Shown: one piece after another, positions 1 through 64,000 of the stretch | Layout: each line of letters starts with the position of its first letter | How positions within the stretch are numbered: the stretch's first letter is position 1 | Assembly: GCA_017482385.1 (NCBI GenBank) | Contig: JAFUNI010000023.1 | Coordinates: 186,001-250,000, forward strand | Source of the DNA: Oscillospiraceae bacterium | Lineage (GTDB): Bacteria; Bacillota; Clostridia; Oscillospirales; Oscillospiraceae | DNA length: 64,000 nucleotides | Direction: 5' to 3' | Program-made: the position numbers and the translations under genes | The notes under the pieces: model-generated | Databases searched by the model: none | The model's input: the letters and a program-made list of their open reading frames with translations, nothing else | Told to the model about the DNA's origin: nothing

Positions 1-1
1 C

Positions 2-703
2 CGTATTACAGCAATTGATGTGGGACAAGGACAATGTGTGCTTTTGCAGTATGAGGATCAGTATTATATGGTCGACTGCGGCGGTGACAGTGATAAAATA
101 GCGGCAACTGAGGCAGCTCAATTATTGATATCCCAAGGTGTATTTCGATTGGATGGATTTATTCTTACCCATTATGATTCGGATCATGTGGGCGGTGCTG
201 AGAATCTGCTGGAAATTATTCCGGCGGACAAGTTGTATTTACCCTTAGGACATGATGAAAACAAGTACAAGGATGCGTTGGGGCAGAAATATAAGGATAG
301 AATTCATTGGGTGAAGGAAGACCTGTGTTTGGATAACGCAAACATTACAATTTATCCGTCTGAAGATAGGGAAGAGAGTAACGAAAGCGGTCTGTGTATC
401 TTGTTTCAACCGGAGAATTGTGATATACTAATCACAGGTGACCGTTCTGTTTCCGGTGAGCGAGCATTGCTGGAGCATACAGCATTGCCGGATCTGGAGA
501 TTTTGGTTGCAGGTCACCACGGTTCGAGTAGCTCAACATCCTGGGAGCTGCTGAATGCGACTCGACCGGAAATTGTGCTGATTTCCGTTGGCGAGAGAAA
601 TGCTTACGGTCATCCGGCCAAGGATACCCTTGCTCGGCTTGACCTGTTTGGATGTACAGTATACCGTACTGATTTGGAAGGTACAATTATTCTCAGGGGG
701 TGA
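2..703 (+). CDS. comEC: ComEC C-terminal metallo-beta-lactamase domain (partial)
   Basis: The frame is open to the left edge, so only the C-terminal part of the gene is present. The fragment starts ITAIDVGQGQC and carries the MBL-fold metal motif THYDSDHVGG, followed by ITGD and AGHHGSSSS. These are the hallmarks of the periplasmic hydrolase domain at the C-terminus of ComEC, the DNA-uptake channel; that domain is thought to degrade the non-transported strand. The membrane part would lie upstream of the window. A stand-alone MBL protein cannot be excluded, but comEC followed by holA is a common Firmicutes arrangement. The stop overlaps the ribosome binding site of holA. Confidence 0.85.
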   Translation, partial: RITAIDVGQGQCVLLQYEDQYYMVDCGGDSDKIAATEAAQLLISQGVFRLDGFILTHYDSDHVGGAENLLEIIPADKLYLPLGHDENKYKDALGQKYKDRIHWVKEDLCLDNANITIYPSEDREESNESGLCILFQPENCDILITGDRSVSGERALLEHTALPDLEILVAGHHGSSSSTSWELLNATRPEIVLISVGERNAYGHPAKDTLARLDLFGCTVYRTDLEGTIILRG

Positions 704-707
704 GAGT

Positions 708-1754
708 ATGGCAAAAAAGACAGAGGAGCCCAATTTGCTCCAACAACTGAAAGAAGAGATCAAGCAGGGAGAGCCGGGCCGTCTGTATTTTTTCTATGGT
801 GAAGAGGTCTTTCTTCTAAACCATTATTTGAAGCAACTCCGCAAAATTGTGATAGACCCACTGACGGAGTCCTTTAATTTCCATAAACTCACTGCTGAAA
901 ATTTTGATTTGCGTACTTTTGCTGATTGTGTTGAGAATCTACCCATGATGGCGGAGCGCACAATGGTGGTCGTGGATGAGATCGATGTCTTTAAGATGAA
1001 TGAAGCTGACAGAGAACGGGTGACAGAGATCCTGTCCGATATTCCCGAATATTGCACGGTTGTGTTTACCTACGAAACGACTCCATTTAAGCCGGATAAA
1101 CGGATAAAAAAGCTGTGGGAAACCGTTTCCAAGTATGGCGCACTTGTAGAATTCCAAAAGCAGAGTCAGCGGGATTTGGTGAGTTGGATCAGTCGGCATT
1201 TTGCCGCGTCCGGTAAGCGGATCACGCCAGATCTTTGCGTGTATTTGATGGATATAACCGGCGGTACTATGACGGCTCTTTCCGGTGAGATTTCTAAGAT
1301 CTGCGCTTATTCCGGTGCGGATGAAATCCGGAAAGCTGATATTGATGCTGTAGTCGAACCGGTTCTGGATGCAGTTGTATTTCAAATGACGGATCTTATG
1401 AGCAGCGGCGAATATGGCGCTGCACTATTGAAGCTGCAGCAATTGCTGAAAATGCAGGAAGAGCCCATCGGTATTTTAGCGATCATCGGCAGTCATTTCC
1501 GCAAGCTAAGTGTTGCAAAGACCTTACTGGACAACGGCAAAACCGCTGTGGATCTGATGAAACTTACCGGTTTAAGCGACTATCCGGCGCGAAAAACGAT
1601 GTCCGCAGCCGGACGCTTTTCTACAAAATTTTACAGGCGTGCGGCTGAATTGGTGCTGGAATGCGATGTGCAGCTGAAAACCTCTTTCGACGATGCTGAC
1701 AGAATCCTGGAAGTTTTGATTCTGCAACTGGCCCGGGAGGCAAGAAATGATTAA
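708..1754 (+). CDS. holA: DNA polymerase III delta subunit
   Basis: This 348-aa protein opens the sliding clamp within the clamp-loader complex. It is recognised by RLYFFYGEEVFLLNHYL near the N-terminus (the degenerate AAA+ fold of delta), the stretch PMMAERTMVVVDEID, and the C-terminal helical region ending RILEVLILQLAREA. The ATG at 708 is chosen over the upstream in-frame start at 588 because AGGGGG ends 7 nt before it and MAKKTEEPN begins the conserved part. It overlaps the next gene by 8 nt, indicating translational coupling. Confidence 0.9.
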   Translation: MAKKTEEPNLLQQLKEEIKQGEPGRLYFFYGEEVFLLNHYLKQLRKIVIDPLTESFNFHKLTAENFDLRTFADCVENLPMMAERTMVVVDEIDVFKMNEADRERVTEILSDIPEYCTVVFTYETTPFKPDKRIKKLWETVSKYGALVEFQKQSQRDLVSWISRHFAASGKRITPDLCVYLMDITGGTMTALSGEISKICAYSGADEIRKADIDAVVEPVLDAVVFQMTDLMSSGEYGAALLKLQQLLKMQEEPIGILAIIGSHFRKLSVAKTLLDNGKTAVDLMKLTGLSDYPARKTMSAAGRFSTKFYRRAAELVLECDVQLKTSFDDADRILEVLILQLAREARND

Positions 1755-2340
1755 AATTCGGGAAGCAATCGTTGTGGAGGGGCGGTACGATAGAAATACC
1801 CTATCTCAAATTGTGGATGCGCCTATTTTAGAAACCTCCGGTTTTGGCATTATGAAGGATAAGCAGCAGCTTGATCTTTTGCGCAAGGTAGCTAATAGTC
1901 GTGGCTTAATTGTATTTACAGATTCCGATGGTGCAGGTTTTGTTATCCGTAATTACCTAAAAGGTGCAATTCCTGCGGAACAATTAAAGCATGCGTATAT
2001 TCCGGATATTGTAGGTAAGGAAAAACGAAAATCTGCCCCAGGTAAAGAAGGAAAATTAGGCGTGGAGGGTATGCGTCCAGAGGTGATTATAGATGCCCTT
2101 CGTAAAGCCGGTGCAACAATAGAAGGGGAGAGTGCAAGCAGAACTGCCGGTAATATTACCAAGCAGGATTTTATGGAGCTTGGCTTGTCCGGTGGCCCTA
2201 ACAGTAAGGAAAAACGGCTGAAATTACTGCAAAAGCTGGATTTGCCGGAGCATACCAGCAGCAATGCGTTACTGCAGGCAATAAATCTTTTGGTGGATAT
2301 TGATGAATTGAGAAAAATAATCGGAGCAAACGATGATTGA
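1747..2340 (+). CDS. rnmV: Ribonuclease M5 (5S rRNA maturation)
   Basis: This 197-aa TOPRIM-domain protein trims precursor 5S rRNA. The N-terminus IREAIVVEGRYDRNTLSQIVDAPI gives the TOPRIM glutamate, and LIVFTDSDGAGFVIRNYL carries the DxD motif. The KRKSAPGKEGKLGVEGM stretch is characteristic of RNase M5 and not of other TOPRIM proteins. Its usual genomic neighbour is ksgA, which is not seen here. Start and stop overlap holA upstream and the ABC-F gene downstream, so the three are probably co-transcribed. Confidence 0.9.
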   Translation: MIKIREAIVVEGRYDRNTLSQIVDAPILETSGFGIMKDKQQLDLLRKVANSRGLIVFTDSDGAGFVIRNYLKGAIPAEQLKHAYIPDIVGKEKRKSAPGKEGKLGVEGMRPEVIIDALRKAGATIEGESASRTAGNITKQDFMELGLSGGPNSKEKRLKLLQKLDLPEHTSSNALLQAINLLVDIDELRKIIGANDD

Positions 2341-4195
2341 TATTCAAGTCAAAAACTTAACAAAGTTCTTTGTAATTGGTGAGAATCTCCTGGAAGATCT
2401 GTCTTTTGATGTGCAGGAGGGGGAACGGGTAGCCATTTTGGGCCGTAATGGCTGTGGCAAAACCACTCTCTTTAATATCTTGACCGGACAGATGGATTAT
2501 GATTCCGGCGAGATTTATATAAATCCGCATAAGAGACTGGGACTGATATCGCAGATCCCTAAGTTTCCGGAAGGCTATACTGTGGAGGATGTGCTTCGTT
2601 CAGCATTCCGCACACTTACAAAGACCCGGGAGCGTATGACGGAACTGGAACAGAGAATGTCGGAATCCGTAACGGATGATCTGCTGCAGGAATACGACGC
2701 CTTGGTCAACCGTTTCCAGTCCGGAGGCGGTTATGAAATGGATGTAGAAGTGGATAAGATTTGCAACGGCCTGGGAATATTACCAGAGCAGCGCATCCAG
2801 GAATTTGCAAGCCTGTCCGGTGGCGAAAAAACCCGGGTGAATTTGGCCCGTTTGCTGTTGGAAAAGACCGACATCTTGCTTTTGGACGAGCCAACCAACC
2901 ATTTGGATCTGCGCAGCGTAGAATGGCTGGAAAATTACATTAACAACTTTAAGGGCACTGTCCTGGCTATCTCCCATGACCGCTATTTTCTGGATACCAT
3001 TGCCCAGCGTGTCATCGAGATAACTGATGGTCATGCGGAGTTTTATTCCGGCAACTATTCTTTCTATATGGACGAAAAGCAGGCCCGGTTCAATATGCAG
3101 CTGAAGCAGTACGAACAGGAACAGGCAAAACTGAAGCAATTGGGCTACACGGTGGAAAGAATGAAGGGGTGGGGCATCAATAACCGCACCCTTTACCGTC
3201 GGGCAATGTCTATTCAACACCGCATGGAGCGTATCAAAAAGACAGAACGCCCCAAAACGGAAAAGACTATGAAAGCTACCTTCCAACAAAAAGATTTTTC
3301 CGGAGATGTGGTTTTCCAAATGAAGAATGTGGAAAAATCCTTCGGTGATCGCACCCTGTTTTCCAATGTGGAACTGAAGGTGGAGGGCGGTGAACGTATT
3401 GCATTGTTGGGTGACAACGGAACCGGCAAATCTACCTTTATTAAATGCTTGTTGGGAGAGGAAGACTGTAAGGGTAAGATCCAATTTGGTCCCACGGTTA
3501 AATTTGGCTATCTGCCGCAAATCATTCATTTTTCTCATCCGGAGCGGAGTTTATACGATACGATGCTCTATGAGAAAAACTGCACGCCACAGACCGCCCG
3601 TGACCGTTTGGGCGCTTTTCTGTTCCAGGGTGAAGATGTATTCAAGAATGTGGGTGACCTCTCTGGCGGTGAGCAGTCGCGCCTGCGGCTGTGTATGCTG
3701 ATGGATGAGAAGATAAACCTTTTAATCTTGGACGAACCCACTAACCACTTAGATATTGCTTCCCGGGAATGGGTAGAAGCAGCGATTGAGGAGTTTGAGG
3801 GTGTTTTGCTCTTTGTGTCCCATGACCGCTACTTTATTGAGAAATTTGCGGAACGCATTTGGCTTCTTGAGGACGGCGAGATTCGTGATTTCAAATGCGG
3901 ATACAGTAAATACCGTTCTATTGTAGAACACGAAAACATGATAAAACCGCAGATTGTTACGGAACCTAAGGCTAAAAAAGAAAAGCCCAAGGGTGGCACA
4001 AAGGAAACAGAGAAAACGATCCGCCGTTTGGAGCGGGAGATTGAAAAGCAGGAGAAGCTGATCACTGAATTGGATGTTTCCATTGATGCTGCTGCGGCTG
4101 ACTATCAGGAACTGACTCGCTTGCTTGCTGAGAAGGAAACAGCAGAAAATATTCTGCTGGAATTGATGGAAGCGTGGGAATCTGCACAGGTATAA
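2333..4195 (+). CDS. ABC-F family ATPase (ribosome-associated)
   Basis: This 620-aa protein contains two ABC ATPase domains in one chain and no membrane segment, the hallmark of ABC-F translation factors that act at the ribosomal E site. Domain 1 has Walker A GRNGCGKTT at residues 37-45, LSGGEKTR and LLLDEPTNHLD. Domain 2 has GDNGTGKST, LSGGEQSR and LILDEPTNHLD. A charged linker with RMKGWGINNR lies between them, and a C-terminal coiled coil (PKAKKEKPKGG to the end) resembles the Uup/YdiF group. Whether it gives antibiotic resistance or is a housekeeping factor cannot be told from sequence. It overlaps rnmV by 8 nt. Confidence 0.88.
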   Translation: MIDIQVKNLTKFFVIGENLLEDLSFDVQEGERVAILGRNGCGKTTLFNILTGQMDYDSGEIYINPHKRLGLISQIPKFPEGYTVEDVLRSAFRTLTKTRERMTELEQRMSESVTDDLLQEYDALVNRFQSGGGYEMDVEVDKICNGLGILPEQRIQEFASLSGGEKTRVNLARLLLEKTDILLLDEPTNHLDLRSVEWLENYINNFKGTVLAISHDRYFLDTIAQRVIEITDGHAEFYSGNYSFYMDEKQARFNMQLKQYEQEQAKLKQLGYTVERMKGWGINNRTLYRRAMSIQHRMERIKKTERPKTEKTMKATFQQKDFSGDVVFQMKNVEKSFGDRTLFSNVELKVEGGERIALLGDNGTGKSTFIKCLLGEEDCKGKIQFGPTVKFGYLPQIIHFSHPERSLYDTMLYEKNCTPQTARDRLGAFLFQGEDVFKNVGDLSGGEQSRLRLCMLMDEKINLLILDEPTNHLDIASREWVEAAIEEFEGVLLFVSHDRYFIEKFAERIWLLEDGEIRDFKCGYSKYRSIVEHENMIKPQIVTEPKAKKEKPKGGTKETEKTIRRLEREIEKQEKLITELDVSIDAAAADYQELTRLLAEKETAENILLELMEAWESAQV

Positions 4196-4227
4196 TGTAA
4201 GTGTGTGTAGATTTTTGGTTTATTGTG

Positions 4228-4236
4228 TGGTATAAT
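4228..4236 (+). promoter_or_regulatory. Extended -10 promoter for mrp
   Basis: A perfect extended -10 (TGG then TATAAT at 4231-4236) lies 36 nt upstream of the mrp ATG in the gap after the ABC-F gene. No good -35 is visible, as expected for extended -10 promoters. Confidence 0.55.
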
Positions 4237-4271
4237 AATGCTATAAATTTTTATTAAACGGAGTGATTCAA

Positions 4272-5111
4272 ATGAGTTCTTGTAGTGGCAACTGTTCTAC
4301 CTGCAGCAGCTCGGACTGCGGTGACAGAAAAAAAGAGAGCCTGCTGGCTCCGCCCAATCCCAAATCCAATGTAAAGAAAGTGATTGCTGTTGTATCCGGT
4401 AAGGGCGGTGTAGGTAAGTCCACCGTGACTGCAATGCTGGCTGCCGCTATGGCTAAAAAAGGAAATCGGGTTGCAGTTCTGGATGCTGATATTACCGGAC
4501 CCTCCGCACCTACTGCCTTTGGCGTCAATGAGTGCCAGGGTGCCAATGAGGACGGTCTGTATCCCGCATTGAGTAAAGGTGGCATCCAGGTGATGTCTAT
4601 TAACCTGCTGTTGGATGATGCCTCTGCACCTGTTGTGTGGCGTGGACCGGTGATTGCCGGCGCAGTAAAGCAGTTCTGGACCGATGTAATTTGGGAAGAT
4701 GTGGACTATATGTTTGTAGATATGCCTCCCGGAACAGGTGATGTGCCTTTGACTGTGTTCCAAAGCCTGCCTGTGGACGGCATCGTGATCGTTACCAGCC
4801 CTCAGGATCTTGTTTCCATGATTGTCTCCAAGGCTGTGAAGATGGCCAATATGATGCACATTCCTGTGCTGGGCTTCGTTGAAAACTATGCCTATTTGGA
4901 ATGCCCCGATTGTGGCAAGCGCCTCAATGTGTTCGGCGAAAGCAAGCTGGATGCTGTTGCTGCCGAGTTTGGTCTGCCTGTGTTGGCCAGACTACCCATC
5001 GATCCCAAGGTAGCAGAGTGCTTCGACAATGGTCAAATGGAATCTGTGAATACAGATGCCCTTGTTGATGTGCTGACAGCTGTTGAACAGGCGGAGAGGA
5101 AGTTAGGATGA
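4272..5111 (+). CDS. mrp: Mrp/NBP35-family Fe-S carrier P-loop ATPase
   Basis: This 279-aa protein is predicted to assemble and carry Fe-S clusters. A Cys-rich N-terminus (C4, C8, C11, C16) precedes the deviant Walker A SGKGGVGKSTV and the switch DADITGPS. YMFVDMPPGTGDVPLTVFQ is the family signature, and ECPDCGKR supplies the C-terminal CxxC that binds the bridging cluster. The ATG at 4272 is preferred to the GTG three codons earlier because GGAG lies about 8 nt before it. It overlaps the following phosphatase gene by 4 nt. Confidence 0.9.
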   Translation: MSSCSGNCSTCSSSDCGDRKKESLLAPPNPKSNVKKVIAVVSGKGGVGKSTVTAMLAAAMAKKGNRVAVLDADITGPSAPTAFGVNECQGANEDGLYPALSKGGIQVMSINLLLDDASAPVVWRGPVIAGAVKQFWTDVIWEDVDYMFVDMPPGTGDVPLTVFQSLPVDGIVIVTSPQDLVSMIVSKAVKMANMMHIPVLGFVENYAYLECPDCGKRLNVFGESKLDAVAAEFGLPVLARLPIDPKVAECFDNGQMESVNTDALVDVLTAVEQAERKLG

Positions 5112-5755
5112 GCGATACCACAATCCTGCTGATCCGACACGGTCAGAGCGAGGGTAACATCCGTGGCCTTTTTACCGGACACAGCGGCTATCCTCTGACT
5201 GATTTGGGGCACAAGCAGGCTGAAATGACTGCAGATTATATCTACAAGAATTATAAAGTAGATGCTGTATATAGCAGTGACTTACCCAGAGCATTCCAAA
5301 CGGCTGAGCACACTGCGCACATTTTTGGGTTGCCGATTGTGACGGATTGCCGTTTGCGAGAGATCAATGCGGGCAAATGGGAGAACATACCCTTCTCTGA
5401 TTTGTCGTCGCAGTTTCCTGAGGCCTATACAATTTGGAGGCAGGATTTGATTCATTTCAGCGCGGATGGCGGTGAATCTGTTTTAGATGTTGCAGATCGC
5501 GCTGTGGAAGCCCTGCATTCAATTGCTGTTTCTAATTTAGGAAAATGTGTTGCGGTGGTTGCACATGCGACCACAATTCGCACAGCTCTTTGGAAGATAT
5601 TGGGGAAACCGGAATCTGCAATGCAAGAGCTTAGTTGGGGTGGTAACTGCGCGATAAGCGAATTAGTTTTTTCGGAAGATAAGCTACTGATCAAAGCTAT
5701 GAATTTCACTGATCATTTAAGTGGTTTTGAGTCTGTTCTGCCCAAAAGTATATAA
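5108..5755 (+). CDS. Histidine phosphatase family protein
   Basis: This 215-aa protein belongs to the phosphoglycerate mutase/CobC superfamily. The catalytic LIRHGQSEGN lies near the N-terminus, with VYSSDLPRAFQTAEHT in the middle and VVAHATTIRT giving the second catalytic histidine. The substrate cannot be assigned; alpha-ribazole phosphatase or a broad phosphatase are both possible. ATGA overlap with mrp suggests co-translation. Confidence 0.85.
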   Translation: MSDTTILLIRHGQSEGNIRGLFTGHSGYPLTDLGHKQAEMTADYIYKNYKVDAVYSSDLPRAFQTAEHTAHIFGLPIVTDCRLREINAGKWENIPFSDLSSQFPEAYTIWRQDLIHFSADGGESVLDVADRAVEALHSIAVSNLGKCVAVVAHATTIRTALWKILGKPESAMQELSWGGNCAISELVFSEDKLLIKAMNFTDHLSGFESVLPKSI

Positions 5756-5781
5756 AACAGATGTTACATTAAAAAATTAAG

Positions 5782-5811
5782 AAACGGACACTTCATAAGA
5801 AGTGTCCGTTT
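5782..5811. terminator. Bidirectional intrinsic terminator
   Basis: A 13-bp perfect stem (5782-5794 with 5799-5811) with loop ATAA is flanked by A-runs and T-runs. It sits between two convergent genes and serves both. Confidence 0.85.
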
Positions 5812-5817
5812 TGATTA

Positions 5818-7014
5818 TTAGTCAGTAGTGTAGTTATCGAAGTAACCCTGGATATAGATAATGGGAGTGCCCTTATCACCGGAACCGGAGGTCAGGTCAC
5901 ACAGAGAACCGATCAAGTCGGTCAAGCGGCGGGGGGTAGTGCCCTGAGAGGCCATATTGCCAACCAGGCTGGAGCCGTCTTTTTCCAAAATCTTGCCCTT
6001 GATTGCATCACGCAGTGCTTCGCCGGTAAGATTTGCGAAGGTGTTGTCGGCCAGGTACTTCAGCTTCAGCTCATTGGGAGTACCCTCCAGGCCTGCGGTA
6101 TAAGCAGGGGAGACCACGGGGTCAGCCAGCTCCCAAATCTTGCCAACGGGATCCTTGAAAGCGCCGTCGCCGTAAACCATAACTTCCATATGCTTGCCGG
6201 TAGCTTCCAGCAGACGCTTCTGGATGTCATCAACTAAGTCCTGGCACTCACGGGGGAAGAGCTTGATCACATCCTCGGTAGACTTGTTGGAGCCAAGCAA
6301 ACCATAGCGAGCATTGTAGCCGCTGCCGTTGATGCTTTCGGTCATGATCTCGTCCATACCGTAGACCTGTTCGGCACCGGCCGCACGAAGGATGCGCTTG
6401 GTGCGCTCACGGGTGTGGATGTCACAGGGCATAACATTTTTGGTGTACTTCAGAATAGCGCGGGGGTCGTTAGCCAGGATGATTTCAGCCTCTGCGCCGC
6501 TTTCCTGAATCAGCTCTTTATAGTAGGTGATATAGTCCATTCCGGTAAAGGGGTGCTTCACATAGCCGAACAGTTCCCGGAACTGAGCCTCGGTCAATAC
6601 ATCGCTGTAAGGATTGACACCCTTTTCTTCCACGCTGTCCAGATCGATGAGGTGGTTGCCTACTTCATCAGCAGGATAACTCAGCATTACAATAACCTTC
6701 TTGCAGCCCTTAGCGATACCGCGCAGGCAAATAGAGAAACGGTTACGGCTGAGAATGGGGAAGATGACACCTACGGTGCCGCCGCCAAACTTGTTGCGCA
6801 CATCGGTTGCAATATCGTCCACAGAGCAGTAGTTGTTCTGGGCGCGAGCAACGATGGATTCAGTCATTGCAACAATATCGCGATCACGGGGAGTCAAGCC
6901 ATCATACTTAATAGCATCCAGGATTGAACCGGTAACGATTTCTGCAAGGTTATCACCCTTACGAATAATTGGTGCGCGAACACCCATAGAAACAGTACCT
7001 AACATCCGGCTCAT
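5818..7014 (-). CDS. Coenzyme F420-0:L-glutamate ligase-family (CofE-like) protein
   Basis: The 398-aa product matches the F420_ligase family fold: VRAPIIRKGDNLAEIV at the N-terminus, DRDIVAMTESIVARAQ as the conserved core, and VYGDGAFKDPVGKIWELADPVVSPAY late in the protein. In methanogens and actinobacteria CofE adds glutamates to coenzyme F420. This longer (about 400-aa) version is widespread in Clostridia that are not known to make F420, and nothing nearby suggests F420 synthesis. The true substrate is therefore unknown. It is monocistronic, with its own promoter and terminator. Confidence 0.75.
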   Translation of the reverse strand: MSRMLGTVSMGVRAPIIRKGDNLAEIVTGSILDAIKYDGLTPRDRDIVAMTESIVARAQNNYCSVDDIATDVRNKFGGGTVGVIFPILSRNRFSICLRGIAKGCKKVIVMLSYPADEVGNHLIDLDSVEEKGVNPYSDVLTEAQFRELFGYVKHPFTGMDYITYYKELIQESGAEAEIILANDPRAILKYTKNVMPCDIHTRERTKRILRAAGAEQVYGMDEIMTESINGSGYNARYGLLGSNKSTEDVIKLFPRECQDLVDDIQKRLLEATGKHMEVMVYGDGAFKDPVGKIWELADPVVSPAYTAGLEGTPNELKLKYLADNTFANLTGEALRDAIKGKILEKDGSSLVGNMASQGTTPRRLTDLIGSLCDLTSGSGDKGTPIIYIQGYFDNYTTD

Positions 7015-7080
7015 AATAACACTTCCTATCTGATAAGTTTAGTCGTAAATTTTGAGAGCCTATAAATTTACCACCCGAGT

Positions 7081-7109
7081 ATTATAATACATTTTTTTTC
7101 ATTTGTAAA
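7081..7109 (-). promoter_or_regulatory. Sigma-A promoter for CofE-like gene
   Basis: On the minus strand TTTACA (7109-7104) is separated by 17 nt from TATAAT (7086-7081), about 65 nt upstream of the start codon. Confidence 0.7.
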
Positions 7110-7145
7110 ATAAAAAATGCATAGTTTCAAAAAATTTTTTGCTTT

Positions 7146-7949
7146 TTATAAAAGTTTGCCAACAATATACCACAAAATCAGCAGTAAAATTATTAAAGGA
7201 ATATATGCGGCCAGTGCTGCGGAGGCAACGGAAATGGCGAAAACACCCATTTTTTGCAGAATTAACACCAAACCAATCAAAATTGCGGTCGTCAGCATAG
7301 CCTTTGTTACCTGTTTTCCGATAACATTGGCGAAGAAAAAAGTATAAAGTGCTGCAATCAGCGGATTTACAGAGGTGAGCACAAGTCCGACAAGGAACTT
7401 GAGTGCGCCGGTAGCCAGCAGCACGACCAAAAGGCCAAGCAGGATGGTAGGTGCGTAGGTGACTAATCCCTCGGGTAAATAAGCGGTGAGCAGGCCGGTG
7501 ACCACCAAATGCAGGAACAGAGCCAACACAACACCCAGGCAACGGAAGAAGATCCAGCTGATAATATGCTTGCCCACAGGCAACCATCCGTCTGCGAGAT
7601 TCATTAAAAAGGCCAAAATGATCATACTCAATACTTCGGTGCAGACCACAGTATAGTGCTGTTGGAAGGAGAATAGTGTCATGGTATCGTTGGCAATCGT
7701 AACAAGGGGCAGGGGAGCAATGAATTTCTGAAATTCAGCGCCTGCATAGCATAGAACTACGGTGAGCGCATACACAAAGAAAATGCCGATGGCTGAAGAT
7801 ACGGAACGGCACAGGACGGACTTCTTGCCAAACGCGAAACGACCCAACATTGCCAGCGCAAGAAAGGCAACAATCAGCATACAGTTTGCCTTCAGAAATG
7901 CGCCGATGTCCAAATGAAAGGACTCAAAATAATTTACAATAGATTCCAT
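7146..7949 (-). CDS. Multi-pass membrane protein, unknown function
   Basis: The 267-aa product has about seven or eight hydrophobic helices (for example MLIVAFLALAMLG, LVVTGLLTAYL, LLGLLVVLLATGALKFLVGL and a C-terminal IPLIILLLILWYIVG). The N-terminus is MESIVNYFESF, and I see no signal peptide or catalytic motif. I do not recognise the family. A short acidic N-terminus followed by evenly spaced helices suggests a small transporter or envelope protein. It lies just downstream of rplL, behind that operon's terminator, with AGGAGG directly before the ATG. Confidence 0.7.
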   Translation of the reverse strand: MESIVNYFESFHLDIGAFLKANCMLIVAFLALAMLGRFAFGKKSVLCRSVSSAIGIFFVYALTVVLCYAGAEFQKFIAPLPLVTIANDTMTLFSFQQHYTVVCTEVLSMIILAFLMNLADGWLPVGKHIISWIFFRCLGVVLALFLHLVVTGLLTAYLPEGLVTYAPTILLGLLVVLLATGALKFLVGLVLTSVNPLIAALYTFFFANVIGKQVTKAMLTTAILIGLVLILQKMGVFAISVASAALAAYIPLIILLLILWYIVGKLL

Positions 7950-7970
7950 AAGAACCTCCTAAAAAACATA

Positions 7971-8000
7971 AACAGCCGCCAGCAAGCCGGCGGCTGTTTT
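7971..8000 (-). terminator. Terminator after rplL
   Basis: The arms at 7971-7980 and 7989-7998 pair over 10 bp (AACAGCCGCC and its complement). On the minus strand they are followed by TATGTTTTTT. The U-tract runs into the Shine-Dalgarno region of the next gene, so some read-through is likely. Confidence 0.75.
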
Positions 8001-8023
8001 CTGTGTGTAAAGTGAAGTGAAAA

Positions 8024-8404
8024 TTACTTCATCTCTGCCTCGGCGCCAGCTTCCTTCAGCTCTGCAACCATCTTCTCGGCATCTTCCTTGGAGACAGCTT
8101 CCTTCAGGGTCTTGGGGCAGTTGTCAACCAGATCCTTAGCGTCCTTCAGGCCCAGGCCGGTAACAGCGCGGACAACCTTGATGACGTTCAGCTTGGAAGC
8201 GCCGGCATCCTTCAGGATGACATCGAACTCGGTCTTCTCCTCAGCAGCCTCAGCAGCAGCACCGCCAGCAGCGGGAGCAGCAACAGCAGCAGCAGCGGCG
8301 GAAACGCCGAAAACTTCCTCCAGAGTGTGAACCAGTTCGGACAGCTCCAAAACGGTCAGACCCTTAACTTCCTCTACGAGAGCAGTGACTTTTTCACTAG
8401 CCAT
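8024..8404 (-). CDS. rplL: 50S ribosomal protein L7/L12
   Basis: The 126-aa stalk protein recruits translation GTPases. It shows the N-terminal dimerisation helix ([26 protein letters not shown]), an Ala-rich hinge ([22 protein letters not shown]) and the conserved C-terminal domain with [20 protein letters not shown]. Length and composition are normal. It is co-transcribed with rplJ; the gap of 55 nt contains a good SD. Confidence 0.98.
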
Positions 8405-8459
8405 TGTAATTTCCTCCTAAATGTTAAATGTTTGTAATGTTTGTGGATTTACGAATGAA

Positions 8460-8984
8460 TTAAGCTTCTGCAGACTCTGCAGGAGCGCCGCCTTCCTTCT
8501 GGATACGAACCTGATCCAGGACAAAAGCAAGGCTGGAGATAGGTGCCAGGAAGGTGCCAAGCACGGATGCGACCAGAGCGTTCTTGCTGGGCAGTTCGCC
8601 GAAACCATTGAGCTGGTCTACAGTCAGAACAGAGCCTTCAACTACGCCGCCCTTGATAGTCACGGGGAGCTTGTTCTTCTTAGCGTACTCGCAGACAATA
8701 CGAGCGGGAGCGATGGGATCGCCGGTGGTGCTGGCCATTGCGGTAGTACCGTTGAGAACCTCGTCGAAATCGTAGCCATTTTCCTTGGCAGCGAAACGGG
8801 TCAGAGTGTTCTTAACAACGGAGTACTCAACACCTGCATCACGGAACTGCTTACGCAGAGCGGCATCCTCAGCAACAGTGATACCCTTGTAGTCAACAAA
8901 AACCACGGAAGTAGCTTCCTTGATCTTAGCGGACAGAGCTTCAACCACTGCCTTCTTGCTCTCAAGAACCTTTGCGTTGGGCAT
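8460..8984 (-). CDS. rplJ: 50S ribosomal protein L10
   Basis: The 174-aa product is the base of the L7/L12 stalk. VVFVDYKGITVAEDAALRKQFRDAGVEY and VVKNTLTRFA are typical. The start at 8984 (MPNAKVLESKK) is chosen over a longer frame because GGAGG lies 7 nt before it. The longer frame would translate the L10 leader RNA. Expression should be controlled by the leader immediately upstream. Confidence 0.97.
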   Translation of the reverse strand: MPNAKVLESKKAVVEALSAKIKEATSVVFVDYKGITVAEDAALRKQFRDAGVEYSVVKNTLTRFAAKENGYDFDEVLNGTTAMASTTGDPIAPARIVCEYAKKNKLPVTIKGGVVEGSVLTVDQLNGFGELPSKNALVASVLGTFLAPISSLAFVLDQVRIQKEGGAPAESAEA

Positions 8985-8997
8985 TTGTTTCACCTCC

Positions 8998-9106
8998 GAA
9001 ACTAAAAAAGTGTCTTCCTGCCAGAAGACAGAAAGACACGCAGAATACTTTTCAAGCGCACCTCGGCAGGATTTATTGCTTACGCAACCTGCTGTCTTTG
9101 GCAACA
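8998..9106 (-). promoter_or_regulatory. L10 leader (ribosomal protein L10 autoregulatory RNA) with attenuator
   Basis: The minus-strand RNA contains AGACAGCAGG and its partner CCTGCCGAGGT, separated by TGCGTAAGCA. This is the L10(L12)4-binding fold known from Firmicutes rplJ leaders. Further down, GTGTCTT (9039-9033) pairs with AAGACAC (9016-9010), followed by six Ts (9009-9004). That is an intrinsic terminator just before the rplJ SD. Binding of excess L10 is expected to favour this terminator. Confidence 0.85.
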
Positions 9107-9111
9107 GATGA

Positions 9112-9140
9112 ATATTAACATAATATATTAAGAATGTCAA
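9112..9140 (-). promoter_or_regulatory. Sigma-A promoter for rplJ-rplL
   Basis: TTGACA (9140-9135) and TAATAT (9117-9112) are separated by 17 nt on the minus strand. The -35 begins immediately after the racemase stop. This gives rplJ-rplL a promoter separate from the rplKA operon. Confidence 0.85.
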
Positions 9141-9143
9141 GCA

Positions 9144-10253
9144 TTATTTTTCTTTTTTGTCAAAATAATACTCGATTGACACGTGATCGCCGGTAAAGGC
9201 GTACAGCATATTGCCATAGCGTACCTGGAAGGTGATTATATCACCGGATTTATAGGCTTTTTTGCTGTCAGTTACATCGATAATTGTATGGTCAGAGCTA
9301 CATCCAACGATCTCAAGACCGGGATCAAGAGGGGAGAGCAACATCGCATCCCCAATATCCTGGCTGCCAACAGCAAGGATCGCACGAAGTCTGCGACCCT
9401 TATCTTCTCGGACAACGGTCTGTCCGGCCCAGTTCTTGGTGGAGTTCTTAGGAGCAGAAGCCTTTTCGTGGATGTCAACAATTTCTGCAGTAAGACGAAC
9501 GCTGTCTTCCCGCATACCGGCAAATGAAATGCCGCGAACCAGGCGGATATTCATAGGATTGGCAATGCTGCCGCCCAAACGCAGATGATTGATTCGTGCA
9601 GGCATCTTATTGACGCCATCATTTAGCAGTAACAGATTAATGGAGCTGCCACCGGATATGATGTCCAGCTTTCTGCCAATGGCGTTTTCTATTGCTTCAG
9701 CGCCTTCAATGAGAAAGCTGAGATTTTCGAAAGAGGGGAGCACTCCGTTCAGACAGGCATGGTTCGTGCCCACACCGCGCAGATTCAAGTGGGGGAGAGC
9801 CTCGCAAAGCTTAGCCATCTCTACCAGCTCGGGAATGTTGTCAACGCCCTCCCGCAGATCGCCCACATCCAGCATCAGAATAATGCCGGGTTTTGTGCCC
9901 CATTCGGCAGCTTCGTCATTCAAAGCGTTCAGAATATCAAAATCCGCAACGAGAGTTAAATCTGCGTAACGGGCAGTATCCGCTAAATCACCTCTGGTCG
10001 GTGCGCGTGTAAGTAGTGTTTCTACATTTGGATAAGCTTCCCTAAGCTTTTTCAAATGTTTAGCGCGGGAAACGCCAATCTGTGCACAACCGCCCTCAGA
10101 GTATGCCTTGGCAACCTCCAGATCACAATCGGAGAACTTAATAACACCGGCAACAGAAATGCCATTTTTATTACAAATATCGCACAGAACCTTTGCGTTT
10201 GTGCGTATAGCATCCAAATTCACTTCCAAAGCCGGAAAATGCCTGTTATCCAT
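9144..10253 (-). CDS. Alanine/ornithine racemase-family PLP enzyme
   Basis: The 369-aa product has the alanine-racemase N-terminal TIM-barrel fold: FPALEVNLDAIRTNAKVLCDICNKNGISVAGVIKFSDCDLEVAKAY. The PLP lysine is expected in VIKFSDCD, and MLDVGDLREG, GVGTNHACLNG and ISGGSSINL follow. This resembles the YhfX/Orr-type (ornithine racemase) group rather than biosynthetic Alr. The start at 10253 is used because the conserved region begins there; the frame extends further without a good SD. The gene interrupts the usual rplA-rplJ order and ends directly at the rplJ promoter. Confidence 0.82.
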   Translation of the reverse strand: MDNRHFPALEVNLDAIRTNAKVLCDICNKNGISVAGVIKFSDCDLEVAKAYSEGGCAQIGVSRAKHLKKLREAYPNVETLLTRAPTRGDLADTARYADLTLVADFDILNALNDEAAEWGTKPGIILMLDVGDLREGVDNIPELVEMAKLCEALPHLNLRGVGTNHACLNGVLPSFENLSFLIEGAEAIENAIGRKLDIISGGSSINLLLLNDGVNKMPARINHLRLGGSIANPMNIRLVRGISFAGMREDSVRLTAEIVDIHEKASAPKNSTKNWAGQTVVREDKGRRLRAILAVGSQDIGDAMLLSPLDPGLEIVGCSSDHTIIDVTDSKKAYKSGDIITFQVRYGNMLYAFTGDHVSIEYYFDKKEK

Positions 10254-10355
10254 AATAATTCTACCTGTCCTTATAGTCACAATTCTTCCAACATAATATA
10301 TCCTGCGTGGTTCTTTGTCAATATAAAAGTCAACCGGATGACGACCATCCTTTGG

Positions 10356-10383
10356 TTGACTTTTTAGGTGTAACTGGTATAAT
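10356..10383 (+). promoter_or_regulatory. Strong promoter for structured RNA / lipoprotein gene
   Basis: TTGACT (10356-10361), a 16-nt spacer and an extended -10 TGGTATAAT (TATAAT at 10378-10383) lie here. The -35 overlaps the right arm of an inverted repeat (AAAGTCAACC at 10326-10335 with GGTTGACTTT at 10354-10363, plus an inner GGATG/CATCC stem). That repeat could be an operator, or a leader hairpin for the divergent racemase gene. Predicted initiation falls near 10390. Confidence 0.8.
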
Positions 10384-10389
10384 GTAATT

Positions 10390-10607
10390 GCCAAACAAAC
10401 TTAATACACAATTTAACAGGTGATTCTATAGGTGCACTATACCCTTATAGGGTTAACTTGCGCTTTTTTACAAACACTTTATATTGGTAAAAACGCAATT
10501 CCAATTATGGTGTTTGTACAAATGTGCCTGCGCTGTATAAGTTTGTTTGGCGACAATCGGAGTTGCGTTTTTCGTGCGGCAACTGCGGTTGCCGCATTTT
10601 TATTTTT
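10390..10607 (+). ncRNA. Structured RNA of about 220 nt with own promoter and terminator (6S-like or riboswitch-like)
   Basis: The predicted 5' end begins a long closing stem: 10390-10408 pairs with 10534-10551 (one bulged A). Inside lie weaker stems, AGGTGCA near 10430 with TGTGCCT near 10523, ACAAACAC at 10470-10477 with GTGTTTGT, and ATTGG with CCAAT. A perfect terminator follows (10576-10583 with 10588-10595, loop TGCG, then ATTTTTATTTTT). Two alternatives exist: 10489-10502 can pair with 10559-10572 over 14 bp (pseudoknot), and AGTTGC at 10561 can pair with GCAACT at 10579 (antiterminator). No protein is plausible here. It could be a 6S-type RNA or a regulatory leader of the lipoprotein gene; I cannot assign a known family. 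Confidence 0.65.
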
Positions 10608-10626
10608 ACAGAAAGAAGGAATGGAA

Positions 10627-11568
10627 ATGAAGGAAATGAAAAAAATACTATCGGCTGGTTTGATAATTATGCTGTTGTTGTCGATGACGGCCTGTAGTGC
10701 AGCGCCTTCAGATCAACCCGCAACATCGTCTGCCAGCGATCCAACAAGTGTTGCAACCGAGAGTTTGGCTACAACTTTGATGACTATTCCAACAAAGAAT
10801 CCGACAACTACAGCCACTAAGATGCCTACGGCTGCGGTCACTCAGACATTTTCAACAGCGCCTGTAAAGATACAGACAACTGCCGCTCCAACCGTTCCTG
10901 GGACTGCGGCAACAAAAGCAACAACTATCGCACCGACAAAATGTGGTCACAGCAATACAGAGTGGGTGACTGATAAGACTGCTACCTGTACATCGGAGGG
11001 TAAAAAACACAAGATTTGCACAGATTGTAAGACGGTTTTGGAAAATGCAGTTATTAAGAAAGTTGATCACAGCTATAGTAACTATAAATGCTCGGTTTGT
11101 GGTGAGTTTCAGAAAAACGGAATAAGTAGCTACTTGTCAGAGTGGGTACAAAAGAACGGCAAAGTCCATGGAGAAACGATCTCGCTTGATTATTATGTAG
11201 ATGATATACTGTACGGTTTTACATACAATGCAACGGGTAACTACTTTTACTTTAGTTTGTTGGATGAGAACTATAACGATTTTCTTTCTATGAAGTTTAC
11301 AGAAACAGCAGGTGTTTATGAATTAGCTTATATTCAGGGTGCTGAACCAGATACACGTGAGGTTTACGGTAAGATAGATGCCTCTAAATTTACAGAAAAT
11401 ACGCCCATTACTGTTCTAGAATATCTTGGTAATTCAGACGGAAGACCTGGGGCTGTTGAGAATTGCCGCATCTGCACTGGCCTGCTTTTAGAGGCTATAG
11501 AAATTGCTCTTAACAAATATGATGTTGGTCTTACATTAAATGACTTGGGATTTTCTGCATTAAAGTAA
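10627..11568 (+). CDS. Threonine-rich lipoprotein, unknown function
   Basis: The 313-aa product has a lipoprotein signal peptide (MKEMKKILSAGLIIMLLLSMTAC, lipobox SMTAC). A Thr/Ala/Pro-rich linker follows to about residue 100. A Cys-rich module then carries CGH, TATCTSEGKKHKIC and CTDC, of the kind repeated in Clostridia surface proteins. The C-terminal domain of about 150 aa is not recognised. The start is placed at 10627 because AAGGA lies 6 nt before it; 10621 and 10636 are alternatives. The gene lies 19 nt behind the RNA terminator, so read-through or attenuation may control it. Confidence 0.75.
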   Translation: MKEMKKILSAGLIIMLLLSMTACSAAPSDQPATSSASDPTSVATESLATTLMTIPTKNPTTTATKMPTAAVTQTFSTAPVKIQTTAAPTVPGTAATKATTIAPTKCGHSNTEWVTDKTATCTSEGKKHKICTDCKTVLENAVIKKVDHSYSNYKCSVCGEFQKNGISSYLSEWVQKNGKVHGETISLDYYVDDILYGFTYNATGNYFYFSLLDENYNDFLSMKFTETAGVYELAYIQGAEPDTREVYGKIDASKFTENTPITVLEYLGNSDGRPGAVENCRICTGLLLEAIEIALNKYDVGLTLNDLGFSALK

Positions 11569-11584
11569 ATAAATAGCGTATAAA

Positions 11585-11612
11585 AAAGGACGTGCTCTCG
11601 CACGTCCTTTTT
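11585..11612. terminator. Bidirectional terminator between lipoprotein gene and rplA
   Basis: The 11-bp stem 11585-11595 / 11600-11610 has loop TCTC and is flanked by A6 and T5 runs. It sits between the convergent lipoprotein and rplA genes. Confidence 0.9.
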
Positions 11613-11620
11613 GTTGTAAA

Positions 11621-12316
11621 TTAGTTGCCGTACTTGGCGGTGTTGACCTTAACGCCGGGGCCCATAGTGGAAACCACGGTGCAGGACTTGATATACTGAC
11701 CCTTAGCTGCAGCGGGCTTAGCCTTCACAACAGCGGTCATCAGAGTGTCCATATTCTCGGTCAGCTTCTCAGCGCCGAAGGAAACCTTGCCGATGGGGCA
11801 GTGGATGATGTTGGTCTTGTCCAGACGGTACTCAACCTTACCAGCCTTGATTTCCTGAACAGCAGCAGTGACATTGGGAGTCACAGTGCCGGCCTTGGGG
11901 GAGGGCATCAGACCCTTGGGGCCCAGAACCTTACCCAGACGGCCAACCACACCCATCATGTCGGGAGTAGCAACGACAACGTCAAAGTCAAACCAGTTCT
12001 CCTTGGTGATCTTCTCGACCAGCTCCATACCGCCAACATAGTCAGCGCCGGCAGCCTTGGCCTCGTCAACCTTTGCGTCCTTAGCGAAGACCAGCACGCG
12101 GGCGGTCTTGCCGGTACCGTTGGGCAGAACTACGGCGCCACGGACCTGCTGGTCAGCGTGACGGGAGTCAACACCCAACTTGATGTGCAGCTCGACGGTC
12201 TCGTCGAACTTTGCGGAAGCGCCCTTCACAACCAGTTCCAGGGCCTCGGTGGGATCATACTGAACGGAGCGGTCAATCAGCTTGGCGCTCTCCTGATATT
12301 TTTTACCTCTAAACAC
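11621..12316 (-). CDS. rplA: 50S ribosomal protein L1
   Basis: The 231-aa L1 stalk protein starts [22 protein letters not shown] and has [28 protein letters not shown] and the signature [26 protein letters not shown]. Length is normal. It is the last gene of the rpmG-secE-nusG-rplK-rplA operon here. The usual partners rplJ-rplL lie 2.6 kb further on with a separate promoter. Confidence 0.98.
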
Positions 12317-12322
12317 TTATAA

Positions 12323-12396
12323 TTTCCTCCTTGTAGTGGTGATGCGGAAAAATCCTCCCACATTACCGGACCAATAACTTGTCCGGACAGTGAATA
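12323..12396 (-). promoter_or_regulatory. Possible L1-binding mRNA mimic upstream of rplA
   Basis: The minus-strand intergenic RNA has GTGGGAGG followed by CACCAC shortly before the rplA SD. This resembles the L1-binding helix of 23S rRNA (GGTGGGAGG paired to ACCACC). L1 represses its own operon this way in many bacteria. A TGTCCGGAC hairpin precedes it. The match is by eye only. Confidence 0.4.
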
Positions 12397-12822
12397 TTAA
12401 TCGACAACGGTAACGCCCATAGAACGGCAGGTACCGGCAACCTGGCTTTCAACAGCCTCCAGGGTAGCGCCTTCCAGGTCCTGGATCTTAGTCTTAGCGA
12501 TCTCAGCGATCTGTGCGCGGGTGATAGAACCGACCTTGGTCTTGTTGGGAACGCCGGAACCCTTTTCCAGACCGATTGCCTTCATAATCAGCAGGGGGGT
12601 CGGAGGGGTCTTGGTGATAAAGGTGAAGCTGCGGTCTGCGTAAACAGTGATGACAACAGGAATCTTGTAGCCCTCCATAGCCTGGGTACGAGCGTTGAAT
12701 TCCTTGATGAATGCAGCAATGTTAACACCATGCTGACCCAGAGCGGGGCCAACAGGGGGGGATGCGGTAGCCTTAGCGGCGGGGATCTGAAGCTTAATAA
12801 TGCCAGTTACTTTCTGTGCCAT
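12397..12822 (-). CDS. rplK: 50S ribosomal protein L11
   Basis: The 141-aa protein of the GTPase-associated centre starts [35 protein letters not shown]. The ending [12 protein letters not shown]-like block is seen here as [14 protein letters not shown]. The start at 12822 has GGAGG 8 nt upstream, better than the frame start three codons earlier. It follows nusG as in most bacteria. Confidence 0.98.
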
Positions 12823-12924
12823 AATAAGCACCTCCTGAATAAAATGTGGTAATATGCGCTTTGCGCATTTCTTTCGGGGTCTTTCGCCCCTCCCACGGTC
12901 CGACCGAATTTTCGGTCCGATGCG
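12823..12924 (-). promoter_or_regulatory. nusG-rplK intergenic leader with hairpins
   Basis: On the minus strand this stretch contains three short hairpins (an inverted repeat around GACCGAAAATTCGGTC, GGGGCGAAAGACCCC and ATGCGCAAAGCGCAT) before the rplK SD. A GTGGGAGGGG motif is similar to the one before rplA. No promoter or U-tract terminator is clear. It may help balance L11/L1 synthesis. Confidence 0.35.
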
Positions 12925-13455
12925 TTATTGGGATATTAACTCTACCTGATCGAGTTCAAACTCAACAGGGGTTTCCCGGCCAAACATAGATACGATCACG
13001 CTGACCGAGTTCTTGTCGACCTCCATCGCTTCCACCACGCCGGTGAAGGAAGAAAGAGGACCGTCGAGAATGCGGACGGTATCGCCAACAGCATAGTTGA
13101 CAACGATCTCCCGCTTTTCGACACCCATCTCATAGACTTCATCATCAGTGAGGGGGAAGGGGTCGTTTCCGGATGCGCCAACAAAGCCTGCAACGCCACG
13201 GACATTGCGAATTACGTGCCAGGTGTCATCGGAGTAGACCATCTTTACAAATACGTAGCCGGGATACAGCTTACGATCAAAGGTCTTGCTCACGCCGGAA
13301 TCGGTGATCTCAGTAACAGTTTCTTGCGGAATGTTCACTGCAATGATCTGATTCTGGAGCTGACGGCTCTGAACAGTTTTCTCAATGGTGGCCTTGACGG
13401 TGTTTTCGTAACCGGAGTAGGTATGGACAACATACCATTTCGCAGCCTCTGCCAT
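12925..13455 (-). CDS. nusG: Transcription termination/antitermination factor NusG
   Basis: The 176-aa product has an N-terminal NGN domain (KWYVVHTYSGYENTVKATIEK; FDRKLYPGYVFVKMVYSDDTWHVIRNVRGVAGFVG). The C-terminal KOW domain is VGDTVRILDGPLSSFTGVVEAMEVDKNSVSV. It contacts RNA polymerase and couples to the ribosome. It lies 11 nt after secE in the same operon. Confidence 0.98.
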   Translation of the reverse strand: MAEAAKWYVVHTYSGYENTVKATIEKTVQSRQLQNQIIAVNIPQETVTEITDSGVSKTFDRKLYPGYVFVKMVYSDDTWHVIRNVRGVAGFVGASGNDPFPLTDDEVYEMGVEKREIVVNYAVGDTVRILDGPLSSFTGVVEAMEVDKNSVSVIVSMFGRETPVEFELDQVELISQ

Positions 13456-13466
13456 AGCTCGTCTCC

Positions 13467-13697
13467 TTACTTGAAGGCATTAATTAAGGTAGTGATACCA
13501 TAATTAGCGACGAAATCGAACACCCAAACGAACACGCCAACGACCAAAACACAGGCCAGGACGATGAGGGTATTCTTGGCAACCTGCTTAGGGGAGGACC
13601 ACACGACCTTCTTCAGTTCGCTGCGAAGCTCACGGAAGTATCTGCAGATGCCGCCCCAGGCTCTTTTGAACCAGTTTGCTTTCTTTGCTTCTGCCAT
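13467..13697 (-). CDS. secE: Protein translocase subunit SecE
   Basis: The 76-aa product has the typical small SecE layout: cytoplasmic amphipathic helix WFKRAWGGICRYFRELRSELKKVVWSSPKQV, then one membrane helix LIVLACVLVVGVFVWVFDFVA. The ATG at 13697 (MAEAKKANW) follows GGAGG; the longer frame upstream overlaps rpmG and is rejected. It sits between rpmG and nusG. Confidence 0.96.
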   Translation of the reverse strand: MAEAKKANWFKRAWGGICRYFRELRSELKKVVWSSPKQVAKNTLIVLACVLVVGVFVWVFDFVANYGITTLINAFK

Positions 13698-13708
13698 GTC
13701 GTGCCTCC

Positions 13709-13858
13709 TTACTTGGTCTCGTTGTGAATGGTGTGCTTTCTGCAGAATCTGCAGTACTTCTTCATTTCGAGACGGTCGGGATCGTTCTTCTTGTTCTTCA
13801 TAGTGTTGTAGTTTCTCTGCTTGCACTCGGAGCATCTCAAAGTGACTTTCACGCGCAT
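13709..13858 (-). CDS. rpmG: 50S ribosomal protein L33
   Basis: The 49-aa product begins [17 protein letters not shown] and has the two Cys pairs of the zinc-binding L33 type (CSEC and CRFC), ending [10 protein letters not shown]. It is too short for most ORF thresholds but is preceded by AAGGAGG. The rpmG-secE-nusG order is standard in Firmicutes. Confidence 0.95.
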
Positions 13859-13993
13859 AACGGCACCTCCTTAAATTTGCCTCCCTGTATCACCCCGGCT
13901 ATATAAAGATTTAGTAAGCGGTCAACTACAAATAACCGCTCCGGAGCTGAAAAATGGGCACAAAAAATAAACCCTCTTTTCACAGGTAGATAC

Positions 13994-14022
13994 ATTCTAA
14001 CACAGGGGTGTGTGAAAGTCAA
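13994..14022 (-). promoter_or_regulatory. Sigma-A promoter of rpmG-secE-nusG-rplKA operon
   Basis: On the minus strand TTGACT (14022-14017), a 17-nt spacer and TAGAAT (13999-13994) with an extended TGT form a near-ideal promoter. About 135 nt of leader precede rpmG. A TATAAT at 14057-14062 on the plus strand probably serves the divergent ruvX. Confidence 0.85.
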
Positions 14023-14095
14023 CAATTTTTTTCTTTATTTTTTGTGTGTTTTGCTGTATAATGGGTGCAAAACGATAAATAAGGAGAATAAAGAA

Positions 14096-14512
14096 ATGAA
14101 ACGCATTATGGGAGTGGATTACGGCGATGCCAGAACCGGAATCGCCATCTCTGATTTGCTTTGCAGCATCGTGGGTACGACCTCCGTTATCCACAGCAGA
14201 AACACAGAAAAAACCATAGCGCAGATCTGCGCTATGGTAAAAGAGTCGGACGTGGGTGAGATCGTTGTAGGACTTCCCAAGAATATGGATGGCTCGGAGG
14301 GCCCTCGGGCAGAGCTGTGCCGGGCTTTTGCCGAACAGCTCCGGGAAGCCACCGGTTTGCCTGTGAACCTATGGGATGAGCGCAGAACCACCGTAGAGGC
14401 GCATAATATTCTGTCGCAGCATAACTACCATGGTAGAAAGCGCAAAGACACTGTTGATGCGGTGGCCGCATCTTTGATCCTGGAAGGTTATTTGGCATTT
14501 CGAGGCCGATAA
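14096..14512 (+). CDS. ruvX: Holliday junction resolvase-like / pre-16S rRNA nuclease YqgF
   Basis: The 138-aa RNase H-fold nuclease starts MKRIMGVDYGDARTGIAISD (first catalytic Asp). It has IVVGLPKNMDGSEGPRA and WDERRTTVEAHNIL, ending KDTVDAVAASLILEGYL with the last acidic residue. The ATG at 14096 has AAGGAG 9 nt upstream; the longer frame lacks an SD. Its 3' end overlaps the convergent transporter gene by 25 nt. Confidence 0.93.
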   Translation: MKRIMGVDYGDARTGIAISDLLCSIVGTTSVIHSRNTEKTIAQICAMVKESDVGEIVVGLPKNMDGSEGPRAELCRAFAEQLREATGLPVNLWDERRTTVEAHNILSQHNYHGRKRKDTVDAVAASLILEGYLAFRGR

Positions 14513-14856
14513 AACAGTTCCCGCAGGCCGGTGAGGATTAAAACGCCACCAAATAGCTTCTTTAATGAATGAGTGTCCATATGCGTTCCAATATAGGAAA
14601 AAATTGCGGAAGCAATACAAGCGCAGATAATACCCGGTACCACTTTCTTGAAATTTATGGAACCCTGCTTTTTGTGAAACAGGGTTGCGATCAGAGCAGT
14701 GGGAAGGAAGAACAGCAGATTAACAGTCTTGGCTACTGCATAGTCCATATGGATCACTGTTGTGAGCCAAAGCATTAACAGGCTTCCGCCACCAACTCCA
14801 AGACCTGCCAAAAAGCCCAGTACGATAGCAACAGGGAAGGCAAGATAATCTAACAT
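14488..14856 (-). CDS. TSUP (TauE/SafE) transporter, second half-size subunit
   Basis: The 122-aa product has four hydrophobic helices beginning FPVAIVLGFLAGLGVGGGSLLMLWL, the glycine-rich repeat of the TauE/SafE sulfite/organo-anion exporter family. It is half the usual 250-aa length. The partner half is encoded just upstream with a 7-nt overlap, so the two probably form a heterodimer equal to one full transporter. The start at 14856 (MLDYLAF) is inside a longer frame. Confidence 0.82.
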   Translation of the reverse strand: MLDYLAFPVAIVLGFLAGLGVGGGSLLMLWLTTVIHMDYAVAKTVNLLFFLPTALIATLFHKKQGSINFKKVVPGIICACIASAIFSYIGTHMDTHSLKKLFGGVLILTGLRELFYRPRNAK

Positions 14857-15200
14857 AAGAACCGTATCCCTCCCCAAAGAATGATGCCGCCGAGAAAACG
14901 GTGGAGCCATACCGTCGGAATTTTTCTGCCCCAAATGCCTGCGGCCACTCCACCAATGGCGCTGCCGAGCAAGTAGGGGAGTAGTTCAGCAAATGATAAC
15001 TGCCACTTACCGGATATCAACAGAGAAGTAATGCATACCGGCGCTATGATTGCAATAGATGCGGGAAATCTCTCCTGTTCGGATAGTCCCACTTTTTTTC
15101 CGAGCATCGGCACAAGTACCAATCCACCGCCGGCACCGAATAAGCCGTTAACAGCCCCGGCTGTTGCTCCGGCAATGGACAGTATAATATTTTCAGACAT
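14850..15200 (-). CDS. TSUP (TauE/SafE) transporter, first half-size subunit
   Basis: The 116-aa product begins MSENIILSIAGATAGAVNGLFGAGGGLVLVPMLG, the family's first Gly-rich repeat, followed by three or four membrane helices. It is a half-size TauE/SafE protein translated together with the overlapping downstream half. Pairs like this are common in Clostridia, so the split is probably not a recent frameshift. GGAGGCGA precedes the ATG. The substrate is unknown. Confidence 0.82.
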   Translation of the reverse strand: MSENIILSIAGATAGAVNGLFGAGGGLVLVPMLGKKVGLSEQERFPASIAIIAPVCITSLLISGKWQLSFAELLPYLLGSAIGGVAAGIWGRKIPTVWLHRFLGGIILWGGIRFLC

Positions 15201-15276
15201 AAAATCGCCTCCTTGGGACAGTTTTTCCTAAGGAAGCGGTTTATATGTAGAATTGATTTTAATGTTGCACAAGATG

Positions 15277-15305
15277 TTGCATTTTCTGCTGACTTGTGTC
15301 ATACT
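15277..15305 (+). promoter_or_regulatory. Promoter for CapA-like gene
   Basis: TTGCAT (15277-15282), a 17-nt spacer and CATACT (15300-15305) with an extended TGT lie 34 nt before the CapA ATG. Confidence 0.55.
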
Positions 15306-15338
15306 TTTTTATAAATTAGCTATTTGAGGAGGCTTGTT

Positions 15339-16469
15339 ATGACCACTATATCATTTACCGGTGATATTGCGTTTTCCAAGTATTTTAAGGATGCCTGGAA
15401 AGATCCGTCATTTATTGACTATGGCATCGTAAACTTTTTGAAGAACTCCGACCATGTGGTTGCCAATGTGGAGTGTCCGTTGACCGGCGGCGATATTTCT
15501 GTTGACAGCAGCCTTACCCATGCCAGCGATCCTAAAGCTGTTGCAGTGCTAAAGTACATACATGCAGATATTTGGACCATTGCCAATAACCATGTTCTGG
15601 ATTGTGGTGTAAGTGGTATGATGGATACTATACGACTTGCGCAGGAGAATGGTTGCACTACGTTTGGTGCAGGTATGAATAAGGAAGATGCTGCCCGTCC
15701 TGTGATTTTGCCTGAAGCCGGTGGTATTGGTATTTTTGGTGTTACCTATAAGGTGCAGGATTATATGGAGGCAGGAGAAGATATTCCTGGCTGTATTATG
15801 TATCCGGATATCGAAGCTATTAAACACACGATTGGGGAAATTAAAAAGAATAACCGGTGGTGCATTTTAATTGCTCATGCCGGAGAGGAGTTTTCCAGTA
15901 TCCCTCTGCCCTGTGTCCGGAAGCAATATCTCAAGTACCTGGAATTGGGTGCAGATATTGTAATTGGACACCATCCACACGTTACACAGAATTACGAAAC
16001 TGTTGGAAATAAGATCATATTCTATTCGCTGGGAAACTTCATCTTTGACACTAACTACCAAAGGATCCAAAATCACACTGAATTCGGAATGCTGGTGAAG
16101 CTGCATTTGTGTGAGGACGGCTTTGCTTGGGAGAATATGCCGATTTTGATTGATAGGGAAAACCAAACGGTCAAGCCCGGTAAATGTCCCGATATTTTCT
16201 GCGATATTTCCCCAAAGGAGTACAACAGATTGCGTCCTTTGGCGGTAAAGCTGTTCTTTATTAACAATAAGAAGGCCCATTGCTTCTCCGACCCGGATTG
16301 GAAGGCATATAAAGCAAAGGACTGGTTCCGACATTACGTGAGCAGATTGGGTAAGGGTGCAGTGATCCGTATGCACCTGGATGAATTACTGTACCATCTT
16401 CGCTTATGGAAACGGGCGGATAAAAAACTCTATACCTATTTAATAAATAGTGTAAAGAAGGAGAACTGA
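15339..16469 (+). CDS. CapA-family metallophosphatase-like protein
   Basis: The 376-aa protein carries the PGA_cap signature series: SFTGDIAF at the start, VANVECPLTGG, TIANNHVLDCG, IAHAGEEFSSIPL, ADIVIGHHPHVTQ and FYSLGNFIFD. The family has the calcineurin-like fold and includes CapA/PgsA of poly-gamma-glutamate capsules. Many members act on other cell-surface polymers. No signal peptide or membrane anchor is seen, and no pgsB/C neighbours occur, so a capsule role is unsupported. The ATG at 15339 has GAGGAGG 6 nt upstream. It is followed one base later by an M20 peptidase. Confidence 0.85.
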   Translation: MTTISFTGDIAFSKYFKDAWKDPSFIDYGIVNFLKNSDHVVANVECPLTGGDISVDSSLTHASDPKAVAVLKYIHADIWTIANNHVLDCGVSGMMDTIRLAQENGCTTFGAGMNKEDAARPVILPEAGGIGIFGVTYKVQDYMEAGEDIPGCIMYPDIEAIKHTIGEIKKNNRWCILIAHAGEEFSSIPLPCVRKQYLKYLELGADIVIGHHPHVTQNYETVGNKIIFYSLGNFIFDTNYQRIQNHTEFGMLVKLHLCEDGFAWENMPILIDRENQTVKPGKCPDIFCDISPKEYNRLRPLAVKLFFINNKKAHCFSDPDWKAYKAKDWFRHYVSRLGKGAVIRMHLDELLYHLRLWKRADKKLYTYLINSVKKEN

Positions 16470-16470
16470 A

Positions 16471-17628
16471 ATGTTCACGATAGATAATGATTATATAGTT
16501 GCGATTCGTCGTGAGATCCATGAATATCCCGAAACAGGCTTTGATTTGCCGAAAACTGTAGCGGTAGTGGAGCGGGAATTGGCTGCAATGGGTATTCCCT
16601 ATACAGAAAAGTATGGAAAGGGCAGTGTTGTTGGCTACATAAACCCGGACAAAGATAGTTTTACCATCGGACTCAGAGCGGATATGGACGCTCTGGACAT
16701 CACCGAAAAAGTAGATGTGCCATACAAATCCAAAATTGACGGGAAAATGCATGCCTGCGGCCATGATGCTCACACTGCCGTTCTGCTTGGTGCAGCTAAG
16801 GCACTGAAAGGCATGGAATCTCAAATCAACTGCCGCGTGAAATTGATTTTCCAGCCTAGCGAAGAGGGAATGGACAAAGGCGCGGAAATGCTGTGCAAGA
16901 ATGGTGTTATGGATGACGTGGATGTGATCATCGGTCAGCACATTGAAACCCTGTTTGATGCTGGCAAGATGGGCGTTCGCAGCGGATTTGCCCAGGCATC
17001 CAGTCGGAATTTCAAGATTGAAGTTTTTGGTGAATCTACCCACGCAACAACACCCCAGGAGGGCATAGATGCTCTGGGGATCGCTGTGCGGATCTATAAT
17101 GACATTCAGCACTTTATGATTAGGGAAGTAGATCCTTTTGAAAAGTGTGTTTGCTCCGTTGGATCTCTACACGCAGGCAAGGGACAGAACAATATTGCTG
17201 ACTATGCGGAAATGGTCGGTACGATTCGTGCGCTGGATATGAAGGTTGATAATTTTATTATTGACCGATTGGAAAGAACCGTGAAAAACAGAGCGGAGGA
17301 GGCAGGTGCTAAGTGGAAGGTTACCGCTCCGTTAAAGACCCCCAGTGTGAATAACGATCCGCAGATCACGAAACTCGTACGGAACACCCTTGAAAAGGTA
17401 GTTGGCAAGGAAAATGTTGCTGAAATGACCATAAAGCTTGGCGCTGAAGATTTTTCCCATTATCAGCTGAAAAAGCCTGGCGTACTGTTTCGTTTGGGTG
17501 TGAGAAATCAAGAAAAAGGTTTCGTAAACGATACCCATTCTGCTTATTTTCAGTTAGACGAGGATGTTTTGCACCTCGGTAGCCGTGCATTTGTCCAATT
17601 CGTGTTGGATAATATGAATGGAATTTAA
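16471..17628 (+). CDS. M20-family amidohydrolase (hippurate hydrolase-like)
   Basis: The 385-aa metallo-amidohydrolase has IRREIHEYPETGFDLPKT, LRADMDALDI, MHACGHDAHTAVLLGAAKAL, FQPSEEGMDKGAEML and IGQHIET. These supply the metal ligands (Cys/His/Glu) typical of the hippuricase/N-acyl-amino-acid deacylase group. A dimerisation domain lies in the middle. Its stop-to-start spacing from the CapA gene is 1 nt, so the two form an operon. The acyl-amino acid cleaved is unknown. Confidence 0.9.
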   Translation: MFTIDNDYIVAIRREIHEYPETGFDLPKTVAVVERELAAMGIPYTEKYGKGSVVGYINPDKDSFTIGLRADMDALDITEKVDVPYKSKIDGKMHACGHDAHTAVLLGAAKALKGMESQINCRVKLIFQPSEEGMDKGAEMLCKNGVMDDVDVIIGQHIETLFDAGKMGVRSGFAQASSRNFKIEVFGESTHATTPQEGIDALGIAVRIYNDIQHFMIREVDPFEKCVCSVGSLHAGKGQNNIADYAEMVGTIRALDMKVDNFIIDRLERTVKNRAEEAGAKWKVTAPLKTPSVNNDPQITKLVRNTLEKVVGKENVAEMTIKLGAEDFSHYQLKKPGVLFRLGVRNQEKGFVNDTHSAYFQLDEDVLHLGSRAFVQFVLDNMNGI

Positions 17629-17656
17629 TGAACAAAATACAGTTTCTTGAAGATCG

Positions 17657-17742
17657 CGAGGAGATTCACAAATTAAAGTAGATACCAATTTGAGAACTGG
17701 TGTCAGCATTGGAATCTTCGAATCGCCTCTTCGTGAATACCA
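17657..17742. repeat. tRNA-derived repeat unit A
   Basis: This unit begins GAGGAGATTC and shares about 40 nt with unit B (ACAAATTAA, GTAGATACCAATTTGAG, AACTGGTGTCAGCA). It ends TTCGAATCGCCTCTTCGTGAAT. The ends mimic the T-arm and 3' end of the neighbouring tRNA-Ala in opposite orientations. It lacks the internal hairpin present in unit B. Confidence 0.7.
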
Positions 17743-17745
17743 AAA

Positions 17746-17784
17746 CCAAATAACAAAGCCACCCGACGGGTGGCTTTGTTATTT
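17746..17784. terminator. Hairpin between repeat units
   Basis: A long perfect stem (CCAAATAACAAAGCCACCC and its complement, loop GACG) ends in the ACCA/TGGT that would be the CCA end of a tRNA. On either strand it can act as a terminator, although its U-rich part lies inside the stem. Confidence 0.6.
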
Positions 17785-17792
17785 GGTGGACT

Positions 17793-17900
17793 CGAGGAGA
17801 TTCACAAATTAAGGTAGATACCAATTTGAGAACTGGTGTCAGCAACTGTCCACCGGACAGTTGCATTTTGATAGTTCGAATCTCCTCTTCGTGAATGCCA
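17793..17900. repeat. tRNA-derived repeat unit B
   Basis: The left end CTCGAGGAGATTC is identical to the tRNA-Ala 3' end in antisense. The right end AGTTCGAATCTCCTC is identical to the tRNA T-arm in sense. Between them are the core shared with unit A and an extra hairpin (GCAACTGTCC at 17842-17851 with GGACAGTTGC at 17855-17864). Confidence 0.7.
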
Positions 17901-17901
17901 T

Positions 17902-17942
17902 ACCAAAAAGAACACCACCTATTAGGTGGTGTTCTTTTTGGT
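17902..17942 (-). terminator. Hairpin terminator overlapping the tRNA CCA end
   Basis: An 18-bp stem (AAAGAACACCACC and its complement, extended by ACCA/TGGT) begins in the encoded CCA of tRNA-Ala. It has loop ATTA and internal T5. It would end the tRNA transcript. Confidence 0.65.
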
Positions 17943-18014
17943 GGACTCGAGGAGATTCGAACTCCCGACCCCCACAATGCGAATGTGGTGCGCTCCCAGC
18001 TGCGCTACGAGCCC
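17939..18014 (-). tRNA. tRNA-Ala (anticodon CGC)
   Basis: The minus strand folds as a complete cloverleaf. The acceptor GGGCTCG/CGAGTCC contains the G3-U70 pair that identifies alanine tRNA. The D-stem is GCGC/GCGC, the anticodon stem CCACA/TGTGG has loop TTCGCAT (anticodon CGC), and the T-arm is GGGAG TTCGAAT CTCCT. Discriminator A and CCA are encoded. It is followed by the repeat units, which duplicate its 3' end. Confidence 0.92.
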
Positions 18015-18090
18015 ATAAATTACATTAAAATTATAGTAACACGCACTTTATTTGTCAACATTTTTAACTATTTTCTTTTTGTAAAAAGTG

Positions 18091-18099
18091 TGCTATACT
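18091..18099 (+). promoter_or_regulatory. Extended -10 promoter for BMP/ParB-like gene
   Basis: TGC followed by TATACT (18094-18099) lies 30 nt before the GTG start; the -35 region is only T-rich. Confidence 0.45.
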
Positions 18100-18128
18100 G
18101 TACTAAACATTATGCAAGGGGTGATTTT

Positions 18129-20081
18129 GTGGATATTTTGGAGGCCCGCGAGGAGTATCTGAAAGCCCGCCGCTTAGCCCAAAAAGAAATCAAGGAGTTG
18201 AACCTGCAGGGGAAAGAGACTACGCCTGCTGTGTTGGATGCTATTCTTGGGGAGAACTATCCTGTTACTGCACAGGACATCGGCATTGTCAACATTCCGG
18301 TTGATCGGATTGTAGGCACAAAATCTGCCGGACGAATTGGCGCTATTTCTCCGGGATTTATGCCTATTCTTGATGAGGAAACTGAATTTGCGCAAAAATG
18401 GATGCACCTGTGTGTTGCGCATATGTCCGATGAAGGCATTCGAAACCCTGTTCTCTGCTATGAATACTTAGGTAATTTTTATATGCAGGAGGGCAACAAG
18501 CGGGTCAGTGTACTAAAATACTTTGGTGCGTCCCAGATTCCTGCTAATGTTCTTCGTATCTTGCCTGAGCCGAGCGAAGATCCTCAGGTAAAGGCATATT
18601 TTGAATTTTTGGAATTTTATAAGGTTGCAGGCCTTTATGATGTGCGTTTCCGTCGGCCCGGTGATTATGAAAAGCTGATGTCGTTCCTGGGTAAAGACTT
18701 AAATCAACAATGGTCTGAACAGGAGCAACGTACTTTCCGTGCATATTTCCGCTATTTTAAAGAGGCATATCAATCCTTGCGTGGCGATAAGCTGGATCTG
18801 TTGCCGGAAGAGGCGCTGCTTTTGTGGCTGAAAATATATCCCTTCCGTGACTTGGGTGAAAAAACCGCTGAGGAGATCAAGCAGGCGCTCTCTGCCCTTT
18901 GGAGCGATGTGGTCTCTCTTTCCCAGGATGAGCCTGTTCAAGTGGATACGGAGGCAGATGAAGCCAAGGGTAACCTAATTAATAAACTTTGGAATGTGTT
19001 GCCCGTTAGTTTAAAAGTGGCTTTTGTTTATCAGCTGAATCCGGAGACCAGTGCGTGGGCCAAGGGACATTATAATGGCGCGCTGTATATGCAAAAAGTG
19101 TTGGCTGACCGTGTTTCTATCTCTCATTATTTTAATGCGGATTCTCCTGAGGAAGCAGAAACACTGCTGGAACAAGCCGTGTTGGAAGGAGCAGATATTG
19201 TATTTGCCACAACACCCAAGCTGAGCCGACCCACACTGAAAATGTCCGTTAAATATCCGCGGGTACGTTTTTTGAACTGCTCTGTGGATGCGCCATATTC
19301 CAGTGTGCGTACCTACTACAGTCGGGTGTATGAGGGAAAGTTCATCACCGGCGCAATTGCCGGTGCGATGGCCAACAATGATCTGATCGGCTACATTGGA
19401 TCCAATCCTATTTTGGGAGTGCCGGCATCTATCAATGCTTTTGCCTTGGGTGCGCAACTGACCAATCCCCGGGCAAAAATCATACTGCGCTGGTCCTGTG
19501 TGGGCGGCGATCCGGTTCAAGAATTTATTAACAGCGGAATCAATGTGATTTCCAACCGCGATGTTCCAACTGCTGACAAGAAATACTTGGAATTCGGTAC
19601 ATTTGGTACATATATGGTTGAAGACGGTGTTTTGTATCCTTTGGGATCCCCTGTTTGGGAGTGGGGACATTTCTACGAAAATGTCATTCGCGCGATCTTC
19701 CTTGGAAACTGGGACAAGGGTCATGACAACCGCCACGCAGTGAACTACTGGTGGGGAATCTCCAGCGGTGTGATCGATGTTAAGCTTGCCGATACTTTGC
19801 CGGAGGGGCTGCTATACCTGTCTAATTTACTAAGGGAAGGTTTGCGTGATGGCACTCTGGATCCCTTCCGCAGAAAACTGGTTGCACAGGATGGACGCGT
19901 TATTAACGACGGAACCCACACGCTGTCGGCGGAGGAATTACTTCGCATGGACTGGCTTTGCGAAAATGTTGAAGGCAGTATTCCTGCGTTTGAGGAAATC
20001 GCGCCTTTTGCACGGGATATTGTGCGGGAGCTGGGTGTTTACAGGGATTCCATTCCTATGGAAAAGGAGGGATCGCTGTGA
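18129..20081 (+). CDS. ParB-like domain fused to BMP-family ligand-binding domain, cytoplasmic
   Basis: The 650-aa product has an N-terminal region of about 190 aa with IVNIPVDRIVGTKSAGR and GNFYMQEGNKRVSVLKYFGA. This resembles the ParB/sulfiredoxin-like fold (the G-N-K/H-R-x-x-V-L-K motif). From about residue 300 to 550 follows a Med/BMP-type periplasmic-binding fold: KVAFVYQLNPETSAWAKGH, GADIVFATTPKL, GKFITGAIAGAMA, IGYIGSN. There is no signal peptide, so a cytosolic sensor of a nucleoside-like ligand is more likely than a transport binding protein. The start GTG at 18129 has AAGGGG 6 nt upstream. It overlaps the next gene by 4 nt. Confidence 0.78.
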   Translation: MDILEAREEYLKARRLAQKEIKELNLQGKETTPAVLDAILGENYPVTAQDIGIVNIPVDRIVGTKSAGRIGAISPGFMPILDEETEFAQKWMHLCVAHMSDEGIRNPVLCYEYLGNFYMQEGNKRVSVLKYFGASQIPANVLRILPEPSEDPQVKAYFEFLEFYKVAGLYDVRFRRPGDYEKLMSFLGKDLNQQWSEQEQRTFRAYFRYFKEAYQSLRGDKLDLLPEEALLLWLKIYPFRDLGEKTAEEIKQALSALWSDVVSLSQDEPVQVDTEADEAKGNLINKLWNVLPVSLKVAFVYQLNPETSAWAKGHYNGALYMQKVLADRVSISHYFNADSPEEAETLLEQAVLEGADIVFATTPKLSRPTLKMSVKYPRVRFLNCSVDAPYSSVRTYYSRVYEGKFITGAIAGAMANNDLIGYIGSNPILGVPASINAFALGAQLTNPRAKIILRWSCVGGDPVQEFINSGINVISNRDVPTADKKYLEFGTFGTYMVEDGVLYPLGSPVWEWGHFYENVIRAIFLGNWDKGHDNRHAVNYWWGISSGVIDVKLADTLPEGLLYLSNLLREGLRDGTLDPFRRKLVAQDGRVINDGTHTLSAEELLRMDWLCENVEGSIPAFEEIAPFARDIVRELGVYRDSIPMEKEGSL

Positions 20082-20731
20082 AGATATTGACAGTTTCCGA
20101 TGAGGTTTGCAAAGGTCTTTATGATTATTACACCCCTGGGAAATTGGATGGCTATGATCTGATTATCTCCTGCGGTGACTTGAAACCCCAGTACCTTTCC
20201 TTCTTAGTTACGATGACCCACGTGCCTCTTTTGTATGTACATGGCAATCATGACGGTCGCTACGCAAAAACACCCCCGGAGGGTTGCGATTGTATTGAGG
20301 ACAAGCTGATTGTGTACAAGGGTCTGCGAATTTTAGGCCTTGGCGGCAGTCAGCTGTATAGCGGAGACCCGCACCAATATACGGAATCTGAAATGCGTTG
20401 GAGAATTATAAAGCTATGGTGGAAGATCCGTAAACATAAAGGTGTTGATATTGTGGTTTCTCACGCAGCACCTGCCGGTGTGGGTGACGCAGATGACTAT
20501 GCACATAGAGGATTTCATGAATTTTTGAAATTCATAGATCGTTACCACCCCAAATATTGGATCCATGGCCATGTGCATATGAATTACGGTGTGGATATGG
20601 TCAGAGTCAACGAGTATAACGGAACAAAGGTTATCAATGCCTATGAGCGGTATGTGTTGGAGATACCGAATGAGGAGATTTCTGACACAAAGAAAAAAGG
20701 CGATATTGACTATGGCCATTATTCCAGATAA
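20078..20731 (+). CDS. Calcineurin-like metallophosphoesterase
   Basis: The 217-aa product contains SCGDLKPQYL, VHGNHDGRY, VVSHAAPAGVGDAD and WIHGHVHMNYG, motifs II-V of the metallophosphoesterase fold. Motif I is SDEV where DxH is normal, so one metal-ligand histidine is replaced. Translational coupling to the BMP/ParB-like gene suggests a joint function. The substrate is unknown. Confidence 0.82.
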   Translation: MKILTVSDEVCKGLYDYYTPGKLDGYDLIISCGDLKPQYLSFLVTMTHVPLLYVHGNHDGRYAKTPPEGCDCIEDKLIVYKGLRILGLGGSQLYSGDPHQYTESEMRWRIIKLWWKIRKHKGVDIVVSHAAPAGVGDADDYAHRGFHEFLKFIDRYHPKYWIHGHVHMNYGVDMVRVNEYNGTKVINAYERYVLEIPNEEISDTKKKGDIDYGHYSR

Positions 20732-20764
20732 AATGAGTTGCATATTGCTGTGAAGGAGATATCT

Positions 20765-22066
20765 ATGGTTCGCTATTTAGAAGCCGGTATTTGCAAATGC
20801 GGTAAAACGCATACTGTTGCTGTTGAAGAAGTGGTAATTGGTAGCGGGGCAATCAAAAAGCTTCCGGAACTTCTGAAAAGGTATAATACTGAAAAACCAT
20901 TTCTGCTTGCCGACTGCAATACCTTTGCTGCGGCAGGGGAGGAGGTTTGCAAACAGCTTGGCAACTACAGCAAATTTGTTTTTGAACAGGATTGTTTGGA
21001 GCCGGATGAACGAGCTGTAGGCTCGGCTGTCATGCACTTTGATAATTCCTGTGATGTAATTATCGGAATTGGCTCCGGTGTTATCAACGATATTGGTAAG
21101 ATTCTGAGCAATATTACCGGAAGAAAGTATGTTATCGTAGCTACTGCGCCTTCAATGGACGGCTATGCATCCGCTACATCTTCCATGTCCATGGATGGGC
21201 TAAAGGTGTCGTTGAACAGCCGTTGCGCGGACGTAATTATTGGTGATACAGATATTTTAAAAAACGCACCGCTGCATATGTTAAAGGCCGGTTTAGGTGA
21301 TATGCTTGCTAAATATGTAAGCATTGCCGAGTGGCGCATTGCTCATATTATTACCGGTGAGTATTACTGTGAACGTGTTGCACAGCTGATCCGTAATGCA
21401 TTGAAAAAATGTGTAGACAACGCCCCCGGACTTCTAAAGCGGGAAGATAAAGCGGTGGAGGCTGTATTTGAGGGACTTGTGATTGGCGGTATCGCAATGG
21501 CTTATGCAGGTGTGTCGAGACCTGCATCCGGTGTAGAGCATTATTTCTCTCATGTTTGGGATATGCGCGGCCTGGAATTTGGTACACAAGTAGACCTGCA
21601 CGGCGTCCAATGTGCCGTAGCAACACTGCAGTCCATCAAACTATATGAATTCATACGAAAAATAAAACCTGATCTGGAAAAGGCAAAAGCTTATGTTGAC
21701 AGCTTTTCCTACGAAGTCTGGAAAGAGCAGTTGCGGAATTTTCTTGGCAACAGTGCAGAAACAATGATTGCGCAAGAGACCAGAGAAGGGAAGTATAATA
21801 AAGAAACGCACCCGGCTCGTTTTTCAAGAATTGCAGAGAATTGGGATGCTATTGTTAAGATTCTGGGCGAGGAGTTGCCAACAAGCACAGAATTGCATAA
21901 AATTTTGCAAACCATCGGTATTTCTGCTGACCTGCAGGATTTAGGGGTTGACAGCGATACAGCAAAACTGACATTCCAAGCCACCAGAGATATCCGCGAC
22001 AAGTATGTGTTATCCCGGCTTGCCTGGGATCTTGGGATAACCGATGAACTTTGCAAGCTGCTGTAA
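20765..22066 (+). CDS. egsA: sn-Glycerol-1-phosphate dehydrogenase
   Basis: The 433-aa product belongs to the iron-containing alcohol dehydrogenase-like superfamily. The G1PDH blocks are VIIGIGSGVINDIGKILS (NAD(P) binding), VATAPSMDGYASATSSMSMDGLK and LKAGLGDMLAKYVSIAEWRI, with the metal histidines expected in HYFSHVWDM. It reduces dihydroxyacetone phosphate to glycerol-1-phosphate, as AraM does in Bacillus. The start at 20765 has AAGGAG 6 nt upstream; the earlier in-frame ATG lacks an SD. A N-terminal CKCGKTH sequence is extra. Confidence 0.85.
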   Translation: MVRYLEAGICKCGKTHTVAVEEVVIGSGAIKKLPELLKRYNTEKPFLLADCNTFAAAGEEVCKQLGNYSKFVFEQDCLEPDERAVGSAVMHFDNSCDVIIGIGSGVINDIGKILSNITGRKYVIVATAPSMDGYASATSSMSMDGLKVSLNSRCADVIIGDTDILKNAPLHMLKAGLGDMLAKYVSIAEWRIAHIITGEYYCERVAQLIRNALKKCVDNAPGLLKREDKAVEAVFEGLVIGGIAMAYAGVSRPASGVEHYFSHVWDMRGLEFGTQVDLHGVQCAVATLQSIKLYEFIRKIKPDLEKAKAYVDSFSYEVWKEQLRNFLGNSAETMIAQETREGKYNKETHPARFSRIAENWDAIVKILGEELPTSTELHKILQTIGISADLQDLGVDSDTAKLTFQATRDIRDKYVLSRLAWDLGITDELCKLL

Positions 22067-22075
22067 GGAGAAAAT

Positions 22076-22897
22076 ATGGATAAGAACAAACTGATTCAAA
22101 AGAACCGTCTGTTTCTCTTTGATATGGACGGAACGCTTTACTTGGGTAGTCGACTTTACGATTTTACAATTGAGTTGTTAGAAACAATCAGGAATACAGG
22201 TCGACGCTACCTGTTTATGACCAATAATTCCTCAAAAAGCGTGGCCGACTATATTAAAAAGTTGGAGAAACTGGGTATTACTGCTACCCGTGAGGACTTT
22301 ATCACATCCTCTCAAGCAACGGCATACTACCTAAAAGAAAACTACCCCAACCACAGGCTTTATGTATGCGGAACAAAATCCCTCAAGAAAGAATTGGAAA
22401 CCGAAGGGTTTACAGTAACAGAAAAGCTTGATGAAGTCGATTGCATCGTAATGGGTTTTGATACAGAGCTTACCTTCCAAAAGTTAGAGGATGTAAGTCG
22501 TATGCTGTTAACCCGGAAGAATCTTCCTTACATTGCCACCAACCCGGACTATGTTTGTCCCACGGAATTCGGCAGCGTGCCGGATTGCGGCAGTGTTTGC
22601 GATATGATTTTCAACGCAACTGGAAAACGACCTGTTGTGATTGGTAAACCCAGCCCTTTGATGCCCCAGTTGGCAATGAGTAAGTACGGCTACAGCAAGG
22701 AAGAAACTGTAGTTGTAGGCGACCGGATCTATACGGATATTAAATCCGGACTTAATGCCGGTATCACCGGTATCTTGGTTCTAAGCGGCGAAACAACCCG
22801 TGAAATCCTGGCAGAATCAGAAGATAAACCCCATTTGGTTTTGGAGGATGCATCTGAAATTTTGCAGGCATTAAAAATGAATGAGGAAAAATTATGA
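22076..22897 (+). CDS. HAD-IIA family phosphatase (NagD-like)
   Basis: The 273-aa product has motif I FLFDMDGTLYLG (Asp16, Asp18), motif II FMTNNSSKS, the IIA cap region, and motif III/IV VVIGKPSP and VVVGDRIYTDIKSGLNAGI. Family members dephosphorylate small molecules such as glycerol phosphate, phosphoglycolate or UMP. Location right after the glycerol-1-phosphate dehydrogenase makes a glycerol phosphate substrate attractive, but that is inference. It overlaps the next gene by 4 nt. Confidence 0.87.
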   Translation: MDKNKLIQKNRLFLFDMDGTLYLGSRLYDFTIELLETIRNTGRRYLFMTNNSSKSVADYIKKLEKLGITATREDFITSSQATAYYLKENYPNHRLYVCGTKSLKKELETEGFTVTEKLDEVDCIVMGFDTELTFQKLEDVSRMLLTRKNLPYIATNPDYVCPTEFGSVPDCGSVCDMIFNATGKRPVVIGKPSPLMPQLAMSKYGYSKEETVVVGDRIYTDIKSGLNAGITGILVLSGETTREILAESEDKPHLVLEDASEILQALKMNEEKL

Positions 22898-23604
22898 AAA
22901 AACTACTGTCAGTATTGTCGTGTCTTCTGTTGGCTTTGATTGCTTTCACTCCTGTTTGCTCTTTGGTCTGCAGTATTTTTGGTTATAAATTTACATTGGT
23001 GAACCCCAGTGTGTTTGCAATTGCTATTTTTGCACTTACCGGAATAACCGTGCTGGTCAGTATACTGTATGGTGAAATATTGGAGAATAAAATTATCTGT
23101 ATTGTAATGTCTGTGCTGACTCCGTTAGCGCTTATCAATACTGGATTTTATGTCCGTTCTTGCGGAACACTTTGGATCATTGCCAGTGTGTTGATTTGTG
23201 TGGGTTGCGGTTATCTTACCATCCGTCACGGCAATCCTCTTACAGTGCGGACCGGTGCGCTTGTGCTGACGGCAGGACTGCTTTTGCCAATGGCGTTTAT
23301 TTGCTTTGTGATGTCTGTTGCCAATAATACCCAGAACTACGATGTTTTGGACACTGTTTATTCTCCTACCGGTGCTTACTATGCCGAGATCATTGATAAT
23401 GACCAGGGCGAAAAGGGCGGCAGCAAAATGGTGCATATATATCCCGATAAGGACATTGAAACCCCTATATTCTTAATCAGGAAAAACCGCATTATAATCT
23501 ACGAGGAATTTTATAAAGCCAGCGAGGCAGATAAGGTAGAAGTCGTGATTCAGTGGAAGGACGACAATCACCTCATAATCAACGGTAAGAATTATAGTTT
23601 CTGA
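22894..23604 (+). CDS. Membrane protein with C-terminal beta-rich extracytoplasmic domain
   Basis: The 236-aa product has five hydrophobic helices (1-25, 40-60, 65-85, 90-107, 118-145). A C-terminal domain (YSPTGAYYAEIIDNDQGEKGGSKMVHIYP) follows, similar in style to DUF5412-like domains of Firmicutes membrane proteins. No enzyme motif is seen. It is the last gene of the operon starting near 18.1 kb and is followed by a terminator. Function unknown. Confidence 0.7.
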   Translation: MKKLLSVLSCLLLALIAFTPVCSLVCSIFGYKFTLVNPSVFAIAIFALTGITVLVSILYGEILENKIICIVMSVLTPLALINTGFYVRSCGTLWIIASVLICVGCGYLTIRHGNPLTVRTGALVLTAGLLLPMAFICFVMSVANNTQNYDVLDTVYSPTGAYYAEIIDNDQGEKGGSKMVHIYPDKDIETPIFLIRKNRIIIYEEFYKASEADKVEVVIQWKDDNHLIINGKNYSF

Positions 23605-23610
23605 CAACAA

Positions 23611-23642
23611 AAGAAGCAGAACTTGTGTTCTGCTTCTTTTTC
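23611..23642. terminator. Bidirectional terminator
   Basis: The 12-bp stem AAGAAGCAGAAC (23611-23622) / GTTCTGCTTCTT (23627-23638) has loop TTGT and flanking A and T runs. It lies between convergent genes. Confidence 0.9.
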
Positions 23643-23643
23643 A

Positions 23644-24180
23644 TTATGGCAAATTAACGATCGTGGGGGCGTGCGCCATAGCCGGGATGATTCTCTCTGT
23701 TAAGTCCATGGTTTTGACACGAAGGGTGGTTGTGTTGATACAGGGGTGGAATCCAATAAATTCTCCCTCGAGAACAGGCGCATCGATAACAAGCTTTACC
23801 CGGAAGTCCTTGTCATTCATCAGACCCATCACACTCAGTGAACCGGGTGTAATATCCAAAAATTCTTCCATTGCTTCGCCAGAGGCAAAAGAAAGTCGTG
23901 AAACGCCTAACTGCGCAGATAATTCTTTTGTTTGAAAAACTTTATCACCGGGCATAAGCAACAGGTAGAAATCTGTTTTTTGCCGGTTGCACAAGAGAAG
24001 ATTCTTACAGGTGGTAGCATCCAACACCCGGTCGATCTCCACACAGTCTTCCATAGTCATAGCAGCTTCGTGGTCTACGCGGTGATATTCAATATTCAGT
24101 TTATCCAGCAAATCGTAAACACGGATTTCTTTAGGTAGTCTTTCGTTCGAGTTTTGGGGGCGGCCTTTTTTCAGCTCCAT
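23644..24180 (-). CDS. proX: Prolyl-tRNA editing deacylase ProX
   Basis: The 178-aa YbaK/ProX-family protein hydrolyses mischarged Ala-tRNA(Pro). Seen are VDHEAAMTMEDC near the N-terminus, ATTCKNLLLCNRQKTDFYLLLMPGDK, LDITPGSLSVMGLMND and FIGFHPCINTTTLRV, all family landmarks. It is a free-standing single-domain editing enzyme. No partner gene is adjacent. Confidence 0.87.
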   Translation of the reverse strand: MELKKGRPQNSNERLPKEIRVYDLLDKLNIEYHRVDHEAAMTMEDCVEIDRVLDATTCKNLLLCNRQKTDFYLLLMPGDKVFQTKELSAQLGVSRLSFASGEAMEEFLDITPGSLSVMGLMNDKDFRVKLVIDAPVLEGEFIGFHPCINTTTLRVKTMDLTERIIPAMAHAPTIVNLP

Positions 24181-24255
24181 GGTGCATTCCTCGTTTCAAC
24201 AATTTTCCTAAGTATAACACAGTTGTGACAAAATGCCAATAGCCAATAAATAATC

Positions 24256-24284
24256 TTGCAATATAGGAAAGAATTTACTATAAT
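24256..24284 (+). promoter_or_regulatory. Sigma-A promoter of ABC importer operon
   Basis: TTGCAA (24256-24261), exactly 17 nt, and TATAAT (24279-24284), 61 nt before the first start codon. No operator repeat is evident. Confidence 0.8.
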
Positions 24285-24344
24285 ATCGTTGTTGTTTGAG
24301 AAATTTTGCGCCTTGCAATTCTAACCGATAAGGATGGTGTAGTT

Positions 24345-25448
24345 ATGAAAGTAACGCTGGAACACACAACGAAGAAATTTCCCGGTTTTAGCAGAAAACA
24401 GCCCGATGTGGTTGCTGTGAATGATGTGAGTCTTGAGATTCCTGACGGCCTTTTAGTAGGACTTCTTGGACCGTCCGGTTGTGGCAAGAGCACTACTTTA
24501 AATTTGCTTAGTGGCTTGCTGAAGCCATCTTCCGGCAAGATTTTCTTCGGTGAGGATGATGTTACCAATTTGCCGCCGGAGAACAGGGGAGTGGGCCTTG
24601 TTTTTCAAAACTATGCACTCTACCCTCATTTAACAGTACTTCAGAATATTATCTTTCCGCTGCAGAACTTGAAAGGAAAAGATAAGCTTACCAAGACCCA
24701 AATGAAAGATAAGGCTTTGGAAGTGGCCAAGCTGGTACAATTGGAAGGCCTTATGGACAGAAAGCCCAGTGAACTTTCCGGCGGTCAGCAGCAGCGTGTG
24801 GCTATTGCCAGAGCGCTTGTTAAGATGCCTCGTATTTTGTTGCTTGACGAACCTCTTTCCAATTTGGATGCCAGATTGCGTTTACAGACCCGGGAAGAGA
24901 TCCGCCGCATTCAGCGGCAGACCGGAATCACAACTGTGTTTGTCACCCACGATCAGGAGGAGGCTATGAGTATCTCCGACTTAATCGTGGTTATGAAGGA
25001 CGGTGTCATCCATCAAGTGGGAAAGCCGCAGGAGGTTTATGATGATCCCGAGGATCTGTTTGTAGCAAAGTTCTTGGGCACACCCCCTGTGAATGTATTC
25101 CGGGGTCGAATCGAGAAGGAACAGCTTTACATTGGTGATGAATGTGTATTGCATACTCCCGGTGTTTCCGATAGGGAGGTCTTTGCAGCCATTCGTCCTG
25201 AGGGCTTTGAATTGAATGAAAACGGTGCTTTGACCTGCGATTTGCAACGGGTTGAGGTAATGGGCAGGGATGTAAGTGTTGTGTGCAGCCATGTCGATTG
25301 CGAAAACGCAGCTATTCGTGCTATTGTCAGTGCTGATAATCCCGTTAACGCATCTGCTACGAAAGTCCGTTTTGATATAAAACCCCACAAGCTGCACATT
25401 TTTGACGTCGAAACCCAGCAGCGAATTGCGCTTGAAACGCTGCAATAG
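24345..25448 (+). CDS. Carbohydrate ABC importer ATPase (MsmK/UgpC type)
   Basis: The 367-aa ATPase has Walker A LLGPSGCGKSTTLN, Q-loop QNYALYPHLTV, signature LSGGQQQRVAIARAL and Walker B ILLLDEPLSNLDARLR. A C-terminal TOBE-like regulatory domain carries AIRPEGFEL. It energises the two permeases encoded downstream. Unlike shared MsmK ATPases, this one is encoded within its own operon and comes first. The start at 24345 follows AAGGATGG. Confidence 0.92.
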   Translation: MKVTLEHTTKKFPGFSRKQPDVVAVNDVSLEIPDGLLVGLLGPSGCGKSTTLNLLSGLLKPSSGKIFFGEDDVTNLPPENRGVGLVFQNYALYPHLTVLQNIIFPLQNLKGKDKLTKTQMKDKALEVAKLVQLEGLMDRKPSELSGGQQQRVAIARALVKMPRILLLDEPLSNLDARLRLQTREEIRRIQRQTGITTVFVTHDQEEAMSISDLIVVMKDGVIHQVGKPQEVYDDPEDLFVAKFLGTPPVNVFRGRIEKEQLYIGDECVLHTPGVSDREVFAAIRPEGFELNENGALTCDLQRVEVMGRDVSVVCSHVDCENAAIRAIVSADNPVNASATKVRFDIKPHKLHIFDVETQQRIALETLQ

Positions 25449-25459
25449 GGGAGTGGATT

Positions 25460-26350
25460 ATGGAAAACAGAAACTATAAAGGATGGCTGTATTTGTTGCC
25501 GGCGGTTTTGTTCCTCGGCGTATTTATGGTATATCCGCTTATTGATGTATTTATTTACTCCTTTGAGGAAGGCTTCCATTCCGCATCTCAAACCTATTAC
25601 GGTATTGGTTTGCAAAACTATTCCTATGTACTGCGGGACCCTTATTTTCTGCAGGCGCTGAAAAATACCATTTTGCTGGTAGCAATAACAGTGCCGCTGT
25701 CAACGGGTATTGCGTTGGTGATCTCTGTTGGCCTTGCCTCTATCAAAGGTCTGCGGAAACTGTTTCAGACAGTTTATTTTCTGCCCTACGTTACAAACAC
25801 TTTGGCAGTTGGCCTGGTGTTTATGATCTTATTCCAAAGAACACCCTACACCGATGGCTTTGCAAATATGGTGATTGGCTGGTTTGGTGGGGGACCTGTT
25901 GACTTTATTGACGGTCCTTATTGGGCAAAAATGTTTGTGCTGTGCTTTTACACCATTTGGGTTGTTATGCCCTTTAAGATTTTGGTGCTTACCACAGCAC
26001 TGGCTTCTGTGAATGAAACCTATTACAATGCAGCCAGAGTGGACGGCACATCCAAATTCCGCATTTTTACCCGCATTACGCTGCCGCTGATCTCGCCCAC
26101 GATGTTTTATCTTGTGATTACAGGCTTTATCGGTGCATTTAAGGCCTACAGTGATGCCGTGGCACTGTTTGGCACGGACTTGAACGTGGCCGGGATGAAT
26201 ACGATCGTTGGCTATGTTTACGATATGCTTTACGGTAATAACGGTGGCTATCCTTCTTATGCTTCTGCCGCAGCTATTATTCTGTTTGTGATTGTGTTGA
26301 CCATCACCTGCATCAATCTGCTGGTCAGCCGCAAGCACGTCCATTATTAA
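25460..26350 (+). CDS. Sugar-type ABC permease (MalF/UgpA-like)
   Basis: The 296-aa product has six predicted membrane helices starting WLYLLPAVLFLGVFMVYPLIDVFIYSF. The cytoplasmic EAA loop is YYNAARVDGTSKFRIFTRITLPLISPTMFY, which docks on the ATPase. It forms the translocation pore with the next gene product. The spacing of 11 nt on each side supports one operon. Confidence 0.92.
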   Translation: MENRNYKGWLYLLPAVLFLGVFMVYPLIDVFIYSFEEGFHSASQTYYGIGLQNYSYVLRDPYFLQALKNTILLVAITVPLSTGIALVISVGLASIKGLRKLFQTVYFLPYVTNTLAVGLVFMILFQRTPYTDGFANMVIGWFGGGPVDFIDGPYWAKMFVLCFYTIWVVMPFKILVLTTALASVNETYYNAARVDGTSKFRIFTRITLPLISPTMFYLVITGFIGAFKAYSDAVALFGTDLNVAGMNTIVGYVYDMLYGNNGGYPSYASAAAIILFVIVLTITCINLLVSRKHVHY

Positions 26351-26361
26351 GGAGGCGCCCG

Positions 26362-27225
26362 ATGGATTACGAAAAAATTGAGCGTTCCGCAAAAGCACAA
26401 GCGCGCGGCATAAAAATGATTACATATACGGGACTGGCTATTTGGGGTTTGTTGGTTTTGTTTCCATTTTATTGGATGATTTTGACCTCTTTGAAGGGTT
26501 ACGGTGCATATAACTCGGAGTATATACCGCAACTGTACACACTTTCACCCACTCTGCAGAACTATGTGCAGGCCTTTACAGCAGTACCCTTGGCTAAGTT
26601 TTTTGTAAATACACTGGTTTTTACAGTCATTACGACTGCAATTATGCTGGTGGTAACGGTTTTGTCGGCCTATGCCTTTGCCAGGCTGAATTTCAAGGGA
26701 AAAGATCTGGTATTTACCCTGTTTTTAGCGCTGATGATGATTCCCAACGAACTGGTCGTGATCACAAACTATGTGACTGTCACGAACCTGGAAATGCGCA
26801 ATACCTTTGCAGGTCTGATTTTGCCGTCGGTAGCGTCCGTGTTCTATATCTACCTGCTTAAGGAGAATTTTGCGCAGGTTCCCAATGAGCTGTATTATGC
26901 CGCAAAGGTTGATGGAACAACGGATTTTAAGTACCTGCTTCGGGTTATGGTTCCCATTTGTAAGCCTACTTTGGTTACGATTACCATTTTGAAGGTGATT
27001 GAATGTTGGAATTCCTATGTTTGGCCTCGGCTGGTAACGGATGAAGAAAGCCATTTCTTAGTGTCCAACGGAATCCAGGCCATTCGGGAAACCGGATTCG
27101 GCAGAGAGAATATTCCGGCGATGATGGCGGCAGTTGTTGCTATTTCTTTGCCGCTGATCGTGCTGTTCTTGCTGTTCCGAAACAAAATTATGGAGGGCGT
27201 GTCCAGAGGAGGTACCAAAGGATGA
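26362..27225 (+). CDS. Sugar-type ABC permease (MalG/UgpE-like)
   Basis: The 287-aa product has six membrane helices and the EAA motif YYAAKVDGTTDFKYLLRVMVPICKPTLVT. The N-terminus GLLVLFPFYWMILTSLK is typical of the MalG partner. Its ATGA stop overlaps the binding-protein start, so production of the two is coupled. Confidence 0.92.
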   Translation: MDYEKIERSAKAQARGIKMITYTGLAIWGLLVLFPFYWMILTSLKGYGAYNSEYIPQLYTLSPTLQNYVQAFTAVPLAKFFVNTLVFTVITTAIMLVVTVLSAYAFARLNFKGKDLVFTLFLALMMIPNELVVITNYVTVTNLEMRNTFAGLILPSVASVFYIYLLKENFAQVPNELYYAAKVDGTTDFKYLLRVMVPICKPTLVTITILKVIECWNSYVWPRLVTDEESHFLVSNGIQAIRETGFGRENIPAMMAAVVAISLPLIVLFLLFRNKIMEGVSRGGTKG

Positions 27226-28826
27226 AAAGAATGCTTTGCTTGCTCCTTGTGATCAGCTCTTTGTTTAGTCTTACTGCTTGTCACGGCAAAAAGGTGGAAC
27301 AGGGTCAGCCTGCCGTTGCACCCATTACAAATTTTGCGATTCCGGAAAACTTTGACACATCCAGACAGTTTGAAATCAGTTTTTGGGCAAAGAACGATAA
27401 CAACAGCACCCAACGGGAAATTTATACCAAGGCGGTTGCTGACTTTGAAAAAATATATCCCAATATTACTGTAAAACTAAAGCTTTACAACGATTATGGC
27501 GATATTTATAAGGATGTAATTACAAACATCCCAACCAATACAACTCCCAATGTGTGCATCACATATCCCGACCACATTGCTACATATTTGACGGGTGCAG
27601 ATACAGTGCTGCCTTTGGATAAGCTGCTTTATGATCCGGTTTATGGCTTAGGTGGCAGCGATGTCAAGTTTGATGCGCCTAAGGCGGAAGAGATCATCCC
27701 ACAATTTTTGAATGAATGCTCTTTTGACGGCCATTATTATGCCGTGCCCTATATGCGTTCCACAGAAGCTTGCTATGTGAATAAGACTTATGTTGAGAAG
27801 TTGGGGTATACATTGCCTGATGTTCTGACTTGGGACTTTGTGTGGGAAGTGAGCCAGGCAGCAATGAAAAAGGATACTGCCGGGAACTTTGCGGTAAACG
27901 GCCAAAAGGTGATGATTCCCTTCATCTATAAGTCTACGGACAATATGATGATCCAAATGTTAAAGCAGAAGAATGCCGGTTATTCAACTGCAGCGGGGGA
28001 AATAAAGATTTTTAACGACACAACTCAAAGTATCCTGGAAACAATCGCTGTGAACGCTAAGGATCGCGCATTTTCGACATTTAAGATCGGTGGCTACCCC
28101 GCTAATTATCTAAATGCCGGACAGTGCATTTTTGCTGTTGATTCTACAGCCGGTGCTACCTGGATGGGCTGCGATGCGCCCCTTATCGACATTGCTGAAG
28201 AAAAGCTTGTAAAGTTTGAAACGGTTGTCAAGCCGATTCCGCAGTTTGATACGGAGAATCCCAAGATGATCTCCCAAGGACCTTCTATGTGTCTGTTCAA
28301 TAAAGAAGATCCACAGGAGGTACTGGCAAGCTGGCTGTTTGCCCAGTATATGCTCACCAACCCTGTACAGATCGCCTATGCCCAAACCGAGGGTTATGCG
28401 CCTGTTACTTCCAAGGCTCAAAATAGCGCTGAATATTTGGACTATTTGAGTCGCAGCGGTGAAAACAATGATCTTTACTACAATGTGAAGATCGATGCTA
28501 CCAGACTGCTGATGGAAAATACTGAGAGCACCTTCGTTACCCCTGTCTTTAACGGTTCAACCTCCCTTCGTAATGCGGCAGGTCAGCTGATAGAGAGTGT
28601 AACAAAGGCTGTTCGAAGAGGAAAGGATCTGGACTATCCGGCCCTCTATGATGAGGTTACATCTTTGTACCATCTTGATGAGATTATTGCAGATAAAGAG
28701 GAAGCCTTGCCCACTGGCGCCGTTTTTCTGATTGCCGGATTGGGAATTTGCTGGACCGGTATTATTATTTCTGTGATATTCGATGCCAATAAAAAGAGAA
28801 TGAAGAAAAAACAGGAAAAGTATTGA
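27222..28826 (+). CDS. Extracellular solute-binding lipoprotein with C-terminal membrane helix
   Basis: The 534-aa product has a lipoprotein signal (MKRMLCLLLVISSLFSLTAC, lipobox LTAC). The CUT1-type sugar-binding fold follows: FEISFWAKNDNNSTQREIYTKAVADFEKIYPNITVKLK, PYMRSTEACYVNKTYVEKLG, and a DFVWEVSQAAMKK hinge. Unusually, the C-terminus adds a hydrophobic helix (GAVFLIAGLGICWTGIIISVIF) and a basic tail (KKRMKKKQEKY), so the protein would be anchored at both ends. The ligand cannot be named. It is the last gene of the importer operon. Confidence 0.87.
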   Translation: MKRMLCLLLVISSLFSLTACHGKKVEQGQPAVAPITNFAIPENFDTSRQFEISFWAKNDNNSTQREIYTKAVADFEKIYPNITVKLKLYNDYGDIYKDVITNIPTNTTPNVCITYPDHIATYLTGADTVLPLDKLLYDPVYGLGGSDVKFDAPKAEEIIPQFLNECSFDGHYYAVPYMRSTEACYVNKTYVEKLGYTLPDVLTWDFVWEVSQAAMKKDTAGNFAVNGQKVMIPFIYKSTDNMMIQMLKQKNAGYSTAAGEIKIFNDTTQSILETIAVNAKDRAFSTFKIGGYPANYLNAGQCIFAVDSTAGATWMGCDAPLIDIAEEKLVKFETVVKPIPQFDTENPKMISQGPSMCLFNKEDPQEVLASWLFAQYMLTNPVQIAYAQTEGYAPVTSKAQNSAEYLDYLSRSGENNDLYYNVKIDATRLLMENTESTFVTPVFNGSTSLRNAAGQLIESVTKAVRRGKDLDYPALYDEVTSLYHLDEIIADKEEALPTGAVFLIAGLGICWTGIIISVIFDANKKRMKKKQEKY

Positions 28827-28850
28827 TTTTTTGAAAAAGTGGAGTATAAT
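28823..28850 (+). promoter_or_regulatory. Promoter for lipoprotein gene at 28889
   Basis: TTGATT (28823-28828), 16 nt, TATAAT (28845-28850). The -35 overlaps the stop codon of the preceding gene. Confidence 0.7.
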
Positions 28851-28888
28851 GACTTTGTCAAAATAAACCTGTAAAGGAGTTTGAAAAA

Positions 28889-29635
28889 ATGAAAAAGATT
28901 ATCGCACTGTTGTTGGTTGTTTGCATGGTAGTCTGCTTTGCTGCTTGTGGTAAGAAGGCCGAGACCCCTGCTGACTCCAAGGCCACCGAAGCCACAAAAG
29001 CTACTGAAGCCCTTACGCAGCCCGACGAAAAGAAGGTTATGACCTACGCTGAGTACGCTGCTGCTGCTATTGATGCTGAGGTTGTAGTTGAGACCTATGT
29101 TCAGGCTACTCAGAGCTGGTGGGAAGACAAGATCACCGTCTACTGCCAGAGCAAGGATGGCGCTTACTTCGCTTACGAGCTGAAGTGCTCCGAGGAAGAT
29201 TCCAAGAAGATGGTTCCCGGCACCAAGATTCGCATCACCGGCACCAAGGGTGAATGGGAAGGCGAAGTCGAGATTATGGATGGCACCTTTGAGTTTGTTG
29301 AGGGCGACAAATTCGTTGCTGAGGCTTTCGATGCCACCGCTCTGCTGGGCACCGACGATCTGATCAAGCACCAGAACGAGAAGGTTGCCTTCAAGGGTAT
29401 GACTGTTAAGAAGGTTGCCTATCAGAACGATCAGCCCGGCAAGGACATTTATGTGACCTTGGGTCTGGCTGAAAAGTCCTATGAGTTCTGCGTTGAGAGC
29501 TACCTGACCGCTCCCGATTCCGACCTGTACAAGGCTGTTGGCGAGCTGAAGGCCGGCGATGTTGTTGATGTTGAGGGCTTCCTGTACTGGTACCAGGGTG
29601 CTAACCCCCATATCACCAGCGTTACCAAGAAGTAA
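28889..29635 (+). CDS. Lipoprotein with OB-fold-like domain, unknown function
   Basis: The 248-aa product has a signal peptide with lipobox FAAC (MKKIIALLLVVCMVVCFAACGKK), then an Ala/Thr/Lys-rich linker. A beta-rich domain of about 190 aa follows, with two repeated GTKIRITG / GDVVDVEGF elements that read like two OB-type barrels. I do not recognise the family. Codon choice is markedly more uniform than in neighbours (GCT, AAG, CTG, ACC dominate), which usually marks strong expression. It has its own promoter and terminator. Confidence 0.75.
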   Translation: MKKIIALLLVVCMVVCFAACGKKAETPADSKATEATKATEALTQPDEKKVMTYAEYAAAAIDAEVVVETYVQATQSWWEDKITVYCQSKDGAYFAYELKCSEEDSKKMVPGTKIRITGTKGEWEGEVEIMDGTFEFVEGDKFVAEAFDATALLGTDDLIKHQNEKVAFKGMTVKKVAYQNDQPGKDIYVTLGLAEKSYEFCVESYLTAPDSDLYKAVGELKAGDVVDVEGFLYWYQGANPHITSVTKK

Positions 29636-29645
29636 TTACATAGAT

Positions 29646-29679
29646 TCAGCACCTGCTTTTCAGCAGGTGCTGATTTTTT
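29646..29679 (+). terminator. Intrinsic terminator
   Basis: Stem TCAGCACCTGC (29646-29656) / GCAGGTGCTGA (29663-29673) followed by T6. Confidence 0.92.
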
Positions 29680-29734
29680 ATGTAGAAATCCCGGCGCTGC
29701 TGTGCTATGATTGTAAGCAGGATGGTGATAAAAA

Positions 29735-30538
29735 ATGCCTAATATGATTGAGATTACAGATATTGCAGCACATGAGCTGGATGTGTTTGCCCGCTTGACA
29801 GAAGCCCAGCTTCGCAATCGGTTGGAGCCGGAAAAGGGGATATTTGTGGCTGAAAGCCCAAAGGTCATATCTGTGGCGTTGGATGCAGGCTTTCAGCCGG
29901 TTTCTCTTCTAATGGAGCGACGGCATATTGACGGTGACGGCAAGGCGATCATTGACCGCTGCGGTAATGTTCCTGTGTACACGGCAGACAGAGAAGTTTT
30001 GGAAACACTGACAGGTTACAGGTTGACACGAGGCGTGCTCTGCGCCATGCGCAGACCGAAAGCAGCAGCTCCAGAGTCTGTTTGCTTGAATGCAAAGCGT
30101 ATTGCTGTGTTGGAGGGCGTTGTGGATTCTACCAATATTGGCGCAATTTTTCGTTCAGCGGCGGCATTGGGGATAGATGGTATTTTGCTTACAGATACCA
30201 GCTGTGATCCGTTGTGCCGCAGAGCTGTGCGTGTGAGCATGGGTACGGTATTTCAAATACCCTGGGCCAGGGTTTCGGATAATTGGCTGCAAATGCTCAA
30301 GGGTATGGGTTTCAAAACTGCGGCTATGGCATTAAGCAATAATGCGGTATCCATAGATGATCCCAAATTGAAATCAGCAGAAAAACTGGCCATTGTCTTA
30401 GGAACGGAAGGGGACGGTCTATCAGATAAAACCATTGCAGACTGTGATTTTACAGTTTGCATTCCTATGTATCACGGCGTAGATTCATTGAATGTTGCTG
30501 CAGCCAGCGCAGTGGCATTTTGGGAATTAAGAGGATAA
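29735..30538 (+). CDS. TrmH/SpoU-family RNA 2'-O-methyltransferase
   Basis: The 267-aa product has an N-terminal substrate-binding domain with LRNRLEPEKGIFVAESPKVI. The knotted SPOUT methyltransferase domain has NIGAIFRSAAALGIDGILLT (motif 1), VLGTEGDGLS (motif 2) and CIPMYHGVDSLNVAAASAVAFW (motif 3), the SAM-binding trefoil. The target (23S rRNA or a tRNA) is not predictable. It is followed by a strong terminator and appears monocistronic. Confidence 0.9.
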   Translation: MPNMIEITDIAAHELDVFARLTEAQLRNRLEPEKGIFVAESPKVISVALDAGFQPVSLLMERRHIDGDGKAIIDRCGNVPVYTADREVLETLTGYRLTRGVLCAMRRPKAAAPESVCLNAKRIAVLEGVVDSTNIGAIFRSAAALGIDGILLTDTSCDPLCRRAVRVSMGTVFQIPWARVSDNWLQMLKGMGFKTAAMALSNNAVSIDDPKLKSAEKLAIVLGTEGDGLSDKTIADCDFTVCIPMYHGVDSLNVAAASAVAFWELRG

Positions 30539-30548
30539 ATTGTATATA

Positions 30549-30581
30549 ATGGCAAGGCTTTCAAGCCTTGCCATTTTTTTA
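30549..30581 (+). terminator. Intrinsic terminator
   Basis: The 12-bp stem ATGGCAAGGCTT (30549-30560) / AAGCCTTGCCAT (30563-30574) has a 2-nt gap and is followed by T7. Confidence 0.92.
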
Positions 30582-30662
30582 TTGCTCCGCTACCCAATTC
30601 CGACGGAATAAATTGTGTAAAAAGATTATATTAGGGTTGATTAAACCAAGGAGGAGAAAATT

Positions 30663-30980
30663 ATGCAACTTACAAGCTATCTCCAGGATGGGATGCTTAC
30701 CATTGTGCTGACAGGTGAGATCGATCACCACTGCGCTAAACATTACATCCGGACAATAACAGCAAAAATCGAAGCCTACACGCCACAAATCTGCATTTTG
30801 GATTTTCAAGAGGTGACTTTTATGGATTCTTCCGGAATCGCTGTGGTGATCAATGCTTTACGCAATATGGCTAAAATCGAAGGGAAATTAGAGCTTGCAG
30901 GGTTGCAACCACAGCCGATGAAGGTTTTCCGGGCATCCGGTGTGGACAAGCTTATCACAATGAAGGAGGAAGTAAAATGA
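30663..30980 (+). CDS. spoIIAA: Anti-sigma F factor antagonist SpoIIAA
   Basis: The 105-aa STAS-domain protein has TGEIDHHCAKHYIRT and the phosphorylation site FMDSSGIAVVINALRNM (Ser56/57). Dephosphorylated SpoIIAA releases SigF from SpoIIAB in the forespore. It is first in a three-gene spoIIA operon with ATGA overlaps. GGAGGAG precedes the start. No convincing sigma-H promoter could be read in the 80 nt upstream. Confidence 0.95.
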   Translation: MQLTSYLQDGMLTIVLTGEIDHHCAKHYIRTITAKIEAYTPQICILDFQEVTFMDSSGIAVVINALRNMAKIEGKLELAGLQPQPMKVFRASGVDKLITMKEEVK

Positions 30981-31408
30981 AGTTCGAAAATTATATGATG
31001 CTGGAGTTTCCCAGTAAATCCACAAACGAAGGCTTTGCACGTTCTGCAGTTGCCTGTTTTGCGGCGCAGCTTGACCCTACCATGGAAGAATTGGGGGATA
31101 TTCGCACAGCGGTTTCCGAGGCAGTTACAAACTGCATTGTACATGCATACCCCGATGGCTTGGGTGTCATTAGCCTGCGCTGCCGCATACTGAAGGACAA
31201 TGTCTTGGATATTGTGATAAAAGATAGGGGGGTTGGCATCGAGAACTTGGAACAGGCCCGCAAACCGATGTTTACAACCGGTGGTGCTGAGCGAAGCGGA
31301 ATGGGTTTTACTATCATGGAAAGCTTTATGACCAGTTTTCAGGTCACATCCAAGCCCGGTAAAGGAACAACAGTACATATGCGCAGAAAGCTGCAGCGAC
31401 GCAAATGA
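30977..31408 (+). CDS. spoIIAB: Anti-sigma F factor / serine kinase SpoIIAB
   Basis: The 143-aa GHKL kinase has N-box EAVTNCIVHAYP, G1 DRGVGI and G2 SGMGFTIMESFM. It binds and inhibits SigF and phosphorylates SpoIIAA. Overlaps of 4 nt with both neighbours keep the three proteins in stoichiometric balance. Confidence 0.95.
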   Translation: MKFENYMMLEFPSKSTNEGFARSAVACFAAQLDPTMEELGDIRTAVSEAVTNCIVHAYPDGLGVISLRCRILKDNVLDIVIKDRGVGIENLEQARKPMFTTGGAERSGMGFTIMESFMTSFQVTSKPGKGTTVHMRRKLQRRK

Positions 31409-32109
31409 CTAAAACTGAGGAGCTGATCGCCCGCTGCCAGGCGGGGGATTCGGAGGCTAAGGAGACGCTCATTGTTGAAAACAGCGGACTAATTTGGTCA
31501 GTTGCCCGCAGGTTTTTGGGGCGAGGAACAGAAGCAGATGATGTATACCAACTGGCTTGTCTTGGTTTTTTGAAGGCGGTTGAAGGATTTGACTTGGCGT
31601 ATGGCACCCAGTTTTCAACCTATGCTGTTCCTAAAATTTCCGGTGAAATTCGACGATTCTTACGAGACGACGGTGCTGTTAAGGTATCCAGGAGTATTAA
31701 AGAGCAGGCGGCAACCATAAAAAGTGTGAGAAATCGATTGACCGGTAGCCTTGGCAGAGAGCCAACTGTCAGTGAGATTGCAGTGCAAACCGGATTTTCT
31801 TTGGAAGAGATCGCTATGGCGGAAAGTGCCACTGCCTCTGTTGAGTCTATACATCAAGTGACCGGGGATGAGGGTTTCACGCTGGAAAGTGTATTAACGG
31901 ACACCCAATCGGAGGAGGTACTATTGGAACAGTTAGCGCTGCACCAGGCAATCGAAAAGCTTCCGGAGCGGGAAGCGATGGTAATAAAACTCCGTTATTT
32001 CCACGGGCTGACCCAGCAACGAGTTTCTAAAGTGCTGGGTGTTAGTCAAGTGCAGGTGTCTAGAATCGAGAAAAGGGTATTGGAAAAATTGCGGGTACTT
32101 ATGACATAA
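31405..32109 (+). CDS. sigF: Sporulation sigma factor F
   Basis: The 234-aa sigma-70 family protein has region 2 LACLGFLKAVEGFDLAYGTQFSTYAVPKISGEIRRFLRDDG. Region 3 is around REPTVSEIAVQTGFSLEEI, and region 4 is LPEREAMVIKLRYFHGLTQQRVSKVLGVSQVQVSRIEKRVL. It directs forespore transcription. The operon position after spoIIAB distinguishes it from SigG. Confidence 0.95.
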   Translation: MTKTEELIARCQAGDSEAKETLIVENSGLIWSVARRFLGRGTEADDVYQLACLGFLKAVEGFDLAYGTQFSTYAVPKISGEIRRFLRDDGAVKVSRSIKEQAATIKSVRNRLTGSLGREPTVSEIAVQTGFSLEEIAMAESATASVESIHQVTGDEGFTLESVLTDTQSEEVLLEQLALHQAIEKLPEREAMVIKLRYFHGLTQQRVSKVLGVSQVQVSRIEKRVLEKLRVLMT

Positions 32110-32115
32110 AAGTTC

Positions 32116-32144
32116 TTTACCTTTGACGAAAAATGGAGTAAAAT
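32116..32144 (+). promoter_or_regulatory. Possible promoter for pcrA
   Basis: TTTACC (32116-32121), 17 nt, TAAAAT (32139-32144) in the gap between sigF and pcrA. Confidence 0.45.
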
Positions 32145-32174
32145 AAGTATATCTTACGAAATACGGGTGTACTT

Positions 32175-34562
32175 ATGACAGATGCATACCTCAGCCGTTT
32201 TGTTACTGCCAGACGGCGTTATATTTTATCTCAGTTTCAAAACTTAAATAATATGCAGCAGGAGGCTGTTTCCACTACCGAAGGCCCATTGCTTCTCTTA
32301 GCCGGTGCGGGCAGCGGAAAGACCACTGTTCTTATTAACAGAATTGCAAATTTGATGCGGTTTGGCCGTGCCAGCGATTCTAACGAAGTCCCGGATACTG
32401 TCACAGAAGCGGATGTGGAATTTTTAGAGGATCTCCGGGAGCCTGTGTCGGATTTTGACCGGCATCGGGCAGATTTGCTGTGCGCTTTAGAACCGGTTTC
32501 GCCGTGGAATATCATCGCTATTACCTTCACCAATAAAGCAGCAAATGAGCTGAAAGAGCGCCTTACAAATATGCTCGGACCGGAAGGTCAGGATGTGTGG
32601 GCAATGACATTTCACTCTGCCTGTTGCCGTATTTTGCGCCGCGATATTGATCGGTTGGGCTTTACCCGGAGTTTTACCATTTATGATACAGCCGATTCTG
32701 AGCGTGTCATGAAGGATGTAATCAAGGAAATGGGATTGGATGACAAGACCTTTCCTGCAAAATATGTTCTTTCGGTTATCAGCCGTGAAAAAGACAATAT
32801 GGTTTCGTCTGAGGAGATGTTGGAACGTGTAGAGTACACCAATGATTTCCGCCAGCTCCATATTGCAAAAGCCTATGCTAAGTATCAAACCCGCTTGCGG
32901 GAAAATAACGCTTTGGATTTTGATGACATTATTTTCCAAACGGTTTTGCTGTTGCAAAATCACGAGGATGTGCGTACCTATTATCAAAGAAAATTCCGTT
33001 ATGTTTTGGTGGACGAGTACCAGGATACCAACCATATGCAGTATTTGCTCACATCTTTACTGGCCGGTGGGTATGAGAATATCTGTGTTGTCGGTGATGA
33101 TGACCAAAGCATCTACCGTTTCCGTGGCGCAACTATCGAGAATATTCTAAATTTTGAGAAAGAATATCAGGGCTCACGAGTCATTCGCCTTGAGCAGAAC
33201 TACCGCTCTACACAGGCGATTTTGAACGCTGCCAATAGCGTAATTGCCCATAATATCGGGAGAAAAGGCAAAAGACTTTGGACCGCCAACGGAGAGGGAA
33301 AGCCTATCACAGTTTATGAATCGGCTGACGAAGGTGCAGAAGCTAATTACGTTGCCGGGCAGATCATTTCCGGCTCCAAAGGTAAGAATTTTAAAAATTA
33401 TGCCGTTCTTTACCGCACCAATGCCCAGTCCAACGCTTTGGAATTTGCCTTCAAACGCAACGGTATTCCATACCGTGTGATTGGCGGTATGCGCTTCTTT
33501 GACCGTGCAGAAGTCAAGGATATGCTGGCATATCTTTGTGTGATCAATAACCGCGCTGACGATCTGCGTTTGCACCGGATCATTAACAATCCTCCCAGAG
33601 GCTTGGGCGCAAAAACCATTGAAACAGCGGATCGATTGGCCCAAGCAGAAGGGAAGGGACTGTATACAGTAGTTTCTGACCCTTACTCTTATGGCCCGTT
33701 GGAAAAATCCGCCGGAAAACTGTTACAGTTTTCGGTCATGATTGAAGAATTGGCACAGCTTTTAGAGGATGGTCTGACATTACCGGAGTTTTATGAAGAG
33801 GTCATGCTTCGTACCGGTTATATCGCAATGCTGGAAAGTAAACCTACTGAGGAGAACAAGACCCGTCTTGAGAATATCCGAGAATTGAAATCCAGCATCA
33901 ATGCCTATGTGCAGAATGCGGAAAGACCCAGCCTTGCCGGTTTCCTGGAGGAAATTGCCCTTTACACTGATTTGGAAACCTATAATGAGGGTGATGATGC
34001 TGTTGTCATGATGACCATGCACTCTGCAAAGGGCTTGGAATTCCCCCATGTTTTCTTGGTTGGCTTTGAAGACGGTTTATTTCCCGGTATGCGCGCCATT
34101 GGCGAAAGGGAAGAGATGGAAGAAGAGCGTCGCCTTTGCTACGTGGCGATTACACGCGCCAAGGAAAATCTTACGATCACCTATGCTAAGCAGCGTATGC
34201 TTTACGGTCGCACCAACGCTTCCTTGCCATCTCGCTTTCTAAAGGAGATTCCGGCGGATACTATGGTGAAAAAGGGCGGGTATCAAACTGCGGCCAATCC
34301 ATATCCCAAGCATACAGACCCCTCCGCTTTTGCGCCTATAAAACCTGTTTCTTACCAAAGCTCCTATTCAGCTCCTGCAGCGGGTTCGGCCATTCCGGAT
34401 TGGCGAAAGGGTGATATGGTGCAGCACACGGCATTCGGCAGGGGAATGGTGCTGAGTGTACTGAAAATGGGCGGCGATGCGCTGCTGGAAATCGCTTTTG
34501 ACGAAATTGGCACTAAAAAGCTCATGGCAAAGACCGCATCAGCACATATGAAAAAACTGTAA
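32175..34562 (+). CDS. pcrA: ATP-dependent DNA helicase PcrA/UvrD
   Basis: The 795-aa SF1A helicase has motif I LLAGAGSGKTTVL, motif Ia IAITFTNKAANELKERL, motif II LVDEYQDTN, motif III GDDDQSIYRFRGA, motif IV RLEQNYRST, motif V TMHSAKGLEF and motif VI RRLCYVAITRAKENL. The C-terminus GDMVQHTAFGRGMVLSVL is the PcrA RNA polymerase-interacting tail. Roughly 45 extra residues (ASDSNEVPD to EPVSPW) sit between motifs I and Ia. The SD before the start is weak. Confidence 0.94.
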   Translation: MTDAYLSRFVTARRRYILSQFQNLNNMQQEAVSTTEGPLLLLAGAGSGKTTVLINRIANLMRFGRASDSNEVPDTVTEADVEFLEDLREPVSDFDRHRADLLCALEPVSPWNIIAITFTNKAANELKERLTNMLGPEGQDVWAMTFHSACCRILRRDIDRLGFTRSFTIYDTADSERVMKDVIKEMGLDDKTFPAKYVLSVISREKDNMVSSEEMLERVEYTNDFRQLHIAKAYAKYQTRLRENNALDFDDIIFQTVLLLQNHEDVRTYYQRKFRYVLVDEYQDTNHMQYLLTSLLAGGYENICVVGDDDQSIYRFRGATIENILNFEKEYQGSRVIRLEQNYRSTQAILNAANSVIAHNIGRKGKRLWTANGEGKPITVYESADEGAEANYVAGQIISGSKGKNFKNYAVLYRTNAQSNALEFAFKRNGIPYRVIGGMRFFDRAEVKDMLAYLCVINNRADDLRLHRIINNPPRGLGAKTIETADRLAQAEGKGLYTVVSDPYSYGPLEKSAGKLLQFSVMIEELAQLLEDGLTLPEFYEEVMLRTGYIAMLESKPTEENKTRLENIRELKSSINAYVQNAERPSLAGFLEEIALYTDLETYNEGDDAVVMMTMHSAKGLEFPHVFLVGFEDGLFPGMRAIGEREEMEEERRLCYVAITRAKENLTITYAKQRMLYGRTNASLPSRFLKEIPADTMVKKGGYQTAANPYPKHTDPSAFAPIKPVSYQSSYSAPAAGSAIPDWRKGDMVQHTAFGRGMVLSVLKMGGDALLEIAFDEIGTKKLMAKTASAHMKKL

Positions 34563-34606
34563 TTTAATTTGATTGCTGTCATATACTCCCACAGGGGGCG
34601 TATAGG

Positions 34607-37196
<2,590 letters not shown>

Positions 37197-37226
37197 AAAG
37201 ACGGAGAGCAATTGCTCTCCGTCTTT
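37197..37226. terminator. Bidirectional terminator after ligA
   Basis: A GACGGAGAGCA/TGCTCTCCGTC stem is flanked by A4 and T6. It separates ligA from the convergent small gene. Confidence 0.88.
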
Positions 37227-37227
37227 T

Positions 37228-37437
37228 TTACAGGCTGAAATCAACCTCATCATATTTTTTGGTATCCAAGGGCTTCATTTTCGGCGGGATCCGCTTGCAG
37301 GGATCGTAACGGAATTTGCGGCATTTGGATTCTGCCGGTACAACACCCTTTTTGACGCACAAAATCTGAGTTTCATCCATGGTTGTACCCCACTGACAGT
37401 AAGCACATACGGGAATGATTTTCTTGCGGAACAGCAT
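37228..37437 (-). CDS. Small cysteine-rich protein (putative zinc-binding)
   Basis: The 69-aa product has CAYCQWGT, ILCVKKG, SKCRKFRYDPCKRIPPK. The four or five cysteines are spaced like a zinc ribbon or small Fe-S site. Similar short hypothetical proteins are common in Clostridia, and none has a firm function that I know of. AAGGAG precedes the start. It lies downstream of the ylbJ-like gene and may be co-transcribed with it. Confidence 0.75.
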   Translation of the reverse strand: MLFRKKIIPVCAYCQWGTTMDETQILCVKKGVVPAESKCRKFRYDPCKRIPPKMKPLDTKKYDEVDFSL

Positions 37438-37456
37438 AATTTGCTCCTTTCGACTG

Positions 37457-38491
37457 TTAATTACCTGTATTATACAATATTCTTTCTTGAAAAGCCACTA
37501 CTTTTTTTCTGCGCAATAAAAACATAAATAACAACAAGAAGAAAAGAAGTCCTACAAAGACGTGAAGTGGTGGAATAACTGCTTCTGTTCGCCTAAACAG
37601 AACAGGCTGGACAATAATGCTAAGTAATAGAGCAAATGCTGTTTGAAGAACTTTTCCCGGGAAATACCAGCCTGTTCCAAGACCTTCCGTTACCGATATG
37701 GTCTGCATACCAACGCACAAGCCGCCAAAGGCAAGCATTATACCTGCAAGAATGAACCGCTCTCCTTCACCAGTAATATTATTCAGGAGCACACAACCGT
37801 TTGACATTTCTAAAATGCCGGAAAATAAAATCTGTACAGATGCGGGGAACAGCCACAAGAACCAACAATTACAAAATCCCAATACAACGCGAAACAGTAT
37901 CACCCAACCGCAAACCCCGGCTGTTGCTTTGATTGCTTTTTGCAGGGACTCCGGGAAGGAAATACCGACACTGGGAGTAATGTGAGTTGTTTCAATTTCA
38001 CTTGAGGGCAGCACGCAGCCTGTAACCAGCGCAGAAAAAATGTGAATACCCCATAAAACCCAAACTGTTTTTACGGAAGAGAAAAGGGGAGAGAGTATCC
38101 CAAACAGGAATGCTGGTCCTGCGTTATTACAAAAACCAAGCATTCTTAAAGCCGAGCTTTGGGAAAGCTTTCCTGCCTTATATGCTTGTGTAATTAGTTG
38201 GGCACCGATTGGATAACCTGCAAGCAATCCCAAAATCAGCAGTGACTCCGATCCTTTTGGGATTTTACAGATTTGACCAACTGGTTGCAGTAATCGAAAG
38301 TTTTGCCCCAAAAGAGAACTGTTTATAACACTGCTCAGCACAAAAAAGGGGAATAGCGAGGGGATGAGTGTTTGGAAGCAAAGCAACACACCTTCCCGCG
38401 CTGATACGATAGCTGTTCTTGTATCAAAAATGATTACAAGCATGGCGCAGGCAGCAGCAATACCGCGAATGAAAGTACTTCGTTTTTTCAT
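37457..38491 (-). CDS. ylbJ: Sporulation integral membrane protein YlbJ-like
   Basis: The 344-aa product has eight or more helices and the nucleoside-recognition (Gate) type repeats: GVLLCFQTLIPSLFPFFVLSSVI, LLILGLLAGYPIGAQLITQAYKAGKLS and MLGFCNNAGPAFLFGIL. These match YlbJ, needed for spore cortex or dipicolinate-related steps in Bacillus. Divergent orientation to yqfC and yqfD supports the sporulation role. Confidence 0.85.
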   Translation of the reverse strand: MKKRSTFIRGIAAACAMLVIIFDTRTAIVSAREGVLLCFQTLIPSLFPFFVLSSVINSSLLGQNFRLLQPVGQICKIPKGSESLLILGLLAGYPIGAQLITQAYKAGKLSQSSALRMLGFCNNAGPAFLFGILSPLFSSVKTVWVLWGIHIFSALVTGCVLPSSEIETTHITPSVGISFPESLQKAIKATAGVCGWVILFRVVLGFCNCWFLWLFPASVQILFSGILEMSNGCVLLNNITGEGERFILAGIMLAFGGLCVGMQTISVTEGLGTGWYFPGKVLQTAFALLLSIIVQPVLFRRTEAVIPPLHVFVGLLFFLLLFMFLLRRKKVVAFQERILYNTGN

Positions 38492-38570
38492 TTGATCACC
38501 CCATAAGAAACTATGTCCTTACGGTTCAATTCAGCACAATCATTTCATAGACTTTTCCGAAGGGGGCGCT

Positions 38571-38828
38571 ATGATGGGAAAAATACAGCAAATTCGTCAA
38601 CAGGAGAATGTGCTTTCTATGCTTCCAATCGTGGAGCTGACGGGGCAAGGCAGGTTGTTGATCGAGAATCATCAAGGGGTTTTGTCTTACGCACCTAATA
38701 CAATTAAAATCAAAGTTAGCTATGGTTGCGTAATCATCACGGGAAATAGCTTGCAGCTTATGGAAATGAGCAGAGTGAAATTGGCTATCTGCGGTAGAAT
38801 AGACTGTTTGCAGCTGCTTGGGAGGTGA
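38571..38828 (+). CDS. yqfC: YabP/YqfC-family sporulation protein
   Basis: The 85-aa product contains PIVELTGQGRLLIENHQGVLSYAPNTIKIKVSYGCVIITGNSLQL, the YabP/YqfC domain. Position immediately before yqfD identifies yqfC. Two adjacent ATGs are possible (38571 and 38574); AGGGGG lies 4 and 7 nt upstream of them, so the second may be used. Confidence 0.9.
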   Translation: MMGKIQQIRQQENVLSMLPIVELTGQGRLLIENHQGVLSYAPNTIKIKVSYGCVIITGNSLQLMEMSRVKLAICGRIDCLQLLGR

Positions 38829-38832
38829 TGGT

Positions 38833-40029
38833 ATGTCGCTGTTTCGTATCTTGCCGGGTAATATTATAACAGAAATTACAAGTGCGGATATTTCTTCATT
38901 ACTAAATACATTAGTGTTGAATGAAATTCAATTAAAAAACATTCGGTATGTTGACGATCTGACCGTACGTATCACAGTATCTCGACGAAATTATCCGCAA
39001 CTTGTTATACTGTCAGAAAAGCATGGGGCGGTTGTGAAAAAAAGAGGCATCTATGGCCTGTTCCCGGTTGCTAACCGATTTCTAAAGCGACCGGTTCTGG
39101 TACTTTTTCTACTTCTTGTGTTTCTGTTAAGCTGCTATGTTCCCAGCAGGATATTCTTTCTGCGGGTAGAAGGAAATACTCAGATACCAGAAAGATACAT
39201 CATTGAAGTTGCTGCGGAGTGCGGAGTTGATTTTGGCGCGAAAAGACGATTTGTTCGCAGTGAAATGATAAAAAACAGACTTTTGGAGAAAATCCCCCAA
39301 TTGCAGTGGGCGGGTATCAATACTTACGGCTGTACAGCGGTAATATCCGTCCGGGAAAAAACAATCAGCGATAAGGAAGATATACCCAAGCATAAAGTGT
39401 CCAGCATTGTGGCATCGCATGATGGCATCATACAAAGCTGTACAGTTCAGCGAGGGAATGCACTTTGCGTGGTCGGCCAAGCAGTCAAAGCAGGTCAAGT
39501 ACTGGTATCCGGCTATTTGGATTGCGGTATCGTAACAAAAACAACCCAAGCCGATGCCGAAATCAAAGCGCTTACTTTCCGAGATTTGGAGGTAGTAGCG
39601 CCGCACTCCACCGTCAATAAAGGCACAAAACAAGAAACCAAGACGAAACTTGCCCTAAGAATCGGAAAAAAATTGATAAAATTCTATAAAGATAGTGGAA
39701 ATTTAGATGCCACTTGTGGTAAAATATATTTGGAAGAGTATGTAAATCTTCCGGGCGGGTTTCGTTTACCTGTTGCTGTGGTTAAAGAAACGGAAGTATA
39801 TTACAGTGAGGGCGGGGGAGAGCTGCCTGTTTCCGATGCAGGAGAATGGATTCAAGATTTTGCAAATAATCACTTGAAAAACACGATGATTTCCGGCGAG
39901 ATCGTTTCTGCTGATGCAGAAATAACTCCCGATGCAGGCGCATTATATCTCCATGGGAGGTATGCCTGCATGGAAATGATCGGGCAGATAAAGTACGAGG
40001 AATTTATACCAAAGGACGATGGAAAATGA
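38833..40029 (+). CDS. yqfD: Sporulation protein YqfD
   Basis: The 398-aa product starts MSLFRILPGNIITEITSADISSLLNTLV. It has one membrane helix at about residues 88-108 (VLVLFLLLVFLLSCYVP) and an extracytoplasmic domain with FFLRVEGNTQIPERYIIEVAAECGVDFGAKRRFV. YqfD is made under sigma-E in Bacillus. The ATG at 38833 has GGGAGG 8 nt upstream. It overlaps phoH by 4 nt. Confidence 0.92.
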   Translation: MSLFRILPGNIITEITSADISSLLNTLVLNEIQLKNIRYVDDLTVRITVSRRNYPQLVILSEKHGAVVKKRGIYGLFPVANRFLKRPVLVLFLLLVFLLSCYVPSRIFFLRVEGNTQIPERYIIEVAAECGVDFGAKRRFVRSEMIKNRLLEKIPQLQWAGINTYGCTAVISVREKTISDKEDIPKHKVSSIVASHDGIIQSCTVQRGNALCVVGQAVKAGQVLVSGYLDCGIVTKTTQADAEIKALTFRDLEVVAPHSTVNKGTKQETKTKLALRIGKKLIKFYKDSGNLDATCGKIYLEEYVNLPGGFRLPVAVVKETEVYYSEGGGELPVSDAGEWIQDFANNHLKNTMISGEIVSADAEITPDAGALYLHGRYACMEMIGQIKYEEFIPKDDGK

Positions 40030-41024
40030 CAGAACGAGTCTTAAACTTTGATCGGGTCGAGGATCTCATAGCCGTATTCGGTTCTTTCGATGAAAATATC
40101 AAGCGAATCGAGGATGCGCTGGATGTAAAGATCATCAACAGAGGAACTGATTTGCGTGTCAGTGGCGATGCTGAAGCCGTTGATAAGGCAGCCCGTGCGT
40201 TGGAAGGCCTGTTAGCGCTGGCGGCTAAGGGTGAAATCATTGACGAGCAGCGAGTGCGTTATCTCATTACTCTGGTGAAAGAAGGTAACGACGACTATGT
40301 GACCCAAATGGCTAAGGATGTTGTTTGCATTACGGCCAAAGGTAAGCCTATCAAGGCGAAAACCGTCGGTCAGCAAAAGTATATGAAGGCGATCGCTAAA
40401 AATACAGTTACATTGGGTGTAGGCCCTGCCGGTACCGGTAAGACCTATTTGGCTGTCGCGGCTGCAGTCGCGGCGTTCCGGGAAAGAACAGTGAACAGGA
40501 TCATCCTTACCCGTCCTGCGGTGGAAGCCGGTGAGCGGTTGGGATTTTTGCCCGGTGACCTGCAGAACAAGGTCGATCCCTATCTGCGCCCTCTATATGA
40601 CGCTCTGTATGAGATGCTGGGCCCGGAAACCTTTCAAAAGTATCAGGAGCGTGGCTCTATCGAAGTGGCGCCGCTGGCCTACATGCGTGGCCGTACCTTG
40701 GATGACAGCTTTATCATCTTGGATGAAGCGCAAAACACCACGAAAGAGCAGATGAAAATGTTTCTGACCCGCCTGGGCTTTGGATCAAAGATCGTGATTA
40801 CAGGTGATGTAACGCAGATCGATCTTCCCAGCGACAAAACTTCCGGCTTAAAGGATGCTCTCCGTGTCTTAGAAGGTGTGCAGGATATTGCCATTTGCCG
40901 CCTGACAGCGGCGGATGTAGTCCGTCACAGCCTTGTGCAGAAAATTATCGATGCTTATGAAAAGGCCGACAAGAAAGCAGAAGCCGCTAAAACTGTAAAC
41001 AGTCGAAACCAAAGGAAAAAGTAA
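40026..41024 (+). CDS. phoH: PhoH-like P-loop ATPase
   Basis: The 332-aa product has an N-terminal KH-like region (NRGTDLRVSGDAEAVDKAARAL). The PhoH ATPase has Walker A TLGVGPAGTGKTYLAVAAAV, LTRPAVEAGERLGFLPGDL, SFIILDEAQNTT (Walker B) and ITGDVTQIDLP. It is thought to act with YbeY in ribosome/RNA metabolism, and ybeY is the next gene, 1 nt away. Confidence 0.95.
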   Translation: MTERVLNFDRVEDLIAVFGSFDENIKRIEDALDVKIINRGTDLRVSGDAEAVDKAARALEGLLALAAKGEIIDEQRVRYLITLVKEGNDDYVTQMAKDVVCITAKGKPIKAKTVGQQKYMKAIAKNTVTLGVGPAGTGKTYLAVAAAVAAFRERTVNRIILTRPAVEAGERLGFLPGDLQNKVDPYLRPLYDALYEMLGPETFQKYQERGSIEVAPLAYMRGRTLDDSFIILDEAQNTTKEQMKMFLTRLGFGSKIVITGDVTQIDLPSDKTSGLKDALRVLEGVQDIAICRLTAADVVRHSLVQKIIDAYEKADKKAEAAKTVNSRNQRKK

Positions 41025-41025
41025 T

Positions 41026-41529
41026 ATGTTACAACACAAAATCAATATTACATTCAATTGCCGGACATTACAAAAGATCCCGGTCACAATGATCATCCGC
41101 AGGTGCATCGAGGCCTCCTTGCAGGCTGAGGGCATTGAAATTCCCTGCGAGATCAATGTGCTTGTCACAGATGATATGGAAATTCGTGCCATCAATTTGG
41201 CAAGCCGGGAAATTGACAAGCCTACTGATGTTTTAAGCTTTCCAATGTTTTCTTTGGAGCCGGGCAATCCCCCGGAGGATTGGGAAAGCTACATAGATCC
41301 GGAGACCGGGCTGTGTCCCCTTGGGGATATGGCAATATCGTTGGAGCGAGCCTTCGCACAGGCAAAGGAGTTTGGGCACAGTACCCGCCGGGAAGTTGGC
41401 TACCTGACCATACACTCTGTTTTGCATCTGCTGGGCTATGATCACATGGATGAAGGTCCGCAGAAAGCGCAGATGCGCGCAAGAGAAAAAGACATTGTTG
41501 CGGGCATTCCCCGTATGCAGAGAGCATGA
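41026..41529 (+). CDS. ybeY: Endoribonuclease YbeY
   Basis: The 167-aa metallo-RNase of 16S rRNA maturation has the zinc motif HSVLHLLGYDHMDE (H3xH5xH) and DDMEIRAINLASREIDKPTDVLSFPMF. An insertion of about 15 aa (EPGNPPEDWESYIDPETG) precedes LCPLGDMAIS. Length is normal for Clostridia. Confidence 0.95.
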   Translation: MLQHKINITFNCRTLQKIPVTMIIRRCIEASLQAEGIEIPCEINVLVTDDMEIRAINLASREIDKPTDVLSFPMFSLEPGNPPEDWESYIDPETGLCPLGDMAISLERAFAQAKEFGHSTRREVGYLTIHSVLHLLGYDHMDEGPQKAQMRAREKDIVAGIPRMQRA

Positions 41530-41547
41530 TTACAAAGGAGAATCAAT

Positions 41548-42435
41548 ATGGCTACCAAAACCGCTATGATCACCATTGCCGGTCGTCCCAATGTGGGCAA
41601 GTCAACTTTGACTAATTTTTTGGTTGGTGAAAAGATCGCTATCGTGTCTAACAAACCGCAAACCACCCGCAACAGGATTTGCGGTATTGTCACCAAAGAA
41701 GATATTCAGTATGTTTTTGTGGACACTCCCGGATTCCACAAGCCCAGAACCAAGCTGGGCGACTATATGGTGAATGTGACTCGGGAGTCTATTGCGGATG
41801 TAGATCTAACGATTCTGATGGTGGAGCCTATCGCATCTATCGGACCTCAGGAGGAAGCGTTGATCGAACAGCTAAAGCAAAAGAAGTGCCCTGTCGTCCT
41901 GGTGATAAATAAGATAGACACTGTTGAAAAGGACAGCCTTCTGGAAGTAATTGCTGTGTATTCCCAAGCTGCGACCTTTGATGCCATCATTCCCATTTCA
42001 GCAAAGACCGGTGACGGTGTGGAACAGTTGATGGAAATATGCGCGAAGTACGCTGTGGAAAGTCCGTTCCTGTTCCCCGATGATATTACCACCGACCAGC
42101 CGGAGCGGCAGGTTATGGCGGAAATTATCCGAGAAAAGCTTTTGTGGACCTTAGATAGGGAAGTGCCTCACGGTACAGCAGTGGAAATTACGAAGTTTAC
42201 TGAGCGGGATAACGGCATTATCGATATCGATGCCACCATCTACTGTGAAAAAGCCAGCCATAAGGGTATTATCATCGGTAAGCATGGGGATATGCTGAAG
42301 AAGATCTCGACCATGGCCCGGAACGATTGTGAGCGTTTTATGGGCACAAAGGTGTTCCTCACTACTTGGGTCAAGGTCAAAGAAAACTGGCGGGACAGTG
42401 ACTTCCTAGTCCGCAACTTTGGCTACAGAGAATAA
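41548..42435 (+). CDS. era: GTPase Era
   Basis: The 295-aa product has G1 GRPNVGKSTLTN, G2 QTTRNRICGI, G3 VDTPGFHKP and G4 VINKIDTV. The C-terminal KH domain is HKGIIIGKHGDMLKKISTMARNDCERFMG. It binds the 16S rRNA 3' end during 30S assembly. The dgkA and cdd genes usual between ybeY and era in Bacillus are absent. Confidence 0.97.
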   Translation: MATKTAMITIAGRPNVGKSTLTNFLVGEKIAIVSNKPQTTRNRICGIVTKEDIQYVFVDTPGFHKPRTKLGDYMVNVTRESIADVDLTILMVEPIASIGPQEEALIEQLKQKKCPVVLVINKIDTVEKDSLLEVIAVYSQAATFDAIIPISAKTGDGVEQLMEICAKYAVESPFLFPDDITTDQPERQVMAEIIREKLLWTLDREVPHGTAVEITKFTERDNGIIDIDATIYCEKASHKGIIIGKHGDMLKKISTMARNDCERFMGTKVFLTTWVKVKENWRDSDFLVRNFGYRE

Positions 42436-42489
42436 TTTCCAAGTCTAAACCTGCTCTCTCTGCAAACACTATTTGCGGAGGGGATGCAG

Positions 42490-42633
42490 ATGACTTCACA
42501 GGACTACTGGCAGATATTCTTGGAAACCGGTGCGCCGGAGATGTATCTGCTGTACAATAAAGCGCTGAAAATGGAGACAAGCTATGTACCTGACAACACA
42601 GGCACTGGTACTGCGGGTCACAGCCTACAATGA
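42490..42633 (+). CDS. yqzL: YqzL-like small protein
   Basis: The 47-aa product starts MTSQDYWQIFLETGAPEMYLLYNKAL, matching the short YqzL family pattern (W..F..TG....YLLYK) found between era and recO in Bacillus. GGAGGGG lies 7 nt before the ATG. Its 3' half overlaps recO by 50 nt in another frame. Function is unknown. Confidence 0.75.
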   Translation: MTSQDYWQIFLETGAPEMYLLYNKALKMETSYVPDNTGTGTAGHSLQ

Positions 42634-43345
42634 TACCGATGGCTTATTGACACTGCTCACGCCCAACCACGGGAAGCTGACTGCCAAGGCAAGAGGTCTA
42701 CGCAGAAAGAACAGCCCCCTGGTTGCCCCTTGTCAGCTTTTGGCATATGGGGAATTTACATTATTTGAATATCGCTCCATGTATACCGTAAACGAGGCGC
42801 ATTCTGTTGAGCTCTTTACACCTCTGCGGACTGATTTGGAAAAATTATCACTGGGCACATATTTTGCCCAGGCTGCTGAGTTGCTTTCTCAGGAGGATTT
42901 GCCCAATCCGGAACTGCTCTCTTTGCTGCTGAATTGTCTTTATGCTTTATCCCGCTTGGATACGCCACAGGCGCTTGTGAAGGCTGTTTTTGAACTGCGG
43001 GGCGCGTGTCTTGCCGGCTATGAACCGGATTTGTACGGTTGCCACCGATGCGGTAATCCTTTTCCGGACAGAATCGATCTATCCGAAGGCAGATTGGAAT
43101 GTAACTCTTGCCGTGATCATTCTTCCGGTGGTATCCGTATGCCTATAACCCCCGGTATGCTGGAAGCGATGCATTACATCACAACTTGCGATCCTAAAAA
43201 ACTTTTCTCTTTCCAATTAGGTGATGACACAATCGAGCAGTTGTCGGCAGTAACAGAAAGCTATCTTAGCACACAGTTGGAGCGAGGGTTTTCCGCCCTT
43301 GATTTTTATAAATCACTGCTGATCCCACCAGTGGAGATGCAGTAA
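42584..43345 (+). CDS. recO: DNA repair protein RecO
   Basis: The 253-aa product has an N-terminal OB fold (TTQALVLRVTAYNDTDGLLTLLTPNHGKLTAKARGLRR). A helical domain carries a zinc-binding CHRCG and CNSC pair. It loads RecA with RecR at SSB-coated gaps. Gene order era-yqzL-recO is conserved. Confidence 0.94.
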   Translation: MYLTTQALVLRVTAYNDTDGLLTLLTPNHGKLTAKARGLRRKNSPLVAPCQLLAYGEFTLFEYRSMYTVNEAHSVELFTPLRTDLEKLSLGTYFAQAAELLSQEDLPNPELLSLLLNCLYALSRLDTPQALVKAVFELRGACLAGYEPDLYGCHRCGNPFPDRIDLSEGRLECNSCRDHSSGGIRMPITPGMLEAMHYITTCDPKKLFSFQLGDDTIEQLSAVTESYLSTQLERGFSALDFYKSLLIPPVEMQ

Positions 43346-43360
43346 CTACAGGAGATAATG

Positions 43361-45739
43361 ATGTCTGAATTATACGAAAAATCCCGATTAAAGTTGGAAC
43401 TGGATCGGGTTTTGCATATGCTGTCTGAATGCGCCGGAAGCGTTGACGGTAAGGTTGCCTGTTTGGCTCTTACACCGTCTTCGGATTTGGAGCAGGTACA
43501 GCAATGGCTTGAGGAAACAACCGTTGCATCGACACTGTCGACCCATAAAGGTTACCCCGGCTTTTCCAATGTTAAGGATGTGTCTGCGTCTCTGGACCGT
43601 GCTGAGCGGGGTGGCACCTTGCAGCCAAAAGAACTGCTGGATATTGCCGGCGTTTTGCGGTGTACCCGCAGCGTAAAGGGGTATATCACAGAGGATGAAC
43701 AGAAAAATATACTGACGCCCCTGTTTGATATGCTGACCCCAAACAAATACCTTGAGGAAAAGATATTTGCGGCAATTTTAACTGAAGAAGAAATTGCCGA
43801 CACGGCAAGCCCTGCGCTGGCTGATATTCGCAGACATATGCGGGTGCAAAGCGCAAAAATTAAGGACAGTCTGCAAAAAGTTATTTCTTCTCCGTCCTAT
43901 GCTAAATTCCTGCGTGAGCCTATCATTACGATTCGTGATGGTCGTTATGTGGTGCCGGTCAAGAGTGAATGCAAAAATGATGTTCCGGGCCTTGTTCACG
44001 ATGTATCTGCAACCGGTTCGACTTATTTTGTGGAACCAATGTCTGCTGTGAATGCAAACAATGCCTTACGGGAACTTGAAATTAAGGAAAAGAAAGAGAT
44101 AGAGCGCATTTTGGCTGAACTTTCTGCGGAAGCTTCCGGCTACAAGGAAGCGATCAGCGACGATGTACGATTGCTTGTGCGGCTGGATGTGATCTTTGCT
44201 AAGGCAAAATTGGCGTTCCAAATGCGAGCATGGGCTCCGCAGATGAATGATGTCGGAAAGGTCGAGCTGCGCAATGCGCGGCATCCTTTGATTGATCCTC
44301 AAAAGGTTGTGCCGGTTTCTTTGCGGTTGGGAACCGATTTTGATACGATGATCATTACCGGACCTAATACCGGCGGAAAGACCGTAACATTAAAGACCAT
44401 CGGATTGCTTACCTTGATGGCTGAGTGCGGTTTGCACATTCCTGCAGGGGATGGCAGCTGCCTGTCCACATTTGATGCCATTTTAGCAGATATTGGCGAT
44501 GAACAATCTATCGCCCAAAGCTTATCTACCTTCTCCAGTCATATGCGCACCATTGTTGACATTGTGGCGCAATGTGACAGCAGGACCTTGGTTTTGTTTG
44601 ATGAATTGGGTGCCGGTACAGATCCGGCTGAGGGAGCTGCACTGGCGATTTCTCTTATTGAGTTCTGCAGAAAAATGGGCAGCCGAGTTGTGGCAACTAC
44701 CCATTATGCGGAACTGAAGCTGTACGCAATGCGAACAGCCAATGTGATCAATGCTTCCTGCGAGTTTAGCGTGGAAACCCTGCAACCCACTTATAAACTG
44801 CTGATTGGTATTCCCGGTAAATCCAATGCTTTTGCCATTTCCCGCAGGCTTGGCCTTTCTGAGGATATTCTAAAAGAAGCGGCTGATCTTGTAAGTCAAA
44901 GCGATAAGGATTTTGAGGACGTGCTCTCCCAACTGGAACAGCAGCGGCAGCAAATGGAGTCTGCCCGGGCCGAAGCAGAACGTCTGCGCCAGGAAACCGC
45001 GAAGATCAAGCAGCAGAGTGAAGAATTCAGCGCGCAGCTGGAAATTGAACGGGAAAAGGCAATGGAGCAAGCCCGTTTAGAGGCACAGCGCATCATTGAA
45101 GATGCCCGCCGTACCGCGAACGCTGCTTCCAATGAGATCAAAGCACTGAAAAAACAGCTGGCTGAGAATGCGGATACTCAAGGTATCAACCAACGTCAAG
45201 CCGACTTGCGTAGAAGCTTGAATGAAGCAGAGAGTAAACTTCGCGCAAGCCAGGTGCAAAAGACGAGACCTGCACCGACCAGAGGTATCTTGGTAGGCGA
45301 TACTGTAGAACTTCTGAAGTTAGGAACCAAGGCCAGTGTAATTGCGATCAACAAAGACGGCACCTATCAATTACAGGCCGGCATTTTGAAGATGACCGCA
45401 AAGGCTGATGAAATTTATCTACTGGAGCAGGATAATCCCTATCAACAGAAGGGCGGGCGACCGGTGCATTCCGGAAGACAGATGAAGGTAGCGGCTATGT
45501 CCTCTGAGATCGATCTGCGGGGTATGGACTCCGTGGAGGCAATTTGCATTCTGGAAAGATATTTGGACGAAGCCATGCGATCTAATGTCAGCCCCGTGCG
45601 TATTATCCACGGAAAGGGAAGTGGTGTTCTGCGTAACGCTGTCCAACAATCCTTAAAGAAAAACAAATTTATTAAGACTTTCCGCCTTGGCCTGTACGGT
45701 GAAGGTGAGGATGGTGTCACAATTGCCGAATTTCGTTAA
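43361..45739 (+). CDS. mutS2: Endonuclease MutS2
   Basis: The 792-aa product has the MutS core without the mismatch domain. The ATPase has ITGPNTGGKTVTLKTIGLL, DIGDEQSIAQSLSTFSSHM and LVLFDELGAGTDPAEGAALA, followed by a coiled coil (QLEQQRQQMESARAEAERL). The C-terminal Smr nuclease domain has IDLRGMDSVEAI and IIHGKGSGVLR. It acts on branched DNA and collided ribosomes. The ATG at 43361 is preferred to 43358 for SD spacing (GGAG 6 nt away). Confidence 0.96.
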   Translation: MSELYEKSRLKLELDRVLHMLSECAGSVDGKVACLALTPSSDLEQVQQWLEETTVASTLSTHKGYPGFSNVKDVSASLDRAERGGTLQPKELLDIAGVLRCTRSVKGYITEDEQKNILTPLFDMLTPNKYLEEKIFAAILTEEEIADTASPALADIRRHMRVQSAKIKDSLQKVISSPSYAKFLREPIITIRDGRYVVPVKSECKNDVPGLVHDVSATGSTYFVEPMSAVNANNALRELEIKEKKEIERILAELSAEASGYKEAISDDVRLLVRLDVIFAKAKLAFQMRAWAPQMNDVGKVELRNARHPLIDPQKVVPVSLRLGTDFDTMIITGPNTGGKTVTLKTIGLLTLMAECGLHIPAGDGSCLSTFDAILADIGDEQSIAQSLSTFSSHMRTIVDIVAQCDSRTLVLFDELGAGTDPAEGAALAISLIEFCRKMGSRVVATTHYAELKLYAMRTANVINASCEFSVETLQPTYKLLIGIPGKSNAFAISRRLGLSEDILKEAADLVSQSDKDFEDVLSQLEQQRQQMESARAEAERLRQETAKIKQQSEEFSAQLEIEREKAMEQARLEAQRIIEDARRTANAASNEIKALKKQLAENADTQGINQRQADLRRSLNEAESKLRASQVQKTRPAPTRGILVGDTVELLKLGTKASVIAINKDGTYQLQAGILKMTAKADEIYLLEQDNPYQQKGGRPVHSGRQMKVAAMSSEIDLRGMDSVEAICILERYLDEAMRSNVSPVRIIHGKGSGVLRNAVQQSLKKNKFIKTFRLGLYGEGEDGVTIAEFR

Positions 45740-45785
45740 ATTTAACCCGAATTTTTGCTAAATATGTAGATTTCCCGGAAAACAG

Positions 45786-45813
45786 TTGACTTTTTCTTCA
45801 AATTTGTTATCAT
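45786..45813 (+). promoter_or_regulatory. Promoter for HPr-like gene
   Basis: TTGACT (45786-45791), 16 nt, and extended -10 TGT-TATCAT (45808-45813), 50 nt before the ATG. Confidence 0.7.
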
Positions 45814-45863
45814 ATACGAGAATGGTTATTGTGACCACCACGACAATTAAGGAGTGTATTGAT

Positions 45864-46124
45864 ATGTTTAGTAAGGAAGTCGTTGTTCGCTGCGAATCCG
45901 GTCTGCACAATAAGCAGGCTACATATTTTGTGCAGAAGGCCAACGAATTTGATTCCAGTATTTGGCTGGAGTCCGGCAATCGCAAAATGAACGCCAAAAG
46001 CCTGCTGGGCATTATGTCTCTGGGAATTATTACCGGTGCTACCGTTGTTTTGAGTGCTACCGGAACAGATGCCGAAGCAGCTGTAAATGCACTGGAGACC
46101 CTTCTTCAGCGGGATGTTTATTGA
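45864..46124 (+). CDS. HPr-like phosphocarrier protein
   Basis: The 86-aa HPr fold protein has His15 in ESGLHNKQAT and Ser46 in NAKSLLGIMSLG, both in register with PTS HPr. The residues after His15 (normally A-R-P) are N-K-Q, so Arg17 and Pro18 are replaced. That could weaken phosphotransfer from enzyme I. A regulatory (Crh-like, Ser46-based) role is possible. It is monocistronic with promoter and terminator; no PTS genes are near. Confidence 0.85.
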   Translation: MFSKEVVVRCESGLHNKQATYFVQKANEFDSSIWLESGNRKMNAKSLLGIMSLGIITGATVVLSATGTDAEAAVNALETLLQRDVY

Positions 46125-46137
46125 TCGTATATTTGAC

Positions 46138-46176
46138 ACCGCCTCAACGCGTAATAGCATTGAGGCGGTACTTTTT
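46138..46176 (+). terminator. Intrinsic terminator after HPr-like gene
   Basis: ACCGCCTCAA (46138-46147) pairs with TTGAGGCGGT (46160-46169), followed by ACTTTTT. It ends about 10 nt before the uvrC start. Confidence 0.8.
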
Positions 46177-46186
46177 GGAGTAGACT

Positions 46187-48007
46187 ATGCTGATTGACCA
46201 ACTAAAGGAAAAGGCTGCAGCCTTGCCCCTGGCGCCCGGTGTCTACATTATGAAAGACAAAAATGAAACTGTCATTTATGTAGGCAAGGCCAAAAAACTG
46301 AAGAACAGAGTCAGCCAGTATTTTCAGGATACTGCCTCACACACGGCTAAGACCAGACTTATGGTCAGTAAGATCGATCATTTTGATGTGATTGTTGCAG
46401 CCTCGGAGTTTGAGGCTTTGGTGCTGGAATGTTCGCTGATCAAGCGGTATATGCCGAAATATAATATCCTTTTGAAGGACGACAAGGGATATCCATACCT
46501 TCGACTGGATATGAAACAGACATATCCGATGATTTCTCTTGTTAATCGTGTTGAGGATGATGGCGCAGCATATTTTGGCCCATATGGCAGCCGTAGTGTT
46601 ACACAAAGTTTGCTGGAAGCGATTCGCTTGACCCTAAAGCTGCCCGGTTGCGGAAAAACATTTCCGAGAGATATTGGAAAAAGCCGCCCCTGTTTGAATT
46701 ATCATATGAATCAATGTGAAGGGTGGTGCCAGGCAGGGAAGACCAGCCAAATGTACCGCGAGCGAATAGAGCAAGCCAAACAACTGTTAAAAGGGAATTA
46801 CAAACAAGTTGCTGCAGATATTCGCAATCAAATGACCGCAGCTGCGGATGATTTGAATTTTGAGCTGGCAGCTAACTTGCGGGATCGATTGAAAGCTGTG
46901 GAAGCATTGGGTCAAAAGCAGCTTGTTACTGCCGGTACGCTTGCTGATACCGATGTGATTGGTTTCTATCAGAATGATACTAAGGCTTGCTTTGCTGTTT
47001 TGCATTTCAGTGGTGGCAATTTGCTGGATAAGGATTACGAGATATTTGCTTCAGTTGATGACACCGAGACTGCGGTCGAAACCTTGCTGACACAGTTTTA
47101 TTTGAGTCGGGGTTATGTACCTAAGCACATCTTGTTACCCTTTGCCCTTGAAGACAGCACGCTTGTGGAGCAGCTGTTCGAAGAGAAACTTAATCGGGGC
47201 CCTATGCTGCGTGTTCCGCAGCGTGGCGACAATGTGCGTCTTGTGGAATTGGCAAATGCCAACGCAAAGGAAGAGGCAGAACGGATTACCTCAAAAGAAG
47301 AAAAAACAAAGGGTGTTTTAAATCTTTTGGGTAAGATGTTGAATCTTCCTGCGCCCCAAAGAATTGAAGCTTTTGATATTTCTAATATTTCCGGTACGGA
47401 TATTGTTGCCAGTATGGTTGTCTTTGTGGATGGTAAACCTAAAAAAGGGGAGTACAAGCGTTTTTCTCTGCGAGATTTACCAGGTCAAGACGACTACGCA
47501 TCTATGCATCAAGTGGTTACAAGAAGATTTACCCACTTGAAGAATGGGGATAAGGGCTTTGACGCCGCTCCGGATCTTTTGCTGATCGATGGCGGTATCA
47601 CCCATGCCCAGACAGCGCTGGATGCACTGGATAAGCTGGGAATTACCATACCGGTATTTGGCATGGTAAAAGACGATTCTCACCGCACAAGGGCGCTGGT
47701 GACACCGGACGGACTTGAGATTAGTATTGCAGCACAGCAATCTGTTTTTTCCTTTGTTGGAAATATTCAAGAGGAAGCCCACCGCTTTGCAATTACCTAT
47801 CACAGAAGCCTGCGCAGCAAACGGCTGCGGTATTCAGAGCTTGATTCCATTGCCGGTATTGGTCCTAAGCGTAAGCAGGACTTGTTGAAGCATTTTAAGT
47901 CCATTGCTGCCATTAAGGCAGCGTCCATGGAGGAATTGCTGCGTATTTTGAACGTTCCTGCCGCAAATAGCGTTTATGATCATTTTCACAAGAAGGAAGG
48001 GGAGTGA
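46187..48007 (+). CDS. uvrC: Excinuclease ABC subunit C
   Basis: The 606-aa product has an N-terminal GIY-YIG nuclease (GVYIMKDKNETVIYVGKAKKLKNRVSQYF). The UVR motif lies in NFELAANLRDRLKAVE, the RNase H-like C-terminal nuclease has FDISNISGTDIVASMVVFVDGKPKKGEYKRF and LLIDGG, and tandem HhH ends LDSIAGIGPKRKQDLLKHF. It makes the dual incision in nucleotide excision repair. Confidence 0.97.
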   Translation: MLIDQLKEKAAALPLAPGVYIMKDKNETVIYVGKAKKLKNRVSQYFQDTASHTAKTRLMVSKIDHFDVIVAASEFEALVLECSLIKRYMPKYNILLKDDKGYPYLRLDMKQTYPMISLVNRVEDDGAAYFGPYGSRSVTQSLLEAIRLTLKLPGCGKTFPRDIGKSRPCLNYHMNQCEGWCQAGKTSQMYRERIEQAKQLLKGNYKQVAADIRNQMTAAADDLNFELAANLRDRLKAVEALGQKQLVTAGTLADTDVIGFYQNDTKACFAVLHFSGGNLLDKDYEIFASVDDTETAVETLLTQFYLSRGYVPKHILLPFALEDSTLVEQLFEEKLNRGPMLRVPQRGDNVRLVELANANAKEEAERITSKEEKTKGVLNLLGKMLNLPAPQRIEAFDISNISGTDIVASMVVFVDGKPKKGEYKRFSLRDLPGQDDYASMHQVVTRRFTHLKNGDKGFDAAPDLLLIDGGITHAQTALDALDKLGITIPVFGMVKDDSHRTRALVTPDGLEISIAAQQSVFSFVGNIQEEAHRFAITYHRSLRSKRLRYSELDSIAGIGPKRKQDLLKHFKSIAAIKAASMEELLRILNVPAANSVYDHFHKKEGE

Positions 48008-48013
48008 GTGACT

Positions 48014-48556
48014 ATGCGCGTGATTACAGGAAAAGCCAGAGGTGTTGCGTTAAAAACTCCGGACGGAATGGCTACAAGGCCCACTGCTGACCGTGTGAAG
48101 GAAGCGATGTTCAGTATAATCCAGTTTGATATTCCCGGCGCAAAGGTTTTAGATCTGTTCGGTGGAACAGGGCAGTTAGGTATTGAAGCCCTGAGCCGAG
48201 AAGCGAAATCCGTCGTGTTTGTTGATGAGCGGGAAGATGCTTGTAAGCTGATTCGCGAAAATTTAAAGCGCACGAAGTTGGAAAAGGATGCCCGTGTAAT
48301 TCGCTCTGATTATGCAAATTATCTGAAAAAATGTACAGAACAGTTCGATATTATATTCCTGGATCCCCCATATGCGGAAGTTTTTTTGGAAAATTCACTA
48401 AATTTAATAACAGAAATTGACATTTTGCAATCTGGTGGTATAATAGTAGCGGAACGCCCTGTCGGGAAGGAGTTGCTATGCGAATTTCCAGGGTATTCCC
48501 GTTCTAAAGATTATAAATATTCCAGTACGATCCTGACGATTTTTCGCAAGGATTGA
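48014..48556 (+). CDS. rsmD: 16S rRNA (guanine966-N2)-methyltransferase
   Basis: The 180-aa product starts MRVITGKARGVALKTPDGMATRPTADRVKEAMFSII. SAM motif VLDLFGGTGQLGIEALSR and catalytic FLDPPYAE follow. The family-typical MRVI start at 48014 is used, not the GTG two codons earlier. It is followed by coaD, the standard neighbour. Confidence 0.94.
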   Translation: MRVITGKARGVALKTPDGMATRPTADRVKEAMFSIIQFDIPGAKVLDLFGGTGQLGIEALSREAKSVVFVDEREDACKLIRENLKRTKLEKDARVIRSDYANYLKKCTEQFDIIFLDPPYAEVFLENSLNLITEIDILQSGGIIVAERPVGKELLCEFPGYSRSKDYKYSSTILTIFRKD

Positions 48557-48571
48557 CTTTGCAAGGTTTTT

Positions 48572-49075
48572 ATGAAAGTTGCCATTTATCCGGGAAGTTT
48601 TGATCCCATAACCAGTGGACATTTGAATATTATCCGAAGAGCTGCCAATATATTTGATAAGCTTATCGTCTGCGTGATGGTCAACGGAACAAAATCTCCG
48701 TTGTTTTCCCAGGAAGAGCGTGTGCAGATGATTCGCGATGTGGTCAGCGACATTCCCAATGTTGAGGTTGATTCGTCCTGCGAGTTGCTTGCAGAATACG
48801 CTCGACAGAAGGGAAGCTGTGTAGTCGTAAAAGGCCTTCGTGCGGGCTCGGATTTTGAAAACGAGTTCAGCATGGCTATCATCAATCATAAAATCAATCC
48901 CAATTTGGATACAATGTTCCTAACAGCGGAACATCAATATATGTATCTAAGCTCCAGTACGGTAAAGGAGTTGGCAAACTACGATGTAGATTTGTCCGAG
49001 TTTTTGCCGGAGCAAATAATTCCAGTTTTCAAACAGCGAATAGCTGATGTACGTCAAGGAGGAAAGAAAAAATGA
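48572..49075 (+). CDS. coaD: Phosphopantetheine adenylyltransferase
   Basis: The 167-aa product has nucleotidyltransferase motifs AIYPGSFDPITSGHLNII, VVKGLRAGSDFENE and YLSSSTVKELANY. It makes dephospho-CoA. Its stop overlaps the next start by 4 nt. Confidence 0.96.
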   Translation: MKVAIYPGSFDPITSGHLNIIRRAANIFDKLIVCVMVNGTKSPLFSQEERVQMIRDVVSDIPNVEVDSSCELLAEYARQKGSCVVVKGLRAGSDFENEFSMAIINHKINPNLDTMFLTAEHQYMYLSSSTVKELANYDVDLSEFLPEQIIPVFKQRIADVRQGGKKK

Positions 49076-49575
49076 ACGAGCAGAATATCGAAGATATCAT
49101 TTCCGCGTTGTATGATATGGTGCAGGATGCACGTGCGCTTCCTTTGGGCGCTGATAAGTGTATTCTGGAGCGTGACAAAGTCCTGGATATGCTGGACGAG
49201 GTTATTGCCCAGCTGCCTATGGAACTGAAGCAGGCCCGTACCATCGTTGAGTCTCGTAATGAGCTGATTGGTCAGGCTCGCCGTGAGGCTGAGAATATGA
49301 TCCGTCAGGCTCAAGAGCAGGCAGATAAGCTGATTGCTGAGGAAGCTATCTATGTCGAAGCCAAGCGTCAGTGCCAGGAAATGGTTGCCCAGACCAAGAA
49401 CCGTCTGGCTGATCTGCGCCGCGCTAGTAACGAATATATGGACGACGCACTGCGCCGTACCGAGGAAGCTGTCGCTATGTCTTTGGAAGATGTCCGCGAC
49501 ACCCGTGCAAAGTTCAAGTCCTTGATCGAGGCACAGGAAAAGCGCTCCGAAGCAGCAGGTGAAATTGAGGCGTAA
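49072..49575 (+). CDS. Coiled-coil protein, unknown function
   Basis: The 167-aa, highly charged product is almost entirely alpha-helical. A short start (MNEQNIEDIISALYDMV, CILERDKVLDMLDEVIAQLP) is followed by about 100 residues of heptad-like helix rich in Arg, Glu and Gln (RREAENMIRQAQEQADKLIAEEA). It looks like the ATP synthase b-subunit or DivIVA class of coiled coils. Proteins like this directly after coaD are frequent in Clostridia, usually annotated only as ATPase. No nucleotide motif is present. Confidence 0.78.
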   Translation: MNEQNIEDIISALYDMVQDARALPLGADKCILERDKVLDMLDEVIAQLPMELKQARTIVESRNELIGQARREAENMIRQAQEQADKLIAEEAIYVEAKRQCQEMVAQTKNRLADLRRASNEYMDDALRRTEEAVAMSLEDVRDTRAKFKSLIEAQEKRSEAAGEIEA

Positions 49576-49581
49576 AAATAG

Positions 49582-49616
49582 AAACAGCTCAAAATTTAAT
49601 TTTTGAGCTGTTTTTT
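49582..49616 (+). terminator. Intrinsic terminator
   Basis: Stem AAACAGCTCAAAA (49582-49594) / TTTTGAGCTGTTT (49601-49613), then Ts. Confidence 0.9.
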
Positions 49617-49639
49617 AATAATCTTCCGGAGGTGTTCTT

Positions 49640-51337
49640 GTGAATTATTTGGAGAATTACGAATTTTGGTGCAGCGCCAATTTGCCCGCAGAAGTAAAGC
49701 AGGAGTTGGCTAAGATAAAGAATGACGATGAAGAATTGAAGGGCAGTTTTGGTAGTGACCTGCAATTTGGTACTGCTGGTATGCGCGGTATTATGGGTGT
49801 CGGTAGCAACCGTTTAAATAACTACACTGTTCGCAGAGCGGCACAGGGCATGGCTGCATGGCTTGCAGCTACTGATCTGCCGCAAAAGGCAGCCATTGGC
49901 TATGACTCCCGCCATAATTCAAAAGAGTTTGCGCAGGTTTGCGCGGTTGCGTTTGCGGAAAAAGGAATTAAAGCCTGGTTGTATGATCGATTGGCACCAA
50001 CTCCGATGCTTTCTTATGCGGTTAGAGAGCTGGGATGCGGTTGCGGGATTGTGATCTCTGCCAGTCATAACGCAGGTGCCTATAACGGCGTAAAGTGCTA
50101 TGGTCCGGACGGTTGTCAAATGACAGATGAGCCCGCTGCTGTTGTTACAGAAAAGATATCCCAAATTCCTTACTTTGTTCCTGAGATCAAATCCTTTGAT
50201 GCATATTTGGCAGAAGGTATGATCTGCTATATTGGCCAGAATATTTGGGATAAGTATTATGATACTGTCCTTGCGGAATCTATTTCTCCGAAAACGATTC
50301 AGAATGCAGGACTTAATATTGTGTACACCCCCTTGTGTGGCACCGGTAACGAGCCTGTTCGTGAAATTCTTGGACGCCTTGGCGTGAATATTACTGTGGT
50401 TGCCTGCCAGGAAAAGCCGGATGGTGACTTTAAGACTTGCGAATATCCCAATCCCGAAACCGATGCCGCCCTGGCCGAGAGCTACAAGGTTGCTGACGGC
50501 GTTCCCTGCGACGTTATCCTGGGTACCGACCCAGATGCTGATCGCGTAGCTATCGCTGTTCCTGACGGAAAGGGTGGCTATCAGAAACTGTCCGGAAATG
50601 AATTGGGTTGCCTTTTGTTAGATTATATTTTGAAGGCACGTTCTGCTAAGAACGACATTCCAGAAGGTGCAATCGTTGTGCGGAGTATCGTTTCTTCACC
50701 TTTAGCGGATCGTATTGCAGAGCACTACGGTGTTACAATGCGCGCAGTTCTCACCGGATTCAAATACATCGGCGGAGAGATCCTGGACCTGGAACAGCAG
50801 GGCGAAGAGAATAAGTTCATTTTTGGTTTTGAGGAAAGCTGCGGTTATCTGAAAGGCACTTACGCCCGTGATAAGGACGCAGTAGTAGCCTCCATGCTTG
50901 TTTGTGAATTGGCCGCAGCGCTAAAACTGGAAGGTAAAACAATTTTGGATGCTTTGTGGGATTTGTATGACACCTATGGTTACTATTTAGCTAAGGTACA
51001 GAGCGTTGAGTTGACCGGAGCTGATGCGATGGAAAAAGCAGCTAAAATGATGGCTGACCTCCGCGCAAATGCGCCCAAGGCAATTGGTGGTGCTGATGTC
51101 ACGGCAATCCGTGATTACGGATGCAGTGAAGCGAAAGATTTGCTGACCGACAAAATTTCTGTTATCAACCTGCCTAAATCCAATGTGCTTGAATTTATTT
51201 TAGGCGAAAAGGGCAGTGTAATTGTAAGACCTTCCGGCACAGAGCCGAAAGTCAAATTCTATTATACTGCAGTCGGTGCAACAAAGAACTCTGCGCAAGA
51301 GCTTCTTGAAACGATGGTTTACCAGATGTCAAAATAA
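49640..51337 (+). CDS. pgcA: Phospho-sugar mutase (alpha-phosphoglucomutase type)
   Basis: The 565-aa product contains LQFGTAGMRGIMG at the N-terminus and the phosphoserine loop VISASHNAGAYNGVK (Ser142). The metal loop is GTDPDADRVA, sugar-binding is GFEESCGYLKGTYARDKD, and phosphate-binding is RPSGTEPKVKFY. The usual ASHNP is ASHNA here. It interconverts glucose-1- and glucose-6-phosphate or a close analogue. GGAGG lies before the GTG start. Confidence 0.92.
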   Translation: MNYLENYEFWCSANLPAEVKQELAKIKNDDEELKGSFGSDLQFGTAGMRGIMGVGSNRLNNYTVRRAAQGMAAWLAATDLPQKAAIGYDSRHNSKEFAQVCAVAFAEKGIKAWLYDRLAPTPMLSYAVRELGCGCGIVISASHNAGAYNGVKCYGPDGCQMTDEPAAVVTEKISQIPYFVPEIKSFDAYLAEGMICYIGQNIWDKYYDTVLAESISPKTIQNAGLNIVYTPLCGTGNEPVREILGRLGVNITVVACQEKPDGDFKTCEYPNPETDAALAESYKVADGVPCDVILGTDPDADRVAIAVPDGKGGYQKLSGNELGCLLLDYILKARSAKNDIPEGAIVVRSIVSSPLADRIAEHYGVTMRAVLTGFKYIGGEILDLEQQGEENKFIFGFEESCGYLKGTYARDKDAVVASMLVCELAAALKLEGKTILDALWDLYDTYGYYLAKVQSVELTGADAMEKAAKMMADLRANAPKAIGGADVTAIRDYGCSEAKDLLTDKISVINLPKSNVLEFILGEKGSVIVRPSGTEPKVKFYYTAVGATKNSAQELLETMVYQMSK

Positions 51338-51351
51338 ATTTCAGGACAAAT

Positions 51352-51383
51352 ACAGGGACAGCTTGCTGTCCCTGTTCTTTTTT
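51352..51383 (+). terminator. Intrinsic terminator after pgcA
   Basis: Stem ACAGGGACAGC (51352-51362) / GCTGTCCCTGT (51365-51375), then TCTTTTTT. Confidence 0.9.
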
Positions 51384-51425
51384 GCCTTCAAGAAGAATAG
51401 CATTAAGCAGAAAGGGGAGGGGAAT

Positions 51426-51851
51426 ATGAAAAGAAACAAGCTTAATGTATCCAAGGCTGGCAGATCCCATACTACGTCAATTATTACCGGTGTTGTGATT
51501 GCGTTAGTGTTAAGTTTTTTGCTTACTGCTTTGATAGGAGACCTTATTTTGAAGGGACATCTCGGTGAAAATATCGCATCGGCGAGCATCTTTGTGATAC
51601 GAGCAGTCTCTGTGTTAGTTGGCGCGCTGATTGGCGGGCTATTACTAAAGCAGAATTATCTCAAATTGGTAGGTTTCATAACTGCTGGGTATTTTATCGC
51701 TCTGATCGGAATAGGCATAGTGTTCTACGATGGAAGCTTTAAGAGCTTTCTTTTAGGCATCGCTTCTGTGCTTGCTGGTGGTGTTGCAGCACTGCTCATT
51801 CTACAAATGCCCAGGAGCAATGTGCACAAGCGCAAGAAACTTTCTCTGTGA
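51426..51851 (+). CDS. TIGR04086-like membrane protein
   Basis: The 141-aa product has four hydrophobic helices (IITGVVIALVLSFLLTALIGDLIL, IFVIRAVSVLVGALIGGLLL, LVGFITAGYFIALIGIGIVFY, FLLGIASVLAGGVAALLIL) and basic ends. Size and layout fit the TIGR04086 membrane family of Firmicutes, whose function is not known. The start at 51426 follows GGGGAGGGG; the longer frame runs back through the terminator. Confidence 0.75.
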   Translation: MKRNKLNVSKAGRSHTTSIITGVVIALVLSFLLTALIGDLILKGHLGENIASASIFVIRAVSVLVGALIGGLLLKQNYLKLVGFITAGYFIALIGIGIVFYDGSFKSFLLGIASVLAGGVAALLILQMPRSNVHKRKKLSL

Positions 51852-52208
51852 ATTGTACAAAATTCACAAGAGTACTCAAATGTAATTATGTAAATTCTCG
51901 AGATGCAAGATATCTTGCATTTTCAATATGTAGTACTGGCCAAAAACAAAAATTACTATATATGGGCATACATTGCGTTGTTTGTATAAATATTCAGCAT
52001 ATACAACAAAAGTTTACATAATAATGTTAACATAAAAATAAGCACAATTCACAAAAAATGAAAAATTATACTTTTTTCACTTGAAATTAGCGGCGATTTG
52101 GTGTATAGTAATGAAGCATACCGACTTTTGGGGTTTTTATGCCCAAATTGAGCATTTTCATCTTTTTTCGCTGAATCACCGTTTACATATTACGGAGGTT
52201 CATGTTGT
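51852..52208. other. AT-rich intergenic region
   Basis: About 357 nt without a gene. ATGCAAGAT/ATCTTGCAT (51903-51920) is a perfect palindrome followed by TTTTC and may end the preceding transcript. The rest is AT-rich with no convincing RNA fold. CTTGAAATT and TATAGTAATG around 52080-52112 could form a promoter for the next gene. Confidence 0.5.
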
Positions 52209-52730
52209 ATGCAATCAAAGTGGGTATTCAAACATTTTCGAGTTCGGTCAAACAAGCAGTTTTGTGTCCTCGCAATCCTTTGGGGAGTTGGTCTTCTGTT
52301 TGGTGTTTGGATGTGCAGCCATTCACCTTATGTTGCTACCGCTGCCCTTTACGGCGTGATTAGCACAAAACCGTCTATGCTAAGTCTCCTTCTTGTTTGC
52401 ATACTACCTGTTGCACTTTCTGCAATAGCCACTTGCTCCATGCTATTTCCCGTTGCCTATTTATTGGTTTTTCTGAGTGCTGTATCTCACGGCTTCTGCG
52501 GATCAGCTATTCTTATTGCTGTAGGCGATGCAGCCTGGCTGTTAAGACCACTTTTGCTTTTTTCGGGCGGTTGCACATCCGTTTTGGTGTGGTGGCTTTT
52601 GCTTCAAGGCTGTGTGGGAAGCCGCTTGAAAAAGCGCATTTGTTTAGCGTTTTGTTTGAGTTGTGTTGTTTACATTATCGATTTGTTTCTTGTTTCACCT
52701 TTTGTTGGTGATTTGATAAAAGTACTTTAG
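52209..52730 (+). CDS. Membrane protein, possibly SpoIIM-like
   Basis: The 173-aa product has about five helices: FCVLAILWGVGLLFGVWM, LLLVCILPVALSAIATCSMLF, LLVFLSAVSHGFCGSAILIAV, LLLFSGGCTSVLVWWLLL and AFCLSCVVYIIDLFLV. It precedes xerD, the neighbourhood in which Bacillus carries spoIIM, and the opening LGVWMCS segment is SpoIIM-like in style. Similarity is weak, so this is a context guess. GGAGG lies upstream of the ATG. Confidence 0.6.
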   Translation: MQSKWVFKHFRVRSNKQFCVLAILWGVGLLFGVWMCSHSPYVATAALYGVISTKPSMLSLLLVCILPVALSAIATCSMLFPVAYLLVFLSAVSHGFCGSAILIAVGDAAWLLRPLLLFSGGCTSVLVWWLLLQGCVGSRLKKRICLAFCLSCVVYIIDLFLVSPFVGDLIKVL

Positions 52731-52748
52731 AAGGGTTCGCGTAATTCT

Positions 52749-53621
52749 ATGTTGGATTTAATCAAAGCCTATGAAAATTACCTAAGCAAGGTAAAGCAGG
52801 CCTCTGCCAACACCATTAGTTCCTATATGCGTGATATTCGCCAATTTGCCGAATGGCTGGGAACAGAGGTTTCAGAAGCTACCCAACTGAATATTAGCGA
52901 TTACCTGCAGCATTTGGAGCAGGATGGAAGATCTGCAGCGACTATTTCCAGGACACTGGCCAGCTTAAAGAATTTCTTTGCATATTTAGTGTCTTCCGGC
53001 TTTTGCGAAAAGACCCCTGTTACAGATATTCACATCGATCGCGGAGAGAAAAAGCTCCCGCAAATTTTGACCGGTCGTGAGATTGAACTGCTGCTTTCTC
53101 AGCCACTTTGTGTGGATGCTAAAGGTTTCCGTGACAAGGCAATGCTGGAGGTTATGTATGCAACGGGTATTCGTGTTACCGAACTGATCGATTTGGATAT
53201 CGATGATGTAAACCTTGAGATGGGCGTTGTTAAGTGTACCGCCGCAAAGAAAACACGAATGATTCCTTTGTATCCAGCAGCCCTCAGAGCATTGACCATC
53301 TACATAAGAGATATTCGGGAATCTATGCTCGCTACATCTGATGAAACAGCTCTATTTGTAAATGTGAACGGTTCCCGTATGAGCCGACAGGGCTTCTGGA
53401 AAATCTTGAAGCATTATCAAACTGCTGCTCATATTGAGAAAGAAATTACCCCGCATACACTTCGTCACAGCTTTGCGGTTCATCTTTTGGAGAATGGCGC
53501 AGACTTGAACTCCTTGCAGGAGTTGATGGGCCACTGCGATATTTCTTCAACGCAGATGTACACCCAACTCATTAATCAAAAATTAAATAAAGTCTATAAA
53601 AAATGCCATCCAAAGGCTTAA
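52749..53621 (+). CDS. xerD: Tyrosine recombinase XerD
   Basis: The 290-aa product has an N-terminal SAM-like domain (LIKAYENYLSKVKQASANTISSYMRDIRQFAEWL). The catalytic domain has Arg142 (YATGIRVTEL), Lys167/168, His236 and Arg239 (PHTLRHSFAVHLLENGADL), His262 (LMGHCDISSTQMYT) and Tyr271. It resolves chromosome dimers at dif with XerC or alone. It sits only 2.7 kb from the prophage, which has no recombinase of its own. Confidence 0.92.
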   Translation: MLDLIKAYENYLSKVKQASANTISSYMRDIRQFAEWLGTEVSEATQLNISDYLQHLEQDGRSAATISRTLASLKNFFAYLVSSGFCEKTPVTDIHIDRGEKKLPQILTGREIELLLSQPLCVDAKGFRDKAMLEVMYATGIRVTELIDLDIDDVNLEMGVVKCTAAKKTRMIPLYPAALRALTIYIRDIRESMLATSDETALFVNVNGSRMSRQGFWKILKHYQTAAHIEKEITPHTLRHSFAVHLLENGADLNSLQELMGHCDISSTQMYTQLINQKLNKVYKKCHPKA

Positions 53622-53622
53622 A

Positions 53623-53658
53623 AAACCTATCGTCCGCAATGGAACGATAGGTTTTTGC
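53623..53658 (+). terminator. Terminator after xerD
   Basis: Stem AAACCTATCGT (53623-53633) / ACGATAGGTTT (53644-53654), then T-rich. A second stem, CTCCCCGGA/TCCGGGGAG (53668-53689), follows and may end pfkA on the other strand. Confidence 0.82.
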
Positions 53659-53702
53659 ATATAAGAACTCCCCGGAAGAATCCGGGGAGGGGAGTGGCTA
53701 TA

Positions 53703-54674
53703 TTAAACGCCTGTCATCGCTGCAAGGACTTCAACCTCAATATCCTGAATGCGTCGTTCCATTCCTAAGCCGTCATCAATTGCTACATCTGTGAAGTGAC
53801 CGTCTTTGGTGCACACAATACGATTTGTTTTGCCTTGCAGCAACATTTCCACGGCCAAATACCCCATTTTCGTAGCGTTTACACGATCACGACCGGTTGG
53901 AACACCACCACGCTGAATATGGCCCAAAACGGTAACACGCGGGTCCAAGTCAATCGCTTCCTTAATCTTTGACGCAATGTCAGCAGCAGAACCGGATCCC
54001 TCAGCCACAACGATCATATAATGGGTGAAACCGTTGAACCTTGCTCTGCGGATCTTTTCTATCACATCTTTTTCAAAATCAATAGGTTTTTCCGGAACCA
54101 ATACAGCAGTTGCACCAACAGCAAGACCAACATACATTGCCAGGAAACCGGCGTTTCTGCCCATCACTTCCACAACCGAGCATCGTTCATGGGATTGCAT
54201 CGTATCCCGCAGTCGGTCAATGCATTCAATGGCGGTGTTAGCAGCCGTATCAAAACCGATTGAATAGTTTGTGCAGCTGATATCGTTATCAATAGTAGCG
54301 GGGATACAAATCACGTTTACACCGCGCTTGGAAAGCGCTCTGGCGCCTCTAAAGGTACCATCTCCGCCGATGGCTACTATGCCATCCAATCCCAGGAATT
54401 TGCAGGTCGAAACTGCCTTTTGCTGACCTTCTTCAGTCATAAATTCCTTGCTGCGGGCAGTATAGAGAATAGTGCCGCCCCGATTGATTGTATGGGAAAT
54501 ACTCTTTTCATCCAAACGGATAAGATCACCGGAAATAAGACCGTTATAGCCGCGGCGAATGCCATAACATTCAATTCCGTGGAACATTGCTGTACGCACA
54601 ACAGAACGTACTGCGGCGTTCATACCGGGAGCATCACCACCACTTGTAAGTACACCGATTCGTTTCACACTCAT
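53703..54674 (-). CDS. pfkA: ATP-dependent 6-phosphofructokinase
   Basis: The 323-aa product starts MSVKRIGVLTSGGDAPGMNAAVRSVVRTA. It has VAIGGDGTFRGA (ATP site), IPATIDNDISCTNYSIGFDTA (substrate and catalytic Asp), VVEVMGRNAGFLA and VLGHIQRGGVPT. Gly rather than Lys after GGDGT indicates ATP use. It carries out the committed step of glycolysis. AGGAGGA precedes the ATG. Confidence 0.96.
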   Translation of the reverse strand: MSVKRIGVLTSGGDAPGMNAAVRSVVRTAMFHGIECYGIRRGYNGLISGDLIRLDEKSISHTINRGGTILYTARSKEFMTEEGQQKAVSTCKFLGLDGIVAIGGDGTFRGARALSKRGVNVICIPATIDNDISCTNYSIGFDTAANTAIECIDRLRDTMQSHERCSVVEVMGRNAGFLAMYVGLAVGATAVLVPEKPIDFEKDVIEKIRRARFNGFTHYMIVVAEGSGSAADIASKIKEAIDLDPRVTVLGHIQRGGVPTGRDRVNATKMGYLAVEMLLQGKTNRIVCTKDGHFTDVAIDDGLGMERRIQDIEVEVLAAMTGV

Positions 54675-54713
54675 TAGGATTCCTCCTGTTAAAACAAATT
54701 ATTTTCAGTTAAT

Positions 54714-54742
54714 ATTTTAACACTCCGGGGATGTCTTGTAAA
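54714..54742 (-). promoter_or_regulatory. Promoter for pfkA
   Basis: On the minus strand TTTACA (54742-54737), 17 nt, TAAAAT (54719-54714) with an extended TGT; 40 nt upstream of the ATG. Confidence 0.72.
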
Positions 54743-54800
54743 GATAAAGTTTATTAAAATATAGAATAGGGTAAAGATAATAGATTCTAAGATAAAAATT

Positions 54801-54825
54801 GATGCACCATCTTTGATGGTGCATC
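54801..54825 (-). terminator. Terminator after antiporter gene
   Basis: An 11-bp stem GATGCACCATC (54801-54811) / GATGGTGCATC (54815-54825), followed on the minus strand by AATTTTTA. Confidence 0.78.
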
Positions 54826-54835
54826 AAGATTATAT

Positions 54836-56122
54836 TTATTGGTCTTTCTTTGCAGCGACATCTCTTGCGCTGACACGCTCGTGTTCCTTGATGTCACCAG
54901 CTTTTGTGAGCGCAATTTTGGTCAAGTACGGACCAACGATCTCATAAATAAGAACTGCAAATAAGGTTATATTTCTGACAATAGCCCCGTTAGCACCCAG
55001 TTCAGCGGCCTTAATGGCCATGCCCAACGCGACACCGGCTTGGGGGAGAAGGGTAATTCCCAAATATTTTACGATTTGCGGATCACATTTTACAAGGCGG
55101 GAGCTGAATCCAGCTCCAATGTATTTACCAAGAGATCTGGAAGCAATATAAACGATACCAATAATCACAACAGCGAGATCTGCAAAAACTGACAGTTCCA
55201 ATTCAGCGCCACTAATCACGAAAAACAGGATTAAAATCGGTGCTGTCCAACGGTCAGCGCGCTCCATCAGCTCTTCGGAGAAATCACAAATATTGCAGAA
55301 TACTGTTCCCAGCATCATACAGGCCAGCAGGGAAGAGAAGCCAATATGAATATCACCAAATTGAAATTTCAGACTGGAAAGGCCGACAGTAAGCATTACA
55401 AACGTTACCGAGACCGCCATACGCTTGGATCTGGAGTGAAAATACCTTTCGCACCAGGTAAATAGCAATCCCATAATAAAGCCCAGGAGAAGGGATAACA
55501 CAACCTCCAAGAGGGGTTCTAAAATAATTGAACCCAACCCAACAGCCGCTTGGCTCATTGACTTAGCAACGCCAAAGGAAATGGCAAAAACCACCAAACC
55601 AATAGCATCATCCAATGCAACAACAGGGAGGAGGATGTCAGTTAAGGGGCCTTTTGCTTTGTATTGCCGGATAACCATCAATGTTGCAGCGGGTGCTGTA
55701 GCAGCAGCAACGGCGCCCAAGGTGATAGCGGCAGATAGCGGGAGCTCGTCAGGCATTGCAAAATGCAGACAAATGAGTGCAATATCTACAAGAATTGTTG
55801 TAAAAACTGCCTGTAAAATACCGATTACCGTTGCTTGCTTACCGATTTTCTTAAGGGCGGACAAGCGAAACTCACTGCCCATAGAAAAAGCAATAAAGCC
55901 AAGCGCCAGATCAGAAATAATTCCAAAACCTGCAATTTGACTGTGTGTGATACCCAGGCCCGGAATATTGATGGCACCCAGGATGTAAGGGCCTATGAGC
56001 ACGCCGGCAACCAAGTAGGCAGTGATTGCAGGAAGTCGAACCAGCTTTGCCAATCGCGACAAAAGGAGACCCGAGAGGAGTGCAACAGAAAGACTGATCA
56101 AGATCGTTGCGGTGGATGACAT
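54836..56122 (-). CDS. Cation:proton antiporter (CPA2 family)
   Basis: The 428-aa product has about 12 helices. LPAITAYLVAGVLIGPYILG, GFGIISDLALGFIAFSMGSEFRL, GAVAAATAPAATLMVIRQ and VVALDDAIGLVVFAISFGVA (the conserved Asp-Asp) identify a KefB/NapA-type Na+/H+ or K+/H+ exchanger. There is no C-terminal RCK/TrkA domain, only a short charged tail. The start at 56122 (MSSTATILISL) is chosen because the upstream extension is not hydrophobic and lacks an SD. Confidence 0.88.
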   Translation of the reverse strand: MSSTATILISLSVALLSGLLLSRLAKLVRLPAITAYLVAGVLIGPYILGAINIPGLGITHSQIAGFGIISDLALGFIAFSMGSEFRLSALKKIGKQATVIGILQAVFTTILVDIALICLHFAMPDELPLSAAITLGAVAAATAPAATLMVIRQYKAKGPLTDILLPVVALDDAIGLVVFAISFGVAKSMSQAAVGLGSIILEPLLEVVLSLLLGFIMGLLFTWCERYFHSRSKRMAVSVTFVMLTVGLSSLKFQFGDIHIGFSSLLACMMLGTVFCNICDFSEELMERADRWTAPILILFFVISGAELELSVFADLAVVIIGIVYIASRSLGKYIGAGFSSRLVKCDPQIVKYLGITLLPQAGVALGMAIKAAELGANGAIVRNITLFAVLIYEIVGPYLTKIALTKAGDIKEHERVSARDVAAKKDQ

Positions 56123-56180
56123 TGAGAAAGACCTTCTTTCGATTTGGGTTCCGTATAGGAGCTCGTATTGTATTGTAGGC

Positions 56181-56222
56181 AAATGCCTTAGGCATTCTAA
56201 CACAGACATTTAGAAAAATCAA
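56181..56222 (-). promoter_or_regulatory. Antiporter promoter with palindromic operator candidate
   Basis: TTGATT (56222-56217), 17 nt, extended -10 TGT-TAGAAT (56199-56194). The palindrome AATGCCTTAGGCATT (56182-56196) overlaps the -10 and the predicted start, a good place for a repressor. Confidence 0.72.
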
Positions 56223-56295
56223 GCAGCAGATATAAAATTTGGGCACAACTTGAAAAAGGGGGCTATAAGACACTTTCTATATTGTTAATAATAGC

Positions 56296-56310
56296 CAACG
56301 CAACAAAATA
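56296..56310. repeat. Left terminal direct repeat of prophage
   Basis: CAACGCAACAAAATA, identical to 63976-63990. It is followed by an inverted repeat, CAACAAAA (56302-56309) and TTTTGTTG (56318-56325), around an 8-nt centre. This resembles a recombinase core site. Confidence 0.6.
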
Positions 56311-56324
56311 GCACTTTTTTGTTG

Positions 56325-56351
56325 AATAAATCACCCAAAAGGTGGTTTATT
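56325..56351. terminator. Hairpin after the rep gene
   Basis: AATAAATCACC (56325-56335) pairs with GGTGGTTTATT (56341-56351, one G-U), loop CAAAA. It lies just beyond the rep stop at the end of the prophage. T-rich sequence follows on the plus strand, so it may terminate either strand. Confidence 0.55.
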
Positions 56352-56362
56352 TTTACTTTTTT

Positions 56363-57310
56363 TTAACCATAAAAAGCATCCATGACAGTCTGATAATATT
56401 CATCAGAGCAGGGATCTTCTTCGGGTATTTGATCTGCAGCATAATACTGATTGTAGAAAGATTCAATATCCATTGGCTGCCGGAGCTCCTCTTGCTCTTC
56501 GATTATATCACGAAGCGGATCGTCACCAGGCTCACGCTGGAGCTGAACAAAGCCGGAGCTGCAGAAAGTATAATGATGCTGCAACAGGGAATCAAGCAAA
56601 CCATTGCGTCCATACACATCACCATACAGAGTAGATCTATTCAATCCCTGGGAACAGTAATAAAGCTTGAGGCCAACGCGCTGGGCATCACCCATAAACG
56701 ATTTTGTTATGTACTTTGTTGTATAGTGAGCGCAAGCTATATGATCACGAATTTCACCGAAAGAGCAAAAACCAAACCGCTTTTGATACTTAGGCAAATT
56801 ATAATAGCCTTTTTCAACGAGCTTATAGGGGATATCCGCACCGCTGTCCCAAAGCTCCTTAAACGGCACCAGCAGAGGATCGACAACATCGGTAAAGAAT
56901 CCGTGCAAATGCCAGGAACCGTCACCGTGCTGCTCCGGTACAAGCAGATAATCAATTTTCTTGCCGAGTTTTTCGGATTGATACTTTAACCATTCCTTAA
57001 AACGCTTATAGAATCCATCGAGATTCTTTCTATCAAAATTGTTTTGAGCAATCGTGAAAGTACAAAACCACTTCCATTCGTTACATAACGCAAGCTCTAA
57101 ACAGACCCGGCGAGCGCGGGACAGTGCCGCAGGTAGCTTGTCTTCATTTTTGAATCCATCAGCTACCGTGCGCACCGGAGGGCCAAAGCGAGGCGCTGTC
57201 GATGCAAAGCGCACGATCTTGTAATAATCGTGCCGGTACCGATAAACATTGTAATCAGGACCACAAAGCTCTGGACGGAGCTCTGACATGGCTTTCAAAT
57301 ACGCAGACAT
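56363..57310 (-). CDS. HUH-type rolling-circle replication initiator (phage Rep)
   Basis: The 315-aa product has motif I WKWFCTFTIAQNNFD and motif II EQHGDGSWHLHGFF with the metal-binding His-Leu-His at 134-136. Motif III is HYTTKYITKSF with candidate nucleophiles Tyr196 and Tyr200. It would nick the replicative form and start plus-strand synthesis. The ATG at 57310 has GGGGG 5 nt upstream, better than the TTG four codons earlier. The acidic C-terminal tail (EEQEELRQ, EEDPCSDEYY) is unusual. It is last in the early operon. Confidence 0.85.
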   Translation of the reverse strand: MSAYLKAMSELRPELCGPDYNVYRYRHDYYKIVRFASTAPRFGPPVRTVADGFKNEDKLPAALSRARRVCLELALCNEWKWFCTFTIAQNNFDRKNLDGFYKRFKEWLKYQSEKLGKKIDYLLVPEQHGDGSWHLHGFFTDVVDPLLVPFKELWDSGADIPYKLVEKGYYNLPKYQKRFGFCSFGEIRDHIACAHYTTKYITKSFMGDAQRVGLKLYYCSQGLNRSTLYGDVYGRNGLLDSLLQHHYTFCSSGFVQLQREPGDDPLRDIIEEQEELRQPMDIESFYNQYYAADQIPEEDPCSDEYYQTVMDAFYG

Positions 57311-57342
57311 ATTTTCCCCCAAATTCGTTAACGGGTCAAGTG

Positions 57343-57388
57343 CCTCACAGGAGACGGCAAGTCTCCAAAAAAACGAGGTTATTAACCT
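57343..57388. other. Candidate replication origin hairpin upstream of rep
   Basis: GGAGAC (57350-57355) and GTCTCC (57361-57366) form a stem with a 5-nt loop. It is extended outside by CCTC (57343-57346) and GAGG (57375-57378), with the A7 run in between. Next to it lies the palindrome AGGTTATTAACCT (57376-57388), close to the repressor operators. The position, directly before a HUH Rep gene, fits a double-strand origin, but no nick site is proven. Confidence 0.35.
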
Positions 57389-57436
57389 AAATTAAGAACA
57401 GAAAAGGGGTACATCTCACGACCAGCCCTTAAATGC

Positions 57437-57625
57437 CTAACGCTTGTTGCGAATGTTGCCGATTGTCTCTATCAGCTCATAGATTGTCCGGTGGAGGCCG
57501 TCCAGCTTGCTTTCAAGCCGGGCGACCTCAGAGCGGATATTTTCATCACGGTCTTCCAGACGTTTCACATCAGCTGAGGAGACAACCTCAACGACGATGC
57601 GGATTGGAAGATCTCCGTTGTTCAT
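57437..57625 (-). CDS. Small coiled-coil phage protein
   Basis: The 62-aa product has VKRLEDRDENIRSEVARLESKLDGLHRTIYELIETIGNIRNKR, a clear heptad pattern, so it probably multimerises. GGAGGATCATCCC precedes the ATG. It overlaps the upstream gene by 38 nt in another frame. Unrecognised; it lies between the membrane protein gene and rep. Confidence 0.7.
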   Translation of the reverse strand: MNNGDLPIRIVVEVVSSADVKRLEDRDENIRSEVARLESKLDGLHRTIYELIETIGNIRNKR

Positions 57626-57752
57626 TGGGATGATCCTCCAAGAAGCTTACTGCAGCATCGGACACATGACGGAACGTGCGCCGGATCTGCCAGAGCTGAA
57701 ACTGCTGCAGGATAATGCAGGCAACACAGATAATGATAAATACAAGTAACAT
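57588..57752 (-). CDS. Small membrane phage protein, 54 aa
   Basis: It starts MLLVFIIICVACIILQQFQLW, one membrane helix, followed by a basic/acidic tail (QIRRTFRHVSDAAVSFLEDHPNEQRR). The start follows the previous stop by 1 nt and the 3' end overlaps the coiled-coil gene, so coupling is likely. The size is like pIX/pVII or a small regulator. Confidence 0.6.
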   Translation of the reverse strand: MLLVFIIICVACIILQQFQLWQIRRTFRHVSDAAVSFLEDHPNEQRRSSNPHRR

Positions 57753-57753
57753 A

Positions 57754-57996
57754 TCAGGCCACCACAATGATCCGGTTGACGATGTTACGGTTACGATCGT
57801 CAGTAATGATGATGACCTGCTGATCCAGCTGAGGCAGATACTTTACGTGCTCGGGGTTGAACCACACACGGCCGCAGACAACACCTTCACCGTCTGCATT
57901 AGGCTGCAGCGCTTGCTGGATGTAAAGGCGACATCCTTCTGTACCCTTTTCTGAGAGAGTTTTCTCCCAACCAACGACTTTCCAGGGATATTCCAT
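57754..57996 (-). CDS. Candidate ssDNA-binding protein (pV analogue)
   Basis: The 80-aa product, MEYPWKVVGWEKTLSEKGTEGCRLYIQQAL, continues with GEGVVCGRVWFNPEHVKYLPQLDQQVIIITDDRNRNIVNRIIVV. It is beta-rich with aromatic residues (Trp, Phe, Tyr) spaced as in small OB-fold ssDNA-binding proteins of filamentous phages. The position between early genes and rep also fits. The assignment is by size, composition and place only. AAGGAAGG lies upstream. Confidence 0.5.
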   Translation of the reverse strand: MEYPWKVVGWEKTLSEKGTEGCRLYIQQALQPNADGEGVVCGRVWFNPEHVKYLPQLDQQVIIITDDRNRNIVNRIIVVA

Positions 57997-58020
57997 AATT
58001 ACCAAATTCCTTCCTTGAGA

Positions 58021-58413
58021 TTATTTATTTGCAGGGAGTGGTACTCCCAGGCATAACGATAACTTAGCCACATCAACAGGCTGCAGCGGACAGAGGTTCG
58101 GACCTTCCCGTCTAAAGAAGATAGCCGGGCCGACAATATCATCACCAAATGCATAACCGCCATAAAGCCGGCTTACGAGCTCGTTGTGCTCCTGAGCCGG
58201 TTCTTTGATCTTACCGGACTCATCGATGAGGATCACGACGCCAGGGATCTGCAGCGACACTTGCTCAACGCAATCACAACCAATGATCCGATAGATCTGA
58301 TCCAGCTCATAAGCATAATCACCTTCATAGATATCATCATATCGCCGGTTATAGTCCAGCTCGACCCATTCGAGCTTACCGGAGGGATAGATTACCAAAT
58401 GTTCTACTTTCAT
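58021..58413 (-). CDS. DUF3846-like phage protein
   Basis: The 130-aa product has YELDQIYRIIGCDCVEQVSLQIPGVVILIDESGKIKEPAQEHNELVSRLYGG, a pattern like DUF3846 proteins found on phages and plasmids of Firmicutes and Actinobacteria. Function unknown. It lies in the early operon, 24 nt before the ssDNA-binding candidate. Confidence 0.65.
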   Translation of the reverse strand: MKVEHLVIYPSGKLEWVELDYNRRYDDIYEGDYAYELDQIYRIIGCDCVEQVSLQIPGVVILIDESGKIKEPAQEHNELVSRLYGGYAFGDDIVGPAIFFRREGPNLCPLQPVDVAKLSLCLGVPLPANK

Positions 58414-58422
58414 AAATCTACC

Positions 58423-58626
58423 TCACTCATACAGCTCGATCAGCTCGGTGTTGTTATACGGAGTCAGGAGCCGGACAACCACAGAACCGTCAGCGCGGGT
58501 GAATTGATCCAGGATCTTGAAGTCAGACCACTTGGATTGATTGTGATTGATATACACATCAAGAGCGTACTGGGAAATAAATTCAATGTCACGGACAATG
58601 CCGGCAGCTAAAAGCTTTTTACTCAT
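58423..58626 (-). CDS. Small phage protein, unknown
   Basis: The 67-aa product, MSKKLLAAGIVRDIEFISQYALDVYINHNQSKW, ends RLLTPYNNTELIELYE. There are no membrane segments; it is predicted to be a mixed alpha/beta domain. The ATG at 58626 overlaps the upstream stop by 8 nt, with GGAGG 9 nt away. Unrecognised. Confidence 0.65.
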   Translation of the reverse strand: MSKKLLAAGIVRDIEFISQYALDVYINHNQSKWSDFKILDQFTRADGSVVVRLLTPYNNTELIELYE

Positions 58627-59023
58627 TGCCGGGCACCTCCATGAGCTCACAGATCATATACTTCCGATCAAAGTGACCACAATTGAAGTTTAAGCAGTCA
58701 ATAGCAGGACAGTACTTGGGTTTCTTAGCACGGAACAAACCAACGATATAAACCGCAAGAAATACCCAAAACAAAGCAGCAGCAGCCATAGAAAATGACA
58801 TAGCCACAATAACAAGATACAGAGGATCAGCATTTACTTGATCTATAAGATCTTGAAATGACAAAAGATTTAATTCACAAAAATCAGCAATGCAAAGGGC
58901 AAAATACGAAAGAGCCAAAAAGGAAAACAAAGCACACACAAGATACCGATGCTTAAAGAAAAACCTTTTTAGCTTAAAAATTTTCAGTCTAAACTTCAAA
59001 CGACGCTCAGTAGAAACAACCAT
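58619..59023 (-). CDS. Two-helix membrane phage protein with Cys-rich tail
   Basis: The 134-aa product has a very basic N-terminus (RRLKFRLKIFKLKRFFFKHR) and helices YLVCALFSFLALSYFALCI and YLVIVAMSFSMAAAALFWVFLAVYIVGLF. The C-terminal tail carries five Cys (KYCPAIDCLNFNCGHFDRKYMICEL) that could bind zinc. It is first in the early operon behind the repressed promoter. I do not recognise it. Superinfection exclusion or assembly are possible roles. Confidence 0.65.
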   Translation of the reverse strand: MVVSTERRLKFRLKIFKLKRFFFKHRYLVCALFSFLALSYFALCIADFCELNLLSFQDLIDQVNADPLYLVIVAMSFSMAAAALFWVFLAVYIVGLFRAKKPKYCPAIDCLNFNCGHFDRKYMICELMEVPGNE

Positions 59024-59058
59024 ATAAATCAACTCTCCTTGATTATTTGTAGTGCAAA

Positions 59059-59158
59059 AGGTTTAACCTATTGCCTAAATAGAAAATATCAAATTTTTGT
59101 AAATATGTCAAGCAAAAGGTTTAACCTTTTTACATATTAGAGGTTAAACGTGTAAAAA
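59059..59158. promoter_or_regulatory. Divergent promoter region with three AGGTT-n-AACCT operators
   Basis: Palindromes AGGTTTAACCT lie at 59059-59069 and 59117-59127, with a one-mismatch copy at 59141-59151. The first two share the 16-nt GCAAAAGGTTTAACCT. The early promoter on the minus strand (TTGACA 59111-59106, 17 nt, TATTTT 59088-59083) lies between operators 1 and 2. A weaker plus-strand promoter (TTTACA 59129-59134, TAAAAA 59153-59158) has operator 3 in its spacer. This is the layout of a phage immunity switch. Confidence 0.7.
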
Positions 59159-59178
59159 TAACAAAGAGGTGAGGATTT

Positions 59179-59421
59179 ATGCGAAGAAAAATGACATCCG
59201 AAGAAAAGCGCAGCATTATCATAGGCATAAAGGTAAAACCTGAAACAAGATATAAGATAGAATGGATCGCAAACAGAGAAGCAACAAAATTAAGCACATA
59301 TTTAGATAATTGGCTTAAAGATCACATAGAAACATACTTCAAATACAACCATATTGAATGGGACAAATTGACAGATGAAGAGAGAGAAATTCAAAACACT
59401 AAAAAGAAAGGAGGATTATAA
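59179..59421 (+). CDS. Ribbon-helix-helix type repressor candidate
   Basis: The 80-aa basic protein has RSIIIGIKVKPETRYKIEWIANREATKLSTYLDNWLKDHIETYF. A short beta strand, then two helices with a turn, is the CopG/Arc pattern. It is divergent from the phage early operon, with operators in between, so it is the likely immunity repressor. GAGGTGAGG lies before the ATG. Confidence 0.68.
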   Translation: MRRKMTSEEKRSIIIGIKVKPETRYKIEWIANREATKLSTYLDNWLKDHIETYFKYNHIEWDKLTDEEREIQNTKKKGGL

Positions 59422-59562
59422 ATGGAAAAATTTCTAAAGCTATTTGATGAAATATTAGAAATTTTAGCTCATGCCGAAGATAATAAACAAATTACACCCG
59501 AGCAAAGAGAATTCTTAGAAGCTAATATTTATGAAGCCAAAGAAGATATTGAAAAAGAATAA
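59422..59562 (+). CDS. Small acidic phage protein, 46 aa
   Basis: MEKFLKLFDEILEILAHAEDNKQITPEQREFLEANIYEAKEDIEKE. It is acidic and helical, and starts directly after the repressor stop with GGAGG 8 nt upstream. It may be an anti-repressor or partner of the RHH protein. Too small to classify. Confidence 0.65.
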   Translation: MEKFLKLFDEILEILAHAEDNKQITPEQREFLEANIYEAKEDIEKE

Positions 59563-59563
59563 T

Positions 59564-59606
59564 AAAAAAGGATGGTGCGCAGTCAAGCTGCGCAGCCATC
59601 CTTTTT
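59564..59606. terminator. Bidirectional terminator inside prophage
   Basis: The arms AAAAAAGGATGG and CCATCCTTTTTT frame an inner GCGCAG/CTGCGC stem with loop TCAAG. It separates the plus-strand repressor pair from the end of the minus-strand late operon. Confidence 0.9.
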
Positions 59607-59668
59607 TCTTTCTGCAGAACAAATTGAACGTCGACGTCCAATCTCCCCAGGAGCAATTGAACGACGTG

Positions 59669-59914
59669 CTACAAATATTCCTGCAGGAACTTTTGTATGG
59701 CGCCATGCAATTCTTTCTTTGTGCGATAAGAATACGGGCCGATTATTATTTTCTTGGCATAGAAAAAGCCATGGAGGTCGTACCGGTGATTATGATGTTT
59801 GGTTATATCCAGGATCACAACACCTTCTCGATCAATACGGGTATATCCTTCGAGGTTACGCAAGGAATAGGAATAATAAAGACCGTCATGCGGAATAGTG
59901 AAATACCAATACAT
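59669..59914 (-). CDS. Small phage protein after Zot gene
   Basis: The 81-aa product, MYWYFTIPHDGLYYSYSLRNLEGYTRIDREG, continues RYDLHGFFYAKKIIIGPYSYRTKKELHGAIQKFLQEYL. It is Tyr-rich and basic. It starts 9 nt after the Zot stop without a strong SD. A 108-codon frame on the opposite strand is thought to be its shadow. Unrecognised. Confidence 0.55.
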   Translation of the reverse strand: MYWYFTIPHDGLYYSYSLRNLEGYTRIDREGVVILDITKHHNHRYDLHGFFYAKKIIIGPYSYRTKKELHGAIQKFLQEYL

Positions 59915-59923
59915 AAAATCACA

Positions 59924-60649
59924 TCACTTTCTTTGGGGTTTCCGAGATACCGGGTCAGATCCCGGTATCCGCTCCCGCAATCTGCGGATTGCGCTTTTTA
60001 TTCGGTCTACAACAGGAAGGGTAGGGGAGCTGCTGGAGGAATAGCGGGGGAAGTCCTTAACCGGAAGATCGTCACACTCCCAGGAATCGAAGAACCGGTA
60101 ATAGAACGGCCGGAAGGTGAGCATAAACTTCTTCCTGAAGGGGTAGCCCAGCTGCAGCGGCCAGATCAGAAGCCAAAGCATTGAGGGCATACTGTAACCG
60201 TCAATGATCTGATGGGTGTTCTTATCGATGGTAACTCTCTTGAATACCTTTCTGCAGAGGGTGAAAGGACCGATACGGTACATGTACCACAGCTCATTGG
60301 CCAGGCGTCTGATTGTGACGTCCATATCTTCCCAGGACTGAGAGAACACATCTACATCACAGGAGTAGTGCCGGTGCTTTTTGAACCAGGCGATCGTGGA
60401 CTTAGGGAGCGTTTTATAAGCACGGCTATTAAACTCAATGCCGGCTTCATCCAGGGCAATGTAGGAGAATTTCTGGAACGTCCAGTCACCGAGCTTATCA
60501 AAATCACAGCTATAAGCGCCAGGAACAAGATTTTTGAAATTGATGTATGCTGCCTTGTACCGTTTCTTATTTTTCAAAGCCTTCTTGGCAAGCTTGCAGC
60601 ATAAGGTAGATTTACCGACACCGGGCGAACCGAAGAACACGCGGATCAT
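59924..60649 (-). CDS. Zot-like/pI phage assembly ATPase
   Basis: The 241-aa product starts MIRVFFGSPGVGKSTLCC (Walker A at 7-15). Walker B is YIALDEAG (about 63-70), a sensor-like VDVFSQSWEDMD and RLANELWYMYR follow, then a hydrophobic stretch MLWLLIWPLQLGY and a basic C-terminus. This is the inovirus morphogenesis ATPase that extrudes phage through the membrane. The start at 60649 overlaps the previous stop (ATGA). Confidence 0.88.
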   Translation of the reverse strand: MIRVFFGSPGVGKSTLCCKLAKKALKNKKRYKAAYINFKNLVPGAYSCDFDKLGDWTFQKFSYIALDEAGIEFNSRAYKTLPKSTIAWFKKHRHYSCDVDVFSQSWEDMDVTIRRLANELWYMYRIGPFTLCRKVFKRVTIDKNTHQIIDGYSMPSMLWLLIWPLQLGYPFRKKFMLTFRPFYYRFFDSWECDDLPVKDFPRYSSSSSPTLPVVDRIKSAIRRLRERIPGSDPVSRKPQRK

Positions 60650-60816
60650 CTGCTCACCAACTTTCCGAGAAAACGGAACACAGAGGCAACCACGATACAG
60701 AGGATCACTGCAGCAACGAAGTACTCGAGCATTGCAGCATAATCCCAACTACCGTCCGGGAGCTGCAGCTCCGGAGCGCCTAAAATCTCACGCAGAGATT
60801 GAATCACAGTTTGCAT
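60646..60816 (-). CDS. Small phage membrane protein, 56 aa
   Basis: It starts MQTVIQSLREILGAPELQLPDGSWDYAAMLEYF, followed by one helix (VAAVILCIVVASVF) and basic RFLGKLVSR. The amphipathic N-terminus plus helix plus basic end is the minor or major coat protein layout. It overlaps zot by 4 nt. It may correspond to a minor coat (pVI-like) protein. Confidence 0.7.
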   Translation of the reverse strand: MQTVIQSLREILGAPELQLPDGSWDYAAMLEYFVAAVILCIVVASVFRFLGKLVSR

Positions 60817-60820
60817 ATTT

Positions 60821-60892
60821 TTACTCCTTTACGAATAATCCAATGATGAGCACGAGCAGGATCGCCAACAACGTAACTGTATTAAAATCCAT
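60821..60892 (-). CDS. Tiny phage membrane protein, 23 aa
   Basis: MDFNTVTLLAILLVLIIGLFVKE is a single helix with a charged end. GGAGG 5 nt upstream and packing between coupled genes support translation. It is comparable in size to pVII/pIX of filamentous phages (about 30 aa). Confidence 0.6.
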   Translation of the reverse strand: MDFNTVTLLAILLVLIIGLFVKE

Positions 60893-60894
60893 AA

Positions 60895-61002
60895 TTACCT
60901 CCAGAGCAGACGAAAGAGCAGACCAAAAACGAACATCAGAAGAAAGACATAAGTCAAATAGCCTCCGGTAAAAAAAACCGGCAGGGAAGGGAGAATGATC
61001 AT
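60895..61002 (-). CDS. Tiny phage membrane protein, 35 aa
   Basis: MIILPSLPVFFTGGYLTYVFLLMFVFGLLFRLLWR has one helix and basic C-terminal residues, a pVII/pIX-like layout. Its start overlaps the previous stop (ATGA), with AAGGAG upstream. Confidence 0.65.
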   Translation of the reverse strand: MIILPSLPVFFTGGYLTYVFLLMFVFGLLFRLLWR

Positions 61003-61169
61003 GTTTTAGCTCCTTTCCAGAAATAGGACACAGCAAAGCCAATCACGAGGAATGCAAACACCAGGCTAAAATAGGAAACCTTATAGCCGGCAATTTCAAG
61101 AGGACGTTCAGCAAAGAGATCTATGATGTCCTGCCAATAATTTTTCATCAAAACAAAAAATTGAAACAT
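60999..61169 (-). CDS. Small phage membrane protein, 56 aa
   Basis: It starts MFQFFVLMKNYWQDIIDLFAERPLEIAGY, with helix VSYFSLVFAFLVIGFAVSYFW and the end KGAKT. It is an amphipathic region followed by one helix and a basic tail, the coat-protein layout. The stop overlaps the next start. An internal ATG at 61148 is a less likely start. Confidence 0.68.
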   Translation of the reverse strand: MFQFFVLMKNYWQDIIDLFAERPLEIAGYKVSYFSLVFAFLVIGFAVSYFWKGAKT

Positions 61170-61179
61170 AAGAAAGACC

Positions 61180-61380
61180 TCACTTTAAGAGTAAGAATCG
61201 AATGAGATACACAGCAAGAAAAATTACCACCGAAGAAGCCAGGACTGTAGGAAGATAGGCAATGAAAAGGCCAATAAACTCAGTAGAGATATTTACCATG
61301 GAAAGGGCAGTGGCCATTGTATCATAGAAATCCTGGATACCGTCCCAGGTTGATTCGAGAATTTCAACAATCCTATTCAT
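61180..61380 (-). CDS. Small phage membrane protein, 66 aa
   Basis: MNRIVEILESTWDGIQDFYDTMATALSMVNISTEF precedes a long helix (IGLFIAYLPTVLASSVVIFLAVYLIRFLLL) and a terminal Lys. It starts within the stop codon of the pIII-like gene (TAATG). A pVI-like minor coat or scaffold role would suit its place next to the adhesin. Confidence 0.72.
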   Translation of the reverse strand: MNRIVEILESTWDGIQDFYDTMATALSMVNISTEFIGLFIAYLPTVLASSVVIFLAVYLIRFLLLK

Positions 61381-63320
61381 TATGCAGCATTACTCCTTTG
61401 CATACGATATTGGGCACGAACTTGTGCAGCTTCTTCACGCCGACGAGTCCAAAGGTTAAAACTCTGAGCATATAACGTCATGCCCAAGAGCGTAGCGATC
61501 AGACCGACAGAGCAGGAAGTGATGATCAGCTTATAGAAGAAGGAAATGCCGGCAAATTCTTCAAAGATCAGAGCTGCAACACGAAAGCCTTCTAATTCAT
61601 CCTCGAGGAAGGTATAAACATTGCCGATATAATTTTCACCCTGCTGGAAGCCGTTATTGATATAGGGGATCAGAGGGATCATCTGCTTATCAGCTTCATC
61701 CTGGGAATCATCGTCACCGATACCAGGATCAGCAGTAGTCGTGCCGGCAATGGTCTGAACGGCAGTTTTAATATCAGTTAACTGAGTTGTCAAAGATTTA
61801 TCAAGGGAAGAAAACAAATCAGTGATTCGAAGTTTAAGAAAAGAAAATTCATTCGTAAGAGCCGCACGCAAAGCTCCAATAGAAGTATCAAGACCGTACA
61901 AAACCTGATCATTTATTGAATCCAAAGAAGTCTGAACTGACCCAAAAGAAGATAGTATAGACTCTAACGAAGGATAAATAACGTCCCAATTAAACTGATC
62001 TAAATAGATAAGAGGCTCAGACAAGATAGCCTCGGATTCTATAATTTGATCAATAACAGGCTGAAAATCAGCAGTCATATCGACCTCCAAAGATTCTATT
62101 GCCGTATACAGAGAATTTAAGGAATCATTTAGGGTCATCTCGGTAGAAAGAATTTGATCAATCACAGGCTGGAAATCCAAGTCAACATTCACTTCGAGCT
62201 CATCAAGCGCAACCAAGGTATCAGAAAAGCCGGCACTTAATTCATCACGAATGAGCTGATTTTCACCGACAAGATCAGCTAAATAGGAAGATTCCTGGCC
62301 AAGCTTATCACTAATGCTTATAAGCAATTGAGATTGCGTTTCATAAAAATTAGTAAGTGATTGAGAGATCTGATCAGGAAGATCCTGGACTGCAGTTAAA
62401 ATCAAACTGTCATATTGCGTAATCGTTTCCCGGAGACTTACAAAATCGGCAGAGAGATCCGAAAGAGTAATGTTCTGAATAGATGTATTAAGGGTATCCA
62501 GCTTATCCAAAGTTTCATTACCGAAGGAAGCATAAGATGACTTCAGCTGAGTAAGATCAGTATGTAAAGTGGAAGACAATGTATCAATAGAGGTCTCAAG
62601 AGAACCAAGCTTTGAAACAAGAGTATCGCGCGCAATCAAAATCGTAGAGTTAAGAGCGGAAATTTGAGAAGTAAAAGTAGACTCGAGAGAAGCAAAAGCA
62701 TCTTGAATCGCCTCGAGATTTGTTGTACGCAAAAACAATTCAAGGCCATTAAGATCCTTCTTCAGCTGCCAAACAATCTGATTACCAGCAAGGATATTTT
62801 GGTTAACTTCCGTCAAATCGGCAAAACCTTTGAAGTTAAGACGATCAGCTGTGATCTGCTCAGCATCCATCCAAACGGATTCGGGAGGAGCATAAATAAC
62901 AACATCTTCTGTAGGCTCAGACAAAGTAAGACCGGTCTTTGTCTTATAGGCAGCAGCAACAGAAGAAAGAAAAGCCTTAGTAAGCACTACCTGGCCTGCA
63001 GAAAGCTCACCTTCGGCATAGGAGTCATACGTAGCTTTGTGGTAAGCATCACCAGAAAAAAAGGATCCAATCTCAAGCACACCTTGGGCAGTTTGTAATA
63101 ATTCAGCGGAAAAAACCTTATTCCAAACAGAAGCAAGAGCGGAAGCAATAACTTTAGAGCCTTCCTGGATTCCTTCAACGACGATATCACCAATAACGAT
63201 ATATGCTGAGGAATATGCTGGATCCGGAACAACTGCAGCATAAGCACGAACAGGGGAGAGGCAGAAAACGATCAAAGCCAGGCAAAGAAAAAAAGATATA
63301 TAACGATGAATTTTATTCAT
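61380..63320 (-). CDS. pIII-like adsorption / minor coat protein
   Basis: The 646-aa product has a signal peptide (MNKIHRYISFFLCLALIVFCLSPVRAYA), then an N-terminal domain to about residue 190. A long coiled-coil region follows, made of Ser/Leu/Asp-rich heptads with a twice-repeated DFQPVIDQI. A linker (TTTADPGIGDDDSQDEADK) leads to a C-terminal membrane helix (KLIITSCSVGLIATLLGMTLY) with a basic tail. Exported, stalk-like and C-terminally anchored is the inovirus pIII plan. Host receptor unknown. AGGTGG lies 7 nt before the ATG. Confidence 0.8.
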   Translation of the reverse strand: MNKIHRYISFFLCLALIVFCLSPVRAYAAVVPDPAYSSAYIVIGDIVVEGIQEGSKVIASALASVWNKVFSAELLQTAQGVLEIGSFFSGDAYHKATYDSYAEGELSAGQVVLTKAFLSSVAAAYKTKTGLTLSEPTEDVVIYAPPESVWMDAEQITADRLNFKGFADLTEVNQNILAGNQIVWQLKKDLNGLELFLRTTNLEAIQDAFASLESTFTSQISALNSTILIARDTLVSKLGSLETSIDTLSSTLHTDLTQLKSSYASFGNETLDKLDTLNTSIQNITLSDLSADFVSLRETITQYDSLILTAVQDLPDQISQSLTNFYETQSQLLISISDKLGQESSYLADLVGENQLIRDELSAGFSDTLVALDELEVNVDLDFQPVIDQILSTEMTLNDSLNSLYTAIESLEVDMTADFQPVIDQIIESEAILSEPLIYLDQFNWDVIYPSLESILSSFGSVQTSLDSINDQVLYGLDTSIGALRAALTNEFSFLKLRITDLFSSLDKSLTTQLTDIKTAVQTIAGTTTADPGIGDDDSQDEADKQMIPLIPYINNGFQQGENYIGNVYTFLEDELEGFRVAALIFEEFAGISFFYKLIITSCSVGLIATLLGMTLYAQSFNLWTRRREEAAQVRAQYRMQRSNAA

Positions 63321-63333
63321 AGAAACACCACCT

Positions 63334-63365
63334 AAAAAAGCCCTCCAGCAGGGGCGCTGGAGGGC
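63334..63365 (-). terminator. Strong terminator after major coat gene
   Basis: GCCCTCCAGC (63340-63349) pairs with GCTGGAGGGC (63356-63365), 10 bp GC-rich; T6 follows on the minus strand. A terminator directly after the major coat gene is a classic filamentous phage feature that limits expression of downstream genes. Confidence 0.92.
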
Positions 63366-63381
63366 AAAATGGAGCAGGAGA

Positions 63382-63564
63382 TTACAGGCGAATCAGTCTG
63401 CCCAGCAGGCCAACAGCAAAGCCAGCGATAGGCATACCGAAGACCATAATCATAGCCAGAGGATGCTCGATAACAAAATCAAAAACATCGCCCATCCAGG
63501 TAATGCTCTGACCGAAGAAAGTGCCAACAGCATTCAAAGCAGTTTCCATAGCAGTAGCTTCCAT
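63382..63564 (-). CDS. Major coat protein candidate (pVIII-like)
   Basis: The 60-aa product starts MEATAMETALNAVGTFFGQSITWMGDVFDFVIEHP. A hydrophobic segment, LAMIMVFGMPIAGFAVGLLG, and the basic C-terminus RLIRL follow. Acidic amphipathic head, membrane core and basic tail is the coat design that packs around ssDNA. AAGGAG sits 8 nt before the ATG at 63564. It is placed before the strong terminator. Confidence 0.8.
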   Translation of the reverse strand: MEATAMETALNAVGTFFGQSITWMGDVFDFVIEHPLAMIMVFGMPIAGFAVGLLGRLIRL

Positions 63565-63626
63565 AACAGGAACTCCTTTCAAAGAATAATATCATCAGGC
63601 GTGGCCATCGCCGGACAAACAGAAAG

Positions 63627-63693
63627 AGGCGGGGGCAGGACTCGAACCTGCATAACCAGGAGAGTGGTTGTCTTACCATTAAACGACCCCTAA
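63627..63693 (-). other. tRNA-like element with shortened anticodon arm
   Basis: The D-arm (GTTT AATGGTA AGAC) and T-arm (GCAGG TTCGAGT CCTGC) are intact. The 3' acceptor half CCCCGCC and discriminator T follow. The 5' acceptor half is TTAGGGG, so only four pairs form. Only 18 nt lie between the D- and T-stems (22-23 expected), leaving an AACC/GGTT stem with an 8-nt loop. CCA is not encoded. It resembles a degenerate tRNA-Gly or -Glu and is on the same strand as the late operon. Confidence 0.6.
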
Positions 63694-63713
63694 GACAAGA
63701 GGGAGAAAGTAAA

Positions 63714-63956
63714 TCACTTTTTTAGAAACTCACTGAAATGAGCACGAATCATATCAAAAGTTTTTTCTCGATCAATAAAATGAAGACAAGGCTCATCATA
63801 AGAAAATCTCAGCTTACGAAAACGATCATATTCAAAAGCAGAAATATGAAGCATAAGAACAGAAGGGGAGTTGAAACGGCAAAAATGACCATCATGACAA
63901 TGATAGTAAAAAAGACACTTAGAGCAACATCTGCGAAGATAACCGTTTGAAGCCAT
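63714..63956 (-). CDS. Small Cys-rich phage protein
   Basis: The 80-aa product, MASNGYLRRCCSKCLFYYHCHDGHFCRF, has five Cys and two His packed in about 18 residues, which could bind zinc. The C-terminal half is DREKTFDMIRAHFSEFLKK. GGAGG 5 nt upstream fixes the start at 63956. It is first in the late operon as far as the window shows. Unrecognised; a regulator is possible. Confidence 0.65.
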   Translation of the reverse strand: MASNGYLRRCCSKCLFYYHCHDGHFCRFNSPSVLMLHISAFEYDRFRKLRFSYDEPCLHFIDREKTFDMIRAHFSEFLKK

Positions 63957-63975
63957 AACTACCTCCATAAAAAAA

Positions 63976-63990
63976 CAACGCAACAAAATA
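63976..63990. repeat. Right terminal direct repeat of prophage
   Basis: CAACGCAACAAAATA, identical to 56296-56310. CAACAAAA is followed 6 nt later by TTTTGT at the window edge, so the same inverted-repeat core may continue beyond it. Confidence 0.6.
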
Positions 63991-64000
63991 AAAATTTTGT

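What the first reader, a model, noticed from the sequence alone, without database searches (positions are those of the whole stretch)
56296..63990. Apparently complete filamentous-phage prophage in a spore-forming Clostridia genome
A 7.7-kb block carries an HUH Rep, a Zot/pI ATPase, a pVIII-like 60-aa coat candidate with a strong terminator behind it, a pIII-like adhesin and several tiny membrane proteins. It is organised as early and late minus-strand operons around a plus-strand repressor candidate. Known inoviruses mostly infect Gram-negative hosts, though surveys have found them in Firmicutes; cultured examples are rare. No secretin is present, as expected where no outer membrane has to be crossed. 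Several genes have no recognisable family.
Basis: partly seen in the sequence, partly recalled or inferred. Interest (0 to 1): 0.85.

Follow-up and report, generated by a model that had tools for sequence, protein, structure and literature searches.

The report
Filamentous prophage at dif-like palindrome
A gut Clostridia genome carries an apparently complete filamentous-phage prophage inserted exactly at what looks like the bacterium's own chromosome-separation (dif) site, a palindrome beside a Xer-type recombinase gene.

Summary
Window 56296-63975 is a 7,680-bp inovirus prophage: HUH Rep, Zot/pI ATPase, 60-aa coat candidate with a strong terminator behind it, pIII-like protein, four small single-TM proteins, a plus-strand regulator pair. 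None of 18 element ORFs scanned matches a recombinase family.

Its right border is a 30-bp perfect palindrome, AACGCAACAAAAT-AAAA-ATTTTGTTGCGTT, crossing the window's edge; its left border repeats one arm. A close relative has the same neighbourhood without the prophage.

The palindrome is host DNA: once per genome in 51 of 250 family genomes, just upstream of a conserved 334-aa Xer-like recombinase, near the GC-skew flip; a canonical dif pattern was found in only 1 of 250. Its arms covary between genera. I read it as dif of a probably single-recombinase Xer system in (probably) Oscillospiraceae. Four further genomes show an inovirus with both borders there and the same polarity; three more are incompletely resolved.

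Clostridial inoviruses are known. This dif, and its use by inoviruses, I did not find in print. Recombination and virions are inferred.

The parts
56296..56327 (.). attL: left arm of the dif-like site intact, right half degenerate (6 of 13 palindromic pairs)
56363..57322 (-). Rep, HUH rolling-circle initiator
   Evidence: PF23343 above cut-off
57437..57625 (-). o62, small protein, no family above cut-off; relatives in L045 and L059
57588..57767 (-). o59, single-TM protein
57754..58005 (-). o83, next to o59 and Rep; candidate ssDNA-binding protein by position only (fold not tested)
58021..58413 (-). o130, DUF3846 protein
   Evidence: PF12957 30.0 bits, cut-off 27.5
58423..58650 (-). o75, unknown; relatives in L059 and L281
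58619..59032 (-). o137, two-TM protein
59059..59069 (.). operator candidate AGGTTTAACCT
   Evidence: same spacing to p80 relative in L059
59083..59111 (-). early promoter candidate TTGACA-17-TATTTT with TG, between the two operators
   Evidence: 10 of 12; scan as a whole 19 against 15.4 expected
59117..59127 (.). operator candidate AGGTTTAACCT
59179..59421 (+). p80, repressor candidate (ribbon-helix-helix by reading of the sequence, no family above cut-off)
59422..59562 (+). p46, acidic small protein behind p80; relative in L281
59669..59914 (-). o81, unknown; relative in L281 lies next to dif
59924..60655 (-). Zot/pI assembly ATPase
   Evidence: PF05707 above cut-off; PHROG 197
60646..60816 (-). 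o56a, single-TM, minor coat or assembly candidate
60821..61042 (-). o73, single-TM, minor coat or assembly candidate
60999..61169 (-). o56b, single-TM, minor coat or assembly candidate
61180..61380 (-). o66a, single-TM, minor coat or assembly candidate
61380..63320 (-). pIII-like 646-aa protein, hydrophobic segments at residues 8-26 and 590-608
63340..63365 (-). strong terminator behind the coat gene
63382..63582 (-). pVIII-like coat candidate (60 aa from the inner ATG), single TM
63714..63986 (-). o90, Cys/His-rich small protein next to attR
63976..64000 (.). attR = host dif-like palindrome; continues 7 bases beyond the window (L004:977-1008)
54836..56209 (-). host cation:proton antiporter gene left of attL; next to the empty site in L232
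52749..53621 (+). host XerD-like recombinase (290 aa), outside the element
   Evidence: 327.9 bits, XerD cut-off 329.6

Best explanation
It is an inovirus (Tubulavirales) prophage that lives as a Xer-exploiting element (IMEX). Shown by sequence: a 7,680-bp unit with replication, regulation and assembly modules and no recognised recombinase, lying between a degenerate copy (attL) and a perfect copy (attR) of a host palindrome that is single-copy, near the replication terminus and next to a conserved 334-aa Xer-like recombinase gene (L004:1592-2596). Inferred: the palindrome is dif; after infection the double-stranded circle, which carries the left arm of dif, is recombined into dif by the host Xer; crossover at the left-arm/centre border rebuilds a perfect dif on the recombinase side, so dimer resolution and the recombinase gene stay intact. 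Inferred: p80 represses the early minus-strand promoter through two AGGTTTAACCT operators; on release Rep starts rolling-circle replication, o83 may coat the ssDNA, and Zot with the small membrane proteins extrudes the filament through the single membrane, without a secretin. The covarying palindromic arms suggest that one recombinase binds both arms.
For: Inovirus genes. Borders. Empty site in L232 (recombinase 95.5%, antiporter 90.8%, XerD-like 95.9% identical). Site once per genome in 51 of 250 family and 37 of 61 genus genomes; recombinase in 208 of 250, and in all 51 with the site. Recombinase 20-1005 bp downstream in 106 of 119 named stretches. GC-skew maximum 3.1 kb away in G206 and 31 kb in G098, both one-contig with dnaA first; 0.9 kb in 200 kb of G300 and 10.7 kb in C16. 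Canonical dif pattern in 1 of 250. Arm covariation 0.223 against 0.048 in shuffles and at most 0.035 slid. Same borders and polarity in 5 of 5 resolved elements.
Against: No circular form, virion or recombination was seen. Of 10 family genomes with Zot, 4 have it beside the recombinase; G078 and G160 (one contig) clearly do not, and 4 cannot be judged. The half-site was in 0 of 12 free inovirus records and 0 of 20 IMG/VR contigs. The centre is reversed relative to the gene in G300, G258, G049, G098 and G173, odd for a directional dif. A XerD-like gene is also kept near the site. G125 has the gene without a palindrome found. No positive control was run for the canonical dif pattern.
Confidence: 0.75

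Rival explanations
1. Inovirus at dif, but the host system is an ordinary two-recombinase pair: the 334-aa protein is a diverged XerC, the 290-aa protein is XerD, and dif merely looks palindromic.
For: Both genes are conserved in the genus and lie a few kb apart around the site in many genomes; the best NCBIfam model of the 334-aa protein is XerC and that of the 290-aa protein XerD; most bacteria use two (PMC5357621, section 12).
Against: Outer arm bases change together on both sides, which two different proteins would not need; the 334-aa protein is 99 bits below the XerC cut-off; gene-beside-site is the arrangement of single-recombinase XerS (PMC5357621, section 12).
Confidence: 0.3
2. The palindrome is not dif but a regulatory or terminator element upstream of the recombinase gene, and the phage uses it merely as a conserved target.
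For: It lies right upstream of the gene; a TATAAT-like box follows it in many loci; reversed centres in five genomes.
Against: Position at the GC-skew flip, lack of a canonical dif pattern, distance to the gene varying from 20 to 1005 bp, and phage borders that split it like a crossover site.
Confidence: 0.12
3. The element is a defective remnant that no longer makes phage.
For: No virion or circular form seen; several genes lack a family; a relative's Zot match carries stops (G575: 2 TGA and 1 TAA).
Against: Rep, Zot, pIII-like, coat and regulator ORFs of the window's element are open and both borders are present. Zot relatives are found in 64 phage records, and 11 of the 12 fetched are circular.
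Confidence: 0.12

Closest known systems
Enterocloster and Hungatella inoviruses (PMC10061712; outline, sections 5 and 6 and passages seen)
   Same: Inovirus prophages of 6.5-8.5 kb (one 16 kb) in gut Clostridia, flanked by direct repeats; virions detected for Enterocloster
   Different: The words 'dif site' and 'Xer' do not occur in its main text; I did not compare its sequences with the window's
Free gut inoviruses (bajarodino, Dulem and porcine Inovirus records; PMC9723715 and PMC8530359 passages, section 16 of the latter)
   Same: Zot up to 44.7% and Rep up to 37.6% identical; hosts predicted as Firmicutes in both papers
   Different: Half-site absent in the 12 of 64 records fetched
dif-integrated inoviruses of Proteobacteria such as XacF1 (PMC5666396, search listing only); CTX phage (recalled)
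   Same: No integrase of their own; integration at dif by host Xer
   Different: There the host uses XerC/XerD and a canonical dif; here a palindrome next to one Xer-like gene
XerS/difSL and XerH/difH (PMC5357621, outline, section 12 and passages)
   Same: XerS: gene linked to an atypical dif, one recombinase
   Different: 334-aa protein scores 151.5 with the XerS model, cut-off 267; XerH matched in PDB at 7.6e-15, XerD at 8.6e-35
XerL/dif of Legionellales and LME-1 (PMC9765430, outline and section 7)
   Same: A mobile element at the site revealed a single-recombinase dif near the terminus
   Different: Other phylum, another element; there the recombination was shown experimentally

Membership tests
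Inoviruses (Tubulavirales) | pI/Zot-type assembly ATPase | tested here: met
   PF05707 above cut-off; PHROG 197 and 1675
Inoviruses (Tubulavirales) | rolling-circle Rep | tested here: met
   PF23343 above cut-off, HUH and Tyr conserved
Inoviruses (Tubulavirales) | short single-TM major coat protein | tested here: inconclusive
   Candidate with one TM and relatives beside Zot; no curated coat family matched
Inoviruses (Tubulavirales) | genome of about 4-12 kb | tested here: met
   7,680 bp between borders; range from PMC10061712
Inoviruses (Tubulavirales) | filamentous ssDNA virions extruded without lysis | not testable with these tools
   Needs culture
IMEX (Xer-exploiting elements) | att sequence matches the host dif | tested here: met
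   13-bp arm shared by attL, attR and the empty site, provided that the site is dif
IMEX (Xer-exploiting elements) | no integrase of its own | tested here: met
   18 element ORFs scanned, no recombinase family above cut-off
IMEX (Xer-exploiting elements) | integration catalysed by host Xer | not testable with these tools
   Needs a recombination assay
dif site | one copy per chromosome | tested here: met
   Once in each of 51 family and 37 genus genomes with a match
dif site | near the replication terminus / GC-skew shift | tested here: met
   3.1 kb (G206), 31 kb (G098), 0.9 kb (G300 stretch), 10.7 kb (C16)
dif site | canonical Firmicutes sequence | tested here: not met
   Site differs; canonical pattern in 1 of 250 genomes
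dif site | resolves chromosome dimers | not testable with these tools
   Needs mutants
XerC (TIGR02224 equivalog) | 334-aa protein reaches the curated cut-off | tested here: not met
   236.5 against 335.15 bits
XerS (NF003462 equivalog) | 334-aa protein reaches the curated cut-off | tested here: not met
   151.5 against 267 bits

The most novel reading that the evidence does not exclude
Oscillospiraceae and at least one neighbouring family resolve chromosome dimers with an undescribed single-recombinase Xer acting on a palindromic dif whose two arms evolve together, and a guild of ssDNA elements lives on it: inoviruses without integrases, and small Rep plus mini-recombinase elements that can stand in tandem (L154). 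Inovirus integration has one polarity that rebuilds dif on the recombinase side.
Probability: 0.55. Interest if true: 0.75.

Novelty: new variant of a known kind. Interest (0 to 1): 0.62.

Why it matters
If right, it explains how inoviruses without an integrase persist in a common gut family, names the likely dif site and recombinase of bacteria in which the canonical pattern was not found, and gives a 30-bp site and a single protein that can be tested in E. coli or yeast. Free inovirus genomes that carry the half-site could then be assigned to hosts.

Tried and rejected
The half-site was sought in 12 of the 64 phage records with a Zot match or found by Rep, and in those 20 IMG/VR contigs: 0 and 0; among 8 further prophage stretches 1 had it (L043 of G304). 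tRNA integration: the only tRNA of the window is at 17939-18014. Defence cargo: no PADLOC match for 7 element proteins. An ssDNA-binding fold for o83 could not be tested. A terminator reading of the palindrome is kept only as a rival. Of five one-contig genomes whose first bases I fetched, three (G078, G160, G128) do not begin with dnaA and were not used for terminus distance. Covariation: one search included two variants without the recombinase beside them (AATTG and CACTC arms); one search leaves them out, with the same result. Of its 21 rows, 19 are from loci where I saw the recombinase nearby; for the G017 and G276 variants I did not. The literature search was too broad to tell anything.
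Full report
Observation. Between 56296 and 63975 the window holds minus-strand genes with a short plus-strand pair inside. Rep matches REP_ORF2-G2P above the Pfam cut-off; the ATPase matches Zot above its cut-off and the PHROG families of Zot-like proteins and M13 protein I. The coat candidate, four small proteins between Zot and the pIII-like gene, o59 and o137 carry membrane segments, and the 646-aa protein has one at each end. The coat gene is followed by the best terminator of the region. A 15-bp direct repeat with spacing 7,680 marks the borders. None of 18 element ORFs scanned matches a recombinase family above cut-off; the XerD-like gene lies outside.

The right border. The window ends inside the right repeat. 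The contig continues (G000:C16) with CAACGCAACAAAATAAAAATTTTGTTGCGTTG, a 32-bp palindrome with a 4-bp centre, then a 162-aa hydrophobic protein gene on the minus strand, a 334-aa tyrosine recombinase gene, radA and a CwlD-like gene. The left border has the left arm intact and a degenerate right half.

The palindrome belongs to the host. Of 20 regions fetched (L045-L061) have it; in 16 of the 17 the recombinase lies on the same stretch. In 61 genus genomes it is present in 37, once each. In 250 family genomes, with up to 2 mismatches, it is present in 51 (26 of 106 genera), once each; the backward-read control has none. The recombinase is found at 1e-70 in 208 of 250 (152 of 161 good genomes), one copy each. 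Comparing the lists by eye, all 51 genomes with the site have the gene, and G195, a 98% complete genus member, has neither. In the recombinase loci a palindrome of this type lies upstream in all but two (L028, where only 204 bp are held; L125 of G125, none found). By my count 76 of the 119 titles read Oscillospiraceae; others include Faecousia, Avoscillospira and one Pseudoflavonifractor isolate. The Faecousia records L158, L171 and L187 have recombinases 75.6-80.2% identical to the window's, inside the 75-84% of the window's genus, but another genus reaches 77% (G062): Faecousia is likely, not shown.

Is it dif? The cumulative GC-skew maximum lies 3.1 kb from the site in G206 (3.22 Mb) and 31 kb in G098 (2.19 Mb), both one contig with dnaA at base 1 and both examined over 200 kb; 0.9 kb away in the first 200 kb of contig C1 of G300; 10.7 kb away in contig C16, left of the prophage. 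The B. subtilis-type pattern with up to 3 mismatches is found in 1 of 250 family genomes; no positive control was run. In 295 genomes of the order the core AACAAAATNAAAATTTTGTT is found in 36: 23 of 26 of the window's family, 9 of 10 of family f7, and 4 others; of 30 loci fetched, 26 have a relative of the recombinase nearby. Variants covary between arms: score 0.223 against 0.048 +/- 0.017 in shuffles and at most 0.035 when slid, 21 distinct rows, related sequences not corrected for. The inner bases of each arm are constant partly because my patterns demanded them. This points to one protein on both arms. Against a simple picture, the centre is reversed relative to the gene in G300, G258, G049, G098 and G173, and a XerD-like gene is conserved near the site in the genus.

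Elements at the site. Both borders were identified for the window, G259 (6,848 bp) and G265 (5,482 bp) of the same genus, G575 (11,859 bp; kinship not told) and G206 of another genus (7,806 bp). In 5 of 5 the good copy (13 of 13 pairs; 12 of 13 in G206) is on the recombinase side. In G259 and G265 the Zot ORF overlaps attL. Three more are incomplete: G304 (half-site on one contig, dif at the start of another), G089 (attL-like site on C8, dif on C2, element genes on both) and G173 (left border ambiguous). G575 keeps the window's gene order with a longer stretch between o83 and o130, and its Zot match holds three stops. G265 has another Rep family (PF02486), and G259 has no relative of the window's Rep between its borders, so modules are swapped. 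In the family sample Zot is found in 10 of 250 genomes: 4 beside the recombinase (own, G206, G089, G173), 2 clearly elsewhere (G078, G160), 4 that cannot be judged (G180, G116 on other contigs; G027, G047 without the gene). In the genus sample 3 of 61 have Zot, all at the site; 7 of 61 have a Rep relative. L232 has antiporter, dif and recombinase (90.8-95.5% identical) without an insert. L141, recombinase 99.1% identical, has an unrelated sequence left of dif.

Regulation. Two copies of AGGTTTAACCT lie 51 and 109 bp upstream of p80 and bracket an early promoter candidate, one of three that match 10 of 12 consensus bases in a scan that is not above chance as a whole. L059 (G264) has AGGTTAAACCT twice, 51 and 108 bp upstream of its p80 relative. 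I infer a repressor-operator switch; L281 has a p80 relative but neither motif.

Known work. Inoviruses of gut Clostridia are in print: Enterocloster and Hungatella (PMC10061712: outline, sections 5 and 6, passages), pig viromes with 344 inovirus contigs (PMC9723715: passages), a human-gut Zot clade with hosts predicted as Clostridiales (PMC8530359: passages, section 16). Single-recombinase Xer systems are in print for XerS, XerH, XerA and XerL (PMC5357621: outline, section 12, passages; PMC9765430: outline, section 7). What I saw of a dif survey (PMC3025954: outline, passages) and a tyrosine-recombinase survey (PMC8138268: passages) does not mention this site. Searches joining inovirus, dif, Xer, Firmicutes, Clostridia or Oscillospiraceae showed no description of it (too broad to tell). 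The library holds open-licence papers only; the large inovirus survey of Roux and colleagues (2019) was not read (recalled).

Verdict. Its integration site is the more interesting part: a putative dif of a type I did not find described. The phage is a new variant of a known kind.

Noticed in passing
L154 1-6585; also L133, L140, L173, L207, L233, L238 and L045 6726-8449: Small elements with a HUH Rep and a 165-184-aa tyrosine recombinase lie beside the dif-like site: both genes in 7 of 119 named stretches and in G259. In L154 the unit stands in tandem, spacing 3,417 bp, 99.9% identical over 3,171 bp, with site-like sequences 3,417 bp apart.
   Followed up: partly
L045 8510, L173 1947, L238 5951, L140 1791, L133 7806, L154 3086 and 6503, L060 3813: A second, weaker dif-like sequence (AACAAAAC-centre type) lies about 60-140 bp from the site or from attL; its role is unknown.
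   Followed up: no
L045 8594-15442: The G259 element has a Zot module close to the window's (72% Zot identity) but no relative of the window's Rep between its borders, and stands beside a Rep plus mini-recombinase element; it might depend on its neighbour's Rep.
   Followed up: partly
L004 1009-1045 and many loci: A TATAAT-like box (often TGTGCTATAAT) follows the palindrome on the recombinase side, perhaps the recombinase promoter, which insertion on the other side would leave intact.
   Followed up: no
L141 1-156 and L285 1-156: Two contigs begin 126 bases before the site, as if the assembly branched there; this could reflect mixed occupied and empty sites.
   Followed up: no
window 8995-9119: Ribosomal protein L10 leader (RF00557) on the minus strand.
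   Followed up: no
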